Assembly (NCBI RefSeq): GCF_036347055.1
Contig: NZ_CP108882.1
Coordinates: forward strand, 3,794,501 to 3,858,500
DNA length: 64,000 nucleotides
Source: Streptomyces sp. NBC_00820
GTDB taxonomy: Bacteria; Actinomycetota; Actinomycetes; Streptomycetales; Streptomycetaceae
Direction of reading: 5' to 3'
The position numbers were made by a program, and so were the translations under genes. Of this stretch, positions 1-64,000 are shown one piece after another (within the stretch, counting starts at the first letter, position 1; each line of letters opens with the position of its first letter). The notes beneath the pieces are model-generated. The model worked only from the letters and a program-made list of their open reading frames with translations. It searched no databases and had not been told where the DNA came from.

Positions 1-1970
1 GCGAAGTCGCTTCCAGGGAAGACCAGTTCACCGGCCGGGGCGAGTTCGCCGTCCTCGTCGTGGAGCGCGAGCGCGCCGAGCCAGGGCTCGTCGCCCGGCT
101 CCAGGCCCGCGTCGCGGACGAGCGCGAGGACGGTGTCGGCCAGTTCCTCGGCGTCCGGAGCGTCCTCCTCCCACATCGCCCCGCCCTCGTCGTCGAGCGA
201 GGCGGCCACGGCGGCCCGCACCTGCGGGGTGGTCAGCACCGCGCGCGGGCTCGCGGGCAGCGCGCCCAGCTTCTCCAGCAGCGGGTGCACGGCGTCCTCG
301 TGGGCGACCTTGAGCCCCAGCCGGGCCAGGACGTCGAGGTCGAGGGCGGCGGCGTCCGCGGCGGGCAGCAGCACCTGGCGGGGCCCGATGGTGGTCCGGC
401 CTCCCCCGGCGAGCGGCACCGGCAGCCCCGAGAGGCGGTCGGGGTCGACCCCGGCGAGGCTGTCGTACAGCCGCCACCACCACTCCGGGTCCTTCTCCAG
501 ACCGGCGAGCCGGTCGATGGCGTCGGCGAGCGGGATCCGGGCGACCCCGAGGGTGCGCAGCTCGGAGCGGCGTTCGAGCCCGGCGGGGAGCAGGGTGGGC
601 AGCACCTCGGCGAGCACGCGCACGGTGTCGGCGCCCGCGCCCTCCACCACTTCGGCGTCGCGCGGCCGCAGCGCCTCCGGCAGCCCGTCGTCGCCCTCGT
701 CGCCCTCGGTGCCTTCGCCGCTCTTGGCGCCCTTGGCGTCGAGGGCAGGCGGCAGGAACGCGGTCCTGGGCAGCCGTTCGAGGATGGCCTGGCGCAGCGC
801 GCCGTCCAGCTCGCTCTTGCCGAGCGGTCCGGGCACGAGGTCCACGGCGCCCTCGGTCACCGGGCGCCAGTCGGCGAGCAGTTCGGCGTAGGCGTCCGCC
901 GCGCGCAGCACCAGGAAGTCGGTCAGCGGACCGGGGGCCGCGTGCCGCCGGGAGGTGTCCAGCGGGAAGGACGCGATGAGCAGGGCGGGCACGCCGAGGG
1001 GCTCGTCGCTGGGGGTGGGGGCGTGCACGACGGGGCTGGTACGGGGGCGGACCGGCCGCCCGTCCTCGTCGGCCGGTACGGCCCAGGTCACCGACCAGTG
1101 CGGGCGCAGCCGTTCCTCCACCGGGCGGTCGGCGAGCAGCTCCGGGGTGAGCGGTCCGTGCGCGGCGACGGTACGCCAGCGGGTCGTCCCGTCGCGCGAG
1201 TCCTCGACCACGGTGACGGCGCCCTCGGTACGGCGGCGCAGGATGCGCGGGGCGCCGTCGCCGACCTCCACGATCACTTCCTCCAGCCCCGGCAGGGCGA
1301 GGAGCAGCGCGTCGTCGACGGCTTCCAGGAGACGCTCGGCGAGGTCGGCCGCGGCCGCGTCCCGCAGCGGCAGGATGACGGCGGTGTCGTACGGCTCCGG
1401 GGCCGAGCCCTCGGCAGCGAAGGGCAGCCGCAGCAGCGGGACGTGTCCGTCGCGGCGCCGGACCTCGTCACCGAGGCCGGGGCTGTGCCGGGCGATGTCG
1501 GCGGCCAGCTCGCGCGCCTCGGCGAGGGACCAGCGCACGCCCCCGTGCCGGCCGACGAGCGCGGGCTCGTCCGTGACGGAGAGGACGGCCGCGAAGCCGA
1601 CGCCGAACCGGCCCACCGTGGCGTGCTCGTCGTACCGCTCGCGCTTGGCGGAGGCGCGGAGCGTGGACAGCGACTCGACACCGGCCGCGTCCAGCGGGGC
1701 GCCCGTGTTCGCGGCCACCAGGACGCCGTCGCGGAGGGTGAGCCGCAGCCGCCCCGGCGTCTTCGCGCGCGCGGCGGCGTCGGCGGCGTTCTGCGCCAGC
1801 TCCACCACGAGCCGGTCCCGGTAGCCACCGAGGACCAGGTCCTCCTCCGCGTTGGCGTCCTCACGGAACCGGGCGGGGCTGGTGGCCCAGGCGTCGAGGA
1901 CGCCGCGCCGCAGTCGGGCGGTGCCGAAGGGGTCGGCGCCCTCGGCCGCCGGCCGCACGTACTTGCTCAC
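1..1970 (-). CDS. Hsp90-like (GHKL/sacsin-type) ATPase protein, C-terminus cut by window edge
   Basis: The reading frame runs leftward from a GTG at 1970 and is still open at base 1, so only about 656 N-terminal residues are visible. GHKL ATPase motifs are clear: an N-box with Glu57, Asn61 and Asp64, a 'DGVLVAANTG' segment at 81-90, and the glycine loop 'VGRFGVGF' at 119-126. This arrangement matches bacterial proteins carrying the sacsin N-terminal Hsp90-like domain; their substrates are not established. GAGGAG lies 7 nt before the chosen GTG. In-frame GTG (1976) and ATG (1985) starts exist but leave no room for that ribosome site. Chaperone activity is inference from the fold. Confidence 0.85.
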   Translation of the reverse strand, partial: MSKYVRPAAEGADPFGTARLRRGVLDAWATSPARFREDANAEEDLVLGGYRDRLVVELAQNAADAAARAKTPGRLRLTLRDGVLVAANTGAPLDAAGVESLSTLRASAKRERYDEHATVGRFGVGFAAVLSVTDEPALVGRHGGVRWSLAEARELAADIARHSPGLGDEVRRRDGHVPLLRLPFAAEGSAPEPYDTAVILPLRDAAAADLAERLLEAVDDALLLALPGLEEVIVEVGDGAPRILRRRTEGAVTVVEDSRDGTTRWRTVAAHGPLTPELLADRPVEERLRPHWSVTWAVPADEDGRPVRPRTSPVVHAPTPSDEPLGVPALLIASFPLDTSRRHAAPGPLTDFLVLRAADAYAELLADWRPVTEGAVDLVPGPLGKSELDGALRQAILERLPRTAFLPPALDAKGAKSGEGTEGDEGDDGLPEALRPRDAEVVEGAGADTVRVLAEVLPTLLPAGLERRSELRTLGVARIPLADAIDRLAGLEKDPEWWWRLYDSLAGVDPDRLSGLPVPLAGGGRTTIGPRQVLLPAADAAALDLDVLARLGLKVAHEDAVHPLLEKLGALPASPRAVLTTPQVRAAVAASLDDEGGAMWEEDAPDAEELADTVLALVRDAGLEPGDEPWLGALALHDEDGELAPAGELVFPGSDF

Positions 1971-2031
1971 GTTCACTCTCCTCATCGGCTGAGGACGAAG
2001 GTACCGCCCCGTGAGCGTGCGGCCGCGCGGG

Positions 2032-2223
2032 TCAGCGCTGGGCGGCGTACGAGACGAAGACGGCCCAGGTCTCCGGCGTGACGGCGAGTCGGGGGCCCTG
2101 TAGGTGCTTGGAGTCCCGGATGTGGATGGTGGCGGGGGTGGGGGCGATCTCTATGCAGGAGTCGCCTTCACTGCTGCTGCTGTAGCTGCTCTTGAACCAC
2201 GCCAGATCGGAAGTGCGGATCAC
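2032..2223 (-). CDS. DUF397 protein
   Basis: 63 residues with the DUF397 pattern: 'WFKSSYSS' near the start, a Cys at the 'DSCIEIA' strand, and an 'RDSK' turn before the final Trp-containing helix. DUF397 proteins in Streptomyces, including BldB relatives, are small and mostly of unknown biochemistry, and are usually paired with an XRE-type regulator. That is the case here: the ATG overlaps the stop of the upstream regulator as ATGA (2220-2223), so the two are translationally coupled. Confidence 0.92.
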   Translation of the reverse strand: MIRTSDLAWFKSSYSSSSEGDSCIEIAPTPATIHIRDSKHLQGPRLAVTPETWAVFVSYAAQR

Positions 2224-3095
2224 GTTGCCCCCAGCAGTTGCTCGATGAAGGACGCCGACTCACGGGGTGTCAGCGCCTGAGCGCGGATGATGCCATACCG
2301 CAGTTCCAGGATACGGAGATGCCTCGGCTCGTCGACCGGACGGCCGCCTGCCACCACCGGCGACCGCCCCACCGCCGAGCCGTCGGCGAACTTCAGCACC
2401 TCGATTCCCCCGGCCACTCCGGCGTGCTCATCGCGGTCCATCGGCATCACCTGGAGCTCCACGTTCCGCAACCCCGCCGTCTCCAGCAGGCTTTCGAGTT
2501 GCCGGCGCAGCACCGGCCGTCCCCCGAGCGGACGTCGTAACGTCCACTCCTCCAGGACGAAGCTGATCTCGGGAGCGGGGTCCCGCTCGAAGACCGCCTT
2601 GCGCGCCGCTCGCGCGGCGACGAACCGCTCGACCTCGTCGCTGCTGTAGGCGGGCCGCCGCATCCGCAGCAACGCCCGCGCGTACTCCGGCGTCTGCAAC
2701 AACCCATGGATGTTCAAGGGGTCGTACAGCTGAAGCTCGACCGCCGTCGCCTCCAGCTTGGCCAGATCCCGCACCTTCTTCGGGTACCGGACCTTGGCCA
2801 CGTCCTCCTTCATCGCGGCGAGCAGCCCGCCCGCCGCCAGCACCTCGTCCGCGTTGTCCAGGTACTCGGGACGAGGAATCCGCTTCCCGGCCTCGATCTT
2901 GTAGACCATGTCCTCGCCGTAGCCGACGGACCTGCCGAAGTCGGCGGCGCGGATGCCCAGCGCCTCACGCCTCAGTCTCAGTTGCCGTCCGACGGTCGCG
3001 ACCACGGCCACGCCCCAGTCGTCGCTCGGATCGACCTCCCAGCCCGGCTCGTCCTCCTCGGTCCTGAGCCGGACCGTTCCCGATTCCACCGACAT
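2220..3095 (-). CDS. XRE-family regulator with C-terminal DUF5753 domain
   Basis: Encodes 291 residues. A helix-turn-helix spans about residues 34-88 ('RQLRLRREALGIRAADFGRS' is its first half), followed by a DUF5753 ligand/partner domain from about 105 to the end. Such proteins are the regulator half of the very common Streptomyces XRE/DUF397 pairs, sometimes described as antitoxin-like. ATG at 3095 was chosen because GGAGGGG lies 4 nt upstream; the frame is open for 17 more codons without a better site. It overlaps the DUF397 gene by 4 nt. The target genes cannot be told from the sequence. Confidence 0.92.
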   Translation of the reverse strand: MSVESGTVRLRTEEDEPGWEVDPSDDWGVAVVATVGRQLRLRREALGIRAADFGRSVGYGEDMVYKIEAGKRIPRPEYLDNADEVLAAGGLLAAMKEDVAKVRYPKKVRDLAKLEATAVELQLYDPLNIHGLLQTPEYARALLRMRRPAYSSDEVERFVAARAARKAVFERDPAPEISFVLEEWTLRRPLGGRPVLRRQLESLLETAGLRNVELQVMPMDRDEHAGVAGGIEVLKFADGSAVGRSPVVAGGRPVDEPRHLRILELRYGIIRAQALTPRESASFIEQLLGAT

Positions 3096-3206
3096 GTGCC
3101 CCTCCGCGTCGTACGACCGTCCTGCGGAGGCCCTACCCGGGCGCACCGCCGGACAGCCCGGACACGACCGGACAAAATCCGGACAGTCGGCGGAGTCCGC
3201 GGAGTC

Positions 3207-4133
3207 CTACGAGTGACCCAGCTCGGCGGTCTCCGCGTCGCCCGCCTCCGGCACCGAGCCGGAGTCGCGGGCGGGGCGCAGCGGGAAGGGGTCGACACGG
3301 GTCTCGTCGACGACCGGCTCGGCCGGCTGCGGCGGCTTCGGCATGACCGCGGCCTCCGAGTGGGCACCGCAGCCGTAGGCCAGGGAGACCACGCGGCCGT
3401 CGGCCGGGGAGAACTCGTTGGCGCAGACGCCGAAGGCCTGGCCGAGGGAGCCGCCGATGGGGTTGAGGAAGCCACAGGTGGCGCAGGTGGCGGGGGCGGC
3501 CTGGGCCATCGGGGTCTTGGAGCCGAACGCCTCTTCCCAGCGGTCCGCCGCCACGTGCAGGCCGTAGCGGGACAGGACGCGGGCGCGCCGCATGCCCAGT
3601 TCCGCGGCCACCGCCGCGATCGAGCCGCGGGTGGGCGTCGTCTGCTGGGCGGCGGGCGCGCCGGGCGTGACGTCGGCGTCCTCCGCCTCCGCCAGGTCGG
3701 CCATCTCCTCGGACAGCACGGAGTTCGGCGGCGGCTCCTCCTCGCCCGTGAAGCCGGGCTCCAGGCGCAGGTCCTCCTGGTCGGTGGGGAGCAGGTCGCC
3801 GGGGCCGAGGTCGCCCGGGCGCAGACGCTCGCTCCACGGGACCCACTCGGGGGCGAGGAGCGCGTCGGGGCCGGGGAGCAGCACGACCTCGTCGAGCGTC
3901 ACCACCTTGGCGCGGGACGCGCGGGCCACGGTCGCCGCCCAGCGCCAGCCGCGGTAACCCATTTCCTTGCACTCGAAGAAGTGCGTGACAACACGGTCGC
4001 CGTCCGCCAGCACGCCGACGTGCTCGCCGACCACGCCGGGCGCGGCGGCCTCCTCGGCTGCGGCGCGGGCGAGGTCGACGGCCTCGGCGCACAGGCGGTC
4101 GGGGGTGCGGCTTCGCGTTGTCGCTGCGCTCAC
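3207..4133 (-). CDS. DUF3027 family protein
   Basis: 308 residues from GTG 4133, with AGGAGAG 11 nt upstream. The conserved core (about residues 1-110, with 'VVTHFFECKEMGYRGWRWA') is the DUF3027 signature of actinobacteria; function unknown. A second part contains 'CATCGF' followed by 'FGVCAN' and a 'GCGAH', a cysteine spacing that could hold zinc. The middle is acidic and low in complexity. The frame stays open to an ATG at 4268, but the added segment is arginine-rich and looks non-coding. Confidence 0.85.
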   Translation of the reverse strand: MSAATTRSRTPDRLCAEAVDLARAAAEEAAAPGVVGEHVGVLADGDRVVTHFFECKEMGYRGWRWAATVARASRAKVVTLDEVVLLPGPDALLAPEWVPWSERLRPGDLGPGDLLPTDQEDLRLEPGFTGEEEPPPNSVLSEEMADLAEAEDADVTPGAPAAQQTTPTRGSIAAVAAELGMRRARVLSRYGLHVAADRWEEAFGSKTPMAQAAPATCATCGFLNPIGGSLGQAFGVCANEFSPADGRVVSLAYGCGAHSEAAVMPKPPQPAEPVVDETRVDPFPLRPARDSGSVPEAGDAETAELGHS

Positions 4134-4648
4134 AGGTATCGCTTCTCTCCTACGCCGTCTACGAGTGCGGATGCTCCGGCGGTGAAGCGGTTCCGCGGAC
4201 GGAGCGGACCTGTGGGCCGCATCGACGTCCGCGTCCGAATCGCGCTCGGGCGCACCTCTGCCATCCATTCTGCGTTATGGCTGAGATACGCACGCTACCC
4301 CGTCGCCGGTGGTGGGGGACAGTCCGCCGCTGCGCGGCGAAGTTTCCCACCCGACCACCCGCCCGCGCCGGCCGCGGAACAGCCCCCCGGACGGGCCCCC
4401 GGACGGGCCCCTGGACGGCCCGGTCCGCGGGGCGGTCACCGGGGCCGACGCGGCGGCGTCGCGGGCCCGGCGCGGGCCATTCCCGGCCGGCCGCGGAGAG
4501 GGGCTGAGGCGGAGTGAGAAGAAGGTGAGAAGGAGGTGGGGCGGGGGACGGGGCGGGGGCGGGACGGGGAATGAGCAACGGGGTGAGCCGGGGGCATTCG
4601 GTTCGGTCGGGATCGAAATCGGGGTATTGGGGAGGCTCTCAGGGCACT
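4134..4648. other. 515-bp divergent intergenic region
   Basis: Separates the leftward DUF3027 gene from the rightward MFS gene. The middle (4340-4570) is runs of G and C with direct repeats of the GACGGGCCC type. The part next to the DUF3027 gene is less extreme and should hold its promoter. I see no convincing protein-coding frame, RNA gene or operator. Confidence 0.5.
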
Positions 4649-6043
4649 ATGAAGCACGTGACAGCCGCGGACAGGGCGAGCGGTGGCGGTTCGGGCCGGG
4701 TCGGCGGTGCCGTCCGCACGGTGGGACGTGCCCTGCACTTTCCGGTGACCGGAACGGCACGGGGGATCCGGAAGGCGACGCACGCGCACGGAGCGGGCGA
4801 GTCGGGCCTGGGCAAGCTGATCGAGCTGCACGCGGTGAACGGCGCCGGCGACGTCATGATCACCGTCGCGCTGGCCTCCACCGTCTTCTTCTCGGTGCCC
4901 ACGGACGAGGCCCGGGGACGGGTCGCGCTGTATCTCGCCATCACCATGGCGCCCTTCACGGTCCTCGCCCCCGTCATCGGCCCCCTCCTCGACCGGCTGC
5001 CGCACGGCCGGCGTGCCGCGATGGCCGGATCGATGCTGGCCCGCGCCCTGCTCGCGCTGGTCATCTCGGGTGCCGTGGCGAGCGGGAGCCTGGAGCTGTA
5101 TCCGGCCGCACTCGGGGTGCTGGTGGCCTCCAAGGCGTACGGGGTGGTCAGAAGCGCGGTCGTGCCCCGGCTGCTGCCCCCTGCCTTCTCGCTGGTGAAG
5201 GCCAACTCCCGCGTCACGCTCGCCGGTCTGCTGGCCACGGGCGTGGCCGCGCCGGTCGCGGCGGGGCTGCACGCCGTCGGCGACCCCTGGCCGCTGTACG
5301 GCGCCTTCGTGATCTTCACCGCGGGGATGCTCCTGTCCTTCTCCCTGCCGCCCAAGGTGGACTCCGCCAAGGGCGAGGACCGCGCACTGCTCGCGGCCGA
5401 CGAGCAGTTCCCTCGCGGCGAGCGGCCGAAGCCGGGCAGGCGTCCGGGACTGCGGACGGTCGGCCCGGCCGTGACCCACGCCCTGGGCGCCAACGCGGCC
5501 CTGCGCTGCCTGTCCGGGTTCCTGATCTTCTTCCTCGCGTTCCTGCTGCGCGAGCACCCGCTGACCGGGGAGAGCGCGGCGGTCTCGCTGGGGATAGTGG
5601 GCGTGGCGGCGGGCGCGGGCAACGCGCTCGGTACGGCGGTGGGGGCGTGGCTGAAGTCGAAGGCCCCCGAGATCATCATCGTGACCGTGGTCGCGGTGGC
5701 CCTCGGTACCGCGATCGTGGCCGCCCTGTTCTTCGGGGCCCTTCTCGTGGCCTGCCTCGCCGCGGTGGCCGGGTTCGCGCAGGCGCTGGCCAAGCTGTCC
5801 CTGGACGCGCTGATCCAGCGGGACGTGCCGGAGGCGGTGCGCACCTCGGCGTTCGCGCGCTCCGAGACACTGCTCCAGATGGCCTGGGTGTTCGGCGGCG
5901 CGGTCGGCATCGTGATGCCCCTCAACGGCACCCTGGGCCTCACGGTGGCCGCCGCGTTCGTGGCTGTGGGCTGGGTGAGCACACTGCGCGGCCTGCTGGC
6001 CGCAGCGCGGCACGGCGGCCGCCCGCGCGCGCGAGTGGCGTAA
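4649..6043 (+). CDS. MFS transporter
   Basis: 464 residues. A soluble N-terminal stretch of about 60 residues precedes roughly twelve hydrophobic segments, with an MFS loop motif between TM2 and TM3 ('GPLLDRLPHGRRAAM') and a charged central loop around residues 240-275. Family resemblance is to actinobacterial drug/metabolite exporters; no substrate can be assigned. ATG 4649 follows GGGGAGG at 14 nt; a GTG three codons later is an alternative start. The next gene begins 62 nt after the stop with its own promoter-like hexamer. Confidence 0.85.
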   Translation: MKHVTAADRASGGGSGRVGGAVRTVGRALHFPVTGTARGIRKATHAHGAGESGLGKLIELHAVNGAGDVMITVALASTVFFSVPTDEARGRVALYLAITMAPFTVLAPVIGPLLDRLPHGRRAAMAGSMLARALLALVISGAVASGSLELYPAALGVLVASKAYGVVRSAVVPRLLPPAFSLVKANSRVTLAGLLATGVAAPVAAGLHAVGDPWPLYGAFVIFTAGMLLSFSLPPKVDSAKGEDRALLAADEQFPRGERPKPGRRPGLRTVGPAVTHALGANAALRCLSGFLIFFLAFLLREHPLTGESAAVSLGIVGVAAGAGNALGTAVGAWLKSKAPEIIIVTVVAVALGTAIVAALFFGALLVACLAAVAGFAQALAKLSLDALIQRDVPEAVRTSAFARSETLLQMAWVFGGAVGIVMPLNGTLGLTVAAAFVAVGWVSTLRGLLAAARHGGRPRARVA

Positions 6044-6105
6044 CGAACCGGGCACGTCGTACCCCACGTGGGCAGGGGCTTCCGGGTGCCCGATAGCCTT
6101 CGGCC

Positions 6106-6585
6106 ATGACCACGCTGCAATCCGCCTCGCGACGCCGCCGCGCCGTCGCCGTCGCCGGTGCCGTTTCCGCCGGGCTGCTCGTCCTGTCGGCCTGTGACAA
6201 GCCGACGCCCGTCGCCACGGTCACCGTCGGCGACAGCTCGGTCAGCTCCGAGGCCATCTGCTACAACGACGGCAACGGACTCAACGCCGACTCGCTGAAG
6301 GAATGCGCCAAGAAGGCCGGCGACGTCAAGTCCATCAAGCTGGGCCAGGACGAGACGGTCCGCATCGGCGTCGACCCGAAGATCGCGGACGACGGCTGGA
6401 TCATCCTGGTCAACGGCCGCCAGTTCAGCGACCTCAGCAAGCAGACGTTCCGCACGATGCCGAGCGGCGCGTTCTTCAGCGAGCAGTACGGCACCCAGGG
6501 CAACACCAACACCATCACGATCCAGATGGGCGACAAGGCCCCGGCCAAGGGCCTGTGGTCGTTCAAGGTCAAGAAGGACTTCTGA
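6106..6585 (+). CDS. DUF2771 lipoprotein
   Basis: 159 residues with a basic N-terminus, hydrophobic stretch and lipobox 'LSAC' (Cys30), so probably exported and lipid-anchored. The remainder matches the DUF2771 family found next to menaquinone futalosine genes in Streptomyces; no enzyme activity is known. A TAGCCT hexamer (6094-6099) stands 6 nt before ATG, and there is no Shine-Dalgarno sequence, so the transcript is probably leaderless. mqnB starts 17 nt after the stop. Confidence 0.88.
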   Translation: MTTLQSASRRRRAVAVAGAVSAGLLVLSACDKPTPVATVTVGDSSVSSEAICYNDGNGLNADSLKECAKKAGDVKSIKLGQDETVRIGVDPKIADDGWIILVNGRQFSDLSKQTFRTMPSGAFFSEQYGTQGNTNTITIQMGDKAPAKGLWSFKVKKDF

Positions 6586-6602
6586 CCACGTCCGCCGACC
6601 GC

Positions 6603-7322
6603 GTGAACGCCCGCCCGCGCATCCTCGTCGCCACCGCCGTCCCGGCCGAACGGGACGCGGTGGCACGGGCGTTCCCGGGCGCGGCCGAGGAGGTACGGCT
6701 GCCGGGTGCCCTCGTGCACCGCACGGCCGCCGGGTACGACCTGCTGGCCGCCGGTGTGGGGCCCGCCCTCGCGGCCGCCTCCACCGCCACCGTGCTCACC
6801 TGGGCCGCCCTCGCCGGCGCCCCGTACGGCCTGGTCGTGTCGGCGGGCATCGGCGGCGGCTTCGCGCCCGAGGCACCGGTCGGCTCGCTCGTCGTCGCCG
6901 ACGCGGTCACCGTGGCCGATCTTGGCGCCGAGACCGCCGACGGCTTCCTGCCGGTCACCGAACTCGGCTTCGGGACCGTCACCCACCGCCCGCCGGCATC
7001 ACTCGTACGGGCGGCCGTCGCGGCCACCGGCGCCCTGTGCGGGACCGTCCTCACCGTCTCCACCGTGACCGGCACCGCCGCCCGCGCCGCCGGGCTGCGC
7101 ACCCGCCATCCGCACGCCGTGGCCGAGGGCATGGAGGGGTTCGGGGTCGCCGAGGCGGCCGCCGCGCACGGGGTTCCCGTGCTGGAGATCCGCGCGGTGT
7201 CCAACCCGGTGGGCCCGCGCGACCGCGACGCATGGCGCATCGGCGAGGCCCTCACCGCTCTCACCGAGGGCTTCGGGAAGCTCGCGCCCGCACTGGAGAG
7301 TTGGAACACGCATGACAGTTGA
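6603..7322 (+). CDS. mqnB: Futalosine hydrolase
   Basis: 239 residues of the nucleoside phosphorylase/hydrolase fold. N-terminal 'ILVATAVPAERDAV' is the family's first strand and purine-binding loop; 'SAGIGGGFAPEAPVGSLVVA' is the central glycine-rich segment; 'EGMEGFGVAEAA' carries the purine- and ribose-contacting Glu-Met-Glu; a late Asp-Arg-Asp follows 'VSNPVGPR'. MqnB removes hypoxanthine from futalosine in the menaquinone pathway. GTG 6603 is the only sensible start, but no ribosome site is visible, so it may rely on read-through from the lipoprotein gene. The stop overlaps mqnD by 11 nt. Confidence 0.93.
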   Translation: MNARPRILVATAVPAERDAVARAFPGAAEEVRLPGALVHRTAAGYDLLAAGVGPALAAASTATVLTWAALAGAPYGLVVSAGIGGGFAPEAPVGSLVVADAVTVADLGAETADGFLPVTELGFGTVTHRPPASLVRAAVAATGALCGTVLTVSTVTGTAARAAGLRTRHPHAVAEGMEGFGVAEAAAAHGVPVLEIRAVSNPVGPRDRDAWRIGEALTALTEGFGKLAPALESWNTHDS

Positions 7323-8190
7323 GCCCCTGCAGATCGCGTACTCGCCCTGCCCCAACGACACGTTCGTCTTCGACGCCCTCGCGCACGGCCGGGTGCCCGG
7401 CGCGCCCGCGCTGGACGTCACCTTCGCCGACATCGACATCACCAACGGCATGGCCGAGCGCGGCGAGTCCGACGTACTGAAGGTGTCGTACGCCGTCCTG
7501 CCGTACGTCCTCGACGAGTACGCGCTGCTGCCGTGCGGCGGCGCGCTGGGCCGGGGCTGCGGGCCGCTGGTGCTGACGCGGGCGGCCGGGACCGGGGACA
7601 CCTCCCACGCTCTCGGCAGCGCGGACCTGGCGGGCCGCACGGTCGCGGTGCCGAGCGAGACGTCGACCGCCTACCTGCTGTTCCGGCTGTGGGCCGCGGA
7701 CACGGTGCCCGGCGGGGTCGGCGAGATCGTCGTCATGCCGTTCCACGAGATCATGCCGGCCGTGCGCGACGGCAAGGTGGACGCGGGACTCGTCATCCAC
7801 GAGGCGCGCTTCACGTACCAGAACTACGGGCTTCACAAGCTCGCCGACATGGGCGAGCACTGGGAGCGCACGACCGGGCTGCCGATCCCGCTGGGCGCGA
7901 TCATCGCCAAGCGGTCACTGGGCGCCGAGACCCTGGAGCGGCTCGCGGACGCCATCCGCGCGTCCGTGCGGAGCGCCTGGGACGACCCGGAGGCCTCCCG
8001 GCCGTACGTCATGGCGCACGCCCAGGAGATGGACCCGGCCGTCGCCGACCAGCACATCGGGCTGTACGTCAACGAGTTCACCGCCGGGCTCGGCGAGGAC
8101 GGTTACGCGGCGGTCCGCGGGCTGCTCACGCGCGCTGCGGCCGAGGGACTCGTCCCGCCCCTCGGCCCGGACGCGCTCGCCTTCCCCTGA
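7312..8190 (+). CDS. mqnD: 1,4-dihydroxy-6-naphthoate synthase
   Basis: 292 residues beginning with the typical 'IAYSPCPNDTFVFDALAHG', then 'FADIDITN' and 'KVSYAVLPYVLDEY'; this fits MqnD (periplasmic-binding-protein fold), which turns cyclic dehypoxanthinyl futalosine into 1,4-dihydroxy-6-naphthoate. A GGAGAG site sits inside the end of mqnB, and the start codons are coupled by the 11-nt overlap. Two steps of one pathway in overlapping frames make the assignment secure. mqnA, mqnC and mqnE are not in this window. Confidence 0.95.
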   Translation: MTVEPLQIAYSPCPNDTFVFDALAHGRVPGAPALDVTFADIDITNGMAERGESDVLKVSYAVLPYVLDEYALLPCGGALGRGCGPLVLTRAAGTGDTSHALGSADLAGRTVAVPSETSTAYLLFRLWAADTVPGGVGEIVVMPFHEIMPAVRDGKVDAGLVIHEARFTYQNYGLHKLADMGEHWERTTGLPIPLGAIIAKRSLGAETLERLADAIRASVRSAWDDPEASRPYVMAHAQEMDPAVADQHIGLYVNEFTAGLGEDGYAAVRGLLTRAAAEGLVPPLGPDALAFP

Positions 8191-8209
8191 ACCGGGGGGG
8201 GGACGGGGA

Positions 8210-8593
8210 TCAGACGTCGAGCTGGTCGGCGACCGCGCGCAGCAGGCCGGCGATCTTCTTGCCTGCGGCCTTCTCCGGGTAGCGGCCCCGCTCCAGCTGG
8301 GGCGTGATGTTCTCGAGGACGGTCGTCAGGTCCTGCACGATGGAGGCCAGCTCGTCCGGCTTCTTGCGCTGGGCCGCCGCGACCGACGGGGTCGGGTCGA
8401 GCACGATCACCGAGAGCGCCTGGTCACCGCGCTGACCGGCGACGACGCCGAACTCCACGCGCTGTCCCGGCTTGAGAGCATCGACTCCGGCGGGGAGAAC
8501 CGAGGAATGGACGAAGACGTCACCGCCGTCGTCACGGGAGAGGAAGCCGAAGCCCTTCTCGCTGTTGAACCACTTGACCTTGCCGGTAGGCAC
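8210..8593 (-). CDS. Cold-shock protein with C-terminal extension
   Basis: 127 residues. Residues 1-66 are a cold-shock domain with RNP1-like 'KGFGFLSRD' and RNP2-like 'DVFVHSSVL'; family members are usually about 67 residues. The remaining 60 residues form an Ala/Lys/Leu-rich, probably helical tail ('ELASIVQDLTTVLENITPQL'). The domain binds single-stranded RNA/DNA; the tail's role is unknown, though this long form is common in streptomycetes. It converges on mqnD across 19 nt. Confidence 0.92.
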   Translation of the reverse strand: MPTGKVKWFNSEKGFGFLSRDDGGDVFVHSSVLPAGVDALKPGQRVEFGVVAGQRGDQALSVIVLDPTPSVAAAQRKKPDELASIVQDLTTVLENITPQLERGRYPEKAAGKKIAGLLRAVADQLDV

Positions 8594-8655
8594 GTCTGTC
8601 CTCGTCCTCGTACTCGTCGGAAAACTACTTCGGAAACGGCTCTTGCTAGCACTGA

Positions 8656-8675
8656 GCGGGTCGATCGTGACCCGC
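8656..8675. promoter_or_regulatory. Inverted repeat upstream of the long cold-shock gene
   Basis: GCGGGTC, six bases, GACCCGC: a perfect 7-bp dyad between the leftward cold-shock gene and the rightward membrane-protein gene. It may be an operator or a hairpin in the cold-shock leader. No clean -35/-10 pair was found around it. Confidence 0.35.
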
Positions 8676-8756
8676 CGCTACCAAGGCTAATGGTCTACGG
8701 GCGGGTGACAAGACGTCCCCCGGTTGTTCTCTCGGGCAGGGAACTACCCTGGTCCG

Positions 8757-9008
8757 GTGCGTGACAAAACCCAAACGAATTCCGCCGCGCCCGGTGACCG
8801 ACTGATCCGCGCCGGTGTCATCGTGTTCTTCATCGGGGTCGTGGCCACCCTCGTCACGGTGGTTCCGCTGTTCCTCGGCGCGAAACCGTTTCCGACGTAC
8901 ATGTACGGCCTGAGCATGTTCATGGCCGTCGGATTCCTCGTCGCCGGCGCGGGTGTGCTGCGTTCCGTCGCCGCCGGCCGGCGTCAGGCGCGCGCCGCCA
9001 TGCGGTAG
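8757..9008 (+). CDS. Small two-helix membrane protein
   Basis: 83 residues with two hydrophobic helices ('IVFFIGVVATLVTVVPLFLG' and a second at about 50-70) joined by 'AKPFPTYMYG'. No family function is known to me. GTG 8757 is preceded by TACCCT (8745-8750) with a 6-nt spacer and no Shine-Dalgarno, so a leaderless start is likely. Its last 25 nt overlap the tail of the convergent HAD gene. Confidence 0.8.
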   Translation: MRDKTQTNSAAPGDRLIRAGVIVFFIGVVATLVTVVPLFLGAKPFPTYMYGLSMFMAVGFLVAGAGVLRSVAAGRRQARAAMR

Positions 9009-9610
9009 CCGTCGAGCCACGCCGGGAACGCGGACAGGTCGTCGAGCACGACGTCCGCCCCGGCGGCCCGCAACTCCTCGCCGTCGCACGGTCCGGTCGC
9101 CACGGCGACCGACAGCGCGCCCGCGGTGCGGGCCCCGCGCACATCGCCGACGTGGTCGCCGACATACACGTCGGCGTCGTACTCGCGCAGCGCCGCCGCC
9201 TTCTGCTCGGCCCACAGGTCGCCCACGACCACGTCCGGCTCGATGCCGAGGTGGGACAGGTGCAGCTTGGCGTTCGGCTCGTACTTCGCCGTGACCACCA
9301 TCGTCCGGCCGCCGGCCGCGCGCACCGCGGCGATCGCCTCCGGCGCGCCCTGCATGGCGAGGGTCGCGGCTATGGCGTACGAGGGGTACATCGCCCGGTA
9401 CAGGTCCGCCATCGCGGGGACCTCCTCGGGCGGGAACCAGTTGGCCAGCTCCTCCGTCAGCGGCGGGCCCAGCCGTGTCACCGCCAGGTCGGCGTCGATG
9501 TGCGTCCCCGTTCGCTCCGACAGCGCGAGGTAGCAGGCGCGGATCCCTGGCCGGGAGTCGATGAGGGTCATGTCCAGGTCGAAGCCGACGGTGAGAGTCA
9601 TGGTGCTCAT
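8984..9610 (-). CDS. HAD-superfamily phosphatase
   Basis: 208 residues. Motif I 'GFDLDMTLIDS' supplies the catalytic Asp pair, motif II is the Thr of 'MVVTAKYE', motif III includes Lys of 'KLHLSHLG', and motif IV is 'VYVGDHVGDV'. A helical cap follows motif I. It resembles phosphoglycolate-phosphatase-type HAD enzymes, but the substrate cannot be read from sequence. The start lies beside the G-rich repeat array; the 3' end overlaps the convergent membrane-protein gene. Confidence 0.88.
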   Translation of the reverse strand: MSTMTLTVGFDLDMTLIDSRPGIRACYLALSERTGTHIDADLAVTRLGPPLTEELANWFPPEEVPAMADLYRAMYPSYAIAATLAMQGAPEAIAAVRAAGGRTMVVTAKYEPNAKLHLSHLGIEPDVVVGDLWAEQKAAALREYDADVYVGDHVGDVRGARTAGALSVAVATGPCDGEELRAAGADVVLDDLSAFPAWLDGYRMAARA

Positions 9611-9689
9611 TGTGCGGGGTGCCTGCGGCGCTTTGGGGGTGTGGGGTTGGGGGGAGGGGGCTGGGGGGCGTGGGGGGTGGTGGGTGCGG

Positions 9690-10110
9690 TGGGGTTTTGG
9701 GTGCGGGTGGGTGGGGGCTGGGCGCGCAGTTCCTCGCGCCCCTGAGGGGGGTGCGGGGGGCGTTCTTCGGGGGTGCGGGGGGTTGGGGTTCGGCGGGGGC
9801 CGTGGGGTTTTGGGTGCGGGTGGGTGGGGGGCTGGGCGCGCAGTTCCTCGCGCCCCTGAGGGGGGTGCGGGGGGCGTTCTTCGGGGGTGCGGGGGGTTTG
9901 GGCTCGGCGGGGGCCGTGGGGTTTTGGGTGCGGGTGGGTGGGGGGCTGGGCGCGCAGTTCCTCGCGCCCCTGAGGGGGTTGCGGGGGGCGTTCTTCGGGG
10001 GTGCGGGGAGTTTGGGCTCGGCGGGGGCCGTGGGGTTTTGGGTGCGGGTGGGTGGGGGCTGGGCGCGCAGTTCCTCGCGCCCCTGAGGGGGGTGCGGGGA
10101 GTTGGGGCTC
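9690..10110. repeat. G-rich tandem array, four units of about 114 bp, each with a hairpin
   Basis: Four near-identical units carry the perfect dyad GGGCGCG-N8-CGCGCCC at 9720-9742, 9834-9856, 9948-9970 and 10061-10083, a period of 114, 114 and 113 bp. Between the dyads the top strand is runs of G with occasional T. The hairpin core resembles a motif scattered widely between Streptomyces genes. The array lies between two leftward genes, after the stop at 10149 and before the HAD start, so a terminator role is plausible. Because 114 is a multiple of three, long open frames cross it on both strands; these are low-complexity and not genes. Confidence 0.9.
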
Positions 10111-10148
10111 GGCTAGGGGTGGGTTGTCCGGGTGTTCGTCGGGGGTGG

Positions 10149-11210
10149 TCAGCGGGGTTTTTGGGAGCGCCAGAGGAGGAAGAGGGCTGAGGCCACGGCT
10201 GCGCCTCTTACTGTCCAGGGCCAGGTCTGGGCGAGGGCTTCGTTCATGTGGTCCTGGGGGATGGGGGCGCCCCAGCGGCCGTTGGTCCGGCCCCAGAGCC
10301 AGACGACGGCGGACCCGAGCGCCAGTCCCGGCAGGACCAGGACGGCCCACTTGGTCTCCGCGGGGCTCAGGCGCCGGGAGCCGTAGGCGATCAGATAGCC
10401 GAGGAGCAGGGCGAACCAGTTGCCGAGCACGGCGCCCACGACCAGCGCGGCCGCGGCCAGCAGGAGGAGGGGGTTGGTCCAGCCCGCCGCGGGGCGTGGG
10501 AGGAGGCGGCGGGGGAGGCGGGAAGCCTTCTGCTCTCCCGGCGCGGGCTCCCGTTCCTTCGGGGACTCCCCCTCCGCGAGCTCGTCCTTCGCGGACTCCT
10601 TCTTGCCGGACTCCTTCTCGCCAGGCTCCTTCTTGTCGTCCGATTCGGGACGCTTGAGCATGTCGGGGATCTCTACGCCGCCGACGAAACCCGGCACGGA
10701 GTCGGTGGCCGCCGGCCCGAACGGGCTGCCCTCCACCCGCCACCAGTCGGGCTCCGACAGGCTGTTCCCGAGTTCGTGCGCCGCGGCGAGGTGGGGCGGG
10801 GAAGGCGGCGCGTCGGCGGGGACCGCCGGCTCGGCGGAGCGCGGCCGCGGTACGGCTCTGCGCAGGCCCTTGCGGCGCTCCCCGGCCCGCGGTGCCTCCG
10901 GCTCCCGTTCACCGAAGGCGGGCTGGAGGGGCACGGCGGGGGACGACGGCTGCCCGGGCCGCGCACCGCCGATGGTTCCGGTGGCACCGCCCGCGGCGTC
11001 GACCACCGCGTCCGGGGTGCCGAGACTGTCGAGGATGCGGCGGACGGCGGCGGGACTGTCCACCGTCACCTTGGCCCGGTGCCGGTCGATCTCGTTGCGC
11101 AGCTCCGACACGAGCCGCATCCGCGCGGCCGACGGCAACTGCCGCTGGTGCGCGATGTCTCCGACGCGGCTCAGATATTCGTAGACGACCTGGTCGCTTT
11201 CGATCCCCAA
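10149..11210 (-). CDS. Membrane protein with long cytoplasmic N-terminal region
   Basis: 353 residues from TTG 11210, chosen because GGAGGGG lies 8 nt upstream. Residues 1-75 are a helical domain ('VVYEYLSRVGDIAHQRQLP') resembling domains in actinobacterial sensor/transport-associated membrane proteins. A charged, disordered stretch rich in Glu/Lys/Ser follows (about 195-240), then three to four hydrophobic helices ending at 'LFLLWRSQKPR'. No function is known. It diverges from the helicase-associated gene at 11367. Confidence 0.82.
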   Translation of the reverse strand: MGIESDQVVYEYLSRVGDIAHQRQLPSAARMRLVSELRNEIDRHRAKVTVDSPAAVRRILDSLGTPDAVVDAAGGATGTIGGARPGQPSSPAVPLQPAFGEREPEAPRAGERRKGLRRAVPRPRSAEPAVPADAPPSPPHLAAAHELGNSLSEPDWWRVEGSPFGPAATDSVPGFVGGVEIPDMLKRPESDDKKEPGEKESGKKESAKDELAEGESPKEREPAPGEQKASRLPRRLLPRPAAGWTNPLLLLAAAALVVGAVLGNWFALLLGYLIAYGSRRLSPAETKWAVLVLPGLALGSAVVWLWGRTNGRWGAPIPQDHMNEALAQTWPWTVRGAAVASALFLLWRSQKPR

Positions 11211-11366
11211 CGGAAATACCCCTCCGGGGCGACGGCGGCACTGCCCCGTGAGGAAGGTAGCGCAGACCCGGGTCGAACGGGCCGTCCCGCGTGGGGCGAG
11301 GCCTTTCGGGCCGAAGGGGCTTCCAGGACGCAGCTCTTGCCGACCGCACCCGCTAACGTGAGTCAG

Positions 11367-13991
11367 ATGAGCACCGAGGAGAAGCCGGCGGCACCCCGGT
11401 CCCTGGCGGAGGCACTCCGCGCCCGGGACGACGCCTCGCTGGCCGCGCTCCTGCGCAGCCGACCCGACCTCATCACCCCCGTCCCCACCGACCTGACCCA
11501 GCTCGCCACCCGCGCCGGGACCCGTGCGTCGGTCCTGCGCGCGCTGGAGCGCCTGGACCGGTTCGCGCTGCAGACGGCGGAGGCGCTGGCCGTGGCCCCG
11601 GACCCGGCGTCGTACGACACCGTGCTCGGTCTGATCGCCGGGGACGCCGAGGACGCGACCGTGACCGCCGCGCTGCCCCGGGCCGTCGCCACCCTGCGCG
11701 AGCAGGCCCTGGTGTGGGGCGAGGACGACCGGCTGCGACTCGTGCGCACCGCGCGGGAACTCCTCGCTCCTTCCCCCCAGCACCCGTCCCCGACCGGTCT
11801 CGGACCGAGCGTGCGGGAGGCCACCGCGGGCATGTCACCGGGGCGGATACAGGAGATCGTCGGGACCGCCGGACTGCCCTCGACGCACGACTCGGTGTCG
11901 GCGGTGACCACGCTGACCGACCTGTTCACCGACCGCAAGGCGATGGCGGCGCTGCTCGAAGAGGCCCCGAAGGCATCCCTGGAGGTGCTGTCGAGGCTGG
12001 TGTGGGGCCCGCCGTACGGGCAGGTCACGGCGGAACCGGCGGCCCACCTGCGCTGGCTGCTCGACCGCGGCCTGCTGCTGCCGACCACGCCCGGCACGGT
12101 CGTGCTGCCCCGCGAGGTCGCCCTGCACCTGCGCGCGGGCCGCGCGCACCGCGCGCCCGAACCGCTGCCGCCCACCGTCGAACCGGCCGCCACCCACAAT
12201 CCGCAGGTGGTGGACGCGACGGCCGCCGGGCAGGCGTACACCGCGCTGGCCACCGTCGAGGAGCTGCTCAAGGACTGGTACGAGGGCGGCCCCGCCGTAC
12301 TGCGGGCCGGCGGGCTCAGCGTGCGCGACCTGAAACGGACCGCCGTCGCCCTCGACGTGTCCGAGCCGGTCGCCGCCTTCTGGGTCGAGCTGGCCTACGC
12401 GGCCGGCCTGCTCGCCGCCGACGGCGAGGCCGACGAGCGGTACGCGGCCACCCCCGCCTACGACGCGTGGCTGGAACGCCCCCCGGCCGATCGCTGGACC
12501 GGGCTCGCCGAGGCCTGGCTGGTGGCCACCCGGACCCCGGGCCTGGTCGGCGGCCGGGACGCGAAGGAGCGTGCGCTCTCCGCGCTGGGCCAGGGACTCG
12601 ACCGGTCGGCCGCACCCGAGGTACGGCACCGGGTGCTCACCCTGCTGGCCGGGCTCCCGGCGGGCGCCGCGCCCGCCACCGAGTCGGTGCTGGCCCGGCT
12701 GCGCTGGGAACGCCCGCTGCGCGGACCCCAGCAGGACGGCGAGGACCTGCGCTCCCGGCTCGCCCGCTGGACCTTGTCGGAGGCGGAGCTGCTGGGCGTC
12801 ACCGGACGGGGCGCGCTGTCCGCGCACGGCCGCGCGCTGCTGGGCACGCCTCCGGCCGAACCGGGCGCTCCGGTCTCACCGGCCGAACCCGCCGCGCCCG
12901 CCGTCACCGGTCACCCCTCGGCCCCCTCCGGCCCCGGCGACAAGCTCCCCTTCCACCACCACCACCACCGCCCCGCCGCCCCCGCGGAGCCCCTCTCCCC
13001 CGCCGGGCTGCCCGGCTCCCCCACGCACCCGGCCGCGCCGGAGCAGGTGGCCGCCCGCATCGCCGCCGCGGCCCGGCTCCTCGCCCCGCTGCTGCCCGAG
13101 CCGCTGGACCACGTGCTGCTCCAGGCCGACCTGACCGCGGTGGCGCCCGGACCGCTGGAACGCCCGCTCGCCGACGTGCTCGGAGTGCTCGCGGACGTCG
13201 AGTCCAAGGGCGGCGCGACCGTGTACCGCTTCACCCCGGCCTCCGTCCGCCGCGCCCTGGACGCCGGCCGGACCGCCGCCGACCTGCACGCCTTCCTCAC
13301 CGCGCACTCCCGCACCCCGGTCCCGCAGCCGCTGGCCTATCTGATCGACGACGTGGCCCGTAAGCACGGCCACCTGCGGGTGGGCGCGGCCTCGGCGTAC
13401 GTGCGCTGCGACGACGACTCCCTGCTGAACGAGATCCTCGCCGACAAGCGGGCCGGCTCCCTGCGCCTGCGCCGCCTGGCCCCGACGGTCCTGGCCGCCC
13501 AGTGCGACCCGGCCGGCCTGCTGGAGGGCCTGCGCGCGATGGGGTACGCGCCGGCCGCGGAGTCCGCCGAAGGCGACGTCCTGATCACCCGCGCCGACGC
13601 CCACCGCACCCCGCCGCGCACCGCGCCCGAGCCGGTGCCGGACGGTCCGCCGCCGCCCGACGCCACGCTGCTCGCGGCGGCGGTCCGCGCGATCCGGGCC
13701 GGTGACCTGGCCGCCACCACCCCGCGCAAGAGCACCGGCGCCCCGCTGGCCGGCGGCGAACTGCCCCGCACCAGCTCCGCCGACACCCTGGCCACCATGC
13801 AGGCGGCCGTCCTGACCGGCGACTCCGTGTGGATCGGCTACGTCAACGCCGAGGGCGCCGCCAGCCAGCGCGTCGTCGCCCCGACCCGCGTCGAGGGCGG
13901 CTTCGTCACGGCGTACGACCACACGGCCGAAGAGGTGCGGACCTACCCGCTGCACCGGATCACGGGCGTCGCCGAACTGGCGGACGAGTAG
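11367..13991 (+). CDS. Helicase-associated protein (XPB/Ssl2-like C-terminal domain), no ATPase motifs
   Basis: 874 residues. The C-terminal part (about 560-870) matches the XPB/Ssl2-like 'helicase C-terminal domain' family and ends in a WYL-like strand ('VWIGYVNAEGAASQRVVAPT'). I find no Walker A, no DExx box and no helicase motif VI, so it should not be a motor by itself. The N-terminal half is helical, probably winged-helix repeats. A natural run of five histidines lies near residue 530 in a Pro/Ala linker. TAACGT (11354-11359) stands 7 nt before ATG, suggesting a leaderless mRNA. The XPB-type helicase follows 247 nt downstream, so a partner role is likely (inference). Confidence 0.85.
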   Translation: MSTEEKPAAPRSLAEALRARDDASLAALLRSRPDLITPVPTDLTQLATRAGTRASVLRALERLDRFALQTAEALAVAPDPASYDTVLGLIAGDAEDATVTAALPRAVATLREQALVWGEDDRLRLVRTARELLAPSPQHPSPTGLGPSVREATAGMSPGRIQEIVGTAGLPSTHDSVSAVTTLTDLFTDRKAMAALLEEAPKASLEVLSRLVWGPPYGQVTAEPAAHLRWLLDRGLLLPTTPGTVVLPREVALHLRAGRAHRAPEPLPPTVEPAATHNPQVVDATAAGQAYTALATVEELLKDWYEGGPAVLRAGGLSVRDLKRTAVALDVSEPVAAFWVELAYAAGLLAADGEADERYAATPAYDAWLERPPADRWTGLAEAWLVATRTPGLVGGRDAKERALSALGQGLDRSAAPEVRHRVLTLLAGLPAGAAPATESVLARLRWERPLRGPQQDGEDLRSRLARWTLSEAELLGVTGRGALSAHGRALLGTPPAEPGAPVSPAEPAAPAVTGHPSAPSGPGDKLPFHHHHHRPAAPAEPLSPAGLPGSPTHPAAPEQVAARIAAAARLLAPLLPEPLDHVLLQADLTAVAPGPLERPLADVLGVLADVESKGGATVYRFTPASVRRALDAGRTAADLHAFLTAHSRTPVPQPLAYLIDDVARKHGHLRVGAASAYVRCDDDSLLNEILADKRAGSLRLRRLAPTVLAAQCDPAGLLEGLRAMGYAPAAESAEGDVLITRADAHRTPPRTAPEPVPDGPPPPDATLLAAAVRAIRAGDLAATTPRKSTGAPLAGGELPRTSSADTLATMQAAVLTGDSVWIGYVNAEGAASQRVVAPTRVEGGFVTAYDHTAEEVRTYPLHRITGVAELADE

Positions 13992-14238
13992 GACGGGCCC
14001 GGCCAGGGGCCCAGCCAGGCCCGCAGCCCGGTCCCGAAGTCGGGTCCCGAAGTCCGGTCCCGGCGTCCGGTCAGGTGCCCGGTCAGTGGCGGGCCCGGCC
14101 AGGCCCGAGGCCGCTCCACGGACACGCATGACCATGCATGACCCCTGTCGGCGGGACATGGTCGGCTGCCGCGTCCCTCCACGATCATCCGCCGGTAGGG
14201 CACACTGGAGGTTTGGCCGTGCGGAAGGGAAGAGCCAG
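13992..14238. other. Intergenic region with GC-rich direct repeats
   Basis: The first half holds degenerate repeats of GGTCCCGAAGTCC and GCCCGGCCAGG type. The second half carries a CACACT hexamer (14201-14206) that could be the -10 of the XPB helicase gene. No coding frame is seen. Confidence 0.45.
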
Positions 14239-15882
14239 GTGAACGGACCGCTGATCGTCCAGTCGGACAAAACCCTGCTGCTGGAGGTCGACCACGAGCA
14301 GGCCGACGACTGCCGCCGGGTCATCGCCCCCTTCGCCGAGCTGGAGCGGGCGCCCGAGCACATCCACACCTACCGGGTCACCCCGCTCGGCCTGTGGAAC
14401 GCGCGGGCGGCCGGGCACGACGCCGAGCAGGTCGTCGACGCGCTGGTGCAGTACAGCCGGTACCCGGTGCCGCACGCGCTGCTGGTGGACATCGCCGACA
14501 CCATGGACCGCTACGGCCGCCTGACCCTCTCCAAGCATCCCGCGCACGGACTCGTGCTCACCACCACCGACCGGCCGGTGCTGGAGGAGGTGCTGAAGTC
14601 CAAGCGGATCGCCCCGCTCGTCGGCGCCCGCATCGACCCCGACAGCGTCATCGTGCACCCCTCCGAGCGCGGTCAGATCAAACAGACCCTGCTGAAGCTG
14701 GGCTGGCCGGCGGAGGACCTCGCCGGGTACGTGGACGGCGAGGCGCACCCCATCGAGCTGCTGGAGGACGGGTGGGCCCTGCGCCCGTACCAGAAGCAGG
14801 CGGTGGAGAACTTCTGGCACGGCGGCAGCGGCGTGGTCGTCCTGCCCTGCGGCGCGGGCAAGACGCTGGTCGGCGCCGGGGCGATGGCGGAGGCCAAGTC
14901 GACCACCCTGATCCTCGTCACCAACACCGTCTCCGCGCGGCAGTGGAAGCACGAGCTGGTGAAGCGGACCTCTCTCACCGAGGACGAGATCGGCGAGTAC
15001 AGCGGCACGAAGAAGGAGATCCGCCCGGTCACCATCGCCACCTACCAGGTGCTGACGACCAGGCGTAAGGGCGTCTACCCGCACCTGGAGCTCTTCGACT
15101 CACGTGACTGGGGTCTGATCCTCTACGACGAGGTGCACCTCCTTCCCGCTCCTGTCTTCAAGTTCACCGCCGACCTCCAGGCGCGCCGCCGCCTCGGCCT
15201 GACCGCGACCCTCGTGCGCGAGGACGGCCGCGAGTCGGACGTGTTCTCCCTCATCGGGCCCAAGCGGTTCGACGCGCCCTGGAAGGAGATCGAGGCGCAG
15301 GGCTACATCGCGCCCGCCGACTGCGTCGAGGTCCGCGTCAACCTCACCGAGTCCGAGCGGCTCGCCTACGCCACCGCCGAGACCGAGGAGAAGTACCGCT
15401 TCTGTGCCACCACCGCCACCAAGCGGAAGGTCACCGAGGCGATCGTCCGGCGGTTCGCCGGGCAGCAGATCCTGGTCATCGGCCAGTACATCGACCAGCT
15501 CGACGAACTGGGCGAGCACCTGAACGCCCCCGTGATCAAGGGCGAGACGTCCAACGCCCAGCGCGAGAAGCTCTTCGACGCCTTCCGCGAGGGCGAGATC
15601 AGCGTGCTGGTCGTCTCCAAGGTCGCCAACTTCTCCATCGACCTGCCCGAGGCCACGGTCGCCATCCAGGTGTCCGGCACCTTCGGCTCCCGCCAGGAGG
15701 AGGCCCAGCGTCTCGGCCGCGTGCTGCGCCCCAAGGCCGACGGCCACCAGGCCCACTTCTACTCGGTCGTCGCCCGCGACACCGTCGACCAGGACTTCGC
15801 CGCGCACCGCCAGCGCTTCCTGGCCGAGCAGGGGTACGCCTACCGGATCGTCGACGCGGACGAGATCCTCGCCGAGGGCTGA
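14239..15882 (+). CDS. XPB/ERCC3-type DNA helicase
   Basis: 547 residues. The N-terminal damage-recognition-like domain (1-170) is followed by helicase domain 1 with Walker A 'PCGAGKT' (203-209), DEVH box (297-300) and the RED motif in 'VREDG' (327-329) typical of XPB. Domain 2 has 'SVLVVSKVANFSIDLPEA' and 'RQEEAQRLGRVLRPK' (motif VI). XPB helicases unwind DNA 3'-5' in repair; bacterial versions are not essential transcription factors. GTG 14239 follows a purine-rich GGAAGGGAAGAG. The neighbour upstream shares an XPB-like C-terminal fold, which supports a two-protein unit. Confidence 0.95.
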   Translation: MNGPLIVQSDKTLLLEVDHEQADDCRRVIAPFAELERAPEHIHTYRVTPLGLWNARAAGHDAEQVVDALVQYSRYPVPHALLVDIADTMDRYGRLTLSKHPAHGLVLTTTDRPVLEEVLKSKRIAPLVGARIDPDSVIVHPSERGQIKQTLLKLGWPAEDLAGYVDGEAHPIELLEDGWALRPYQKQAVENFWHGGSGVVVLPCGAGKTLVGAGAMAEAKSTTLILVTNTVSARQWKHELVKRTSLTEDEIGEYSGTKKEIRPVTIATYQVLTTRRKGVYPHLELFDSRDWGLILYDEVHLLPAPVFKFTADLQARRRLGLTATLVREDGRESDVFSLIGPKRFDAPWKEIEAQGYIAPADCVEVRVNLTESERLAYATAETEEKYRFCATTATKRKVTEAIVRRFAGQQILVIGQYIDQLDELGEHLNAPVIKGETSNAQREKLFDAFREGEISVLVVSKVANFSIDLPEATVAIQVSGTFGSRQEEAQRLGRVLRPKADGHQAHFYSVVARDTVDQDFAAHRQRFLAEQGYAYRIVDADEILAEG

Positions 15883-15959
15883 GGTCGAGGTCTGGCGGCC
15901 GGCGGACCTGAAGGCTGAAGACTGCGGGCTGCGGGATGCGGGATGCGGGACAGGGCCCG

Positions 15960-16142
15960 CTACCTGCGGCGTATGCCCGCTTCCTCGCCGTACTCGCCGA
16001 GGATCACGACGCTGAAGGCGGCCTCCAGGTACACCTTGATCGCACGCAGGGCGTTGCCGAGGAAGTGGTGGTGGGGGCCGTCCACGGCCGTGGCACCGGA
16101 CGGTGGCCGGACAGGGACCGGAGAGATGAATGCTGCGCTCAT
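15960..16142 (-). CDS. Small conserved-looking protein of unknown function
   Basis: 60 residues. The C-terminal half 'NALRAIKVYLEAAFSVVILG' followed by 'EYGEEAGIRRR' reads as an amphipathic or membrane-contacting helix and looks like a real protein, while codon third positions are GC-rich as in true genes. ATG 16142 is preceded by GGAG at only 2-3 nt, so the start is uncertain. It diverges from the HelD-like gene. No function can be assigned. Confidence 0.55.
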   Translation of the reverse strand: MSAAFISPVPVRPPSGATAVDGPHHHFLGNALRAIKVYLEAAFSVVILGEYGEEAGIRRR

Positions 16143-16277
16143 GTCTCCATGGTGGAACTTCGGGCATAAAACCGGCATCGGTCCCCGGGTGGAACTCCCC
16201 CCTACACCCGGAGCCCGCCGGCCCCTAAGGGGCACGAGCCCGCACCCCCGAGGACGGAACGCCGGGGGCCGGCCCGG

Positions 16278-16358
16278 GAGCAGCACGGGGGCAGCACGGG
16301 GGCAGCACCGGGGCAGCACCGGGGCAGCGTGAGGGCAGCACCGGGGGCAGCCCGGGGG
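16278..16358. repeat. 11-bp tandem repeat tract
   Basis: About seven imperfect copies of an 11-bp unit of the form GGGGCAGCACC/CGG. It ends just upstream of the best promoter in this gap. It may be a slippage tract; no protein is encoded. Confidence 0.75.
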
Positions 16359-16369
16359 CGGAAAATCCA

Positions 16370-16400
16370 TTGGCATCCGGCGCCCCGCACCACCTACAAT
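16370..16400 (+). promoter_or_regulatory. Probable sigma-70-type promoter of the HelD-like gene
   Basis: TTGGCA (16370-16375), 19-nt spacer, TACAAT (16395-16400). Transcription would start near 16407 and give a leader of about 100 nt that contains the hairpin at 16434-16458. Confidence 0.6.
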
Positions 16401-16433
16401 CTCCGCTCTTGCCAGCCTCCCCCACGGAGTGCC

Positions 16434-16458
16434 GCCGTCCGGCCGGAAACCGGACGGC
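16434..16458 (+). promoter_or_regulatory. Leader hairpin before the HelD-like gene
   Basis: GCCGTCCGG, 7-nt loop, CCGGACGGC: a 9-bp perfect stem in the predicted 5' leader, about 50 nt before the TTG start. There is no following T-run, so it is more likely an attenuator or stability element than a simple terminator. Confidence 0.5.
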
Positions 16459-16509
16459 ATTCGTCGTAGCCGCGTACCGCACGTATCAGGCCCACTCGGA
16501 GGCACCCCC

Positions 16510-18576
16510 TTGTCCACGCCCGCCCACGAGCCGCTCGCCCATCCCCTCGGCAGGGAGCGCTCCCACCTCGCCGCGTCCCGCTCCGCCCTGCGCGCCATGC
16601 GCGAGGACGTCGAGGCACTGGACATCAACGACGTCGCCGCCAACTGGGTCAACGCCCAGGTGCTCGCCCGCCAGATCGACGAACGCATCAAGGCCCTGGC
16701 CGACCTCAGCGACACCCCGCTGTTCTTCGGCCGGCTCGACTACCTGCACGCCCCCGGTGCCGCGCGGGCCGAGGGCGCGGAAGGGGAGCGCTTCTACATC
16801 GGGCGGCGGCACGTGCACGACGCCGGCGGCGACCCCATGGTCATCGACTGGCGTGCCCCGGTGTCGCAGCCGTTCTACCGGGCCTCCAAGAAGGACCCGA
16901 TGGACGTCGGGCTGCGCCGTCGCTTCGGCTACACCGGCGGTGACCTGACCGCGTACGAGGACGAGCACCTGTCGGACCCCGCCGAGGAGGCCGCCACCAG
17001 CAAGCTGCTCCAGCAGGAGATCGAGCGGCCCCGCGTGGGCCCCATGCGTGACATCGTGGCGACCATCCAGCCCGAGCAGGACGAGATCGTCCGCTCCGGA
17101 CTATCCGGCACGGTCTGCGTGCAGGGGGGACCCGGCACCGGTAAGACGGCCGTCGGCCTGCACCGCGTCGCCTACCTGCTGTACGCCCACCGCGAGCGGC
17201 TCGCCCGCACCGGCACGCTCGTCATCGGACCGAACAAGTCCTTCCTCCACTACATCGAACAGGTCCTCCCGGCGCTGGGCGAGCTGACCGTGCGGCAGGC
17301 GACCGTGGACGACCTGGTCGCGCACGTGGAGGTGCGCGGTACGGACGACGCGGCCGCCGCGGTCGTCAAGGGCGACGCCCGGTTGGCCCAGGTGCTGCGC
17401 CGGGCCCTGTACTCCCACGTCACGATGCCCACCGAGCCGGTCGTCGTCGTGCGCGGGTCGCGGCGCTGGCGGGTGCCGGCGTATGAACTCGAGTCCCTTG
17501 TGCGGGAGTTGCTGGAGCGGGACATCCGCTACGGCGCCGCCCGCGAGGCCCTGCCGCAGCGGATCGCGCACGCGGTGCTGGTCCAGATGGAACGGTCGGG
17601 GGAGGCGCCGGACGACCGGGTGCAGGACGCGGTCGCGCGCAACAGCGCGGTGAAGGCAGCGGTGAAGGGGGTCTGGCCGGCCGTGGACCCGGCGAAGCTG
17701 GTGCTGCGCCTGCTGACCGACGGCGAGTTCCTCGCGGAGCACGCCGAGGGAATCCTGGACGAGGGCGAGCAGAAGACGATCCTGTGGGCCAAGCCGGTGC
17801 GCAGCGTGAAGTCGGCCAAGTGGTCGGCTGCGGACGCCGTGCTGATCGACGAGGCCACCGACCTGATCCAGCGCACGCACTCGCTCGGCCATGTCGTCCT
17901 GGACGAGGCGCAGGACCTCTCCCCCATGCAGTACCGGGCCGTCGGCCGCCGCTGCACCACAGGCAGCGCGACCGTCCTCGGCGACCTCGCCCAGGGCACC
18001 ACCCCCTGGGCCACCCGCAGTTGGGACGAGGCGCTGGACCACTTGGGCAAACGCGAGGGCGTCATCGAGGAGTTGACGGCCGGTTTCCGCGTCCCCACCG
18101 ACGTGATCACGTACGCCTCCCGCCTCCTGCCCCACATCGCCCCCGGCCTCACCCCGGTCGCCTCCGTCCGTGAGAACCCCGGCTTCTTCGAGGTCCGCAC
18201 GATCACCGATGCCTCCGAAGTGATCTGCGCCTGCGAGGAGTTGCTGCGCAACGAGGGCTCGACGGGCCTGATCGCGGCCGACGCCCGCGTCCCCGAACTC
18301 GCCGAGGCCCTGACGGCGGCCGGCATCCCGTACCTCGCCCCCGGTGAGGAGACCACCCGCGAGACCCGGCTGACGCTGGTCCCGGCCTCCCTCGCCAAGG
18401 GCCTGGAGTACGACTACGTGGTCCTGGACGAGCCCCGGGCGGTGGTCGACGGCGAACCCGACGAACGCACCGGTCTGCGACGCCTGTACGTGTCCCTGAC
18501 CCGAGCGGTGTCGGGCCTGATCGTCACGCACACGGCACCGCTGCCCGCGCAACTCGCGGAGTCCGTCGCGTCGTAG
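16510..18576 (+). CDS. HelD-like RNA polymerase-associated helicase (UvrD/Rep fold)
   Basis: 688 residues from TTG 16510, with GGAGGC 7 nt upstream. An N-terminal helical arm (1-75) precedes an SF1 motor with Walker A 'GGPGTGKT' (206-213), a second-motif 'VVLDEAQDLSP' (DEAQ), 'LGDLAQGTTPWA' (motif III) and a late 'RRLYVSLTRA' (motif VI). The absence of extended DNA-binding 1B/2B domains and the N-terminal arm point to the HelD group, which binds RNA polymerase and recycles stalled complexes; some actinobacterial members protect against rifamycins. I did not find a rifamycin-associated element upstream. Confidence 0.9.
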   Translation: MSTPAHEPLAHPLGRERSHLAASRSALRAMREDVEALDINDVAANWVNAQVLARQIDERIKALADLSDTPLFFGRLDYLHAPGAARAEGAEGERFYIGRRHVHDAGGDPMVIDWRAPVSQPFYRASKKDPMDVGLRRRFGYTGGDLTAYEDEHLSDPAEEAATSKLLQQEIERPRVGPMRDIVATIQPEQDEIVRSGLSGTVCVQGGPGTGKTAVGLHRVAYLLYAHRERLARTGTLVIGPNKSFLHYIEQVLPALGELTVRQATVDDLVAHVEVRGTDDAAAAVVKGDARLAQVLRRALYSHVTMPTEPVVVVRGSRRWRVPAYELESLVRELLERDIRYGAAREALPQRIAHAVLVQMERSGEAPDDRVQDAVARNSAVKAAVKGVWPAVDPAKLVLRLLTDGEFLAEHAEGILDEGEQKTILWAKPVRSVKSAKWSAADAVLIDEATDLIQRTHSLGHVVLDEAQDLSPMQYRAVGRRCTTGSATVLGDLAQGTTPWATRSWDEALDHLGKREGVIEELTAGFRVPTDVITYASRLLPHIAPGLTPVASVRENPGFFEVRTITDASEVICACEELLRNEGSTGLIAADARVPELAEALTAAGIPYLAPGEETTRETRLTLVPASLAKGLEYDYVVLDEPRAVVDGEPDERTGLRRLYVSLTRAVSGLIVTHTAPLPAQLAESVAS

Positions 18577-18708
18577 GCGCCGTGGTCCCGCGGTCCGGTG
18601 ACCCCGCGATCCCGTGGCCCGGTGGCCCCGGGACCGGTCGGCGTCGGGTGGGTGACAGGTGAGTAGGGTGCTGTGCCGTTCCCTCATGTCTTCCCGGAAG
18701 GGCTTCCG

Positions 18709-19389
18709 TTGAGCGCACCGCCACCCCCCGCCTCCCCCGCACCGTTCCCGAACGGGCCGTACCAGCAGGCGCCGGGGCCATACGCGCAGGCGCCAGGGCC
18801 GTACCAGCAGACACCGGGCCCGTACGCGCAGGCACCGGCGCCGGGCCCGTACCAACAACCGCCCGCTCCCGGACCGTACGCGCAGCCGCCCGCTCCCGGC
18901 CCGTACGCGCAAGCGCCTGCCCCCGGCCCGTACCCGCAGGCGCCCGCACCCGGCTGGCCGCAGCAGCAACAGCAGTACGGCGGCGGGGTGCCGGCGGGCG
19001 CGTGCGAGGCGTGCGGGGCGGGGCCGGCCGCGCCGGTGAAGCTCCGCGGCCATCAGGGCTTCCTGGTGATCATGCGGTTCCTGAGGCGTCAGGGGGTGTT
19101 CTGCCGCACCTGCGCGCTGTCCCTGTTCCGCAAGATGCAGGCGGACACGATGCTCCAGGGCTGGTGGGGACCGATGTCCGCGCTCATCACCCCGATCACC
19201 CTGCTGATCAACCTCGGTGCCCTGTCCGGCATCCGGCGCATCCCCGAGCCGGTCGCACCCGGCTGGCGGCCGCCGCTGGACCCCGGGCGCCCGATCTTCA
19301 AGCGGGCGGCCGGCCTGGTGGGCCTCGTCCCGCTGACCGGGTTCGGGCTGATTTTCCTGCTCGTGGTCGTCGGCATGCTGGCCGGCTAG
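18709..19389 (+). CDS. Pro/Gln/Tyr-rich repeat membrane protein with zinc-ribbon-like cysteines
   Basis: 226 residues from TTG 18709 (GGAAGGG 6 nt upstream; a GTG at 18673 is the alternative). Residues 5-90 are tandem 'GPYAQAP'-type repeats ending in a glutamine run. Then comes 'CEAC' and, about 35 residues on, 'CRTC', a spacing that could bind one zinc, and two hydrophobic helices. Proteins of this plan are common in Streptomyces with unknown function. The repeats probably form a disordered cytoplasmic arm. Confidence 0.82.
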   Translation: MSAPPPPASPAPFPNGPYQQAPGPYAQAPGPYQQTPGPYAQAPAPGPYQQPPAPGPYAQPPAPGPYAQAPAPGPYPQAPAPGWPQQQQQYGGGVPAGACEACGAGPAAPVKLRGHQGFLVIMRFLRRQGVFCRTCALSLFRKMQADTMLQGWWGPMSALITPITLLINLGALSGIRRIPEPVAPGWRPPLDPGRPIFKRAAGLVGLVPLTGFGLIFLLVVVGMLAG

Positions 19390-19455
19390 CGCCGAACCTA
19401 GGCCGCCGAGCCGGAAATCGAGCCGACAGCACTGAACTGGCGGCACCGCCAGCCG

Positions 19456-20154
19456 CTAGGCGTCCTCGCCGTCCAGCAGCTCGCGCCAGCGCGCGACCGC
19501 CTCCACCGAGACCGGCCCGTCCCACCCCTTCGGGCGGGCCGCTCCGCCGATGTGGAACGCCTCGATCCCGCAGGCCCTCAGCCGCGGTACGTGGTCGAGG
19601 CGGAGTCCGCCACCGACGAGGATCTGCTGTTCGTACCCGGGCCCGCCGTCGTGCGCGGCCTCGGCGGCGAGCGTCGCCAGACCCTCGTCCACGCCCTCGG
19701 CCGCCCCGGCGGTCAGGAAGGTGTCGAGGCCCGGCAGACCGGCGAGCCGCCTGCGCAGGGTGTCGCGGTCGGCGGCCCGGTCGATCGCCCGGTGGAAGGT
19801 CCAGGGGCAGCCGTCGAGCGCGCCGACGACCCGTTCCACGGCGGCCAGGTCGACACCCCCGTCCGCGTCGAGGAACCCGAGCACGAACTGGTCCGCGCCC
19901 GCGCTCCGCAGTTCCCCCGCCACCCGCACGAGCCGGTCCACGTCCCCGGCCGCGAACCCGTCCGCCAGCCGCAGCATCACGCGCAGGTCGATGCCGACGG
20001 CTGCCCGGACACCGGCGACCGTGTCCGGTGACGGGGTGAGCCCGTCGGCCGCCATCTCGGTGACCAGTTCCAGGCGGTCCGCGCCTGCGGCCTGGGCGGC
20101 TACGGCGTCCTCGACATCGAGGGCGATCACCTCCAGGACTGCACGCTTGCTCAT
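19456..20154 (-). CDS. cutC: CutC family protein
   Basis: 232 residues of TIM-barrel CutC type: 'LEVIALDVEDAVAAQAAGAD' followed by RLEL, 'GLTPS', 'MLRLADGF', 'FHRAIDR', and 'GIEAFHIGGAARP' are the family landmarks. CutC was named for copper homeostasis in E. coli, but its molecular activity is still doubtful. A DasR-type operator-like sequence lies 31-46 nt upstream of the start. Confidence 0.92.
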   Translation of the reverse strand: MSKRAVLEVIALDVEDAVAAQAAGADRLELVTEMAADGLTPSPDTVAGVRAAVGIDLRVMLRLADGFAAGDVDRLVRVAGELRSAGADQFVLGFLDADGGVDLAAVERVVGALDGCPWTFHRAIDRAADRDTLRRRLAGLPGLDTFLTAGAAEGVDEGLATLAAEAAHDGGPGYEQQILVGGGLRLDHVPRLRACGIEAFHIGGAARPKGWDGPVSVEAVARWRELLDGEDA

Positions 20155-20184
20155 GGCACCCCATTCGTCGACGAGTACAGGCCC

Positions 20185-20200
20185 ATAGGTCTAGTCCAAT
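20185..20200. promoter_or_regulatory. dre-like (DasR operator-like) site before cutC
   Basis: ATAGGTCTAGTCCAAT. The 12-bp core matches the DasR consensus TGGTCTAGACCA at 10 of 12 positions and is palindromic. It lies between cutC (31 nt away) and the divergent HD-domain gene (72 nt away). Confidence 0.55.
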
Positions 20201-20271
20201 CCGGGCCCAAGACTACGCCGTCACCCCACCGGTCCGGGGCATCCTCCGCGCACGAACGCGAGAATGGACGC

Positions 20272-20946
20272 ATGGCCGACCTCGACGCCCTGCGCCTCCG
20301 TTTCGCCGACGCCCTGGAAGGCGCCCGCGCCCCCGGCGGCGGCTCCGCCCCCGACCCCGACCCCTCCCCCGGTCCCGACCCCACCCCCTACGCCGAGAAC
20401 CTGCTCGCCCGCTGGCAGGAGCCGCAGCGGAGGTACCACACGCTCGCCCACCTCACGGCGGTCCTCGACCGGATCGACACGCTGGAGGAGTACGCGGCCG
20501 ACCCGGACGTCGTACGGCTGGCCGCGTGGTTCCACGACGCCGTCTACCTGCCCGACCGGTCCGAGAACGAGGAGCGGTCCGCGGCGCTCGCCGAGCGGGC
20601 CCTCACCGAGGCCGGGGTGCCGGAGGCGAAGGTCGCGGAGGTGGCCCGGCTGGTGCGGCTCACCGTCACCCACGACCCCGCCGACGACGACCGCGACGGC
20701 CAGGTGCTGTGCGACGCCGACCTCGCGATCCTCGCCGCGCCCCCGTCGGCGTACGCCGCCTACACCGCCGAGGTCCGCGCGGAGTACCACTTCGTGCCGG
20801 GCGACGCGTTCCGCGAAGGACGTGCGGGAATCCTGCGCCAACTCCTCGCCCTGCCCCGCCTGTTCCGCACCCCGTACGGCCAGGAGCACTGGGAGCCGAC
20901 CGCCCGCTACAACCTGGGCGCCGAGCTGGAAATGCTGTCGACCTGA
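20272..20946 (+). CDS. HD-superfamily metal-dependent hydrolase-like protein
   Basis: 224 residues. 'RYHTLAHLTAVLDRID' gives the first His and 'WFHDAVYLP' the HD pair; 'LCDADLAILAA' supplies the late Asp. This is the pattern of the COG4339 HD proteins, whose substrates are unknown. A disordered Pro/Asp stretch (23-40) is inserted near the N-terminus. The start has no Shine-Dalgarno; GAGAAT ends 6 nt before ATG. Confidence 0.85.
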   Translation: MADLDALRLRFADALEGARAPGGGSAPDPDPSPGPDPTPYAENLLARWQEPQRRYHTLAHLTAVLDRIDTLEEYAADPDVVRLAAWFHDAVYLPDRSENEERSAALAERALTEAGVPEAKVAEVARLVRLTVTHDPADDDRDGQVLCDADLAILAAPPSAYAAYTAEVRAEYHFVPGDAFREGRAGILRQLLALPRLFRTPYGQEHWEPTARYNLGAELEMLST

Positions 20947-20973
20947 GAGGTCCGGCGGCCTAGGGTGCGCCCC

Positions 20974-22077
20974 ATGCGACCGATAAACGGGGACCACGTG
21001 ACCGAGGCCGTGGCGGGCTGCACGGCTGCACTGCGCACCGCGCTGGACCGCGACTGGCGGGCCGTCAGGGCGGAGCGGCTGGACTGGGACTGCCACACCA
21101 CCGCGTTCCACATCGCCGAAGACCTCATCTCGTACGCCGCCAACCTGGCCGGAGGCGCCCAGGACGCCTACGTACCGTTCGAAATCGCCCTCGACGAAGG
21201 CACCGACAACGCCGGCCTGCTGCACGTCATCGAGACGACCGGCGCACTGCTGGCCGCCGCCGTGCGCACCGCCCCGCCGGGAGCCCGCGCCTTCCACCCG
21301 TACCCGTTCCGCAGCGCCGACCGCGAGGGCTTCGCCGCGATGGGCGTCGCCGAGATCCTGCTGCACACCCATGACATCGCGCAGGGCCTCGGCATCTCCT
21401 ACGAGCCGTCCGAGGAACTCGCCGAGTCCGTCCTGACCTGCCTCTTCCCGCACGTCCAGCCCGGCCCCGCGCCCTGGCCGACGCTGCTGTGGGCGACCGG
21501 CCGCGGCGAACTGCCCGGCCGCGCCCCGGTCACCGAGTGGCGCTGGCGCAACAACCTCGTCATCCCCGCCGAGCGCGTGACCCTCACCGGCCTGCGCCCC
21601 GCCGCCGCCCGCGATCTGCGCCTGGGCGGCGACGGCGGCCTCGACTGGATCGACGGCGGCCCGTTCGAGGGCACCCGCGAGGCCGCCGGCTTCCTGGTCA
21701 AGGCGTACGAAGGGGGCGTGCACCGGCCCGAGTTCGGGGTCTTCGCCCTCGTGCGGCACGAGGACGGCCGCGCCGTGGGCGGCATCGGCTTCCACGGCGC
21801 ACCCGACGAGGAGGGCCGGGTGGAGATCGGCTACGACCTCACCGAGGGCGCCCGCGGCCAGGGCTACGCCACCGAGGCCGTACGCGCCCTGACGGCGTGG
21901 GCGCTGGCCCAGGACGACGTGGACACGGTGATCGCCACCGTCGAGTCCGACAACCTTCCCTCGCAGCGGGTGCTGTCCCGGGCGGACTTCACCCGGGCCA
22001 CCGTGGAGGAGGAGCGGACGGCCCGGAATGGACAGGGGATGGAGGGCGGGCTACTGCTCTTCGTCCGGCGGGCGTGA
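20974..22077 (+). CDS. Fusion of MDMPI/DinB-like domain and GNAT acetyltransferase
   Basis: 367 residues. Residues 1-200 look like the mycothiol-dependent maleylpyruvate isomerase/DinB-like fold ('DWDCHTTAFHIAEDL', then 'EILLHTHDIAQGLG', giving the metal-type histidines). Residues 205-367 are a RimJ/RimL-type GNAT with the acetyl-CoA loop 'EGARGQGYATEAVRAL'. Fusion of a thiol-transferase-like module with an acetyltransferase suggests modification of a small molecule (inference). TAGGGT (20961-20966) stands 7 nt before ATG: likely leaderless. Its last 27 nt overlap the convergent DUF4031 gene. Confidence 0.85.
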   Translation: MRPINGDHVTEAVAGCTAALRTALDRDWRAVRAERLDWDCHTTAFHIAEDLISYAANLAGGAQDAYVPFEIALDEGTDNAGLLHVIETTGALLAAAVRTAPPGARAFHPYPFRSADREGFAAMGVAEILLHTHDIAQGLGISYEPSEELAESVLTCLFPHVQPGPAPWPTLLWATGRGELPGRAPVTEWRWRNNLVIPAERVTLTGLRPAAARDLRLGGDGGLDWIDGGPFEGTREAAGFLVKAYEGGVHRPEFGVFALVRHEDGRAVGGIGFHGAPDEEGRVEIGYDLTEGARGQGYATEAVRALTAWALAQDDVDTVIATVESDNLPSQRVLSRADFTRATVEEERTARNGQGMEGGLLLFVRRA

Positions 22078-22398
22078 GGACGTCGCCTCCACCTGGCGGC
22101 GCTCTTCGTCCGGCGGGCGTGAAGACGCCGCCTCCACCTGGCGGCCCTTCGGCCGCCGCAGCCCCGAAGCCGTCAGCAGACGCACCACCTCGCGGCTCCT
22201 GACCTCCACCGCGCCGGCGGCCACCGCGTCGGCGTACCGGTGGGAGGGAAGGTCGTAGTGGTCGCGTTCGAAGGCCCGCCGGGGTACGCCCAACGCCTCG
22301 GCGAAAAGGTGCAGTTCGTCGTAGGAGACGTCGCTCACCAGGTGCGACCACATGCGCCCGTGGCCGGGCCAGGCGGGCGGGTCGACGTACACCGTCAC
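22051..22398 (-). CDS. DUF4031 protein
   Basis: 115 residues from GTG 22398, 'TVYVDPPAWPGHGRMWSHL' and 'DELHLFAEALGVPRRAFERD' being the DUF4031 signature; function unknown. The C-terminus carries a 15-residue tandem repeat 'RQVEA(A/T)SSRPPDEE' produced by a 45-bp duplication (22056-22145). It lies 7 nt after the gene at 22406-22789, so the two are co-transcribed. Confidence 0.88.
   Translation of the reverse strand: MTVYVDPPAWPGHGRMWSHLVSDVSYDELHLFAEALGVPRRAFERDHYDLPSHRYADAVAAGAVEVRSREVVRLLTASGLRRPKGRQVEAASSRPPDEERRQVEATSSRPPDEEQ
22056..22145. repeat. 45-bp tandem duplication at overlapping gene ends
   Basis: Two copies (22056-22100 and 22101-22145) differ at few positions. The unit contains the end of the rightward GNAT fusion gene, including its stop codon, and the coding end of the leftward DUF4031 gene. 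The period is 15 codons, so the DUF4031 frame is preserved. Confidence 0.9.
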
Positions 22399-22405
22399 GA
22401 GTGGC

Positions 22406-22789
22406 TCACGAGGGCTTCGCCTCGCCCGAGGCCTGCCCCAGCGCGCCCACCGCGGCCACCCGTACGCCCGCCTTGTGGCACACCCACTGCGGATCGGGGC
22501 CCAGTTCCGGCTCCACGTCCAGCGCGTGCGGGTCGCCCGAGCCGCACACCGGGCACAGCGGCCAGCGGCCCTTCCGCTCCAGCAGCGCGTCCTGTACGTC
22601 CTGGGCGACCAGCCCGGCCACGTAGTCGACCCCGTCGGGCCACTGCTCCACCCACCAGCGCCGCTGGGAGAGGGACTCCTCCACCAGCGAGACCACGTCC
22701 GCTTCCGCGACGTCTCCGGCGACCAGGTCGGCGAGCACCAGGGCACGGGCCGAGTGCAACGCCTGTTCAAGGGGGCTGAGGGGGTCCAT
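22406..22789 (-). CDS. Hypothetical protein with Cys-rich segment
   Basis: 127 residues from ATG 22789. The N-terminal half is helical ('LEQALHSARALVLADLVAGD'), the C-terminal half contains 'CPVCGSGDPHAL' and 'WVCHKAG', which might coordinate a metal. It is followed by DUF4031 after 7 nt. CACAAT lies 8 nt before the ATG, so the mRNA may be leaderless. I do not recognise the family. Confidence 0.8.
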   Translation of the reverse strand: MDPLSPLEQALHSARALVLADLVAGDVAEADVVSLVEESLSQRRWWVEQWPDGVDYVAGLVAQDVQDALLERKGRWPLCPVCGSGDPHALDVEPELGPDPQWVCHKAGVRVAAVGALGQASGEAKPS

Positions 22790-22808
22790 GCGTCCATTGT
22801 GCGCACTC

Positions 22809-22838
22809 TTGACCCCGGCACCGAAACGAAAATATCTT
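22809..22838 (+). promoter_or_regulatory. Promoter and AT-rich dyad of the RpiR regulator gene
   Basis: TTGACC (22809-22814), 18-nt spacer, TATCTT (22833-22838); the GTG start lies 6 nt beyond. An imperfect dyad GAAAATATCTTTC (22828-22840) covers the -10, and GGAAATTTTC follows just inside the gene. RpiR-family regulators bind such AT-rich inverted repeats, so autoregulation is plausible. Confidence 0.6.
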
Positions 22839-22844
22839 TCATGT

Positions 22845-23750
22845 GTGCCCCAGGACGTGAAGGAAATTTTCGGCAGCCCGGGCGGCTCACTCGCCGCCAA
22901 GGTGCGCACGCTCGCCCCGTCCATGACCCGGTCCATGCAGCGCGTCGCCGAGGCCGTCGCGAACGACCCCGCCGGCTGCGCCGCCCTCACCGTCACCGGC
23001 GTCGCCGAGCTCACCGGCACCAGCGAGGCGACGGTCGTCCGCACCGCCCGCCTGCTCGGCTACCCCGGCTACCGCGACCTGCGTCTCGCCCTCGCCGGGC
23101 TGGCCGCGCAGCAGCAGTCCGGGCGGGCCCCCTCGATCACGACCGACATCGCGGTGGACGACTCCATCGCCGACGTCGTCACCAAGCTCGCCTACGAGGA
23201 ACAGCAGACCCTCGCCGACACCGCCGCCGGGCTCGACACCGTCCAGCTCGGCGCGGCCGTCACCGCGCTCGCGGCCGCCCGCCGCACCGACGTGTACGGC
23301 ATCGGGGCGTCCGGCCTGGTCGCCCAGGACCTCACGCAGAAGCTGCTGCGGATAGGGCTCATAGCCCACGCCCACAGCGATCCGCACCTCGCGGTGACCA
23401 ACGCGGTGCAGCTGCGCGCCGGTGACGTGGCCATCGCGATCACGCACTCCGGATCCACGGGCGATGTCATCGAACCGCTGCGGGTCGCCTTCGAGCGCGG
23501 GGCGACCACCGTCGCGATCACCGGTCGGCCCGATTCGCCGGTGACGCAGTACGCCGATCACGTGCTGACCACGTCGACGTCGCGGGAGACCGAGCTGCGG
23601 CCCGCCGCGATGTCCTCCCGGACGAGTCAGCTGCTGGTGGTGGACTGCCTGTTCGTGGGGGTCGCGCAGCGGACGTACGAGAGTGCGGCGCCGGCGCTGG
23701 CCGCGTCGTACGAGGCGTTGGCCCACCGGCACCGGAGTACTTCGCGATAG
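22845..23750 (+). CDS. RpiR/MurR-family transcriptional regulator
   Basis: 301 residues. An N-terminal HTH_6 domain (about 10-85, with 'VTGVAELTGTSEATVVRTAR') is joined to a SIS sugar-phosphate domain (about 120-270, 'VYGIGASGLVAQDLTQKLLR' and 'ITHSGSTGDVIEPL'). Position before murQ and a MurP-type PTS gene makes MurNAc 6-phosphate the likely effector. GTG 22845 was chosen because it sits 6 nt after the TATCTT hexamer, giving a leaderless transcript; GTG 22857 is an alternative. Confidence 0.9.
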   Translation: MPQDVKEIFGSPGGSLAAKVRTLAPSMTRSMQRVAEAVANDPAGCAALTVTGVAELTGTSEATVVRTARLLGYPGYRDLRLALAGLAAQQQSGRAPSITTDIAVDDSIADVVTKLAYEEQQTLADTAAGLDTVQLGAAVTALAAARRTDVYGIGASGLVAQDLTQKLLRIGLIAHAHSDPHLAVTNAVQLRAGDVAIAITHSGSTGDVIEPLRVAFERGATTVAITGRPDSPVTQYADHVLTTSTSRETELRPAAMSSRTSQLLVVDCLFVGVAQRTYESAAPALAASYEALAHRHRSTSR

Positions 23751-23923
23751 ACCGTAGGACTGACTGTGTTGTGGGGACCTGCGGGTCCGACGCGGGTCCG
23801 ACGCGGCTTGTCGCGCCCCGCGACGGAGCGGCGGACCCGCGGAGCCGCGGAGCCGCTCGTCGAGCAGAGCCCCGCGCCCCTTCGGGGAACCGCAGGACCC
23901 CCCACTGGAAGGAGCCGTTCCTG

Positions 23924-24853
23924 ATGACTTCCCATCCCCGTGGCCTTCAGGCCGAGCTTGCCTCGCTCACCACCGAGGCCTTCCGGCCGGAACTGGCCGA
24001 GATCGACCGCCTGCCGACCCTCGGCATCGCCCGCCTCATGAACGGTGAGGACGCGGGAGTGGCCGCCGCCGTGGGCACGCGGCTGCCGCAGATCGCCGCA
24101 GCCATCGACGCCATCGCCCCGCGGATGACCCGGGGCGGGCGGCTGCTCTACGCGGGAGCCGGCACGGCGGGCCGGCTCGGTGTGCTGGACGCCTCCGAGT
24201 GCCCGCCCACCTTCAACAGCCCGCCCGGACAGGTCGTCGGCCTGATCGCGGGCGGCCCCGCCGCCATGGTCACCTCCGTCGAGGGCGCCGAGGACTCCGC
24301 GGAAATGGCCCGCGCGGACCTGGACGCACTGGACCTCACCCCGGACGACACGGTCGTCGGCATCTCCGCGTCCGGCCGCACCCCGTACGCCATCGGCGCC
24401 GTCGAACACGCCCGCGCCCTGGGCGCGCTGACCGTCGGGCTGTCCTGCAACGAGCACAGCGCGCTCGCGGCCGCCGCCGAGCACGGCATCGAGGTGGTCG
24501 TCGGCCCGGAGCTGCTCACCGGCTCCACCCGGCTGAAGGCGGGCACGGCGCAGAAGCTGGTCCTGAACATGCTGTCGACGATCACGATGATCCGGCTCGG
24601 CAAGACGTACGGGAACCTGATGGTCGACGTCCGCGCCTCCAACGAGAAGCTCCGGGCCCGCTCCCGGCGCATCGTCTCCCTCGCCACCGGGGCGTCCGAC
24701 GCGGAGACCGAGCGGGCGCTCACCGAGTCGGGCGGCGAGGTGAAGAACGCGATCCTGGTCATCCTCGCCGGGGTCGACGGCCCGACGGCCGCCCGCCTTC
24801 TGGAGGAGTCCGGCGGCCATCTGCGCGCCGCGCTGGCGGTCGCGGGCACCTGA
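23924..24853 (+). CDS. murQ: N-acetylmuramic acid 6-phosphate etherase
   Basis: 309 residues, the usual MurQ length, with a strong GGAAGGAG 10 nt upstream. 'LLYAGAGTAGRLGVLDASECPPTF' (the segment around residue 70) is the family signature with the catalytic Glu; 'GISASGRTPYAIGA' is the SIS phosphosugar loop; 'LNMLSTITMIRLGKTYGNLMV' follows. MurQ cleaves the lactyl ether of MurNAc 6-phosphate to GlcNAc 6-phosphate, feeding NagA (present at 41810). The 173-nt gap from the regulator has GC-rich hairpin-like sequence near 23870. Confidence 0.96.
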   Translation: MTSHPRGLQAELASLTTEAFRPELAEIDRLPTLGIARLMNGEDAGVAAAVGTRLPQIAAAIDAIAPRMTRGGRLLYAGAGTAGRLGVLDASECPPTFNSPPGQVVGLIAGGPAAMVTSVEGAEDSAEMARADLDALDLTPDDTVVGISASGRTPYAIGAVEHARALGALTVGLSCNEHSALAAAAEHGIEVVVGPELLTGSTRLKAGTAQKLVLNMLSTITMIRLGKTYGNLMVDVRASNEKLRARSRRIVSLATGASDAETERALTESGGEVKNAILVILAGVDGPTAARLLEESGGHLRAALAVAGT

Positions 24854-24868
24854 CCGCACGCTCGGGGT

Positions 24869-26398
24869 GTGCGCCACGACCCCGCCCTCACCGCAGCCAC
24901 CCTCCTCGCCCTCACCGGCGGCCCCGCCAACATCACCTCCGTCACCCACTGCATGACCCGCCTCCGCCTGGGCGTCGCCGATCCGGCGACCGTGGACGGG
25001 GCGGGGCTGCGGGCGCTGCCCGCGGTGCTGGGGGTGGTGGAGGACGGGGCCACCTGGCAGCTCGTGCTCGGACCGGGGATCGTCGACCAGGTCACGGCGG
25101 AGTTCGAGGAGGCGGTACGACGGGGACGACGGGCGGGACCGGAGGCCCCCGAGTCCGGGACAGGAACAGCGGCGGGGGCGGGGACGGTGGCGGGAACAGG
25201 GGCGACCGATTCGACACCCGACCCCACCCCCGCCGACAGCGCACCCCCGCGCATCCCCACCCCCACTGCCACCGAACTCGCCGTGCGGGGCGAGCGGTTG
25301 CGGTTGGGGCGGCGGGAGCGCAACGCCACGCCGTTCAAGACCGCCCTGCGCCGCGTCGCCGCCGTCTTCGTCCCGCTGATCCCCGCCCTGATCGGCTGCG
25401 GAATCCTCGCCGGGATCAACGGACTCCTGGTGAACGCGGGCTGGCTGCCGGGACTGACCCCGGCCCTCGCCGCCATCGCGTCCGGGTTCATGGCGCTGAT
25501 CGCGGTGTTCGTGGGCTACAACGCGGCGAAGGAGTTCGGGGGCACCCCGGTGCTGGGCGGAGCGGTGGCGGCCGTGGTCGTGTACCCGGGCGTGGCGAAG
25601 GTGGCGGCGTTCGGGGTGCAGCTGGCCCCCGGGCAGGGCGGTGTCCTCGGGGCGCTCGCGGCCGCGCTGCTGGCGACCAGGGTGGAGAAGTGGTGCCGTG
25701 GCCGGCTGCCGGGCGCGCTGGACGTGCTGCTCACCCCGACCGTGACCGTCCTCGTCTCGGGCCTGGTCACGCTGTACGGCCTGATGTACGCGGCCGGTGC
25801 CGTGGCCTCGGCGATCGGCACGTCGGCCAACTGGCTGCTGTCGACCACGGGCGCCTTCGCCGGGCTGATCCTCGGCGGCCTCTTCCTCCCCCTCGTCATG
25901 CTGGGCCTGCACCAGACCCTGATCCCCATCCACACCACCCTGATCGAGCAGCAGGGCTACACCGTGCTGCTCCCCCTGCTGGCCATGGCGGGCGCCGGCC
26001 AGGTCGGCGGCGCCCTCGCGGTGTACGTCCGCCTGCGCCACGACACCGGCCTGCGTACGACGATCCGCTCGGCGCTCCCCGCGGGACTGCTCGGCGTGGG
26101 CGAGCCCCTGATCTACGGCGTCTCGCTGCCGCTCGGGCGCCCGTTCGTGACCGCGTGCGTGGGCGGGGCGGCGGGCGGCGCGTTCGTCGGGTTCTTCGCG
26201 ATGCTCGGGGACAAGGTGGGGGCGACGGCGATCGGTCCGTCCGGGTGGGCGCTCTTCCCGCTGCTGACGGGGAACCGGGGCCCGGGGACGGCGATCGCCG
26301 TCTACGGGGGCGGGCTGCTCACCGGGTACGCGGTGGGTTTCGCGGCGACGTACCTCTTCGGCTTCGCGCGCCGGCCCGATGTCGCCAAGGCCGCGTGA
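24869..26398 (+). CDS. murP: PTS EIIBC permease, MurP-like
   Basis: 509 residues from GTG 24869, only 15 nt after murQ. EIIB (1-80) has the phosphorylated Cys28 in 'VTHCMTRLRL'. A long disordered Pro/Thr/Ala linker (90-150) leads to the membrane EIIC part with about ten helices and the conserved 'GLHQTLIPIHTTLIEQQGYT' and 'GVGEPLIYGVSLPL' loops. The gene order with murQ and RpiR argues for MurNAc uptake and phosphorylation; the glucose-type EIIA would be shared from elsewhere. Only a weak ribosome site is visible, so coupling to murQ is probable. Confidence 0.88.
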   Translation: MRHDPALTAATLLALTGGPANITSVTHCMTRLRLGVADPATVDGAGLRALPAVLGVVEDGATWQLVLGPGIVDQVTAEFEEAVRRGRRAGPEAPESGTGTAAGAGTVAGTGATDSTPDPTPADSAPPRIPTPTATELAVRGERLRLGRRERNATPFKTALRRVAAVFVPLIPALIGCGILAGINGLLVNAGWLPGLTPALAAIASGFMALIAVFVGYNAAKEFGGTPVLGGAVAAVVVYPGVAKVAAFGVQLAPGQGGVLGALAAALLATRVEKWCRGRLPGALDVLLTPTVTVLVSGLVTLYGLMYAAGAVASAIGTSANWLLSTTGAFAGLILGGLFLPLVMLGLHQTLIPIHTTLIEQQGYTVLLPLLAMAGAGQVGGALAVYVRLRHDTGLRTTIRSALPAGLLGVGEPLIYGVSLPLGRPFVTACVGGAAGGAFVGFFAMLGDKVGATAIGPSGWALFPLLTGNRGPGTAIAVYGGGLLTGYAVGFAATYLFGFARRPDVAKAA

Positions 26399-26428
26399 CG
26401 GACGGTCCCGGCCGGTCGTTGCCCGGGC

Positions 26429-26650
26429 ATGATGAAGAAGCTGTTCGCCACCGCCGCCCTCACCGCCTCCGCTGCCGCCGCCCTGGCCTCCCCCGCGCAC
26501 GCCGACGACCACTGGACCGCCACCGGCACCGCGAAGTGCGCGAGCGACCTCGCGGTGTTCCCGGCGCTGAAGGCCGTCTCCCCCCTCCCGCTGCAGCCCC
26601 CCGCGGCCCCGGCATGCGGCGGGGGAAGCCTCCTCCAGCACAAGGGCTGA
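26429..26650 (+). CDS. Small secreted protein
   Basis: 73 residues. Lys at 3-4, a hydrophobic Ala-rich core and 'SPAHADD' form a signal peptide with probable cleavage after Ala26 ('AHA'). The mature peptide is about 47 residues with two cysteines (37 and 63) that could form a disulfide. No family is recognised. It lies 30 nt after murP but has its own start context. Confidence 0.7.
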   Translation: MMKKLFATAALTASAAAALASPAHADDHWTATGTAKCASDLAVFPALKAVSPLPLQPPAAPACGGGSLLQHKG

Positions 26651-26754
26651 CCCGTACGGGCGCTGCGGGCCGTACGACGGCGCGGGTGGGAAAAACAGAC
26701 CCGGCCGGAGGCCGGGTGCCCCACACCCTCCCCCGCACCGCTACCGTCGAACCC

Positions 26755-27330
26755 ATGAACCACGCCCAGCTCACCGCCCTCGGTCGCGCCCTCCGGCTGC
26801 TCGGAGAGCACGGGGAGGCGCTGACCACCGACACGCCGGACGCACGCCTGCACGAGGTCAAGGCCGATCTGCGGCGGGCCCTGGACCTGGTGGAGGACAG
26901 CGTCGCGGGCGGCGCTCCCACGACCCGGTGCCCCGAACACCCGTACGGGCCCGTCGACAAGAGCGCCCAGGATCTGTGCCTGCTCTGCGAGACCCGGCGG
27001 CGGACCGCCCGGCGGTCGGAGTTCCACGGCGGGAGCGGGCGGGGCGGACCGGAGACACCCGCGACCTCCCCTTCCCGGTACGGGGTGCGGGAAGACCGGC
27101 CGCAGCCCCAGCAGCGCTGGCTGCCGGAGGCGTGGAACGGCCGCGAGTGGCAGCTGTGCGGGACCCCGCGCCGCGACCGGCACGAGGCCGAGGCCTACCT
27201 GGCCGCCCAGCGGCGCGGCTCCCGGGCCGCCATGGCGTACCGGCTCGTGCACGAGTTCACCGACTACGAGGTGCTGCGCATCTGGGGCACCCCGGTCAAG
27301 GTCGACATCGAGCCGCTGGGAAACCTGTAG
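26755..27330 (+). CDS. Hypothetical protein with possible zinc-binding cysteines
   Basis: 191 residues. N-terminal helix ('LTALGRALRLLGEHGEALTT'), then 'CPEHPYGPVD' and 'DLCLLCETRR', a potential metal site; a disordered Gly/Arg segment; then 'AWNGREWQLCGTPRRDRHEA' and a conserved-looking C-terminal half. TACCGT (26742-26747) stands 7 nt before ATG with no Shine-Dalgarno: leaderless. Unknown function. Confidence 0.78.
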   Translation: MNHAQLTALGRALRLLGEHGEALTTDTPDARLHEVKADLRRALDLVEDSVAGGAPTTRCPEHPYGPVDKSAQDLCLLCETRRRTARRSEFHGGSGRGGPETPATSPSRYGVREDRPQPQQRWLPEAWNGREWQLCGTPRRDRHEAEAYLAAQRRGSRAAMAYRLVHEFTDYEVLRIWGTPVKVDIEPLGNL

Positions 27331-27363
27331 AGCCGCCGAGGCCCGACACCCGGGCGCCGCGAC

Positions 27364-27477
27364 GCGAGGTCAGCACACGCCGCCACCCCGCCGGCCTGCC
27401 GCACGCCGGTCGGCGACCCGGCGAGGTCAGCACACCCCGCCACCCCGCCGGCCTGCCGCACGCCGGTCGGCGACCCG
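27364..27477. repeat. 57-bp tandem duplication at a gene 3' end
   Basis: Copies at 27364-27420 and 27421-27477 differ at one position only (CACACG versus CACACC). The right copy holds the last 17 codons and stop of the leftward membrane protein; the left copy is an extra, untranslated version including a second stop. The length is 19 codons. Confidence 0.92.
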
Positions 27478-27828
27478 TACGCGAAGGCGCCCCGCCGTGG
27501 CATAGACGAGCACGGCGACCGTCGCCGCGAACCCCGTGGCCAGCGTGTCCGCGACATTTCCGTCCAGGCCCGGCCGCAGCTCGGCGGCGAGTCCGAGCAT
27601 GGTGACGGCTCCCGCGAGGGCCGCGGCGATGACAGCCGTCCAGTCACGGTGCCGCACCGCCAGCCACTGACCGAGCCCCACCCAGAGAAGGGCGGCGACC
27701 GGAAGGCCCGGCTCATCGAGCGCGGCGATCACGACGTACCCCACAAAGCTGACCAGCCAGCAGCCCGCAACCGCGAGCCCGGCCTCCTTCCACGAGACGC
27801 CTCGTCCCGCTGAACCGCGCACCCTCAC
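27427..27828 (-). CDS. Small integral membrane protein
   Basis: 133 residues from GTG 27828 (AAAGGG immediately upstream). Three to four hydrophobic segments ('GCWLVSFVGYVVIAAL', 'VAALLWVGLGQWLAV', 'VIAAALAGAVTMLGLA', then one more) and an Arg-rich tail. No family recognised. The tail is partly made of the 57-bp duplicated unit. Confidence 0.7.
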   Translation of the reverse strand: MRVRGSAGRGVSWKEAGLAVAGCWLVSFVGYVVIAALDEPGLPVAALLWVGLGQWLAVRHRDWTAVIAAALAGAVTMLGLAAELRPGLDGNVADTLATGFAATVAVLVYATAGRLRVRVADRRAAGRRGGGVC

Positions 27829-28025
27829 GCCCTTTCCCCAAGGCCCCTCGGCCCGAAGCTCGCGTTCCGGGCCGAGGCGTGGACGGTCTTCGTCGAGAAG
27901 CCCGGCCGGGCTGCCCCGCAGCCGTCCCGAAGCTCAAGAGTCGGGCTCCGAGCCGTCTTTGTTCGGATTGGGTGGCGGGTCTCAACCCACCCACCCTCCC
28001 CGCGAGTTGACTTGAAGCGACCGGC

Positions 28026-28055
28026 TTGCCACGGAGGGTGACGAGGGGCTAGCGT
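28026..28055 (+). promoter_or_regulatory. Promoter of the HTH-Uma2 pair
   Basis: TTGCCA (28026-28031), 18-nt spacer, TAGCGT (28050-28055). Predicted start near 28062, leaving a leader of about 75 nt that begins with a strong hairpin. Confidence 0.6.
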
Positions 28056-28070
28056 CCCGACCAACGAAAC

Positions 28071-28103
28071 GCCCCCGCTCGGTGCGCCAACACCTGCGGG
28101 GGC
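28071..28103 (+). promoter_or_regulatory. Structured 5' leader hairpin of the HTH-Uma2 pair
   Basis: GCCCCCGC (28071-28078) pairs with GCGGGGGC (28096-28103), with an inner GGTG/CACC stem and a six-base loop. It follows the predicted transcription start by about 10 nt and ends 32 nt before the ATG. No T-tract follows, so it looks like a leader structure rather than a terminator. Confidence 0.65.
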
Positions 28104-28135
28104 TACCTACGAGATCGAAGGAAGAATTCGGTCCC

Positions 28136-29017
28136 ATGGCTGATGCTCAGCTTAGTGCCGCCGCCCCGTCCACGCACGCCTTCCCGCACCCAATGGCCAA
28201 CCCCGGCTACGGAAAGCGCGCCGCACCCGATCAACTCCCCCGTGCCGCGAACGACTTCGCGCACCTTCCGCCCCGCGAAGCGGCGATCGCCGCATACGTC
28301 GACCGCCTCCCCAACGGTGCCGACATCTCCGTGAAGACGCTGGCCAAGCACCTCCCGTACGGCCAGTGCGCCCTGCGTACGGCGCTCAACAACCTCCAGC
28401 GGACAGGCCACTTGCGGCGGGGCCGCGAACATCTGACCGACTCGGGGAGCCAGCGGTGGATCACCCGATCGTGGTGGTCCAGGACAGCACGCGACGACGA
28501 CTGGTGGGCCACGTTCGTGCGGGGCGACGTGCCGAAGGAGCATGAGCCACCGCCCGCCGGGAAGCCCCCCACCCGCGCCCGCGCCTACGTCCTCCTCGCG
28601 GCCCTCGGTCGCACGGCCCCGGTGCTGTCCCTGTCGGCGGCGGCCTGTGCGGAACTCGCCCCGCTGGTGGCCGAGTGGTTCAGCAGGGGCGCCACCGAGG
28701 CGGACGTACTACGCGCCCTGACCGCCGGCCTGCCGGTCCCCGTCCACAGCCCGGTCGCCCTTGTCGCCCGCAGGCTGCGCGACAAGATCCCCCCGGAACC
28801 CCTGCCCGTCCCCCGCCCGCCCCTACGCGTCCTGGAGTGCGCGAAGTGCGGGATCCCGGGCCGCCCGGAGAGCCTGCCGGGCGGTGTGTGCGGACGGTGC
28901 CGGGGCGAGACCGTCCCGCCTGCCCCCACCATCCTGCTGCGGCCCTCCGCAGTCCACGCCCACGCGGCCGCGACCCGCGCCGCCATGGCCGACCGAGGAG
29001 AGAGGCCACGCGTATGA
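28136..29017 (+). CDS. Helix-turn-helix protein with C-terminal zinc-ribbon-like end
   Basis: 293 residues. A winged-helix-like domain (about 45-115, 'DISVKTLAKHLPYGQCALRT' then 'LQRTGHLRRGREHL') is followed by 'RARAYVLLAALGRTAPVLSL', a helical region, and a C-terminal 'CAKCGIPGRPESLPGGVCGR' with CxxC...CxxC spacing. Often annotated MarR- or HTH-family in Streptomyces and paired with Uma2 genes; biochemistry unknown. ATG 28136 has GAAGGAAG upstream. Its stop overlaps an upstream ATG for the next frame as ATGA (29014-29017). Confidence 0.85.
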   Translation: MADAQLSAAAPSTHAFPHPMANPGYGKRAAPDQLPRAANDFAHLPPREAAIAAYVDRLPNGADISVKTLAKHLPYGQCALRTALNNLQRTGHLRRGREHLTDSGSQRWITRSWWSRTARDDDWWATFVRGDVPKEHEPPPAGKPPTRARAYVLLAALGRTAPVLSLSAAACAELAPLVAEWFSRGATEADVLRALTAGLPVPVHSPVALVARRLRDKIPPEPLPVPRPPLRVLECAKCGIPGRPESLPGGVCGRCRGETVPPAPTILLRPSAVHAHAAATRAAMADRGERPRV

Positions 29018-29076
29018 CCGCTCCGACCGTCCGAAAGCAGTCGGCCAGGGCACGATGGGAGGAAGGAGGCAATGCC

Positions 29077-29757
29077 ATGACCCGTGACACCGCCGAACGC
29101 CCCCAGATGTCCGTCGAGGACTTCGAGGAACTTGTCCGCAGGGCTCCGAGGGAGCTGCGGAACCGACTGGAGTTCCTCGGCGGACGGCTGTGCGTGCGCC
29201 ACGGCCCGCTCGACGTCGAGGAGTTCGAGGAGCTGGCCGCGGCAGCCCCCGAAACCGTGCGGCTTGAGTACGTCAACGGAAAAGTCGAGGTCAAGGCAGT
29301 GCCGGACGGCAACCACCGCTCCATTTTCATGTGGCTGCTGCGCCAGTGCATGCAGCATCGCCCTGACCTGGACCTGGTGCCGGAGTCCGGTGTCAGGGCC
29401 GAGGCCTACCGCAAGGGCCGCGCCCGTACGGACGGGACCCTCGTGCCGGTTGACCACTTCATCGGCGACGGCGAGTGGTCAGAGCCCGACGGCGCCCTCA
29501 TGGCGGTGGAGATCACCTCCCACGACCGCGACACCGACCAGCGCGACCGCGTCGACAAGCCCATCGGCTACGCGGAGGCGGAAATCCCCGTCTACCTGCT
29601 CATCGACCGGGACCACAACACGCTCACGGTGTACAGCGAACCGAAGGCCGGCCGGTACCTGCAGGCGCCGTCCTACCCGTGGGGAGCGACCGTCGAACTC
29701 CCCGCCCCTGTGAACATCACCCTCGACACGGAGGGGCTCAAGATCTACGCCGAGTGA
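29077..29757 (+). CDS. Uma2-family (putative PD-(D/E)XK) protein
   Basis: 226 residues. 'MSVEDFEELVRRAP', 'LEYVNGKVEVKAVP', 'EPDGALMAVEITSHDRDTDQ' and 'KPIGYAEAEIPVYLLIDRD' fit the Uma2 family, which has a restriction-endonuclease-like core with Asp and Glu-x-Thr/Lys active residues. Nuclease action has not been shown for most members. ATG 29077 has GGAGGAAGGAGG 7 nt upstream and is preferred; the in-frame ATG 29014, which overlaps the previous stop, would add 21 residues. Confidence 0.87.
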   Translation: MTRDTAERPQMSVEDFEELVRRAPRELRNRLEFLGGRLCVRHGPLDVEEFEELAAAAPETVRLEYVNGKVEVKAVPDGNHRSIFMWLLRQCMQHRPDLDLVPESGVRAEAYRKGRARTDGTLVPVDHFIGDGEWSEPDGALMAVEITSHDRDTDQRDRVDKPIGYAEAEIPVYLLIDRDHNTLTVYSEPKAGRYLQAPSYPWGATVELPAPVNITLDTEGLKIYAE

Positions 29758-29777
29758 CGCCCCGGCCGGCGACACGT

Positions 29778-29814
29778 GTGGGCGGCACCCCGACAACACC
29801 GGGATGCCGCCCAC
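29778..29814. terminator. Bidirectional terminator hairpin
   Basis: GTGGGCGGCA (29778-29787) pairs with TGCCGCCCAC (29805-29814), with an extra CCC/GGG inside. It separates the convergent Uma2 and flavin oxidoreductase genes. Confidence 0.85.
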
Positions 29815-29832
29815 GTACCCGCGAAAGCCGGG

Positions 29833-30960
29833 TCAGCTCAGCGACTGCAGCGCGGCGGCGTCGTACGGCTTCAGCTCGTCGAAGCGGTCGGCGAGGACCT
29901 TGGCGGCCCACTCCGGGTCCTGGAGCAGCGCGCGGCCGACGGCGACCATGTCGTACTGCTCGTCCTCCAGGCCGTCCAGGAGGTCGTCGATGCCCTTGAC
30001 CGGGGAGCCCTCACCGGTGAACGCCTTGACGAAGTCGCCGTCGAGGCCGACCGAGCCGACGGTGATGACCGGCTTGCCGGTGATCTTCTTGGTCCAGCCG
30101 GCGAGGTTGAGGTCGGAGCCCTCGAACTCGGGCAGCCAGTAGCGGCGGGTGGAGGCGTGGAAGGCGTCGACGCCGGCGGCGGCCAGCGGCGCGAGGATGG
30201 CCTCCAGCTCCTCGGGGGTCTCGGCGAGACGCGCGGTGTAGTCCTGCTGCTTCCACTGCGAGAAGCGGAAGAGGACCGGGAAGTCGGGGGAGACGGCCGC
30301 GCGGACCGCGGCGACGATCTCCGCCGCGAACTTGGTGCGGGCCACCGGGTCGCCGCCGTAGGCGTCGGTGCGCTGGTTGGTGCCCTCCCACAGGAACTGG
30401 TCGACGAGGTAGCCGTGGGCGCCGTGGATCTCGACGCCGTCCATGCCGATGCGCTCGGCGGCGGCCGCGGCCTCGGCGAACGCGTCGATGACGTCGTCCA
30501 GGTCGTCCTGCGTCATGGCCTTGCCCTTGGCCTCGGCACCCGCCTTGTGGATGCCCGACGGGCCCATGGCGGGGGCGTCGGCGAACGGCGGCTCGCCCTG
30601 CCTGCGGACCATGCCGATGTGCCACAGCTGCGGCATGATCGTGCCGCCCGCCGCGTGCACGGCCTCGACGACCTTCGCCCAGCCTGCCAGCTGCTCCTCG
30701 CCGTGGAAGCGGGGCACGCGGTCGCTCTGGCCGGCCGAGTCGTGGCCCACGTAGGTGCCCTCGGTGATGATCAGGCCGACACCCGCGGCGGCGCGGCGCG
30801 CGTAGTACGACACCACGTCCTCACCGGGGACGCCCTCGGGGGAGAACATCCGGGTCATCGGGGCCATGACGATCCGGTTGGGAACGGTCAGGCCGTTGAG
30901 CACGATCGGACGGGACAGGATCTGGGCCGCGCGGGAGGCGGCGGGCGTCGTGACGGTCAC
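29833..30960 (-). CDS. NADH:flavin oxidoreductase, Old Yellow Enzyme family
   Basis: 375 residues. The FMN-binding TIM barrel begins 'LFSRPIVLNGLTVPNRIVMA'-like, with 'GLIITEGTYVGHDSAGQ', 'MPQLWHIGM' and 'DGVEIHGAHGYLVDQF' (FMN- and substrate-binding His-Gly-Ala-His), then 'RTDAYGG'. OYEs reduce activated C=C bonds using NAD(P)H. GTG 30960 has GGAG 8 nt upstream. A nearby cluster of dyads suggests control by a TetR- or MarR-type regulator, but none is adjacent. Confidence 0.94.
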   Translation of the reverse strand: MTVTTPAASRAAQILSRPIVLNGLTVPNRIVMAPMTRMFSPEGVPGEDVVSYYARRAAAGVGLIITEGTYVGHDSAGQSDRVPRFHGEEQLAGWAKVVEAVHAAGGTIMPQLWHIGMVRRQGEPPFADAPAMGPSGIHKAGAEAKGKAMTQDDLDDVIDAFAEAAAAAERIGMDGVEIHGAHGYLVDQFLWEGTNQRTDAYGGDPVARTKFAAEIVAAVRAAVSPDFPVLFRFSQWKQQDYTARLAETPEELEAILAPLAAAGVDAFHASTRRYWLPEFEGSDLNLAGWTKKITGKPVITVGSVGLDGDFVKAFTGEGSPVKGIDDLLDGLEDEQYDMVAVGRALLQDPEWAAKVLADRFDELKPYDAAALQSLS

Positions 30961-30983
30961 GCGGGGGGCTCCTCGTGAGTGAC

Positions 30984-31036
30984 GGTTTCGACCAGCCGGC
31001 GGAAACCAGCTGGTATGTGCACGCGCATTGGTGCAC
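30984..31036. promoter_or_regulatory. Cluster of dyads upstream of the OYE gene
   Basis: Three overlapping symmetric elements: GGTTTC...GAAACC (30984-31007), ACCAGCTGGT (31005-31014) and GTGCAC-N8-GTGCAC (31017-31036). They lie 24-76 nt before the OYE start, where an operator would act. No match to a named consensus. Confidence 0.4.
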
Positions 31037-31109
31037 TTCCTTAAGCAACCGAGAGTACGACGCCCCGCATTCCGTTCCCTCGCGGGCCCCCGTGTGACCC
31101 CGGACACGC

Positions 31110-31153
31110 CCGAGGGCGGCACCTCCTGCCGGAACAGGGGGTGCCGCCCTCGG
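31110..31153 (-). terminator. groEL terminator
   Basis: CCGAGGGCGGCACC (31110-31123) pairs with GGTGCCGCCCTCGG (31140-31153), a 14-bp perfect stem, 27 nt after the groEL stop. Confidence 0.85.
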
Positions 31154-31179
31154 TAAGGACGTTGATCGACCGGGGTCGA

Positions 31180-32910
<1,731 letters not shown>

Positions 32911-32947
32911 TCACCGACCCGGTCCTTCGTTGTCACTCTCACCTTCA

Positions 32948-32991
32948 GAGTGCTAACGCAATGATTAGCACTCGGCATGCCCGAGTGCAAG
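32948..32991 (-). promoter_or_regulatory. CIRCE (HrcA operator) with overlapping promoter and third half-site
   Basis: TTAGCACTC-N9-GAGTGCAAG (32965-32991) is a CIRCE with two mismatches in one arm. A further half-site GAGTGCTAA (32948-32956) lies 8 bp away, so three half-sites alternate. In the groEL direction TTGCAC (32990-32985), 17-nt spacer, TAATCA forms a promoter lying within the CIRCE, as expected for HrcA repression. Confidence 0.9.
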
Positions 32992-33130
32992 GCTGCGCCC
33001 GCGAAGCGGGCTCGAATAGGGGTGGTGGTCGGGCGACGGGCGGGCGCAAGCGCCTCGGGGGATGCAGCGAGAGCGTCAGCCGCGCGCGAACAGGCGCCGG
33101 GCGAGGCGGTCCGGCGGCCGCCGGACACGA

Positions 33131-33167
33131 CGAAGGGCCCGCACCCTGTGCCGGTGCGGGCCCTTCG
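33131..33167 (-). terminator. Terminator of the cold-shock gene
   Basis: CGAAGGGCCCGCACC (33131-33145) pairs with GGTGCGGGCCCTTCG (33153-33167), a 15-bp perfect stem with a 7-nt loop, 13 nt after the cold-shock stop. Confidence 0.88.
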
Positions 33168-33179
33168 CTGCGAAAACGT

Positions 33180-33383
33180 TCAGGCGGTGACGCGAACCAT
33201 GTCGGCCTGCGGGCCCTTCTGGCCCTGCGAGATCTCGAACTCGACCCGCTGGCCCTCTTCCAGGGTGCGGTAACCGTCCATCTGAATGGCGCTGTAATGG
33301 ACGAAGACGTCCGCGCCACCGTCGACCGCGATGAAGCCGTAGCCCTTCTCCGCGTTGAACCACTTGACGGTGCCCTGAGCCAT
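33180..33383 (-). CDS. Cold-shock protein (CspA/ScoF-type)
   Basis: 67 residues, the standard length: '[20 protein letters not shown]' with RNP1 'KGYGFI' and RNP2 'DVFVHYSAI'. Binds single-stranded RNA and acts as an RNA chaperone in the family. ATG 33383 follows GGGGAG at 6 nt; an upstream in-frame start is unsupported. A long AT-richer region upstream suggests a long regulated leader, as is usual for cold-shock genes. Confidence 0.95.
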
Positions 33384-33737
33384 GCCTAACTCCCCTATTA
33401 CTGGCCCTTGCACAGATCCACCCTTCGCGGACCCGGGTCAGACCTCGCCCCCCATCGGTCGGGGGCGTGCGCCGGAACGCGTCGACCGCGGCCGAATGTA
33501 TCTGCCCAACTGCCCTCTGCAACAGGTCAATCGGACGAGAATTCCAGAAGAGCGCGGTCCGGAATGTGGCGAGAATTCGCCTGAATTCAGGGCAAGTCGG
33601 GCCCTGCAAAAACCACAAATGCCGCAAACAACCCGGGCATTTTGGCTACTTCTTATCGGGCGCGCGGCATGAATCCAGTGCTCCCGACCAGTGGCCCAGG
33701 AGCGCGTTCCCCAACTCTACCGTGCTCAATCACGCAG
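33384..33737. other. 354-bp intergenic region, probable cold-shock leader
   Basis: Noticeably richer in A+T than its surroundings. It holds a perfect palindrome CCTGAATTCAGG (33580-33591) and several GAATTC-containing segments. It should carry the promoter and a long 5' leader of the cold-shock gene. No convincing -35/-10 pair with correct spacing and no reading frame were found. Confidence 0.5.
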
Positions 33738-33774
33738 AATGGCCCCCTCCGCTTCTCTCACGGAGGGGGCCATT
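33738..33774 (-). terminator. Terminator of the metM-metO unit
   Basis: AATGGCCCCCTCCG (33738-33751) pairs with CGGAGGGGGCCATT (33761-33774), a 14-bp perfect stem with a 9-nt loop, 48 nt after the metO stop. Confidence 0.9.
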
Positions 33775-33822
33775 CGATGAACAGTCGGTAACCGCGATTA
33801 CCGAAGGTAATACCGGGCCCTG

Positions 33823-34098
33823 TCAGCCGCCCGCGACGGCCGGAATGATGGAGACGCCGGCACCGTCCGGGGTGACCGTCTCCAGGCCCCGCTCGAAACG
33901 CACGTCGTCGTCATTGACGTACACGTTGACGAAACGGCGCAGCTTGCCCTGGTCGTCCAGTACCCGGGCGGCGATCCCCGTGTGGTGCTTCTCCAGGTTC
34001 TCGATGACCTCGGCCAGCGTCGCCCCTTCGGCGGCGACCTCGGCCTGACCACCGGTATAGGTACGCAGGATGGTCGGAATGCGAACGGTCACGCTCAT
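33823..34098 (-). CDS. metO: MoaD/ThiS-fold sulfur-carrier protein, probable MetO
   Basis: 91 residues of beta-grasp ubiquitin-like fold ending in the essential Gly-Gly ('IIPAVAGG'), the site of C-terminal thiocarboxylation. The start overlaps the stop of the threonine-synthase-like gene as ATGA (34095-34098), so the two are coupled and share the SAM riboswitch. In Streptomyces such a pair (MetM with carrier MetO) has been reported to convert O-phosphohomoserine to homocysteine. A molybdopterin or thiamine role is unlikely, because no such genes are near. Confidence 0.85.
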   Translation of the reverse strand: MSVTVRIPTILRTYTGGQAEVAAEGATLAEVIENLEKHHTGIAARVLDDQGKLRRFVNVYVNDDDVRFERGLETVTPDGAGVSIIPAVAGG

Positions 34099-35378
34099 AC
34101 GAGGCCAGCCTCTCGGAAGGATTCCAGGGTCGGGCGGATGACGGCGGTCGGACCGGTGCCGGCCACCGCGTCGAGGGTCTTGAGGCCGTCGCCGGTGTTG
34201 AGGACGACCGTGGTGAGCGTCGGGTCCAGGGCGCCGCTCTCGATGAGCTTCTTCGTGACGCCGACCGTCACCCCGCCCGCCGTCTCGGCGAACACGCCCT
34301 CCGTGCGGGCCAGCAGCCGGATGGCGGCCACGATCTCCTCGTCGGTCACGTCCTCCACCGCACCGCCGGTGCGGCGCGCGATGTCGAGGACGTACGGCCC
34401 GTCGGCCGGGTTGCCGATGGCGAGGGACCTGGCGATGGTGTCCGGCTTCTGCGGCCGTACGACGTCGTGGCCCGCCTTGTACGCGGCCGACACCGGCGAG
34501 CAGCCCTCGGCCTGTGCGCCGAAGATCCGGTACGGCCGGTCCTCGACCAGCCCGAGCGCGACCAGCTCCCGCAGCCCCTTGTCGATCTTCGTGAGCTGGG
34601 ATCCGGAGGCGATCGGAACCACGATCTGGTCGGGCAGCCGCCAGCCGAGCTGCTCGCAGATCTCGTACGCCAGGGTCTTGGAGCCCTCCGCGTAGTACGG
34701 CCGCAGGTTGACGTTGACGAAGCCCCAGCCCTCGCCGACCGGGTCGCCGATCAGCTCGGAGCAGAAGCGGTTCACGTCGTCGTAGTTGCCCTCGATGCCG
34801 ACCAGCTCACCGCCGTAGACGGCGGCCATGACGATCTTTGCCTGCTCCAGGTCGTGCGGGATGAACACGCAGGAGCGCAGGCCCGCGCGGGCCGCGGCGG
34901 CGCCGACCGCGCCGGCCAGGTTGCCGGTGGAGGAGCAGGACAGGGTGGTGAAGCCGAAGGCGCGGGCGGCCTCCAGGGCCTGGGCGACGACGCGGTCCTT
35001 GAAGGAGTGCGTCGGGTTCCCGGAGTCGTCCTTCACGTACAGCCCGCCGGTGACACCCAGCTCGCGGGCGAGGTTGCGGGCCTCGACGAGCCGGGTCCAG
35101 CCGGGGTTGAGGTTGGGCTTGGCGGCCACGTCGGCGGGGACGGGCAGCAGGGGCGCGTAGCGCCAGATGCTCGCGGGGCCGGACTCGATCCGCGCGCGCA
35201 GTTCCTCGGTGTCGTACGCCGAGAAGTCGTAGGCGATCTCGAGGGGGCCGAAGCACTCCTCGCAGGCGAACACCGGGCCGAGCGGTACTTGGTGGCCGCA
35301 CTCGCGACAGCTCAGGGCGGCGGCGGGGCCGAGGTCGACGGTGGGAGTGCTCTGGGGGGCGACGGTCTGCACAGCCAT
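34095..35378 (-). CDS. metM: Threonine-synthase-like PLP enzyme, probable O-phosphohomoserine sulfhydrylase MetM
   Basis: 427 residues of the threonine synthase family. An N-terminal zinc ribbon has Cys24, Cys27, Cys39 and Cys42. The PLP lysine is Lys127 in 'NPTHSFKDR', with the phosphate loop 'SCSSTGNLAGAVGAAAA'. Classical annotation would be ThrC. The SAM-I riboswitch upstream and the translationally coupled sulfur carrier indicate a methionine-pathway role, as described for MetM, which takes sulfur from carrier MetO. A separate true ThrC would be expected elsewhere in the genome. ATG 35378 was chosen over an upstream Met 11 codons earlier, inside the riboswitch. Confidence 0.82.
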   Translation of the reverse strand: MAVQTVAPQSTPTVDLGPAAALSCRECGHQVPLGPVFACEECFGPLEIAYDFSAYDTEELRARIESGPASIWRYAPLLPVPADVAAKPNLNPGWTRLVEARNLARELGVTGGLYVKDDSGNPTHSFKDRVVAQALEAARAFGFTTLSCSSTGNLAGAVGAAAARAGLRSCVFIPHDLEQAKIVMAAVYGGELVGIEGNYDDVNRFCSELIGDPVGEGWGFVNVNLRPYYAEGSKTLAYEICEQLGWRLPDQIVVPIASGSQLTKIDKGLRELVALGLVEDRPYRIFGAQAEGCSPVSAAYKAGHDVVRPQKPDTIARSLAIGNPADGPYVLDIARRTGGAVEDVTDEEIVAAIRLLARTEGVFAETAGGVTVGVTKKLIESGALDPTLTTVVLNTGDGLKTLDAVAGTGPTAVIRPTLESFREAGLV

Positions 35379-35397
35379 GGAGGCGAGGCCCTTTCTC

Positions 35398-35540
35398 CTC
35401 ATCTTCCTCACGACGCATCTCGCCGTGAGACGGATTTGGCACCTTCCCTAGCCGGGAGCCTCGCGGATGAGAACGAGTGACCGACTGGAGGGTTGCCGGG
35501 GCTTCATCGGGCCGTATCCCTCTGCCCCTCTGGATGAGCG
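35398..35540 (-). promoter_or_regulatory. SAM-I (S-box) riboswitch
   Basis: On the minus strand the 5' arm CTCATCCAGAG (P1) is followed by GGGGCAGAGGGA, CCCGATGAAGCCCC and CGGCAACC. Then come AAGGTGCCAA and a P4-like CGTCTC/GAGATG hairpin, ending in GAAGATGAG, which closes P1. These are the S-box landmarks in order. The 3' arm ends about 20 nt before the metM ATG, so SAM binding could hide the ribosome site (translational control). The length, about 140 nt, is longer than minimal S-boxes because P3 is extended. Confidence 0.9.
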
Positions 35541-35652
35541 GTATGTAGTTGTGTGAACGCTCTTGACCCCCGACATGCGATGGTCATCGGCGTTGCTCAA
35601 GACTGTAACCGAAGGCCAGGACAGTGGAGAGAGTCGTCCGAACCGCGAGACG

Positions 35653-35677
35653 GGTCACACGGTTTCCGCGTGTGACC
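35653..35677 (+). promoter_or_regulatory. Inverted repeat in the gpgS upstream region
   Basis: GGTCACACG, 7-nt loop, CGTGTGACC: a 9-bp perfect dyad 89 nt before the gpgS start. It could be an operator or a leader hairpin. Confidence 0.45.
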
Positions 35678-35765
35678 ACCGCCCCTCAGCACCACCCCCG
35701 AGCGCCACACCTGAGCACGACACCTGATCACGTCCCCCGATCACGACAGTGAGGAGCCACCGACC

Positions 35766-36710
35766 GTGCTGGAAGAAGTCGAGCGCTGGCTGGCCACCCG
35801 CTCCTGGTCCGTGGCCGACCGCCCCCTGCACCGTGTCCTGGCCGCCAAACAGCGCACCGGCCAGTCCGTCTCCGTCGTCCTTCCCGCACTCAACGAGGAG
35901 GAGACGGTCGGCGAGATCGTCAGGGTCATCCGTCACGACCTCGTGGAGCAGGCCCCGCTGATCGACGAGATCGTCGTCGTCGACTCCGGCTCCACCGACC
36001 GCACCTCCGAGGTCGCGGCCGCCGCCGGAGCGCGGGTCGTGCACCGCGACGACATACTCCCGCGCCTGCCCGCCGTACCCGGCAAGGGCGAGGTGCTGTG
36101 GCGCTCCCTGCTGGTCACCGGCGGGGACATCGTCTGTTTCGTCGACGCCGACCTCAGGGAGTTCTCCGCGGACTTCGTCCTCGGCATCGTGGGCCCACTG
36201 CTCACCGACCCTGACGTCGACCTGGTCAAGGCGATGTACGACCGTCCGCTCGCCGGTGCGAGCGGGCAGGGCGGCCGGGTCACCGAGCTGATGGCCCGCC
36301 CGCTGCTGAACATGCACTGGCCGCAGCTGGCCGGCTTCGTGCAGCCGCTGGGCGGCGAGTACGCGGCGCGCCGCTCGCTGCTGGAGCAGCTGCCGTTCCC
36401 GGTGGGCTACGGCGTGGAGCTGGGCATGCTGGTCGACGCCCTGCACCTGGTGGGCCTGGACGCGCTGGCCCAGGTCGACGTCGGCGTGCGCAAGCACCGG
36501 CACCAGGACGGGCAGGCGCTGGGCCGGATGGCCGCCGCGATCTACCGCACCGCGCAGCTCCGCCTCGCGCGCGGCCACCTCGTGCGGCCCGCCCTCACCC
36601 AGTTCGAGCGGGGCGAGGACGGGTTCGAGCCGCGCACCTACTCGGTCGACACCGAGGAGCGGCCGCCGATGGCGGAGATCGCGGAGTACGCCGCGCGCCG
36701 GGTCGCGTGA
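35766..36710 (+). CDS. gpgS: Glucosyl-3-phosphoglycerate synthase
   Basis: 314 residues from GTG 35766 with GAGGAG upstream. GT81-type features: 'VSVVLPALNEEETVGEIV' (nucleotide-sugar binding), 'VVDSGSTDRT', 'DIVCFVDADLREFS' (DxD metal site), then 'FVQPLGGEYAARR' and 'DVGVRKHRHQD'. The enzyme makes glucosyl-3-phosphoglycerate, precursor of glucosylglycerate (compatible solute) and of methylglucose lipopolysaccharides in mycobacteria. It lies beside otsA, as in other actinobacteria; no gpgP is present in the window. Confidence 0.93.
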   Translation: MLEEVERWLATRSWSVADRPLHRVLAAKQRTGQSVSVVLPALNEEETVGEIVRVIRHDLVEQAPLIDEIVVVDSGSTDRTSEVAAAAGARVVHRDDILPRLPAVPGKGEVLWRSLLVTGGDIVCFVDADLREFSADFVLGIVGPLLTDPDVDLVKAMYDRPLAGASGQGGRVTELMARPLLNMHWPQLAGFVQPLGGEYAARRSLLEQLPFPVGYGVELGMLVDALHLVGLDALAQVDVGVRKHRHQDGQALGRMAAAIYRTAQLRLARGHLVRPALTQFERGEDGFEPRTYSVDTEERPPMAEIAEYAARRVA

Positions 36711-36846
36711 GCCGTGGCACGCACGGTGGTGTGAACGGCCGGGTCGCGTGAGCCGTCGGCCGGGCGCCGGAGTGCGGCCGTATACAAGCCCCTTTCGGGG
36801 CGGACCGTACGTTTGAGCGTTTACGGGCCGGGCTAGGTTCAGGACC

Positions 36847-38274
36847 ATGGCTTCCACGCAGGGTGCTGAGGTGCTGGTCGCGTCCAACCGCGGCCCGGTT
36901 TCGTACGAGGTGGACCCCGACAGCGCCGACGGCGCGCTGCTGGCCAGGAGAGGCGGCGGCGGACTGGTCTCGGGACTGTCCGCCATCGGACCGGACACGG
37001 ACGCGGTGTGGGTGTGCGCCGCGCTGGGCGACGGCGACCGGGAGGCCGTACGGCGTGCGCGGGGCGGACTGCTGCCGGCCGAGGACACCGGCGGGCAGCG
37101 GGTGCGGATGCTCGGCATCGACGCCGACGTGTACGCCGACGCCTACAACGGCATCGCCAACTCGACGCTCTGGTTCGTCCACCACATGCTGTACCAGACC
37201 CCGCTGGAGCCGGTCTTCGACGCGGAGTTCCGGCGGCAGTGGGAGTCGTACCGGGCCTACAACCGCGCCTTCGCCGAGGCGCTCGCCGAGGAGGCGGCCG
37301 AGGGCGCGGCGGTGCTGATCCAGGACTACCACCTGGCGCTCGCCCCCCGGATGCTCCGGCAGCTGAGGCCCGACCTGCGCATCGGGCACTTCTCGCACAC
37401 CCCGTGGGCGCCGCCGGACTACTTCCGGCTGCTGCCCGACGACCTCGCGGCCGAACTGCTGACCGGCATCCTCGGCGCCGACCGGGCGGCGTTCCTGACC
37501 CGGCGTTGGGCGGACGCGTTCACCGAGTGCTGTCACGAGGTGCTCGGACCCGGCATTCCGTCCGGGACCCGGATCGGGGTGCACGGGCTCGGCGCGGACG
37601 CGGACTTCCTGCGTGAACGCGCGCACCGGGCGGACGTGGCGGAACGGATGGCCGCGCTGCGCGAGGAGGTCGGCGAGGGACGCCGGACGATCGTCCGGGT
37701 GGACCGCACCGAGCTGTCGAAGAACATCGTGCGGGGGCTGCTGGCCTACCGGCAGCTGCTCCGGGACCGTCCCGAGTGGCGCGAGCGGGTGGTGCACGTC
37801 GCCTTCGCGTATCCCTCGCGGCAGGACCTCGCGGTGTACCGCGACTACACCGACGAGGTGCGCCGGGTCGCCCAGGAGATCAACGCCGAGTACGGAACGC
37901 CGGGTTGGACGCCCGTCGTGCTGCACGTCAAGGACGACTTCGCCCGCTCGCTGGCCGCCTACCGGCTCGCGGACGTCGCCCTGGTCAATCCGATCCGGGA
38001 CGGCATGAACCTCGTCGCCAAGGAGGTGCCGGTCGTCTCCGACGAGGGGTGCGCGCTGGTGCTGTCGCGGGAGGCGGGGGCGTACGAGGAGCTGGGCGAC
38101 GACGCGATCGTGGTGAACCCCTACGACATCACGGGTACGGCCGAGGCGCTGCACGAAGCGCTGAGCCTGCCGGCGGCGGAGCGGGCCGAGCGGTCGAAGA
38201 GGCTGGCCGCCGCCGGTACGGCGCTGCCTCCGGCGCAGTGGTTCCTGGACCAGCTGGGGGCGCTGGACCGGTGA
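36847..38274 (+). CDS. otsA: Trehalose-6-phosphate synthase
   Basis: 475 residues of GT20: 'VASNRGPVS', 'GGGGLVSGLS', 'NSTLWFVHHMLYQ', 'VLIQDYHLALAPRMLRQLRP', 'IGHFSHTPWAPPDYFR', 'VDRTELSKNIVRGLLAY' and 'VNPIRDGMNLVAKE' are the conserved substrate loops. Joins UDP-glucose (or GDP-glucose) to glucose 6-phosphate. TAGGTT (36834-36839) stands 7 nt before ATG with no Shine-Dalgarno: leaderless. otsB lies next to it in the opposite direction, with ends 30 nt apart. Confidence 0.95.
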   Translation: MASTQGAEVLVASNRGPVSYEVDPDSADGALLARRGGGGLVSGLSAIGPDTDAVWVCAALGDGDREAVRRARGGLLPAEDTGGQRVRMLGIDADVYADAYNGIANSTLWFVHHMLYQTPLEPVFDAEFRRQWESYRAYNRAFAEALAEEAAEGAAVLIQDYHLALAPRMLRQLRPDLRIGHFSHTPWAPPDYFRLLPDDLAAELLTGILGADRAAFLTRRWADAFTECCHEVLGPGIPSGTRIGVHGLGADADFLRERAHRADVAERMAALREEVGEGRRTIVRVDRTELSKNIVRGLLAYRQLLRDRPEWRERVVHVAFAYPSRQDLAVYRDYTDEVRRVAQEINAEYGTPGWTPVVLHVKDDFARSLAAYRLADVALVNPIRDGMNLVAKEVPVVSDEGCALVLSREAGAYEELGDDAIVVNPYDITGTAEALHEALSLPAAERAERSKRLAAAGTALPPAQWFLDQLGALDR

Positions 38275-38304
38275 CGGCCCGGCGCCCGTGACCGCCCGGG
38301 CGGC

Positions 38305-39171
38305 TCACTCCATGTGCGCCGCCAGGGCCCGCAGCAGTCCCACGACACCGCCCGGCCCGTCGACCACGAGGTCCGCCCGTTCGGCCAGTTCCGTCACCTC
38401 GGAGCTGCCGCTGCACACGAGGAGGCCGGGGATTCCCTCGGAGCGGAGTTCGTCCACCGCGGCGTAGGCGGGGAGGTCACCGAGGTCGTCGCCGGCGTAG
38501 AGGACGGACTCGGCGCCGGTGGCGCGGACGTGGTCGAGCAGGGCGACGCCCTTGTCCGTGCCGGGCGGGCGCAGTTCGAGGACCAGGCGGCCGGGCTCGA
38601 CGATCAGACCGTGCCGGGCGGCGAGGCCGGCGAGGGGTTCGCGCAGGGCCTCGAAGGCGGCCTGCGGGTCCCGCGCGCGGCGGGTGTGCACGGCGAGGGC
38701 ACGGCCCTTCTCCTCGATCCAGGTGCCGCGCCAGGCGCCGACGCTGTCCAGGAAGCCGGGCAGTTCGGCGCGGGCGGAGGCCACGCCGGGATGCGGCGCG
38801 GGGGCGGTGACCGTGGCGGTCACCGCGTCCCAGCGCTCGGCGCCGTAGTGGCCGAGGACGACGAGGTGCTCCAGGCCGGGGACGCCCGCGAAGCCGCCGT
38901 TCCGGACCGCGACCCCGGGCGGCCGGCCGGTGATCACGGCGACGGAGGCCACCTTCGGGGCGAGGGCGGCGAGCGCGGACACCGCGTCGGGGTGGGCGCG
39001 GGCCTGGTCGGGGTCGGCGACGATCGGGGCCAGTGTGCCGTCGAAGTCCAGACCGATCGCGGCGGTGCCCGGCTTGGCGAGCAGTGCCTGAAGTCCGTCC
39101 CGGCCGGCCTGGGTCACGGGGACGGGAAGTGGATCCATCGGGTTGGTCGAGTCCGTCGTATGGATGCCCAT
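38305..39171 (-). CDS. otsB: Trehalose-6-phosphate phosphatase
   Basis: 288 residues of HAD type. 'IGLDFDGTLAPIV' has the catalytic Asp pair, 'SVAVITGRP' the Thr/Arg segment, and 'VLYAGDDLGDLPAY' the metal-binding loop; the cap includes 'WIEEKGRALAVHTRRA'. Completes trehalose synthesis with OtsA, but is transcribed convergently rather than in an operon. Confidence 0.94.
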   Translation of the reverse strand: MGIHTTDSTNPMDPLPVPVTQAGRDGLQALLAKPGTAAIGLDFDGTLAPIVADPDQARAHPDAVSALAALAPKVASVAVITGRPPGVAVRNGGFAGVPGLEHLVVLGHYGAERWDAVTATVTAPAPHPGVASARAELPGFLDSVGAWRGTWIEEKGRALAVHTRRARDPQAAFEALREPLAGLAARHGLIVEPGRLVLELRPPGTDKGVALLDHVRATGAESVLYAGDDLGDLPAYAAVDELRSEGIPGLLVCSGSSEVTELAERADLVVDGPGGVVGLLRALAAHME

Positions 39172-39226
39172 GGGGCGACACTATCCGCGGAACGAGGCCC
39201 GCACGCCTTGCTTACCGGCGGTTTTC

Positions 39227-39451
39227 TCAGCGTTCCGAGCGGCGGGACGCGCGGATGCGGCGCAGGCGGTTGACGGTCACCGGATCGTGTTCCAGGGCCC
39301 GCTTGTCGTCCAGCAGCGCGTTGAGCAGCTGGTAGTAGCGCACCGGGGCCAGACCCAGTTCCTCGCGAATCGCCCGTTCCTTCGCGCCGGGGCCGGGAAA
39401 GCCCCGGCGCTCCAGCGCGAGGATGGCCTTCTCCCGGCTGCCCAGTTCCAT
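39227..39451 (-). CDS. DUF3263 protein
   Basis: 74 residues: 'REKAILALERRGFPGPGAKE', 'IREELGLAPVRYYQLLNALL' and a basic C-terminal end. The middle reads as a helix-turn-helix-like domain, so DNA binding is possible; function unknown. ATG 39451 has TACGGT 7 nt upstream (39459-39464 on the minus strand), so leaderless. Lies 35 nt after the solute-binding gene. Confidence 0.9.
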   Translation of the reverse strand: MELGSREKAILALERRGFPGPGAKERAIREELGLAPVRYYQLLNALLDDKRALEHDPVTVNRLRRIRASRRSER

Positions 39452-39486
39452 GGTGCCCACCGTAACGCCGGGCACCGACAGCCGGC

Positions 39487-40761
39487 TCAGTTGATCGCGC
39501 TGCTGTCCGCCGCGGTCGCCTGGGCCTGGAGGCGGGTCAGGACGCCGGCGGGGCTGCCCCCGGGGAGGAAGGCCTGGCCCATGCTCTCCTTCACGGCCGT
39601 GCTGATCTCGGCCCAGGAGGTCTTGCCCGCGGGGTAGAGCTGGGAGCCGGGCAGCTGGTCGAGGAAGGGCCGCAGGGCCTTGTCCCGGGCCGCGCCGGAC
39701 GCGTCCATGGCGCCGGACGCGGAGCTGGTGACCGGCAGCTGGCCGAACTCGCGGGAGAAGTCGAGGACGTTCTTCTCCTGGTACACGAAGTCGAGGAAGG
39801 AGCCGATCTGCTCGGCGTGCCCGTTCTGCCTGAAGGCCGTCATCCAGTCGGTGACGCCCATCGAGGCCCTGGCCCGGCCGGTGCGGCCCGGCAGCGGCAC
39901 CATGCCGAACTTCACGCCCTTCGCCTCGGCCTGCTGGATCAGCATGGGGTGCCCGTCGAGCATGCCGACCTGGCCGTCGGCGAAGGCGGCGAAGGCAGTG
40001 GCGCGGTTGAGCTTGCCGGGGGCGACCGGACCGGTCAGGCCCTTGCCGACCAGGTCGTCCTTGAGCCAGGTGAAGGTGCGCGTGTTCTCGGCGGAGTCGA
40101 GCGTGTAGGTGCCGATGTCGTCGGTGTAGCCGCTGCCGCCGGCGAGCATCCACTGCATGGCCTCGGCCTGCGCCTCCTCGGGGCCCAACGGCAGCGCGAA
40201 CGGGTACTTCACGCCCTGGGCCTTGAGCGCGCGGGCGTCGGCCGCCAGCTCGTCCCAGTCGGTGGGCGGGGTGATGCCGGCCTCGGTGAACAGGGTCTTG
40301 TTGTAGAAGAGCACGCGCGTCGAGGCGGCGAAGGGCATGCCGTACTGCTCGTGGTTCCACTGACCCGCCTCGGCGAGCTGGGAGGAGAAGTCGCCCTGGG
40401 TGGTGATGGAGAGCAGGTCGGAGGCCGGGTAGAGCTTGCCCGCGGCCGCGTAGTCGGCGTAGGAGCCCATCTGCGCCATGTCGGGGGCGTGGCCGGCGTC
40501 GACCATGTCCTTGACCTTGCGGTCGACGTCCTTCCAGGAGTAGACGCTGACCTGGACCTTCACTCCGGGGTGCTTGGCCTCGTAGCTCCTGACCAGGGCG
40601 TCCCAGTACTTCTGGGTGCTGTTGGCCGCGGAGTCGCCGTATTCGGCGGCGACCAGCTTGAGGGTGACGTCGGAGGAGCCCGTGCTCCCGCAGCCGCCGA
40701 GGACCGCCGCCATGCCCAGTGCGGACACCACCGCGATCGTTCCTGCCATACCCCGACGCAC
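39487..40761 (-). CDS. ABC-transporter sugar-binding lipoprotein
   Basis: 424 residues with a lipoprotein signal; lipobox 'LGGC' is followed by Gly-Ser-Thr. The mature part is an extracellular solute-binding protein family 1 fold ('VKVQVSVYSWKDVDRKVKDM', 'APDMAQMGSYADYA', 'VTDWMTAFRQNGH'). GTG 40761 is chosen over an earlier TTG because CTGGGG lies 8 nt upstream. Its promoter region is shared with nagK and contains two dre-like sites, so amino-sugar uptake under DasR is plausible; no permease genes adjoin. Confidence 0.9.
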   Translation of the reverse strand: MRRGMAGTIAVVSALGMAAVLGGCGSTGSSDVTLKLVAAEYGDSAANSTQKYWDALVRSYEAKHPGVKVQVSVYSWKDVDRKVKDMVDAGHAPDMAQMGSYADYAAAGKLYPASDLLSITTQGDFSSQLAEAGQWNHEQYGMPFAASTRVLFYNKTLFTEAGITPPTDWDELAADARALKAQGVKYPFALPLGPEEAQAEAMQWMLAGGSGYTDDIGTYTLDSAENTRTFTWLKDDLVGKGLTGPVAPGKLNRATAFAAFADGQVGMLDGHPMLIQQAEAKGVKFGMVPLPGRTGRARASMGVTDWMTAFRQNGHAEQIGSFLDFVYQEKNVLDFSREFGQLPVTSSASGAMDASGAARDKALRPFLDQLPGSQLYPAGKTSWAEISTAVKESMGQAFLPGGSPAGVLTRLQAQATAADSSAIN

Positions 40762-40808
40762 CGTCAAATCCCCAGTTCTGCTGTCCGACTGTCCGCATTC
40801 CGGACTCA

Positions 40809-40842
40809 TAAGGTCTACACCAGGCGAGTGGACTAGACCTCT
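40809..40842. promoter_or_regulatory. Tandem dre-like (DasR) operators between the binding-protein gene and nagK
   Basis: Site 1, TAAGGTCTACACCAGG (40809-40824), and site 2, AGTGGACTAGACCTCT (40827-40842), begin 18 bp apart. Site 2 matches the 16-bp dre consensus at 14 positions; site 1 has two mismatches in the 12-bp core. Site 2 covers the expected -35 of nagK, whose -10 is probably CACACT (40857-40862). Confidence 0.85.
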
Positions 40843-40868
40843 CGCGGGTAGGGGGTCACACTGGGCCC

Positions 40869-41810
40869 GTGAGACATGTCGTCGCCCTGGACGTGGGCGG
40901 TACCGGGATGAAGGCCGCCCTGGTCGGCGAGGACGGCGCGCTGCTGCACCGCGCCCGCCGGCCCACCGGCCGCGAGCACGGCCCCGAGGCGGTGGTCGGG
41001 AACATCCTCGGCTTCGCCGCCGAGCTGCGCGCGTACGGCGTCGAGCACTACGGCGAACCGGCCGCCGCGGCCGGCCTCGCGGTCCCCGGCATCATCGACG
41101 AGGAGCAGGGCGTCGCCGTCTTCGCGGCCAACCTCGGCTGGCGGGATGTCCCCCTGCGCGCCCTGGTCGCCGAGCGGCTCGGCATGCCCGCCGCGCTCGG
41201 CCACGACGTGCGCACCGGCGGCCTCGCCGAGGGCCGGCTCGGCGCGGGCCGGGGCGCCGACCGGTTCCTGTTCGTGGCCCTGGGCACCGGGATCGCCGGC
41301 GCCATCGGCCTGGACGGACGGGTCGAGGCGGGCGCGCACGGCTTCGCGGGCGAGATCGGGCACGTCGTCGTACGGCCCGGCGGCCTCGCCTGCCCCTGCG
41401 GACAGCGCGGCTGTCTGGAGCGGTACGCCTCCGCGTCCGCCGTCGGCTCGGCGTGGGCGGCGGTCCGCGAGGACCCGGGAGCGGACGCGGCCGGCTGCGC
41501 CGAGGCCGTCGCGTCCGGCGACCCGGACGCCGTCCGGGTGTGGCAGGAGGCGGTGGACGCGCTCGCCGACGGCCTGGTCACCGCGCTCACCCTGCTGGAT
41601 CCGCGCACGCTCATCATCGGCGGCGGCCTGGCCGAGGCGGGGGACGTGCTGTTCCGGCCGCTGCGGGACGCCGTCCGCCGCCGGGTCACCTTCCAGAAGA
41701 CGCCCGCCCTCGTCCCCGCCGCCCTCGGCGACACCGCGGGCTGCCTGGGTGCCGGGCTGCTCGCCCGTGATCTCCTCGACTCCACCGACCCCTCGGAGGT
41801 AACCGCCTGA
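40869..41810 (+). CDS. nagK: N-acetylglucosamine kinase (ROK family)
   Basis: 313 residues. 'VVALDVGGTGMKAALV' is the ATP phosphate loop, 'LGTGIAGAIGLDG' the second, 'HGFAGEIGHVVV' the substrate loop and 'CPCGQRGCLERY' the ROK zinc motif. The ROK kinase with nagA in one operon and dre-like sites upstream matches the DasR-controlled nagKA unit of streptomycetes. CACACT stands 6 nt before the GTG. The stop and the nagA ATG share one base. Confidence 0.9.
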   Translation: MRHVVALDVGGTGMKAALVGEDGALLHRARRPTGREHGPEAVVGNILGFAAELRAYGVEHYGEPAAAAGLAVPGIIDEEQGVAVFAANLGWRDVPLRALVAERLGMPAALGHDVRTGGLAEGRLGAGRGADRFLFVALGTGIAGAIGLDGRVEAGAHGFAGEIGHVVVRPGGLACPCGQRGCLERYASASAVGSAWAAVREDPGADAAGCAEAVASGDPDAVRVWQEAVDALADGLVTALTLLDPRTLIIGGGLAEAGDVLFRPLRDAVRRRVTFQKTPALVPAALGDTAGCLGAGLLARDLLDSTDPSEVTA

Positions 41811-42952
41811 TGGCTCTCAGCTTGGTTCTCGCAGGTGCCCGGGTGGTGCTGCCCACCGGGGTGGTGGACGACGGACGCCTGGCCGTGGAGGGCACCCGGA
41901 TCGCGCACACGGCCCCCGAGGGCGCCGAGGTCGTCGACGTACGGGGGCACTGGCTCGTCCCCGGCTTCGTCGACCTCCACAACCACGGCGGCGGCGGCGC
42001 CTCCTTCTCGGGCACGGCGGACGACGCGCTGACGGCCGTGCGCGCCCACCGCCGGCACGGCACCACCACCCTCGTCGCCTCCACCGTCACCGACGAGATG
42101 GACGTACTGGTGCGCCAGGCGGGGCTGTTGAGCGAGCTGGCCGAACAGGGGGAGATCGCCGGCATCCACTTCGAGGGGCCGTTCATCTCGCCGTGCCGCA
42201 AGGGCGCGCACTCCGAGGCGCTGCTGCGCCACCCGGAGCCGGCCGAGGTCCGCAAACTGATCGACGCGGCGCGCGGCCGGGCCCGGATGGTCACCCTCGC
42301 CACCGAACTGCCGGGCGGCATCGACTCCGTACGGCTGCTCGCGGAGGCCGGGGTGATCGCGGCGGTCGGGCACACGGACGCCACCTACGAGCAGACGGCC
42401 GAGGCGATCGACGCGGGCGCCACGGTCGCCACCCACCTCTTCAACGCCATGCCCGCCCTCGGCCACCGCTCCCCCGGCCCGGTCGCGGCCCTGCTGGAGG
42501 ACGAGCGGGTCACGGTGGAGCTGATCAACGACGGCACCCATCTGCACCCGGCCGCACTGGAGTTGGCGTTCCGTCACGCGGGTGCCTCCCGGGTGGCCTT
42601 CATCACCGACGCGATGGACGCGGCGGGCGCCGGTGACGGCCGCTATCTGCTCGGCCCGCTGGAGGTCGAGGTCAGCGACGGCGTGGCCCGCCTGGTGGAG
42701 GGCGGCTCGATCGCCGGCTCCACGCTGACCCAGGACCGGGCTTTCAAGCGGGCGGTGACGATCGACCGGCTCCCGGTGCGGGACGTGGTCACGGCCCTGT
42801 CCGCCAACCCCGCCCGGCTGCTCGGCCTGTACGACCGCGTGGGCTCGCTGGAGCCGGGCAAGGACGCGGACCTGGTCCTGCTGGACGAGGACTTCGGCCT
42901 CAAGGGCGTGATGCGCCGGGGTGAATGGGTACTCACGCCCCAACTGCCCTGA
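41810..42952 (+). CDS. nagA: N-acetylglucosamine-6-phosphate deacetylase
   Basis: 380 residues of amidohydrolase fold: 'VPGFVDLHNHGGGGASFSG' (metal His pair), 'GIHFEGPFISPCRKGAH' (Glu metal ligand), 'VGHTDATYEQTAEAIDAGA', 'ATHLFNAMPALGHRSPG' and 'FITDAMDAAGAGDG' (catalytic Asp). Deacetylates GlcNAc 6-phosphate supplied by NagK, the PTS or MurQ. Translationally coupled to nagK (TGATG). Confidence 0.96.
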   Translation: MALSLVLAGARVVLPTGVVDDGRLAVEGTRIAHTAPEGAEVVDVRGHWLVPGFVDLHNHGGGGASFSGTADDALTAVRAHRRHGTTTLVASTVTDEMDVLVRQAGLLSELAEQGEIAGIHFEGPFISPCRKGAHSEALLRHPEPAEVRKLIDAARGRARMVTLATELPGGIDSVRLLAEAGVIAAVGHTDATYEQTAEAIDAGATVATHLFNAMPALGHRSPGPVAALLEDERVTVELINDGTHLHPAALELAFRHAGASRVAFITDAMDAAGAGDGRYLLGPLEVEVSDGVARLVEGGSIAGSTLTQDRAFKRAVTIDRLPVRDVVTALSANPARLLGLYDRVGSLEPGKDADLVLLDEDFGLKGVMRRGEWVLTPQLP

Positions 42953-42975
42953 TCTGCACCCCCCTTCACCGCACG

Positions 42976-43004
42976 GCGGTCGGTCCGCGCACTGGGCCGA
43001 CCGC
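42976..43004 (+). terminator. Terminator of nagK-nagA
   Basis: GCGGTCGG (42976-42983), 13-nt loop, CCGACCGC (42997-43004), followed by TCTGTCTTT. It lies 24 nt after the nagA stop and before the PfkB gene. Confidence 0.8.
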
Positions 43005-43068
43005 TCTGTCTTTGGCATGATCGGGCCCTCGGAAACCGAAGGCACGCCATGCGAGGGAGGCAGGACCG

Positions 43069-43998
43069 GTGATCCTCACGGTCACGCTGAACACCGCTCT
43101 CGACATCACCTATCGCGTACGGTCCCTGCGGCCGCAGACCTCGCACCGCGTCTCGGACGTCGTCGAGCGGCCCGGCGGCAAGGGTGTGAACGTGGCCCGC
43201 GTGCTGGCGGCCCTCGGGCACGACGTCACGATCACCGGGTTCGCGGGCGGTGCCACCGGCGAGACGCTGCGCGAACAGCTCGCGCGGACACCGCGGTTGA
43301 CCGACGCCCTGGTCCCGGTGGCCGGACCCACCCGGCGCACGATCGCCGTCGTGGACGCGCTCTCCGGCGACGCCACACAGCTGAACGAGCCGGGTCCGCA
43401 GGTCCGGCCGGACGAGTGGGCCGCGTTCCAGGACACCTACGGCGAACTCCTGTGCTCCGCCTCGACGGTGGCCCTCTGCGGCAGCCTGCCGCCGGGGGTG
43501 CCGGTGGGCGCGTACGCCAGTCTCATACGGACGGCGCGGGCCGCCGGCGTCCCGGTCCTGCTGGACACCAGCGGCGAGCCGCTGCGCCGCGGGGTCGCGG
43601 CCCGCCCCGACATCGTCAAGCCGAACGCCGCCGAGCTGGCCGAACTCACCGGTTCCCACGAGCCGTCGCGCGCGACCCAGGACGCCCGCCGGCGCGGTGC
43701 CCACGCGGTCGTCGCCTCCCTCGGTCCGGACGGCCTGCTGGCCGTGACTCCCGAGGGCCGCTGGCGTGCCACGCCGCCGTCCCGCGTCCCCGGCAACCCG
43801 ACCGGAGCGGGCGACTCGGTGGTCGCGGGCCTGCTGTCGGGCCTCGTCGAACACCTGCCATGGCCCGCACGACTGGCCCGCGCGGCCGCGCTGTCGGCGG
43901 CGACGGTACAGGCGCCCGTGGCGGGCGAGTTCGACCGCGTGGCCTACGAGACGCTGCTGCGACAGATCTCGGTGACGGGGAAAGACGTCGCGGCATGA
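43069..43998 (+). CDS. PfkB-family sugar kinase, 1-phosphofructokinase-like
   Basis: 309 residues. 'MILTVTLNTALDITYRV' and 'RPGGKGVNVARVLAALGHDV' are the LacC/FruK-type N-terminal signature, and 'NPTGAGDSVVAGLL' the C-terminal catalytic PfkB motif (Asp base). The usual substrates are fructose 1-phosphate or tagatose 6-phosphate; the absence of a PTS fru operon leaves this open. It follows the nagKA terminator, so it probably has its own promoter. Confidence 0.88.
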   Translation: MILTVTLNTALDITYRVRSLRPQTSHRVSDVVERPGGKGVNVARVLAALGHDVTITGFAGGATGETLREQLARTPRLTDALVPVAGPTRRTIAVVDALSGDATQLNEPGPQVRPDEWAAFQDTYGELLCSASTVALCGSLPPGVPVGAYASLIRTARAAGVPVLLDTSGEPLRRGVAARPDIVKPNAAELAELTGSHEPSRATQDARRRGAHAVVASLGPDGLLAVTPEGRWRATPPSRVPGNPTGAGDSVVAGLLSGLVEHLPWPARLARAAALSAATVQAPVAGEFDRVAYETLLRQISVTGKDVAA

Positions 43999-44030
43999 AC
44001 CGCCCCCCAGCTTGTCCGACCGCGGGACGG

Positions 44031-44073
44031 CCGAGGGGCGTCACGGCAGTGGTGCTGCCGTGACGCCCCTCGG
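44031..44073. terminator. Bidirectional terminator, 19-bp perfect stem
   Basis: CCGAGGGGCGTCACGGCAG (44031-44049), loop TGGTG, CTGCCGTGACGCCCCTCGG (44055-44073). It separates the convergent PfkB and CBM genes. Confidence 0.93.
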
Positions 44074-44092
44074 TCGTCGGTCACAAGTCGCG

Positions 44093-45025
44093 CTATCGCC
44101 AGCCCTTTTCCAACCACAGCGTGTCCAGATCGGCGTCGCACTGATTGCCCTGCGCGCAGGAGATGCTGATGGTGTTGGACCCCTGCTTCAGCTGGATGTT
44201 CGACCAGGTGTGAGTCCAGCCGTGCTCCCGGTCGCCCTCGGCGGCACGGGCGAAGTTCGACATGTTCAGCGGGCGGCCCAGCGACGTGCCGTTCACGGTG
44301 AGGGTCATGTTCGCGTCCTTGCCCGGGACGCCGTAGCCGACGTTGAGCGTGTACTTGCCGCCCTTGGGAAGGTCGTTGACGGTCCACGTGACCGATGCGC
44401 CGACCGCGTTCAGGCCGCCCACGTAGGTGCCGCCCGCCGCCTCGGCTCCCTTGACGTCCGAAGCCGTGGCCGCGCCGCCCGACAGCTGGACGGACTTGTC
44501 CGCGGCGTCGATCTTGGGCAGCTCGCCCGGTGCCGCCGTGGCACTGCTCGACGTGGTCGGGGCGGTGCTCTGCGACTGGGTCGGCGTCGTGCCGGCCTCG
44601 TTGCCCGACTTGTCGTCGTCCGAGTTGCCGTTGATCATCGCGATGCTGATGCCGATGACGACCGCGGCGACCACCGCGATCGCGCCGATCAGCAGACCCT
44701 TGGTGTTCGGTCCGCGCCGCCCGCCGGCGGGCGGCGCCGAGCGCCGGCCCCCCGGGGCACCGCCGTGGTTGTCGGGGGTCTGGTAGGCGGCGGTGTTCGC
44801 CTGGCCGTAGGCGCCCTGCTGCTGCGGGGCGGCCGGCTGCTGGCCGTACGACGGCTGCTGCTGGCCGTACTGGCGCTCACCGACCGTGCGCACCCGGCTG
44901 ACCTGGTTCGGGTAGCCGTAGCCACCGGACGGCGGCTGGGCCCCCCTGGCCTGTCCGTCGGCGTAGAGGTAGCCGAACGGGTCGTCGTCCTCGGGCGTGC
45001 TCGCGCCGTTGTCGCCGGACGTCAT
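44093..45025 (-). CDS. Membrane-anchored carbohydrate-binding (CBM35/CBM6-like) protein
   Basis: 310 residues. The N-terminal cytoplasmic part is Gly/Gln/Tyr-rich and disordered; one transmembrane helix follows at about 110-130; then a Ser/Thr/Pro linker and a beta-sandwich domain (170-310, 'AEAAGGTYVGGLNAVGASVT', 'TLNVGYGVPGKDANMTLTVN', 'LKQGSNTISISC'). This matches CBM35/CBM6-type domains displayed outside the cell. Two cysteines close the domain. The ligand is unknown. Confidence 0.85.
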   Translation of the reverse strand: MTSGDNGASTPEDDDPFGYLYADGQARGAQPPSGGYGYPNQVSRVRTVGERQYGQQQPSYGQQPAAPQQQGAYGQANTAAYQTPDNHGGAPGGRRSAPPAGGRRGPNTKGLLIGAIAVVAAVVIGISIAMINGNSDDDKSGNEAGTTPTQSQSTAPTTSSSATAAPGELPKIDAADKSVQLSGGAATASDVKGAEAAGGTYVGGLNAVGASVTWTVNDLPKGGKYTLNVGYGVPGKDANMTLTVNGTSLGRPLNMSNFARAAEGDREHGWTHTWSNIQLKQGSNTISISCAQGNQCDADLDTLWLEKGWR

Positions 45026-45143
45026 CCCTTGGTACTCCTCAGCAGGTGCGGGCGGATGCGGGTACGCGTTGGAATGGCGAGCCTACCCCCATCGAGTGAC
45101 CCGAACGGGTGACTCAGGCCGCTTCAACTCCCTGACCTGCACA

Positions 45144-46802
45144 TCATCCGGCACGCCGATGCTGTTTGGGACGAGATCGTTTCTCTACGTACATCCGTTC
45201 GTCAGCGGACTTCAACACTTCGTCCGCCGTCATCCCGCAGTGCGCCCATCCGATGCCGAAGCTGGCGCCGACCCGGACGGCCCGGCCCTCGGCGCGGATG
45301 GGCTGGATGATCTCGTTGCGCAGGCGCACGGCGAGGTCCTGGGCGTCGGCCTTGCCGAGGCCGTCGGCGAGGATCACGAACTCGTCGCCACCGAGCCGGG
45401 CCACGGTGTCACCGTCGCGCACACCCCGGCTGAGCCGGTGGGCCACCTCGATGAGGACCGCGTCACCGGCGTTGTGACCGAACCGGTCGTTGATCGACTT
45501 GAAGCCGTCCAGGTCGCAGAAGAGGACCGCCAGACCCTTGGTGCCGTCGTCGCGGCCGTCCTCGGGGGCGACGGTGTGGACGTGGTGGTCGTAGGCGCCA
45601 GGCGCCTCGACACCGGGCGCGAAGTCGAAGCCGTGTCCCGCGGGGGCGTCGAAGGCGGGGTGGCCGTAGGCCGCGTCCAGGGAGTCCAGGTCGCCGGGCT
45701 GGGCCGTGCGGCGGCACAGCCGGGCCGACAGGCGCGAGCGCAGCTCGGCGGAGTTCGGCAGGCCGGTCAGGGAGTCGTGGGAGGCGCGGTGGGCGAGCTG
45801 GAGCTCGCGGCGCTTGCGCTCCTCTATGTCCTCGACGTGGGTGAGCAGGAAGCGGGGCCCGTCGGCGGCGTCGGCGACGACGGAGTTGCGCAGCGACACC
45901 CAGACGTAGCTGCCGTCGCGGCGGCCCAGGCGCAGCTCGGCACGGCCGCCCTCGGCGGAGGTGCGCAGCAGGGTGCCGACGTCCTCGGGGTGGACGAGGT
46001 CGGAGAAGGAGTAGCGGCGCATCGCGGAGGCGGGGCGGCCCAGCAGCCGGCACAGGGCGTCGTTGGTGCGCAGGATGCGGCCGTGCTGGTCGCCGCCCAT
46101 CTCGGCGATGGCCATGCCGGAGGGGGCGTACTCGAAGGCCTGCCGGAAGCTTTCCTCACTGGCGCGCAGGGCCTGCTGGTCCCGCTCCAGGCGGACCAGG
46201 GCGCGCTGCATGTTCGCACGTAGACGCGCGTTGCTGATCGCGATGGCGGCCTGGAAGGCGTACATCTGGAGGGCCTCACGGCCCCAGGCGCCGGGGCGGC
46301 GGCCGTTGCGCGGGCGGTCGACGGATATGACCCCGAGCAGCTCGCCGGAGGAACCGCCGCCCTGCACACCGGGTGTGAACATCGGCGCGAAGAGCCGGTC
46401 GGAGGGGTGCCACTCGTCCTCGAAGCGGGGAGCGGGACCGTCGGTGAACCACTGCGGGACGTCGTCGTCGTCGAGGACCCAGCCCTCGGTGTGGGGGATG
46501 AACACCAGGTCGCCCCACTCCTCGCCCATGGCGAGGCGCCGGTCCCAGGAGTCGCGGGAGCCCACCCGGCCGGTGATCAGGGCCTCGGCGGCGGAGTTCC
46601 CGGAGAACGCGGCGACGACGAGGTCGCCGTCGGGCCGGACGAGGTTGACGCAGGCCATCTCGTAGCCGAGGGCGTTCACGGCGCCGTCGGAGACCGTCTG
46701 CAGCGTGTCCGCCAGGCTGCGTGCCGTGTTCATGTCGGCCATGACCTGGTGCAGCTGCCTGAGGGACGCAAGACGGACATACGGTTCCGACTCGGTCTCC
46801 AT
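45144..46802 (-). CDS. cdgB: GAF-PAS-GGDEF diguanylate cyclase (CdgB-like)
   Basis: 552 residues from ATG 46802 (GGAGGG 6 nt upstream). A GAF domain (about 20-180) is followed by PAS/PAC (195-320) and a GGDEF domain (330-545) with intact active motif 'RLGGDEF' and an I-site RxxD ('RDGD') five residues before it. It should make cyclic di-GMP with product inhibition. The GAF-PAS-GGDEF plan matches CdgB of S. coelicolor, a BldD-controlled developmental enzyme. A perfect inverted repeat in the upstream gap could be the control site. A 40-residue insertion in the GGDEF domain is Pro/Ala/His-rich. Confidence 0.9.
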   Translation of the reverse strand: METESEPYVRLASLRQLHQVMADMNTARSLADTLQTVSDGAVNALGYEMACVNLVRPDGDLVVAAFSGNSAAEALITGRVGSRDSWDRRLAMGEEWGDLVFIPHTEGWVLDDDDVPQWFTDGPAPRFEDEWHPSDRLFAPMFTPGVQGGGSSGELLGVISVDRPRNGRRPGAWGREALQMYAFQAAIAISNARLRANMQRALVRLERDQQALRASEESFRQAFEYAPSGMAIAEMGGDQHGRILRTNDALCRLLGRPASAMRRYSFSDLVHPEDVGTLLRTSAEGGRAELRLGRRDGSYVWVSLRNSVVADAADGPRFLLTHVEDIEERKRRELQLAHRASHDSLTGLPNSAELRSRLSARLCRRTAQPGDLDSLDAAYGHPAFDAPAGHGFDFAPGVEAPGAYDHHVHTVAPEDGRDDGTKGLAVLFCDLDGFKSINDRFGHNAGDAVLIEVAHRLSRGVRDGDTVARLGGDEFVILADGLGKADAQDLAVRLRNEIIQPIRAEGRAVRVGASFGIGWAHCGMTADEVLKSADERMYVEKRSRPKQHRRAG

Positions 46803-46915
46803 GTTTGCCCTCCCCCCGAGTCCTCGCAGCGAATCAAGGGTCCTCTTCGGCCTCTTCGCCACTGAATCACAGCGCGCTGCCCACTCGGTACACAGGGTCA
46901 ACAATTACTGTCTCT

Positions 46916-46931
46916 TGTGACTCAAGTCACA
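46916..46931. promoter_or_regulatory. Perfect inverted repeat upstream of cdgB
   Basis: TGTGACT-CA-AGTCACA, 7-2-7, 114 nt before the cdgB start. The left arm fits the BldD half-site TNACNC; the right arm is shifted by one base from the consensus. The 310-bp divergent gap (46803-47112) also has two AACAATT direct repeats. Confidence 0.55.
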
Positions 46932-47112
46932 GCGGAACGTGAACAATTGAGTGGAGTTTCCGCGCTTTACCTGTGCGTTTCCCGAACGCAAGGTTTGCGA
47001 CCGTGTGCACATGATGCGCGAATCGTCCACACCACTGGTCCGCAGGTCCTAGGACCCGGTTCGGGCGGAGGCCCGATGCGGTGCGTGCGCTGCGGAGATT
47101 AGCGTTTCCGGC

Positions 47113-47685
47113 GTGCTGAACTCTCCCTCCCCCGCCACCACCCTTGCTTCCGGGCATGCTGAGGGGGTGAGCAACGACGAGTTCCGGGCCGCCATGTCCC
47201 GGCTGGCCGCGGGCGTCGTCCTGGTGACCGCGCAGGAACCGCCGCTGGACCCCGACGACCCGAACGCACCGGACGGGGAGGACGTCGGCATGACGGCCAC
47301 CGCCTTCCTGTCGGTCTCCCTGGACCCGCCGCTGGTGATGGTGAGCCTGCGCGAGGGCTCCCGGATGGACGACCTGCTCGACGAGCAGCCGCTGTGGGCG
47401 GTCTCGGTCCTCACCGAGAACCAGCGGCACATCGCGGGCCGCTTCGCGATGAAGGGCCGCATCAGCGACCGCCTGCTGTTCGAGGACATCGCCAGCGTCC
47501 GCGGCGAGGTCAGCGGCGCCCCCCTGATCGGCGGCGCGCTGGCCACCCTGGAGTGCCGCACCGAACAGCGCGTGCCGGCCGGCGACCACACCCTCGTCAT
47601 CGGCCGCGTCCTGACCGCCCATGTCCCGAGCGCGGAGGGCGGCCCCCTGCTGTACTTCCGGGGGCGGTACCGGCAGTTGGGGTGA
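47113..47685 (+). CDS. Flavin reductase family protein
   Basis: 190 residues. The 'FRAAMSRLAAGVVLVTAQ' start, 'GMTATAFLSVSLDPPLVMVS' and 'GRFAMKGR' match flavin reductase-like (FMN-binding split barrel) proteins that supply reduced flavin or act directly. An acidic Pro/Asp loop (45-60) is inserted. TAGCGT (47100-47105) stands 7 nt before the GTG: leaderless start. No partner monooxygenase is adjacent. Confidence 0.88.
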   Translation: MLNSPSPATTLASGHAEGVSNDEFRAAMSRLAAGVVLVTAQEPPLDPDDPNAPDGEDVGMTATAFLSVSLDPPLVMVSLREGSRMDDLLDEQPLWAVSVLTENQRHIAGRFAMKGRISDRLLFEDIASVRGEVSGAPLIGGALATLECRTEQRVPAGDHTLVIGRVLTAHVPSAEGGPLLYFRGRYRQLG

Positions 47686-47789
47686 GGAACCGGAGGCGGG
47701 ACACGAGCCCGGGGAGCGGGGCCGAGACCCGGGCCGGGGGCGGGCGGAATTCCGTGGCCCGGCCGGAGCTCCCGCCCTAAGGTGCGCGG

Positions 47790-48248
47790 ATGACACCCCG
47801 CCTGGCCGAACTCACGCCTCTCAACTTCGAAGCCGCACTCGCCGTCCGCGTCCGCCCCAGCCAGGAGCACGCGGTCGAACCGGTCGCGCACTCCCTCGCC
47901 GAGGCCTACGTCCACCCGGCAGGCGTCGCCTGGCCCCGCCTGATCGTGGACGGCGACCGCCCGGTCGGCTTCCTGATGGCGTTCCTCGACATCGACTGGC
48001 GCGGCGACGGCACCCTGACCCGCTCCGGCCTGTGGCGGCTGAACATCGACGCGGCCGAGCAGGGCAAGGGCTACGGCAGCTTCGCCGTCCGCTCGGTAGC
48101 GGAGGAACTACGCCGCCGGGGCACCGAGGAGCTGTACGTCACCTGGCACCCGGGCCCGGACGGCCCCGAGGAGTTCTACCTCCGTCTGGGCTTTCGGGTG
48201 ACCGGCGAGACGAGCGGCGGCCAGACGGTCGGCGTACTCACGCTGTGA
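47790..48248 (+). CDS. GNAT acetyltransferase
   Basis: 152 residues: 'RLNIDAAEQGKGYGSFAVRS' is the acetyl-CoA-binding motif A, and 'FYLRLGFRVTGE' is motif B. It resembles diamine (spermidine-type) acetyltransferases but lacks proof of substrate. TAAGGT (47778-47783) stands 6 nt before ATG: leaderless. Confidence 0.9.
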   Translation: MTPRLAELTPLNFEAALAVRVRPSQEHAVEPVAHSLAEAYVHPAGVAWPRLIVDGDRPVGFLMAFLDIDWRGDGTLTRSGLWRLNIDAAEQGKGYGSFAVRSVAEELRRRGTEELYVTWHPGPDGPEEFYLRLGFRVTGETSGGQTVGVLTL

Positions 48249-48268
48249 GGCCGCCGGGAAAGAGCCGG

Positions 48269-48697
48269 CTAGCCCCAGTCCCGCGCGGAGCGTCCCCGCT
48301 TCGTGTCCGAGCGCTGCTTCTTCTCGCGCAGCCGGCGCTCGTTGATGCCGCGTGGGATGCGGGTGGGACGGCGGGCCTTGGGCGGGGGTGCGGTGGCCTC
48401 GGCGAGGAGGGCGGCCAGGCGTACGGCGGCGGCCTCGCGGTTGCGCCACTGGGAGCGGTGCTCGGAGGAGCGTACGACCACGGCCCCGTCCACCAGGCGG
48501 CCTTCCAGCCGCTGCAGCGCCCGCTCCTTCCACACCGGCGGCAGCGCCTCGGTGCGGGCCAGGTCGAAGCGCAGCTCCACCTGGGAGTCGCTGGTGTTCA
48601 CATGCTGCCCGCCGGGCCCGGAGGACCTGGAGAAACGCCATGACAGCTCGGCCTCGGGCAGCGAGACCGAACCACGGATGAAATAGGGGCCGGACAT
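48269..48697 (-). CDS. arfB: Ribosome-rescue peptidyl-tRNA hydrolase ArfB
   Basis: 142 residues: 'FSRSSGPGGQHVNTSDSQVE' contains the release-factor GGQ motif, and the basic C-terminal tail ('RRLREKKQRSDTKRGRSARD') is the part that enters the mRNA channel of stalled ribosomes. ArfB hydrolyses peptidyl-tRNA on ribosomes lacking a stop codon. ATG 48697 is chosen by family length; ATG 48706 is an alternative. It ends 20 nt after the GNAT stop, convergently. Confidence 0.93.
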   Translation of the reverse strand: MSGPYFIRGSVSLPEAELSWRFSRSSGPGGQHVNTSDSQVELRFDLARTEALPPVWKERALQRLEGRLVDGAVVVRSSEHRSQWRNREAAAVRLAALLAEATAPPPKARRPTRIPRGINERRLREKKQRSDTKRGRSARDWG

Positions 48698-48738
48698 GTG
48701 TCCCATGTTCCCGGTCCGACCTGCCCCGCGTCACCCCG

Positions 48739-48801
48739 TTTACCCGGCGAGCCCACCGCCGGGTAAAAAAGGTAAAGGGGCCCGGAACCTCCGGGACCCC
48801 T
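48739..48801. promoter_or_regulatory. Two adjacent dyads between arfB and terD
   Basis: TTTACCCGGCG, 7 nt, CGCCGGGTAAA (48739-48767) is an 11-bp perfect dyad, followed by AGGGGCCCGGA/TCCGGGACCCCT (48774-48801). Both lie in the divergent promoter region, so they are operators or leader structures rather than terminators. Confidence 0.5.
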
Positions 48802-48869
48802 CTCGACGTTCTTCCCCGTGACGGTAGCTTCGTCGGCACAGACACCCAAAAGGGAAGGGACTCCCAATC

Positions 48870-49445
48870 ATGGCTGTAAGCCTGTCCAAGGGCGGCAACG
48901 TCTCGCTCACCAAGGAGGCTCCGGGCCTGACCGCCGTGACCGTGGGCCTCGGCTGGGACGTCCGCACCACCACCGGCACGGACTTCGACCTGGACGCCTC
49001 CGCGATCGCGGTGAACACCCAGGGCAAGGTCTACTCCGACGCCCACTTCGTCTTCTTCAACAACAAGCAGACGCCGGACAACACCATCGTCCACACCGGT
49101 GACAACCGCACCGGCGAGGGCGCCGGCGACGACGAGGCCATCAACGTCAACCTGGCCACGCTCCCGGCCGACGTCGACAAGGTCGTCTTCCCGGTCTCCA
49201 TCTACGACGCCGAGAACCGCGGCCAGAACTTCGGCCAGATCCGCAACGCCTACATCCGCATCATCAACCAGGCCGGCGGCGCCGAGATCGCCCGCTACGA
49301 CCTCTCCGAGGACGCGGCCACCGAGACGGCCATGATCTTCGGCGAGCTGTACCGCAACGGCGCCGAGTGGAAGTTCCGCGCGGTCGGCCAGGGCTACGCC
49401 TCGGGCCTGGTGGGCATCGCCCAGGACTTCGGCGTCAACGTCTGA
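48870..49445 (+). CDS. terD: TerD family tellurium/stress resistance protein
   Basis: 191 residues, the usual TerD length. '[20 protein letters not shown]', '[20 protein letters not shown]' (calcium-binding Asp cluster), '[17 protein letters not shown]' and '[19 protein letters not shown]' are conserved. TerD proteins bind Ca2+ and are linked to tellurite and general stress and, in Streptomyces, to growth and differentiation. AAGGGAAGGG precedes ATG at about 8 nt. Confidence 0.96.
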
Positions 49446-49599
49446 CACCCGCGCACCCCGCAGGGGCCCCGGCCGCCGGCGCGGCCGGAGCCCCGCCGGT
49501 GCCGGGACGCGGACCGGGGCGCGGACCAGGTCGCGGGCGCGGGCGCAGGGCGCCGTAAAACCCTCGGGCCCCGCGCGCGGCCCGCGTTACCGTGCCCAC

Positions 49600-50148
49600 G
49601 TGATCCTTCGACCCCTGTCCCCCGGCGGTGACATCCCGGCCCCGCTGCTCGCCGAACTGACCGCCCTGTACGCCTCCCAGCACGAGTTCCACACCCTCAG
49701 CGGCGACTTCCCCGACCCCGGGGACATCCGCCCCGAGCAGGTGGCGGCCGCGCTGGCCGGCGAACTGGCGCACCCGGACGCGCAGGTGCTGCTCGCCCGC
49801 GCCGAGGGGCGTCTGGTCGCGATCGCGATCACACTGGCCCACCACCCCGACCCGGATGACCCCGACCCGTGGATCGGGCTGCTGATGGTCGACGCGGCCG
49901 AGCGGAAGAAGGGCTACGGCCGCCGGATCGCCACCCTGGTCGAGGAGCGCTTCCGGGCCGACGGCCGCGACGCCGTGCGGCTCGCCGTCCTCGACGGCAA
50001 CACCAAGGGGCTGGCCTTCTGGACCGCCCTCGGCTACCGGGTCGTCGCCCACCGCCCCGACCGCGCCCTCGGCCGCCCCTGCGCCGTCCTGCGCAAGGCG
50101 CTGCGCGCCACGGAAGGGGCGGACCGTACCGACGCCGTGGCCCCCTAG
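49600..50148 (+). CDS. GNAT acetyltransferase
   Basis: 182 residues: 'LLMVDAAERKKGYGRRIATL' (acetyl-CoA loop) and 'AFWTALGYRVV' are GNAT motifs. The first 90 residues include an acidic segment (47-60). TACCGT (49588-49593) stands 6 nt before GTG: leaderless. Substrate unknown. Confidence 0.9.
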   Translation: MILRPLSPGGDIPAPLLAELTALYASQHEFHTLSGDFPDPGDIRPEQVAAALAGELAHPDAQVLLARAEGRLVAIAITLAHHPDPDDPDPWIGLLMVDAAERKKGYGRRIATLVEERFRADGRDAVRLAVLDGNTKGLAFWTALGYRVVAHRPDRALGRPCAVLRKALRATEGADRTDAVAP

Positions 50149-50207
50149 GGACAAGAGGCATGTGCGCCTCTTCCCGTGGGAAGCGGGCCGGGCAGGGACG
50201 GGCCCGC

Positions 50208-51599
50208 TCAGGGACGGGCCGGCTTGCCCTCTCCGTACAGCCAGTCCTTCCAGATCTCCGAGAAGTCCTCGCCCGGGGCCTTCTTCTCGACGTACGCGGT
50301 GAAGTCGGCGGTGCTCGCGGTGCCGTAGCGGTAGGTGGCGGCCCAGCCCCGGAGGATGGCGAAGAAGGTGTCGTCACCGACCTTCTGGCGGATCTTCTGC
50401 AGGACCATCGCACCGCGCCCGTAGACGGGGCTGTCGGAGATGACCGCGGCACCGGCCGGCTTCGCGGGCGGGAAGTCCCAGAGGGCGTCGTCGTGACCGC
50501 GGTAGAGATCGGTGAAGGACTGCTGGGCGCTGCGGCCGCCGTGATCCTCGGTGTACAGCCACTCCGCGTAGGTGGCGAAGCCCTCGTTGAGCCACATGCC
50601 CTGCCAGTCGGCGGGAGTGACCGAGTCGCCGTACCACTGGTGGGCGAGTTCGTGCACGAGGGTCGAGGTGTCGGGGGCGCCGGGGAAAACGGGGCGGGAC
50701 TGGGTCTCCAGGGCGTAGCCGACGTCGCCGGGCCGCTCGACGATCGCCCCGGCGGAGGAGAAGGGATACGGCCCGAACCGGCTCTCCTCCCACGCGAGGA
50801 CACCGGGGATCTTCGCCAGGGCCGGCCTGCTCGCCGCGGCCTGCGTGGGGTCGACGGCGGTGAGGACGGGCAGGCCGTGCGGGCCGGTGGTGCGGGCGAT
50901 GTCGAAGTGGCCGATGGCGACGGTGGCGAGGTAGCTCGCCATGGGCTGGGCCATGTGCCAGGAGTAGGCGGTACGGCCGCCCGAGGTGCGCTGCCCGGTC
51001 GGCTCGCCGTTGGAGACGGCCCGAAGGCCCTGCGGGACGGTGACCGTGATGTCGTACGTCGCCTTGTCCGAGGGGTGGTGGTTGCCGGGGAACCAGGCCA
51101 TGGAGCCGACCGGCTCGCCGAGGCCGAGCGCGCCGTCGGCGGTGAACAGCCAGCCCTCCTTGGAGCCGTCGGGGTCGGTGACGGTCTGCGGGGTCCCGGA
51201 GTAGCGGACGGTGGTGCGGAACGTCTCGCCGTCGCGGAGGTCGTCGTGCGGGCGGACGGTGAGTTCCTGGCCGGTGCGGTTCCAGCGGGCGCCCTTGCCC
51301 CCGACGGTGACCTTCTCGACGCGCAGACCGGCGAGGTCGAGGTCGAAGGCGGTCAGGTCGTGGGCGGCGCGGGCGGTGACGACCGCCGTGGCGGTGAGGT
51401 GCCGGGTGGCCGGGGTGTAGTCCAGGGTGAGGGCGTAGTGGGTGACGTCGTAGCCGCCGTTGCCCGCCTTCGGGAAGTACGGGTCGCGCAGGCCGGAGCC
51501 GCCCGGGGTGCCACGGACGCCGCCGTCGCACGCGGTGCCGGTGAGGGCGAGCGCGCACAGCGCCGCGACGGCCGGGAGAAGGCGCGCGGATGTGGCCAT
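50208..51599 (-). CDS. Secreted M1-family metallopeptidase lipoprotein
   Basis: 463 residues. A lipoprotein signal with lipobox 'LTGTAC' (Cys24) is followed by a beta-sandwich domain (about 45-240) and a thermolysin-like domain with the zinc motif 'HELAH' (316-320) and the distal Glu339 in 'NEGFA'. The exopeptidase loop 'GxMEN' is replaced by 'YALETQ', so specificity may differ from aminopeptidase N. Shorter than classical M1 enzymes, as the C-terminal armadillo domain is missing. TAAGAT (51606-51611 on the minus strand) stands 6 nt before ATG: leaderless. Confidence 0.93.
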   Translation of the reverse strand: MATSARLLPAVAALCALALTGTACDGGVRGTPGGSGLRDPYFPKAGNGGYDVTHYALTLDYTPATRHLTATAVVTARAAHDLTAFDLDLAGLRVEKVTVGGKGARWNRTGQELTVRPHDDLRDGETFRTTVRYSGTPQTVTDPDGSKEGWLFTADGALGLGEPVGSMAWFPGNHHPSDKATYDITVTVPQGLRAVSNGEPTGQRTSGGRTAYSWHMAQPMASYLATVAIGHFDIARTTGPHGLPVLTAVDPTQAAASRPALAKIPGVLAWEESRFGPYPFSSAGAIVERPGDVGYALETQSRPVFPGAPDTSTLVHELAHQWYGDSVTPADWQGMWLNEGFATYAEWLYTEDHGGRSAQQSFTDLYRGHDDALWDFPPAKPAGAAVISDSPVYGRGAMVLQKIRQKVGDDTFFAILRGWAATYRYGTASTADFTAYVEKKAPGEDFSEIWKDWLYGEGKPARP

Positions 51600-51654
51600 A
51601 CAGCGATCTTAGGGGCGATGGGGCGGACGTCCCCCGGCGTGACACCATCTGTCC

Positions 51655-52155
51655 GTGCTCGACATCGGCTACGCCCTCGCCAACCGCTTCCCGGACCCGC
51701 CGCAGACGGACTACCGCCGTGCGGACGCCCGCGCGCTGCGGCACGACCTGTTCTGCGGGGACGTCTATCTCGCCGACACCGAGAAGGACCGGGAACTGTC
51801 CACAGCCTGGGGATGGGTGCCGGTGCTGGACTTCGCCTGGGCGCTGTGCGACATCGTGGAGCAGCTGGACAAGGACCCCATGGGCTCCCGCGCCGCGCGG
51901 CCGCAGCGGGCGGAGCTGGACTTCACCGAGTCCACCGACCGGATGCTCTTCGAGCGCCGCTTCGGCTGGGTGGACATCGCCTCCGACTGGCTCCCCGCCG
52001 AGGAGGCCCCGCTGAGCTTCTCCCACGCCGCGCTCCGGCGCGAGGCGCGCGACTTCCTCCACGACCTGATCGCCGACCTGACCGATCTGCACGAGGAGCT
52101 GGCGGAGAACCCGGTGATCTGGGATCTGCAGGCCCGCTTCCCCCGCGTGCCGTGA
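51655..52155 (+). CDS. Hypothetical protein
   Basis: 166 residues, starting at GTG 51655, divergent from the M1 peptidase. Mostly helical, with 'DVYLADTEKDRELSTAWGWV' and 'LDFAWALCDIVEQLDKDPMG' looking conserved; acidic overall (7 Asp/Glu in the last 40 residues). No signal peptide, cysteine cluster or known catalytic motif. CACCAT lies 6 nt before the GTG, perhaps a leaderless start. Confidence 0.75.
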   Translation: MLDIGYALANRFPDPPQTDYRRADARALRHDLFCGDVYLADTEKDRELSTAWGWVPVLDFAWALCDIVEQLDKDPMGSRAARPQRAELDFTESTDRMLFERRFGWVDIASDWLPAEEAPLSFSHAALRREARDFLHDLIADLTDLHEELAENPVIWDLQARFPRVP

Positions 52156-52239
52156 GGTGAGGTGACGTGAGACGAGGGGCGGGCGGTCACCGCACCCCCT
52201 CACGCGGGTACCCCACCCCTCACGCGGGCACCCCGCCCC

Positions 52240-53016
52240 TCACCCCTCCACCCTGATCCCCAGCTCCGCCGCCAGCACCGGTGCCAGATCCAGCAGCTGC
52301 CCCGTGCTGATCACCGCCCCGGCCAGCCGGTCCAGTCCGCGCGTGATCTCCAGGGGAGCGGCCCCGCGCAGGTCGACGTCCTTCAGGGCGGCCCCGCCGA
52401 AGTCGGCCTCCTTCAGGGCGCAGTCCACGAACTCGACCCGTTCCAGGCGGGCGCCTGCGAAGTCGGGTTCGACCAGGACACAGGATTCGAAGACGACGTC
52501 CTTCAGACGCGCCTCGCGGAAGTTGAGGAAGTCGAGTTTGCCGCCGCGTACGACGACGCGTTCCAGGACGGCGCCGTGGAGCTGGGTGCCGCCCAGGCGG
52601 GCGTCGACCACCTCGACGTCGCGGAACGTGGACTCGGCCAGATACGTGCCCACGCCGCGCGGGGCGGTCAGGACCGAGTCCAGGAACCGGGCCCGGCCCA
52701 GTGCCGTCTCGTCCAGCGCGCAGCCCGTCAGCGCGCAGTCCATGAAGCGGGCCCCCGCACCGTCCTGACCGGCCAGGTCCGCCTCCCGGAACTCCAGCCC
52801 GTCGTAGTCGCCGTCCGGCGCCAGCTCCCCGTACGCCCAGGGCTCCAGGGCCGGCAGCCGCACCTCCGGCCGCCGCGCGCCCTTCACGCCCGCCCGCCGC
52901 GCGCCTCCGCGCACCGCCACCCCCGCGCGCACCCCACCACTCGCACCACTCGCACCACTCGTACCGCCCATGCCCGCCCCACTCGTACCGCTCGTGCCCG
53001 TCGCTCGCCTCGCCAT
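52240..53016 (-). CDS. Pentapeptide-repeat protein
   Basis: 258 residues. After a low-complexity Gly/Ser/Arg N-terminus (1-55) come pentapeptide repeats of A(D/N)LxX type, e.g. 'FREADLAGQDGAGARFMDC' and 'KEADFGGAALKDVDLRGAA'. These form a right-handed beta-helix with a DNA-like surface; some members protect DNA gyrase, but most are unstudied. The C-terminal 'ISTGQLLDLAPVLAAELG' forms a helix pair. The DNA of the N-terminal region shows CACTCG-type direct repeats. Confidence 0.87.
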   Translation of the reverse strand: MARRATGTSGTSGAGMGGTSGASGASGGVRAGVAVRGGARRAGVKGARRPEVRLPALEPWAYGELAPDGDYDGLEFREADLAGQDGAGARFMDCALTGCALDETALGRARFLDSVLTAPRGVGTYLAESTFRDVEVVDARLGGTQLHGAVLERVVVRGGKLDFLNFREARLKDVVFESCVLVEPDFAGARLERVEFVDCALKEADFGGAALKDVDLRGAAPLEITRGLDRLAGAVISTGQLLDLAPVLAAELGIRVEG

Positions 53017-53217
53017 GGCCCCATGCTGCACCCCGCCACCGACAAACCGTCCGGCCCGCGAAAACCGCGCCCCCGCCGCCGCCCCGCCGCCCCCACCGCC
53101 CCTCCGCCCGGATGTCACATTCCGGCCCGCCCGGACGTCGGTCCCTGCGACAGCACGGTCGTCGCTCGGACACTCGCCGCCGGGGCGCGGCACGATCGGA
53201 AAGGTGGTGCCGGAGCC

Positions 53218-54801
53218 ATGAAGGACAAGCCCGGAAACCCTCTTCACCCGGATGCGGCACATCCCGATCCATGGTCTTCTGGCCAGATGGACGACGGCCG
53301 AACGAGTGATCCTCCACAGCCGTACGCGGGAACCGAGCCCGCCGATCCCCGGCGCTGGTGGGCCCTGGTCGTCATCGCGCTCGCCCAGCTGATGGTGGTC
53401 CTGGACGCGACGATAGTGAACATCGCGCTCCCCTCGGCACAGCACGCGCTGCACATGTCGGACGGCAACCGGCAGTGGGTGATCACCGCCTACACCCTCG
53501 CCTTCGGCGGCCTCCTGCTGCTGGGCGGCCGGATCGCCGACCTGGTCGGACGCAAACGCACCTTCGTCGTCGGACTGATCGGCTTCGCGCTCGCCTCCGC
53601 CCTGGGCGGCGGAGCCACCAGCTCCGCCATGCTCTTCGGCGCACGCGCCCTGCAGGGCGCCTTCGCCGCCGTCCTCGCGCCCTCCGCGCTGTCCCTGCTG
53701 ACGACGGCCTTCACCGACCCCCGGGAACGCGGCAAGGCCTTCGGCGTCTACGGCGCCCTGGCCGGCAGCGGCTCGGCGATCGGGTTCATCGTCGGCGGGC
53801 TGCTCACCGAGTACCTGAACTGGCGCTGGTGCCTGTACGTCAACGTGCCCATCGCGATCGTCGCGGTCCTCGGCGCCTTCGCCCTGTTGCGCGACCGCCC
53901 CGGCGCCCGCGGCGCCCGCCTCGACGTGCCCGGCGCGCTGCTCGGCTGCGGCGGGCTGGTGACCATCGTCTACGGCTTCAGCGAGGCCGAGCCGCGCGGC
54001 TGGACCGACCCCCTGGTCCTCGCCCTCCTCGCGGCCGGCGTGCTGCTGCTCGCCACGTTCGTGTGGTGGCAGAACCGGGCGCCGAGTCCGCTGCTGCCGC
54101 TGCACATCGTCAGGGACCGCGACCGCGCGGGCTGCTTCCTGACGATGATGCTCGCGGTGATCGGCATGTTCGGGCTGTTCCTCTTCATGACCTACTACCT
54201 CCAGGTCATCCTCGGCTACTCGCCGGTCAGGGCGGGCCTGGCCTTCCTGCCGCTGACCGCCGCGATCATCACCGGCTCCACGCAGATATCCGCCCGCCTG
54301 CTCAGCCGTGTGGCGCCCCGGCTGCTCATGGTGCCCGGCATGCTCCTGGCCGTCGCCGGGCTGCTGCTGCTCACCCGGATGCGGGTCGGCTCCTCCTACA
54401 CCACGGAGATCCTGCCCTCCCTGCTGCTCCTGGGGCTCGGCATGGGTCTGACCTTCATGCCGATCTTCGCCACCGCCACCGCGGGCGTGGCTCCTCGGGA
54501 CGCCGGGGTCACCTCGGCGACCGTCAACACCGCCCAGCAGGTCGGCGGCTCCATCGGCACGGCCCTGCTCAACACCATCGCCACCACCAGCAGCGCGGCC
54601 TACATCGCCGCGCATCTGCACCGGCCCTCCGACAGGGCCGCCGTCCTCCCCGTGGGCGTGGTGCACGGCTACACGGTGGCCATCTGGTGGGCGGCCGGCG
54701 TCATGCTCGCGGCGGCCCTGGCCGCGGGGCTGATGATCACGGCCAAGGCGCCGGGGCGCAGCACACCGGCCAGGACACCGGTGCCGGAGTCGGTCGGCTG
54801 A
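53218..54801 (+). CDS. DHA2-type (EmrB/QacA) MFS drug exporter
   Basis: 527 residues from ATG 53218 (GGAG 2 nt upstream is close, but an AAAGG also precedes). About fourteen helices. 'QLMVVLDATIVNIALPSAQ' (motif D1), 'GGRIADLVGRKRTF' (motif A), and 'GSAIGFIVGGLLTEYLNWRW' with FYVNV-like 'CLYVNVP' (motif C) define the DHA2 family. It probably exports toxic or self-made compounds using proton motive force. Confidence 0.92.
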   Translation: MKDKPGNPLHPDAAHPDPWSSGQMDDGRTSDPPQPYAGTEPADPRRWWALVVIALAQLMVVLDATIVNIALPSAQHALHMSDGNRQWVITAYTLAFGGLLLLGGRIADLVGRKRTFVVGLIGFALASALGGGATSSAMLFGARALQGAFAAVLAPSALSLLTTAFTDPRERGKAFGVYGALAGSGSAIGFIVGGLLTEYLNWRWCLYVNVPIAIVAVLGAFALLRDRPGARGARLDVPGALLGCGGLVTIVYGFSEAEPRGWTDPLVLALLAAGVLLLATFVWWQNRAPSPLLPLHIVRDRDRAGCFLTMMLAVIGMFGLFLFMTYYLQVILGYSPVRAGLAFLPLTAAIITGSTQISARLLSRVAPRLLMVPGMLLAVAGLLLLTRMRVGSSYTTEILPSLLLLGLGMGLTFMPIFATATAGVAPRDAGVTSATVNTAQQVGGSIGTALLNTIATTSSAAYIAAHLHRPSDRAAVLPVGVVHGYTVAIWWAAGVMLAAALAAGLMITAKAPGRSTPARTPVPESVG

Positions 54802-54894
54802 GCCCGCTGCCGGAGTCGGTCAACTGAGCCGGCCCCGCGCCGGGCGGGTGCGCCGCGGGGGTGCCGGGAGGGACAGGGGCGGTGGACCGGTGCC

Positions 54895-56301
54895 TCAGTG
54901 CCGCCCCGCCACCCGGTCCGCCACGCGCGCCAGCCGTGAGGACCGCGTGGCGGGGTTGCGGCGTTCGCGCTGGTCGGCCGCGCGGTAGGTGGCGTACATG
55001 CCCTGCACGCCGAGCCAGCGGAAGGGTTCCGGTTCCCACTTGCGGACCTTGTGGTTCACCCAGGGCAGGTCGGTCAGGCCGGTGCGGCCGGCCTGGCCCG
55101 AGTCCTGCTGGACGAGGTCGCGCAGGGTGCGGGCGGCCAGGTTGGCGGTGGCCACGCCCGAGCCGACGTAGCCGCCCGCCCAGCCGAGTCCGGTGGCCCG
55201 GTCGAGGGTGACCGTGGCGCACCAGTCGCGGGGCACGCCGAGGACGCCGGACCAGGCGTGCGCGATCCGGACACCGGCCAGGGAGGGGAAGAAGCGGACC
55301 AGGATCTCCCTGAGCGCCGCGATCGTCTCCTCCTGCGTGCGGCCGTCGTTGTCGGTGCGCGAGCCGAAGCGGTACGGCACCCCGCGTCCGCCCAGCGCGA
55401 TCCGGCCGTCGGCGGTGCGCTGGGCGTACATGTAGGCGTGCGCCATGTCGCCGAGGGTCTCCCGGCCGTCCCAGCCGATCGCCGCCCACTGCCCGTCGGT
55501 CAGCGGCTCGGTGGCGATCATGGAGGAGTTCATGGGCAGCCAGGTGCGCTTCTGGCCCTTCAGGGACGCGGTGAAGCCCTCGGTGCAGCGCAGGACGTAG
55601 GACGCGCGGACCGTGCCGTAGGGCGTGACGGCGTGCCGGGGGCGTATCTCCGTCACCGGTGTCGACTCGTGCACGGTGACCCCGAGCGCCTCCACGGCCG
55701 CCGCGAGGCCCTTCACCAGCTTCCCCGGGTGCAGCCGCGCCCCGTGCGGGGTCCAGGTCGAGCCGACGGCGTCCGCGACCCTGATCCGTTCGGCGGTCTC
55801 CCGGGCGCCGTACAGCTCGCGGTCCTTCTCGCCGTACGACAGCTCGTGCGCGTGGAAGGCCCTGAGCCGGGCCAGCTGGGCGGGTGTGGTCGCCACTTCG
55901 AGGACGCCGCCCGGGTGCAGGTCCGCGTCGATGCCCTCCGCCCCGGCGACCGCGATCACCTCGGCGACGGTGTCGTTCATCGCCTTCTGGAGCCGTACGG
56001 CCGCCTCGTGGCCGTGCAGCTTCGCGTACCGGTCGCGGCCGGCGACGCCGTTGTACAGCCAGCCGCCGTTGCGGCCGGAGGCGCCGTAGCCGCAGAACTT
56101 CTGCTCCAGGACGGTGATCCGCAGGAAGGGGGCGGCCTTCTTCAGGTAGTAGGCGGTCCACAGTCCCGTGTAGCCGCCGCCGACGATCACCACGTCGGCC
56201 GACGCGTCCCCGGTCAGCGGCTCCCGCACCGCGGGGAGGCCGTCGTGGGCGTACCAGAAGGAGATGCCGCCGTTGACGGCACCGCTCGCCGAGCTGCTCA
56301 T
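54895..56301 (-). CDS. FAD-dependent oxidoreductase (DAO/PuuB-like)
   Basis: 468 residues. FAD fold 'ADVVIVGGGYTGLWTAYYL' (Rossmann GxGxxG), 'CGYGASGRNGGWLYNG', and the DAO C-terminal 'GWAGGYVGSGVATANLAART'. It resembles gamma-glutamylputrescine oxidase-type and other amine oxidases, so an amine or amino-acid substrate is probable. TAACGT overlaps the upstream stop codon (see the rhomboid-like gene) and stands 7 nt before ATG. Confidence 0.88.
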   Translation of the reverse strand: MSSSASGAVNGGISFWYAHDGLPAVREPLTGDASADVVIVGGGYTGLWTAYYLKKAAPFLRITVLEQKFCGYGASGRNGGWLYNGVAGRDRYAKLHGHEAAVRLQKAMNDTVAEVIAVAGAEGIDADLHPGGVLEVATTPAQLARLRAFHAHELSYGEKDRELYGARETAERIRVADAVGSTWTPHGARLHPGKLVKGLAAAVEALGVTVHESTPVTEIRPRHAVTPYGTVRASYVLRCTEGFTASLKGQKRTWLPMNSSMIATEPLTDGQWAAIGWDGRETLGDMAHAYMYAQRTADGRIALGGRGVPYRFGSRTDNDGRTQEETIAALREILVRFFPSLAGVRIAHAWSGVLGVPRDWCATVTLDRATGLGWAGGYVGSGVATANLAARTLRDLVQQDSGQAGRTGLTDLPWVNHKVRKWEPEPFRWLGVQGMYATYRAADQRERRNPATRSSRLARVADRVAGRH

Positions 56302-56311
56302 GCGCGGGACG

Positions 56312-56977
56312 TTAACCCCTGAGAGCGGCCAGTGTCTCCTTCGGATTCCATGCTTTTCCGCAGCCCCTGACCAGCGGGAAGCACGCCAGTCCGGTCAATA
56401 CGGACACCGCGTGGCCGAAGTCGGTGAAGGTGCGGCCGGTGGCGAGCGGTATCGCGTACACGGCGGCCAGGACGGCCAGGTACGGGTACCGCCAGGGCCT
56501 CGCGATCCGGTAGGTGAGCACCCCCATCACGCCCGCCATCGCGTAACTCACGCCGATGTCCAGGGTGTTGACCGCCGAGTGCGGGGCGTGGCCGTCACGG
56601 ACGGCCTTCAGCAGGGCCAGTTCGCTGATCAGCGTGGCGAACACGTGTGCGGACGCGCACACCGCGAGCCAGCGCGCGGTGCCGAGCCAGCGCTCGGCCT
56701 GGGCGTGGAAGACGCCGTACAGCACGGCGTACGGCAGCCAGTGCCCGCCGTCGATCCACATCGCGCTGGTGATCAGCACCCGTACCGGGTTCCGCGACAG
56801 CTCGTGGATGTTGGTGGACCGCTGCCGCAGGAAGTCCTGCTCGAAGTCCGGCGACATGTGGTGCAGGGCGACGGTGGTGAAGAACAGGACCGTCAGCCAG
56901 ACGTAGGTGCCCGGCGCGCTGCGGACGTAGCCCGCGGCCGCCCGGAGCCCACGCCGAAACCCGCTGACCCGGTCCAC
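56312..56977 (-). CDS. Rhomboid-like integral membrane protein
   Basis: 221 residues from GTG 56977, which has CATACT (56985-56990 on the minus strand) 7 nt upstream. About six to seven helices, with 'IGVSYAMAGVMG' in place of the rhomboid GxSG serine loop and 'FGHAVSVLTG' supplying a late His. The serine and histidine of the rhomboid dyad seem to be present, but the motif is divergent, so proteolysis is uncertain. TTG 56998 is an alternative start without a ribosome site. It ends 10 nt before the oxidoreductase ATG. Confidence 0.78.
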   Translation of the reverse strand: MDRVSGFRRGLRAAAGYVRSAPGTYVWLTVLFFTTVALHHMSPDFEQDFLRQRSTNIHELSRNPVRVLITSAMWIDGGHWLPYAVLYGVFHAQAERWLGTARWLAVCASAHVFATLISELALLKAVRDGHAPHSAVNTLDIGVSYAMAGVMGVLTYRIARPWRYPYLAVLAAVYAIPLATGRTFTDFGHAVSVLTGLACFPLVRGCGKAWNPKETLAALRG

Positions 56978-57291
56978 ATTCGTCAGTATGGTCGGCAAGG
57001 TGATCGGGCTGCCTGGCGAGCCTGTTGCTTCTCAGGAGAAATTCAGCGGGGTCGCGGGACGCGCCTTCACCACTGTCCTGCCCCGCCGCGCTGCGGAGTT
57101 CCCGCGTCTTCGGCGGTGTCACCGCCGCCCCGCCCGTCCGGCCGACCGCCGCGCCCGCCCCGGCCCGGGATGCGCCGACCGGGTGACATCGCAGACCCGC
57201 CGCCGCTTCGAGGCGCCGACCGCGGGACCTGACACGCCGCCGGACGGCCTATCCGGGCAACCCCGGATCAATCGGTCATACCGTAAGCGAT

Positions 57292-58374
57292 ATGAAGAGA
57301 TGTCACCTCGCATATCTCGCGTGCGTCGCCGCCCTCGCCGGCGCGGGGCTCGGCACGACACCCGCGGCGGCCGCCCACCACCAGCTGCTGGTGGTCCACC
57401 CCGGCCAGTCCATCCAGAAGGCGGTGAACGCCGCACACGCCGGGGACACCGTCCTCGTCCTCGCCGGCACCTACCACGAGAGCGTCACGATCGGCACTCC
57501 CCAGGTGACCCTGCGCGGCGTCGGCGTCCGGACGGTCATCATGCCCGCCGCGGCCAAGGCCACCAAGGCCGGCGCCAAGGCCGCCATGAGCTGCGCCGGG
57601 AGCGGCAACGGCATCTGTGTCATCGGCACCAGGACCAAGGACGTCAAGGACGTCACCGTCGCCGACCTGACCACGACCGGCTTCACCCGCGCCGGCGTGT
57701 TCGGCATGGCCACGGACACCATGACCGTGCGTCACGTGTCCGCCGTCGGCAACGGCGTGTGGGGCATCGCCCAGGAGCGGTCCGTGCGCGGCGTCATCAG
57801 GGACAACCACGCCCACGGCAACGGCGACGCCGGCGTGTTCCTCGCCAACACCATCACGGAGGAGGCCGGCGCCTACGACGCCGGGAACACGCTGGTCTCC
57901 CACAACCGGCTGGACGACAACCGCATCGGCGTCACCGTCCGGCGGCTGCGCAACATCACCGTCGAGCAGAACGGCATCAGCGGCAACTGCGCCGGTGTCT
58001 TCGTCGTCGGCGACGAGAACAACCCGAAGGCCGGCGCCCTGAGCGTGACCGGCAACCGTGTCGTACGGAACAACAAGTTCTGCGCCAAGACGGACCGGCT
58101 GCCCGCGATCCAGGGCTCCGGCATCGTCCTCACCGGCGCCGAGAAGACCCGCGTGAGCGGCAACCTGGTCAACGGCAACGCCGGCGACTCCCCGCTGTCG
58201 GGCGGCATCGTCCTCTTCAAGAGCTTCGTCGGTGCCACCAGCGACAAGAACAGCATCGAGGACAACACGCTGGCGGACAACGCGCCGGCGGACCTCGTGA
58301 ACACGGACCCGGGCAAGGGCAACACCTTCCAGCGCAACTCCTGCCGGGCGTCCAAGCCCGCGGGCCTGTGCTGA
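57292..58374 (+). CDS. Secreted right-handed beta-helix protein
   Basis: 360 residues. Signal peptide (about 1-28, cleavage near 'AAA-HHQ'), then repeated short beta-helix turns, with Asn-Gly-rich coils such as 'ISGNCAGVFVVGDENNPKAG' and 'GVFLANTITEE'. This is the NosD/parallel-beta-helix pattern of carbohydrate- or surface-binding proteins; no catalytic residues are obvious. Six cysteines in the mature part could form disulfides. TACCGT (57279-57284) stands 7 nt before ATG: leaderless. The methyltransferase gene starts 59 nt after its stop. Confidence 0.85.
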   Translation: MKRCHLAYLACVAALAGAGLGTTPAAAAHHQLLVVHPGQSIQKAVNAAHAGDTVLVLAGTYHESVTIGTPQVTLRGVGVRTVIMPAAAKATKAGAKAAMSCAGSGNGICVIGTRTKDVKDVTVADLTTTGFTRAGVFGMATDTMTVRHVSAVGNGVWGIAQERSVRGVIRDNHAHGNGDAGVFLANTITEEAGAYDAGNTLVSHNRLDDNRIGVTVRRLRNITVEQNGISGNCAGVFVVGDENNPKAGALSVTGNRVVRNNKFCAKTDRLPAIQGSGIVLTGAEKTRVSGNLVNGNAGDSPLSGGIVLFKSFVGATSDKNSIEDNTLADNAPADLVNTDPGKGNTFQRNSCRASKPAGLC

Positions 58375-58433
58375 CCGCCCGACCGCTGCCCCTGAAGGAC
58401 CGACGAAGGCCGAAGAACGAGAAAGGGCGGCAG

Positions 58434-59462
58434 ATGACGACCGCTGAGACAGCCCCACCGCCCCCGATGCGGCTCCGCGAGCTGGTGTTCGGGGCGGCCT
58501 GCGCCGCCGCCGTCCGGGCCGCCGCCCGGCTCGGCGTCGCCGACGCGCTGGAGAACACCCCCATGGCCGTCGAGGACCTCGCGGCCGCCGTGAAGACCGA
58601 GCCCAAGCCGCTGCGCCGGCTGCTGCGGGCCCTGTCCTGCTACGGCGTCTTCACCGAGCGCCCCGACGGCACCTTCGCGCACACCGAGATGTCCCGGCTG
58701 CTGCGCGAGGACGATCCGGGCAGCCTGCGCGCCATCGCCCTGTGGTGCACCGAGCCGTGGACCTGGGACGCCTGGCCCCGGCTCGACGAGGCCGTCCGCA
58801 CCGGGAAGAACGTCGTGGAGGACCTCTACGGCAAGGAGTTCTTCACCTACCTCAACGAGGACGCCCCCGAGTCCGCGGACGTCTTCAACCGCGCCATGAC
58901 CCGCTCCAGCGAGCAGTCGGCACGCGAGGTAGCGGCCCTCCTCGACCTCACCGGCGCCAAGTCGGTCGCCGACGTCGGCGGCGGCCAGGGACACGTCGTG
59001 GCCTGCCTGCTGGACAAGTACCCGGCGATGCACGGCAGCCTCCTCGACCTGCCCCGCGTCGTGGAGAACGCCCTGCCCCGGCTCCGCCCCGGCGGCGACC
59101 TAGCCGACCGCGCCCGGATCGTGCCCGGCGACGTCCGCGCCGCGATCCCGGTCAAGGCCGACGTCTACGTCATCAAGAACATCCTCGAATGGGACGACGA
59201 GTCCACCGCCCGCACCCTCGGGGGCGTCGCCGAGGCCGGCGGCCCCGGCACCCGGGTCATCGTCATCGAGAACCTCGTCGACGACACCCCCTCCATGCGC
59301 TTCAGCACCGCCATGGACCTGCTGCTCCTGCTCAACGTCGGCGGCGCCAAGCACACCACCGACAGCATGCGCGGCCGGCTGAGCGCGGCGGGCCTCGTCG
59401 TGGACGACATCAGCCCCGTCAACCCCTACCTGCACGCCTTCGACTGCCACGTCCCCGGGTGA
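58434..59462 (+). CDS. O-methyltransferase beside the spore-pigment cluster
   Basis: 342 residues. An N-terminal dimerisation/winged domain (10-100, 'LVFGAACAAAVRAAARLGVA') precedes a class I SAM fold with motif I 'DVGGGQGH' (180-187) and catalytic-region 'IKNILEWDDES'. This is the plant-type O-methyltransferase family (PF00891) used on aromatic polyketides. GAAAGGGCGG precedes ATG. It converges on the whiE-type cyclase gene through a strong terminator. The reference whiE cluster, as I recall it, has no such gene. Confidence 0.87.
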   Translation: MTTAETAPPPPMRLRELVFGAACAAAVRAAARLGVADALENTPMAVEDLAAAVKTEPKPLRRLLRALSCYGVFTERPDGTFAHTEMSRLLREDDPGSLRAIALWCTEPWTWDAWPRLDEAVRTGKNVVEDLYGKEFFTYLNEDAPESADVFNRAMTRSSEQSAREVAALLDLTGAKSVADVGGGQGHVVACLLDKYPAMHGSLLDLPRVVENALPRLRPGGDLADRARIVPGDVRAAIPVKADVYVIKNILEWDDESTARTLGGVAEAGGPGTRVIVIENLVDDTPSMRFSTAMDLLLLLNVGGAKHTTDSMRGRLSAAGLVVDDISPVNPYLHAFDCHVPG

Positions 59463-59480
59463 CCTCCACCCGCACAGAGC

Positions 59481-59522
59481 ACCGGCCGCCGGGCCCGCGA
59501 CGCTGCGGGCCCGGCGGCCGGT
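59481..59522. terminator. Bidirectional terminator, 18-bp perfect stem
   Basis: ACCGGCCGCCGGGCCCGC (59481-59498), loop GACGCT, GCGGGCCCGGCGGCCGGT (59505-59522). It separates the methyltransferase from the convergent polyketide genes. Confidence 0.92.
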
Positions 59523-59546
59523 GGCCGTCCGGGGGTGCCGTACGGC

Positions 59547-59870
59547 TCAGTCGCGCTCCCACAGGTAGAAGCGCTGTGCCATCGCGTCCTTGGGGGACCT
59601 CCACGTCTCAGGGTCGTACGCGCTGACGTACGCCGACAGACGGTCGCTGATCCCCCGGAACTCGGGGTGGTCGTTCACCTTGGCGATGGCCGGGCCCGGC
59701 TCGCCGTCCGCCTCGACGAGGTGCATGTACACATCGCCGAACTGGAAGAGACTGCGGCGGCGCACCCCGATCAGGTGCGGCAGCTCGCCCCGGTCCGACT
59801 CCGCGAAGATCTTCGCGATGTCCTGGGCCGAACCCGGTGCCATCCGGGCCACGATCAGTGCCTGATGCAT
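59547..59870 (-). CDS. Polyketide cyclase, whiE ORF VII-like (TcmI family)
   Basis: 107 residues: 'LIVARMAPGSAQDIAKIFAE', 'LIGVRRRSLFQFGDVYMHLV' and 'WRSPKDAMAQRFYLWERD' match the TcmI/WhiE-VII monodomain cyclases (dimeric alpha-beta barrel). Thought to close later rings of the aromatic polyketide. Last gene of the leftward operon, 31 nt after the aromatase. Confidence 0.93.
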   Translation of the reverse strand: MHQALIVARMAPGSAQDIAKIFAESDRGELPHLIGVRRRSLFQFGDVYMHLVEADGEPGPAIAKVNDHPEFRGISDRLSAYVSAYDPETWRSPKDAMAQRFYLWERD

Positions 59871-59901
59871 GGACTTCGTCCTCTCCTGCCGCAGGCCGGC
59901 G

Positions 59902-60634
<733 letters not shown>

Positions 60635-60657
60635 GCGCTTTCTCCTTTCCTTTTCGC

Positions 60658-61896
60658 CTACAGAGCGCCGTGCCGCAGCACCAGCGCCGAGTTCGACCCC
60701 ATCAGGCCCCGGCTGAGGACCAGCGCCGTGCGCAGCTCGGCGACCCGGGCACGCCCGGTCACGAGGTCGAAGTCGTGGCAGACGTCGAACACGTTCGGCG
60801 TCGGCGGGATCAGGCCGTGCTCCATCGCGAGCACCGCCGCGGCGCAGTCCAGTACGGGCGCCGCGCAGTAGCCCCGCCCGGTCCCCGTCTTCGGCGCCGT
60901 CACCGGCACCCGGGAACCGTGCGCGCCCAGCGCGTCCACCAGCGCCAGCACCTCCGCCCGGTCCGCCTCCGGCACCCCGAGGGCGTCGGCGAAGACCACG
61001 TCGACCTCCTCCGGAGCACACCCGGCCTCGTCGAGCGCTCCCCGGATGGCCTGGGCCAGGCCCTCCCGGGACTCCGCCCAGCGGGACGCCCCCGTGAAGG
61101 TCGCCGCGTGCCCGGCGACGACCGCCCGGACCTCGGCCCCGCGCTCCCGCGCCACCCGCTCCGCCTCCACCACGAGCATCGCGCCGCCCTCGGCCGGCAC
61201 GAACCCGCAGGCCGCGTCGGTGAACGGGCGGTACGCGCGGGACGGATCGGGCTCCTGGCTCAGCTCCTCGTAACCGAGCTGGCAGACCATCGAGTACGGC
61301 GCCAGTGGCGCCTCGGTGGAACCCGCCACGATCGCGTTCGTACCCCGCCGCACCGCACGCGCCGCGTGCGCCACCGCGTCCAGACCGCCCGCCTCGTCCG
61401 AGGCGACCACCGAACACGGGCCCTTGAGCCCACGGCGGATCGAGATCTGACCGGTGCTCGCGGCGTAGAACCAGGCGATCGACTGGTACGGCCCGACGAA
61501 CCGGCTGCCCTTGCCCCACAACCGCTGGAGCTCCCGCTGGCCGAACTCGCCACCACCGGAACCGGCGGCCGTGACCACCCCGATGGAGAACGGGTCCTGA
61601 TCCGTGTCGGCCTGCCCCAGCCGGGCGTTCTCCAGCGCCAGATCCGCCGCGGCCATCGCGAAGTGCGTGAACCGGTCGGTCTGCACCAGGAACCGCTCCT
61701 CGACCGCCGCCGGGTCGAACGCGCGGACCTCACCGGCCACCTTCAGCGGAAGATGCTCGCAACCCTCCCGGGAGACCCGGTCGAGCACGCTCAGCCCCTC
61801 CTGCGTGGCCTTCCAGAAGCTGTCCGTACTGGTGCCGTTGGGCGCGATCACACCGATACCGGTGACGGCCGCGCGCCGTTCATGCGGTGCACTCAT
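60658..61896 (-). CDS. Chain-length factor (KSbeta), whiE ORF IV-like
   Basis: 412 residues of ketosynthase fold. At the place of the KS active cysteine it reads 'VVASDEAGGLDA', so the Cys is missing and the usual CLF glutamine is apparently a Glu. It would decarboxylate malonyl-ACP or set chain length in a heterodimer with KSalpha. 7 nt after the KSalpha stop. Confidence 0.95.
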   Translation of the reverse strand: MSAPHERRAAVTGIGVIAPNGTSTDSFWKATQEGLSVLDRVSREGCEHLPLKVAGEVRAFDPAAVEERFLVQTDRFTHFAMAAADLALENARLGQADTDQDPFSIGVVTAAGSGGGEFGQRELQRLWGKGSRFVGPYQSIAWFYAASTGQISIRRGLKGPCSVVASDEAGGLDAVAHAARAVRRGTNAIVAGSTEAPLAPYSMVCQLGYEELSQEPDPSRAYRPFTDAACGFVPAEGGAMLVVEAERVARERGAEVRAVVAGHAATFTGASRWAESREGLAQAIRGALDEAGCAPEEVDVVFADALGVPEADRAEVLALVDALGAHGSRVPVTAPKTGTGRGYCAAPVLDCAAAVLAMEHGLIPPTPNVFDVCHDFDLVTGRARVAELRTALVLSRGLMGSNSALVLRHGAL

Positions 61897-61903
61897 CGAG
61901 TCC

Positions 61904-63163
61904 TCACTCCCTCGGCCGGGTCAGGATCACCGCGGACTGGAAACCCCCGAACCCGCTGCCCACCGACAACACGCCGGACAGCTTCCGCTCACGTGCCGTC
62001 CGCGGCACGTAGTCCAGGTCGCACTCGGGATCGGGAACCTCGTAGTTCGCGGTCGGCGGTATCGCCTGCTTGGCCATCGCCAGCACGCACGCCACCACCT
62101 CGATCGCCCCGATCGCCCCCAGCGAATGCCCCACCATCGACTTGATGGAGCTCATCGGGGTGTCGTACGCGTGGCTCCCCAGCGCCCGCTTCACCGCCGC
62201 CGTCTCATGGCGGTCGTTCTGCCGGGTGCCCGAGCCGTGCGCGTTCACGTAGTCGATCGCCGTCGGGTCCAGCCGGGCCTGGTCCAGCGCCGTCTCGATC
62301 GCCCGCGCCATCTCCAGGCCCTCACTGGTCAGACCCGTCATGTGGTACGCGTTGCCGAACGTGGCGTAACCGCTCAGCTCGCAGTACACATGAGCACCAC
62401 GGGCCCGCGCGTGCTCCAGCTCCTCCAGCACCAGCACTGCGCCGCCCTCACCCATGACGAACCCGTCACGGTTGTTGTCGAAGGGCCGCGAGGCGTGCGC
62501 CGGATCGTCGTTGTTCGGGGACGTCGCCTTGATCGCGTCGAAGCACGCCATCGTGATCGGCGAGATCGGCGAGTCGGAGGCACCCGCCAGGCATATGTCC
62601 GCCCGGCCCTCCTGCACCGTGTGGAAGGCGTACCCCACCGCGTCCAGACCCGACGTGCAGCCCGTCGACACCGTCTGCACCGGACCGCGCGCACCGAACC
62701 GCTCCGCCACCGACGACGCCACCGTGCTGGGCGAGAACGCCCGGTGCAGCTGCGGCTGCGCCTGCCCGTGATCCACGTCCCAGCGCTCACCACCATGGCT
62801 GACCAGCACGTAGTCGTGCTCCAGCCGGGTGGTGCCGCCGACCGCGGTGCCCACCGACACCGCGATCCGCCACGGATTCTCCTCGGCCAGATCCAGCCCC
62901 GAGTCCAGCACCGCCTCGTCGCCGGCGACCAGGGCGAACTGGATGTACCGGTCCGCCCGTTCCACCTGCTCCGCGTTGAGCCCGTACGCCGCCGGATCGA
63001 AATCACACTCGGCCGCGATCCTCGACCGCAGACCGGACGGGTCGAAGAAGGTGATGCCCCGCGTCGCCGTACGACCGCCCGAAAGCAGGTCCCAGAACGC
63101 CGGGACGCCGATGCCGCCCGGGGCGACGATGCCTATGCCGGTGACCGCCACCCGCCGGCTCAT
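61904..63163 (-). CDS. Ketosynthase alpha, whiE ORF III-like
   Basis: 419 residues. Active Cys in '[15 protein letters not shown]', His in '[14 protein letters not shown]' and second His in '[14 protein letters not shown]'. Catalyses chain extension of the spore-pigment polyketide. ATG 63163 overlaps the cupin stop as ATGA (63160-63163); the frame is open for 12 further codons upstream, but that would overlap the cupin gene more. Confidence 0.97.
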
Positions 63164-63633
63164 GACGGCACCTGGTCCCCGGCGGCCGACGCGCAGCACG
63201 CACCCGCCTGCCCCGGCTCGGTCATCACGGCCGCCGCCCCGATGACCTCCGTCTCCTCGGTGTCCACGTGACCCAGCTGCGGACGCGGAGCCAGCGGACC
63301 GAGGTGGAAGACGATCCGCGCCTCCTCGTCACCGACATTGCGGAACCGGTGCCGCATGTGCGCCGGGATCATCAGACCCTGCTCCGGCCGCAGCTCCTGA
63401 GGCTCACCGTCCAGGTCGACCTCCAGCCGGCCGGAGACGACGTACACGAACTCCTCGGAGTAGGGGTGGTAGTGCTCACCGATACGGTCACCGGGCTGGA
63501 TGAGGGCCACACCCATGAAACCGCTGGTGGCACCCACCGTCGCCGGCGTCAGCATGGCGCGCAGATCGCCGCCACGCCGCGTGTTCGGCTCGGTCTCGCT
63601 GAGGTTCACGATCTTCGGACGGGGCTTGACCAC
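63160..63633 (-). CDS. Cupin protein, whiE ORF II-like
   Basis: 157 residues from GTG 63633 with GGAGGAA 4 nt upstream. Cupin motif 1 '[21 protein letters not shown]' (within this segment H, H, E) and motif 2 '[15 protein letters not shown]' give a metal site. WhiE-II-type cupins are needed for spore pigment; their chemistry is unknown. The C-terminal end is Ala/Cys-rich. Followed by KSalpha with a 4-nt overlap. Confidence 0.94.
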
Positions 63634-63706
63634 AACTTCCTCCGTTGGTTGTGCCACCGCCGGCTCTGCCGCGCCGGCGCTTGCGGGAAGGGACGGACCC
63701 ACCGGC

Positions 63707-64000
63707 TCAGGCCTCCGGCGAACGGCGGTCGGTGACGAGATCCATCCGGGCGGCCGCACCCGCGAGCAGCTTCTTCGCCTCGGCCGCAGCACGCGCGTCC
63801 CGCGGCAGCGCCTCGACGTCCTTGCCGCGCACGTCGACCAGCCGCACCACCACGTCGTCCCGCTGGAACACCGTGCTGCGCAGCACCTCGCTCGACGGGT
63901 CCTCCGACGCCGCCTGGTCGCAGCTCGCCAGCAGCTCCGCCAGCCGCATCCCCTGGTCCTGGCGCGCCGGGTAGAACAGCGCCAGCCGCGTCTCCTCCGG
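63707..64000 (-). CDS. SchA/CurD-like domain protein, whiE ORF I-like, N-terminus outside the window
   Basis: Only the last 97 or so residues are present; the frame continues past the right edge. '[20 protein letters not shown]', '[20 protein letters not shown]' and '[20 protein letters not shown]' match the SchA/CurD domain found in WhiE-I and its homologues. It stands 73 nt upstream of the cupin. A divergent FAD hydroxylase (whiE ORF VIII type) would be expected just beyond the edge. Confidence 0.88.

Follow-up and report, generated by a model that had tools for sequence, protein, structure and literature searches.

A threonine-synthase-like gene and a Gly-Gly sulfur carrier gene under a SAM-I riboswitch: a probable MetM/MetO homocysteine operon

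Introduction

Does a gene that resembles threonine synthase, preceded by a SAM-I riboswitch and followed by the gene of a small sulfur carrier, serve the synthesis of threonine or that of methionine? In S. albulus, Hasebe et al. (2024, doi 10.1128/aem.01247-24) reportedly found that MetO thiocarboxylate and O-phosphohomoserine are used and that the sulfur-carrier gene lies downstream of metM; that work is also said to stress strains without the canonical homocysteine genes. The accessible part of PMC12172450 cites Hasebe et al. 2024 for the homocysteine synthase MetM of Streptomyces, places a SAM riboswitch upstream of the S. albulus metM and mentions metO. The first-pass annotation of the locus studied here, which lies in a window of 64 kb (the whole stretch of DNA that was analysed), had read it as such a pair. 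We examined its enzyme, carrier and leader, the related genes elsewhere in the genome and their distribution over the class.

Results

The gene pair

The operon is encoded on the minus strand of the window, with the following gene features:

34095..35378, minus strand: metM, PLP enzyme of 427 aa, ATG at 35378, stop at 34095 (Pfam, NCBIfam, solved relatives)
35253..35309, minus strand: zinc ribbon, C24-x2-C27 ... C39-x2-C42 (alignment of 69 MetM rows)
34998..35000, minus strand: Lys127, the expected PLP lysine (motif NPTHSFKDRVV aligned with NPTGSFKDRGM of ThrC)
34095..34098, minus strand: ATGA overlap of the metM stop and the metO start (sequence)
33823..34098, minus strand: metO, ThiS/MoaD-fold sulfur carrier of 91 aa with C-terminal Gly-Gly, VAGG (Pfam, solved relatives, carrier tree)
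33738..33774, minus strand: 14-bp perfect hairpin closing the operon (-37.2 kcal/mol, z -5.77)

MetM matched the Pfam PALP domain with 228 bits. The four cysteines of its N-terminal zinc ribbon (C24, C27, C39 and C42) showed a conservation of 98% or higher across 69 aligned MetM-type proteins, the one of the window among them (L198, cut by a contig end, was left out), and they were missing from the canonical threonine synthase (ThrC) of the same genome. The first description of the gene, as a PLP enzyme of threonine synthase type with such a ribbon, was thus confirmed. Lys127 is presumably the PLP-binding residue, the role that this lysine has in the fold family. MetM also scored above the cut-off of the NCBIfam thrC model TIGR00260 (263 vs 167.1 bits), which explains a threonine synthase annotation, and its five best solved relatives were threonine synthases. 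Among the best 120 of 7998 scored database relatives, all named rows were threonine synthase and 10 were nameless, just as it had been foreseen that pipelines would label the gene thrC.

MetO matched the Pfam ThiS domain with 62.1 bits, and its two best solved relatives were 4n6e (a ThiS/MoaD family protein) and 3dwg_C, which we take to be the mycobacterial CysO. The fold, the Gly-Gly end and the ATGA junction (34098-34095) had all been described correctly; the interval first given for the gene pair, 34095-35540, leaves metO (34098-33823) almost wholly outside. The operon had also been called closed by a terminator: the 14-pair hairpin is real, but it has no U-run (33774-33738), and a terminator scan of 33500-35900 returned no intrinsic terminator with one. 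By eye, no protease gene adjoining metO was seen among the listed reading frames of the window.

MetO is 62% identical to the CysO of the same genome. In a carrier tree of only 91 columns, 34 MetO rows and 12 CysO rows (the one of the window's genome included) were split by one branch with an SH-aLRT of 99; MetO falls outside the CysO clade and does not lie beside cysM and mec.

The opposite strand carries, upstream of the MetM locus (35766-38274), a glucosyl-3-phosphoglycerate synthase gene (442 vs 262 bits) and a trehalose-phosphate-synthase-like gene below cut-off. A similar frame was seen by eye beside the riboswitch fragment of genome G084 (L214), which suggests a conserved gene order.

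Threonine, cysteine and homocysteine genes elsewhere in the genome

A search for a second threonine synthase recovered the canonical ThrC, with 327.8 bits the best of five TIGR00260 matches in the genome, two of which exceeded the cut-off. Its gene is flanked by hom (558.8 bits vs a cut-off of 205) and thrB (215.9 bits vs 168.25) in the cluster at L054 6875-10668. This separate ThrC, together with the SAM riboswitch and the adjacent Gly-Gly carrier at metM, upholds the proposal that metM is not the main threonine synthase gene. CysO (92 aa, ending in GGMA), CysM and a JAB-domain protease are encoded in a cluster of their own, and the genome also encodes a MoeZ that combines a ThiF with a rhodanese domain.

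Genes for O-acetylhomoserine use were recovered as well: metY (824.9 bits, cut-off 703) and metX (534.3 bits, cut-off 475) are intact and adjacent at genome positions 359010-361519 (L053 9011-11520). Since both are intact, MetM was rejected as the sole homocysteine route, and a strain that loses only metM might still grow without added methionine; the auxotrophy suggested earlier as a check is therefore no safe prediction. The genome encodes two possible homocysteine routes, of which only the MetM route carries a SAM-I riboswitch. An Rrf2-family regulator gene was observed upstream of metYX on the opposite strand (L053 8068-8544, minus strand; TIGR00738, 110.2 vs 73.3 bits).

MetM/MetO could then be a backup in this organism, with homocysteine made mainly through metY-metX from O-acetylhomoserine and sulfide. 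This we regard as rather unlikely. The two genes are intact and adjacent with high scores, and no Rfam match at gathering threshold was found in the 19 kb around them; against this, metX is patchy in the genus of the window (strong in 7 of 22 genomes, weak in 1), whereas MetM and the riboswitch occur in 22 of 22. Regions at chromosome ends are typical of accessory genes, and metYX, about 0.36 Mb from the contig start, would occupy such a position if the contig start is a chromosome end.

The SAM-I riboswitch leader

The leader of metM comprises the following elements:

35396..35540, minus strand: SAM-I (S-box) riboswitch aptamer (cmscan, RF00162)
35533..35538, minus strand: 5' strand of the P1 helix (Rfam alignment; six standard pairs)
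35398..35403, minus strand: 3' strand of the P1 helix (Rfam alignment; six standard pairs)
35388..35397, minus strand: best Shine-Dalgarno-like stretch (duplex scan, -9.2 kcal/mol)

In a cmscan of the window, the S-box-like leader that had been noticed by inspection matched RF00162 with 78.5 bits over the full length of the model (1-108; gathering threshold 44.4, E 8.9e-17) and was the sole Rfam match at gathering threshold within the 64 kb. The genome, a single contig of 8,106,388 bases, held this one RF00162 match. The riboswitch ends 17 nt before the metM ATG; the Shine-Dalgarno-like stretch lies immediately 3' of P1, and the start codon follows 9 nt further. Two upstream in-frame starts, GTG 35411 and ATG 35402, were rejected, as that frame is interrupted by a stop codon within P1 in 11 of the 20 named Streptomyces loci.

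We compared this geometry over 61 loci with a SAM match upstream of MetM (40 picked loci, 20 named Streptomyces loci and the window). As a rule, the first start codon found 5-25 nt 3' of the aptamer was taken as the start, and Shine-Dalgarno-like stretches were sought only in this vicinity. In 60 of the 61 loci the gap from the last base of the aptamer to the start codon was 7-19 nt, and the best Shine-Dalgarno-like stretch of these 60 overlapped the 3' strand of P1 in 31 and abutted it in 29, a relation that follows partly from the limit that the gap length sets to the scan. An intrinsic terminator does not fit into such a gap, and control of metM is therefore most likely translational. This argument rests on geometry. 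The folding comparison was neutral: in the energy model the ribosome-binding stretch had a mean unpaired probability of 0.51 when P1 was formed and of 0.52 when it was not, which gives no support to P1 closing all of it, and a change was seen only in the P1 strand and the bases right beside it.

The sole geometric exception, L203 (genome G100), had a shortened aptamer match of 62 nt and 49.1 bits, no start codon within 25 nt, a nearest candidate MetM start about 200 nt past the aptamer, and hairpin-like sequence after the aptamer. Several other genomes of its genus (g64) also gave weak riboswitch E-values. Near the MetM locus of two genomes of family f14 we observed matches to the c-di-AMP riboswitch (L174 385-561 and L202 2956-3112).

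SAM-I switches of Bacillota are mostly transcriptional, and this, like the features of L203, counts for a leader that acts on transcription, through a terminator or Rho, instead of translation. Such a mode is improbable here, given that L203 is one locus in 61, that the gap is just 7-19 nt in the other 60, and that riboswitches of Actinomycetota tend to the translational type, as stated in the introduction of PMC12452182.

Distribution over the class

The sample comprised 246 genomes of the class. MetM was taken as a best match below 1e-100, strong MetX as better than 1e-90 (8 weaker MetX rows were counted as absent), and carriers at E <= 1e-15; all co-occurrence counts are raw and ignore relatedness. 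Fisher p-values on these counts ignore it as well and are not read as probabilities. MetM was present in 164 genomes and the riboswitch in 168: both were found in 162, neither in 76, the riboswitch only in 6 and MetM only in 2. Within each of families f5, f11, f26 and f34, some genomes had both and others had neither, the exceptions there being G067 (f5) and G065 (f34).

The two genomes with MetM and no riboswitch, G015 and G067, are 78% and 76% complete. Six genomes had the riboswitch without a strong MetM match (G076, G084, G025, G002, G031 and G065). Two of these lie at contig ends. The riboswitch of G076 is followed by a MetM-like frame that the contig cuts off behind residue 126, and the riboswitch match of G084 covers bases 4-53 of its contig. 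In G025 (L210), a small genome without MetM, the riboswitch (1501-1588) stands directly before metY (1704-3014; TIGR01326, 593.9 vs 495.1), that is, the same sensor is placed on the other homocysteine route. The riboswitch of L211 (G031), L212 (G065) and L213 (G002), also without MetM, precedes other frames, by eye one cysteine-desulfurase-like and one ion-channel-like; the latter gave no NCBIfam match.

Strong MetX was found in 72 of the 82 genomes without MetM vs 70 of the 164 with it; 236 of the 246 held MetM and/or strong MetX, and 10 held neither. At least two carriers of CysO/MetO type were present in 118 of the 164 MetM genomes vs 3 of the 82 others, while 43 MetM genomes had one such carrier and 3 had none. 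Finally, a further match to the MetM query at E <= 1e-20 occurred in 162 of the 164 MetM genomes (exceptions, by eye, G130 and G160).

Comparison of MetM with the ThrC of the genome

The MetM of the window differs from the ThrC of the genome in several motifs, as seen in the pairs NPTHSFKDRVV/NPTGSFKDRGM, RPYYAEGSKT/NPVRIEGQKT, PIASGSQL/PVGNAGNI and ETAGG/EPASA (MetM/ThrC). Among 132 near-invariant positions of the MetM family, 58 were different in, or absent from, the ThrC of the genome, and MetM has neither the canonical ThrC motifs (NPTGSFKDRGM, NPxRxEGQKT, VGNAGN) nor a place between hom and thrB. The arginine in NPVRIEGQKT of ThrC helps to bind the substrate phosphate. Arg226, invariant in MetM, lies near the position of this arginine and might take over its phosphate-binding role.

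It is very improbable that metM encodes a second true threonine synthase under SAM control, balancing methionine against threonine while the carrier serves something else: the TIGR00260 score, the solved relatives and the in vitro threonine synthase activity of a cyanobacterial relative favour it, whereas a canonical ThrC already stands with hom and thrB, nearly all MetM genomes (162 of 164) hold a second match, the motifs of the active-site region are unlike those of the genome's ThrC throughout the 69 MetM rows, metM is linked with a carrier and complementary to MetX, and an enzyme of threonine synthesis would be an unexpected target for a SAM sensor. That relative, from Microcystis, is 51.6% identical to the S. 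albulus MetM, has threonine synthase and deaminase activity, and was judged not fully MetM-like, according to the accessible part of PMC12172450.

MetM loci with and without MetO

MetO was downstream of MetM in all 110 close loci (the window and 109 relatives). The genes overlapped by 4 nt in 33 of them, and MetO ended exactly in GG in 100 and had one extra residue in 10. Among the 40 loci picked across families, MetO was present in 27, absent in 12 and cut by a contig end in 1; 7 of the 27 MetO proteins carried one or two residues beyond GG (L179, L182, L192, L194, L195, L204 and L208).

The 12 MetO-less genomes were searched for carriers. One carrier was found in 10 genomes and two in G012, the second with just 43% identity; G074 had none, and in all 11 carrier-bearing genomes the close carrier lay beside cysM and mec. 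VAGG occurs in all of these CysO-type carriers; it is the C-terminus of 5, and 6 extend 2 to 14 residues further (L216, L220, L222, L223, L225 and L226). The GGMA end of CysO in the window's genome is likewise an extension, next to the JAB-domain protease gene. To be thiocarboxylated, such extended carriers, like the MetO proteins with extra residues, would first have to be trimmed; for those of CysO type the protease encoded next door is the presumed agent.

On a MetM tree of 49 rows, absence of MetO required five changes, at least three of them by starred branches; the tree was built by a quick method, and its root is unsure, with the very long ThrC outgroup joining L188. The position of the close carrier by cysM and mec in MetO-less genomes and the repeated absence of MetO on the tree lead us to a tentative proposal, to which we give somewhat less than even odds. 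In several actinobacterial lineages, a riboswitch-bearing MetM without its own MetO may draw its sulfur from CysO, so that one carrier would feed both cysteine synthesis by CysM and homocysteine synthesis by MetM; on this view MetO would be a copy that evolved separately for a dedicated role and freed the two syntheses from each other, and SAM would turn off metM and metO together at the level of translation. Other ThiS/MoaD proteins could serve the MetO-less MetM instead. MetM without MetO was not found discussed in the literature searched, in which subscription papers were mostly out of reach. The MetO-less relatives make carrier specificity directly testable.

Discussion

We assign this operon to the MetM/MetO route, with SAM probably lowering the translation of metM and metO, at a probability of about 0.87. 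Membership is argued from the riboswitch, the separate ThrC, the downstream carrier, the co-occurrence of MetM and riboswitch, the extra carriers, the complementarity with MetX and the presence of MoeZ. The leader geometry and the further matches to the query in MetM genomes add to this. Counting against it are the 12 of 40 picked MetM loci without MetO, the passing of the thrC model, the intact metY-metX, the other activities of the Microcystis relative, the neutral folding comparison and the lack of a correction for relatedness in the co-occurrence counts. By analogy, the gene pair very probably makes homocysteine with protein-bound sulfur; the second ThrC, the SAM riboswitch and the adjacent Gly-Gly carrier support this reading, first proposed from the window, and the reaction itself is transferred from the S. 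albulus work.

In the proposed mechanism, the terminal Gly-Gly of MetO is probably adenylated and thiocarboxylated by MoeZ, the likely activator. MetM would form a PLP intermediate from O-phosphohomoserine, its presumed substrate, taken out of the threonine pathway, and would add the carrier sulfur to yield homocysteine, which methionine synthase would convert to methionine. SAM, the end product, would bind the leader, where P1 is predicted to form at the very site of ribosome binding, 17 nt away from the start codon. Formation of P1 would lower translation of metM and, via the overlap, of metO, the direction and mode being those that the leader geometry suggests.

The closest known system is MetM/MetO of S. 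albulus, presumably of the same genus, which shares the ThrC-like enzyme, the downstream carrier gene and the upstream SAM riboswitch (the latter according to the part of PMC12172450 available). The present genome differs in that it also has metY-metX, so that the canonical homocysteine genes are not missing. No row named S. albulus was among the best 120 listed in either of two protein searches; indirect support for orthology comes from the genus of the window, in which all 22 sampled genomes carry a close MetM and one riboswitch. In S. lividans TK24, an RNA-seq-supported RF00162 copy precedes the two-gene unit SLIV_16930-SLIV_16925, the same Rfam family before a similar unit; in the accessible part of PMC8079986 it is filed under 'threonine biosynthesis', without a link to methionine. 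We infer that SLIV_16930 and SLIV_16925 are metM and metO.

The mycobacterial CysO-CysM-Mec cysteine route, with activation by MoeZ (PMC3227635, available part), likewise combines a related Gly-Gly carrier, a PLP enzyme and MoeZ. The partner of MetO is ThrC-like and not CysM, and MetO and CysO stand on opposite sides of the well-supported branch of the carrier tree. Canonical ThrC shares the fold family and PLP core with MetM, whereas the N-terminal zinc ribbon, the other motifs, the carrier partner and the riboswitch control set MetM apart. In Wolinella succinogenes, MetY reportedly uses O-acetylhomoserine and the thiocarboxylate of the carrier HcyS to make homocysteine (Krishnamoorthy and Begley 2011). 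Homocysteine from a carrier thiocarboxylate would be common to both systems; here the partner is of ThrC type, the substrate is probably O-phosphohomoserine, and metY lies elsewhere in the genome.

The operon is a clear further example of the route described in 2024 and not a new system; its interest lies in the class-wide linkage of MetM and riboswitch, the short switch geometry and the question of a shared carrier. Under the threonine synthase label, many actinobacteria may seem to lack a complete methionine pathway; 94 of the 164 MetM genomes in the sampled class have no strong MetX match. The riboswitch before the gene offers a simple marker for correcting that label.
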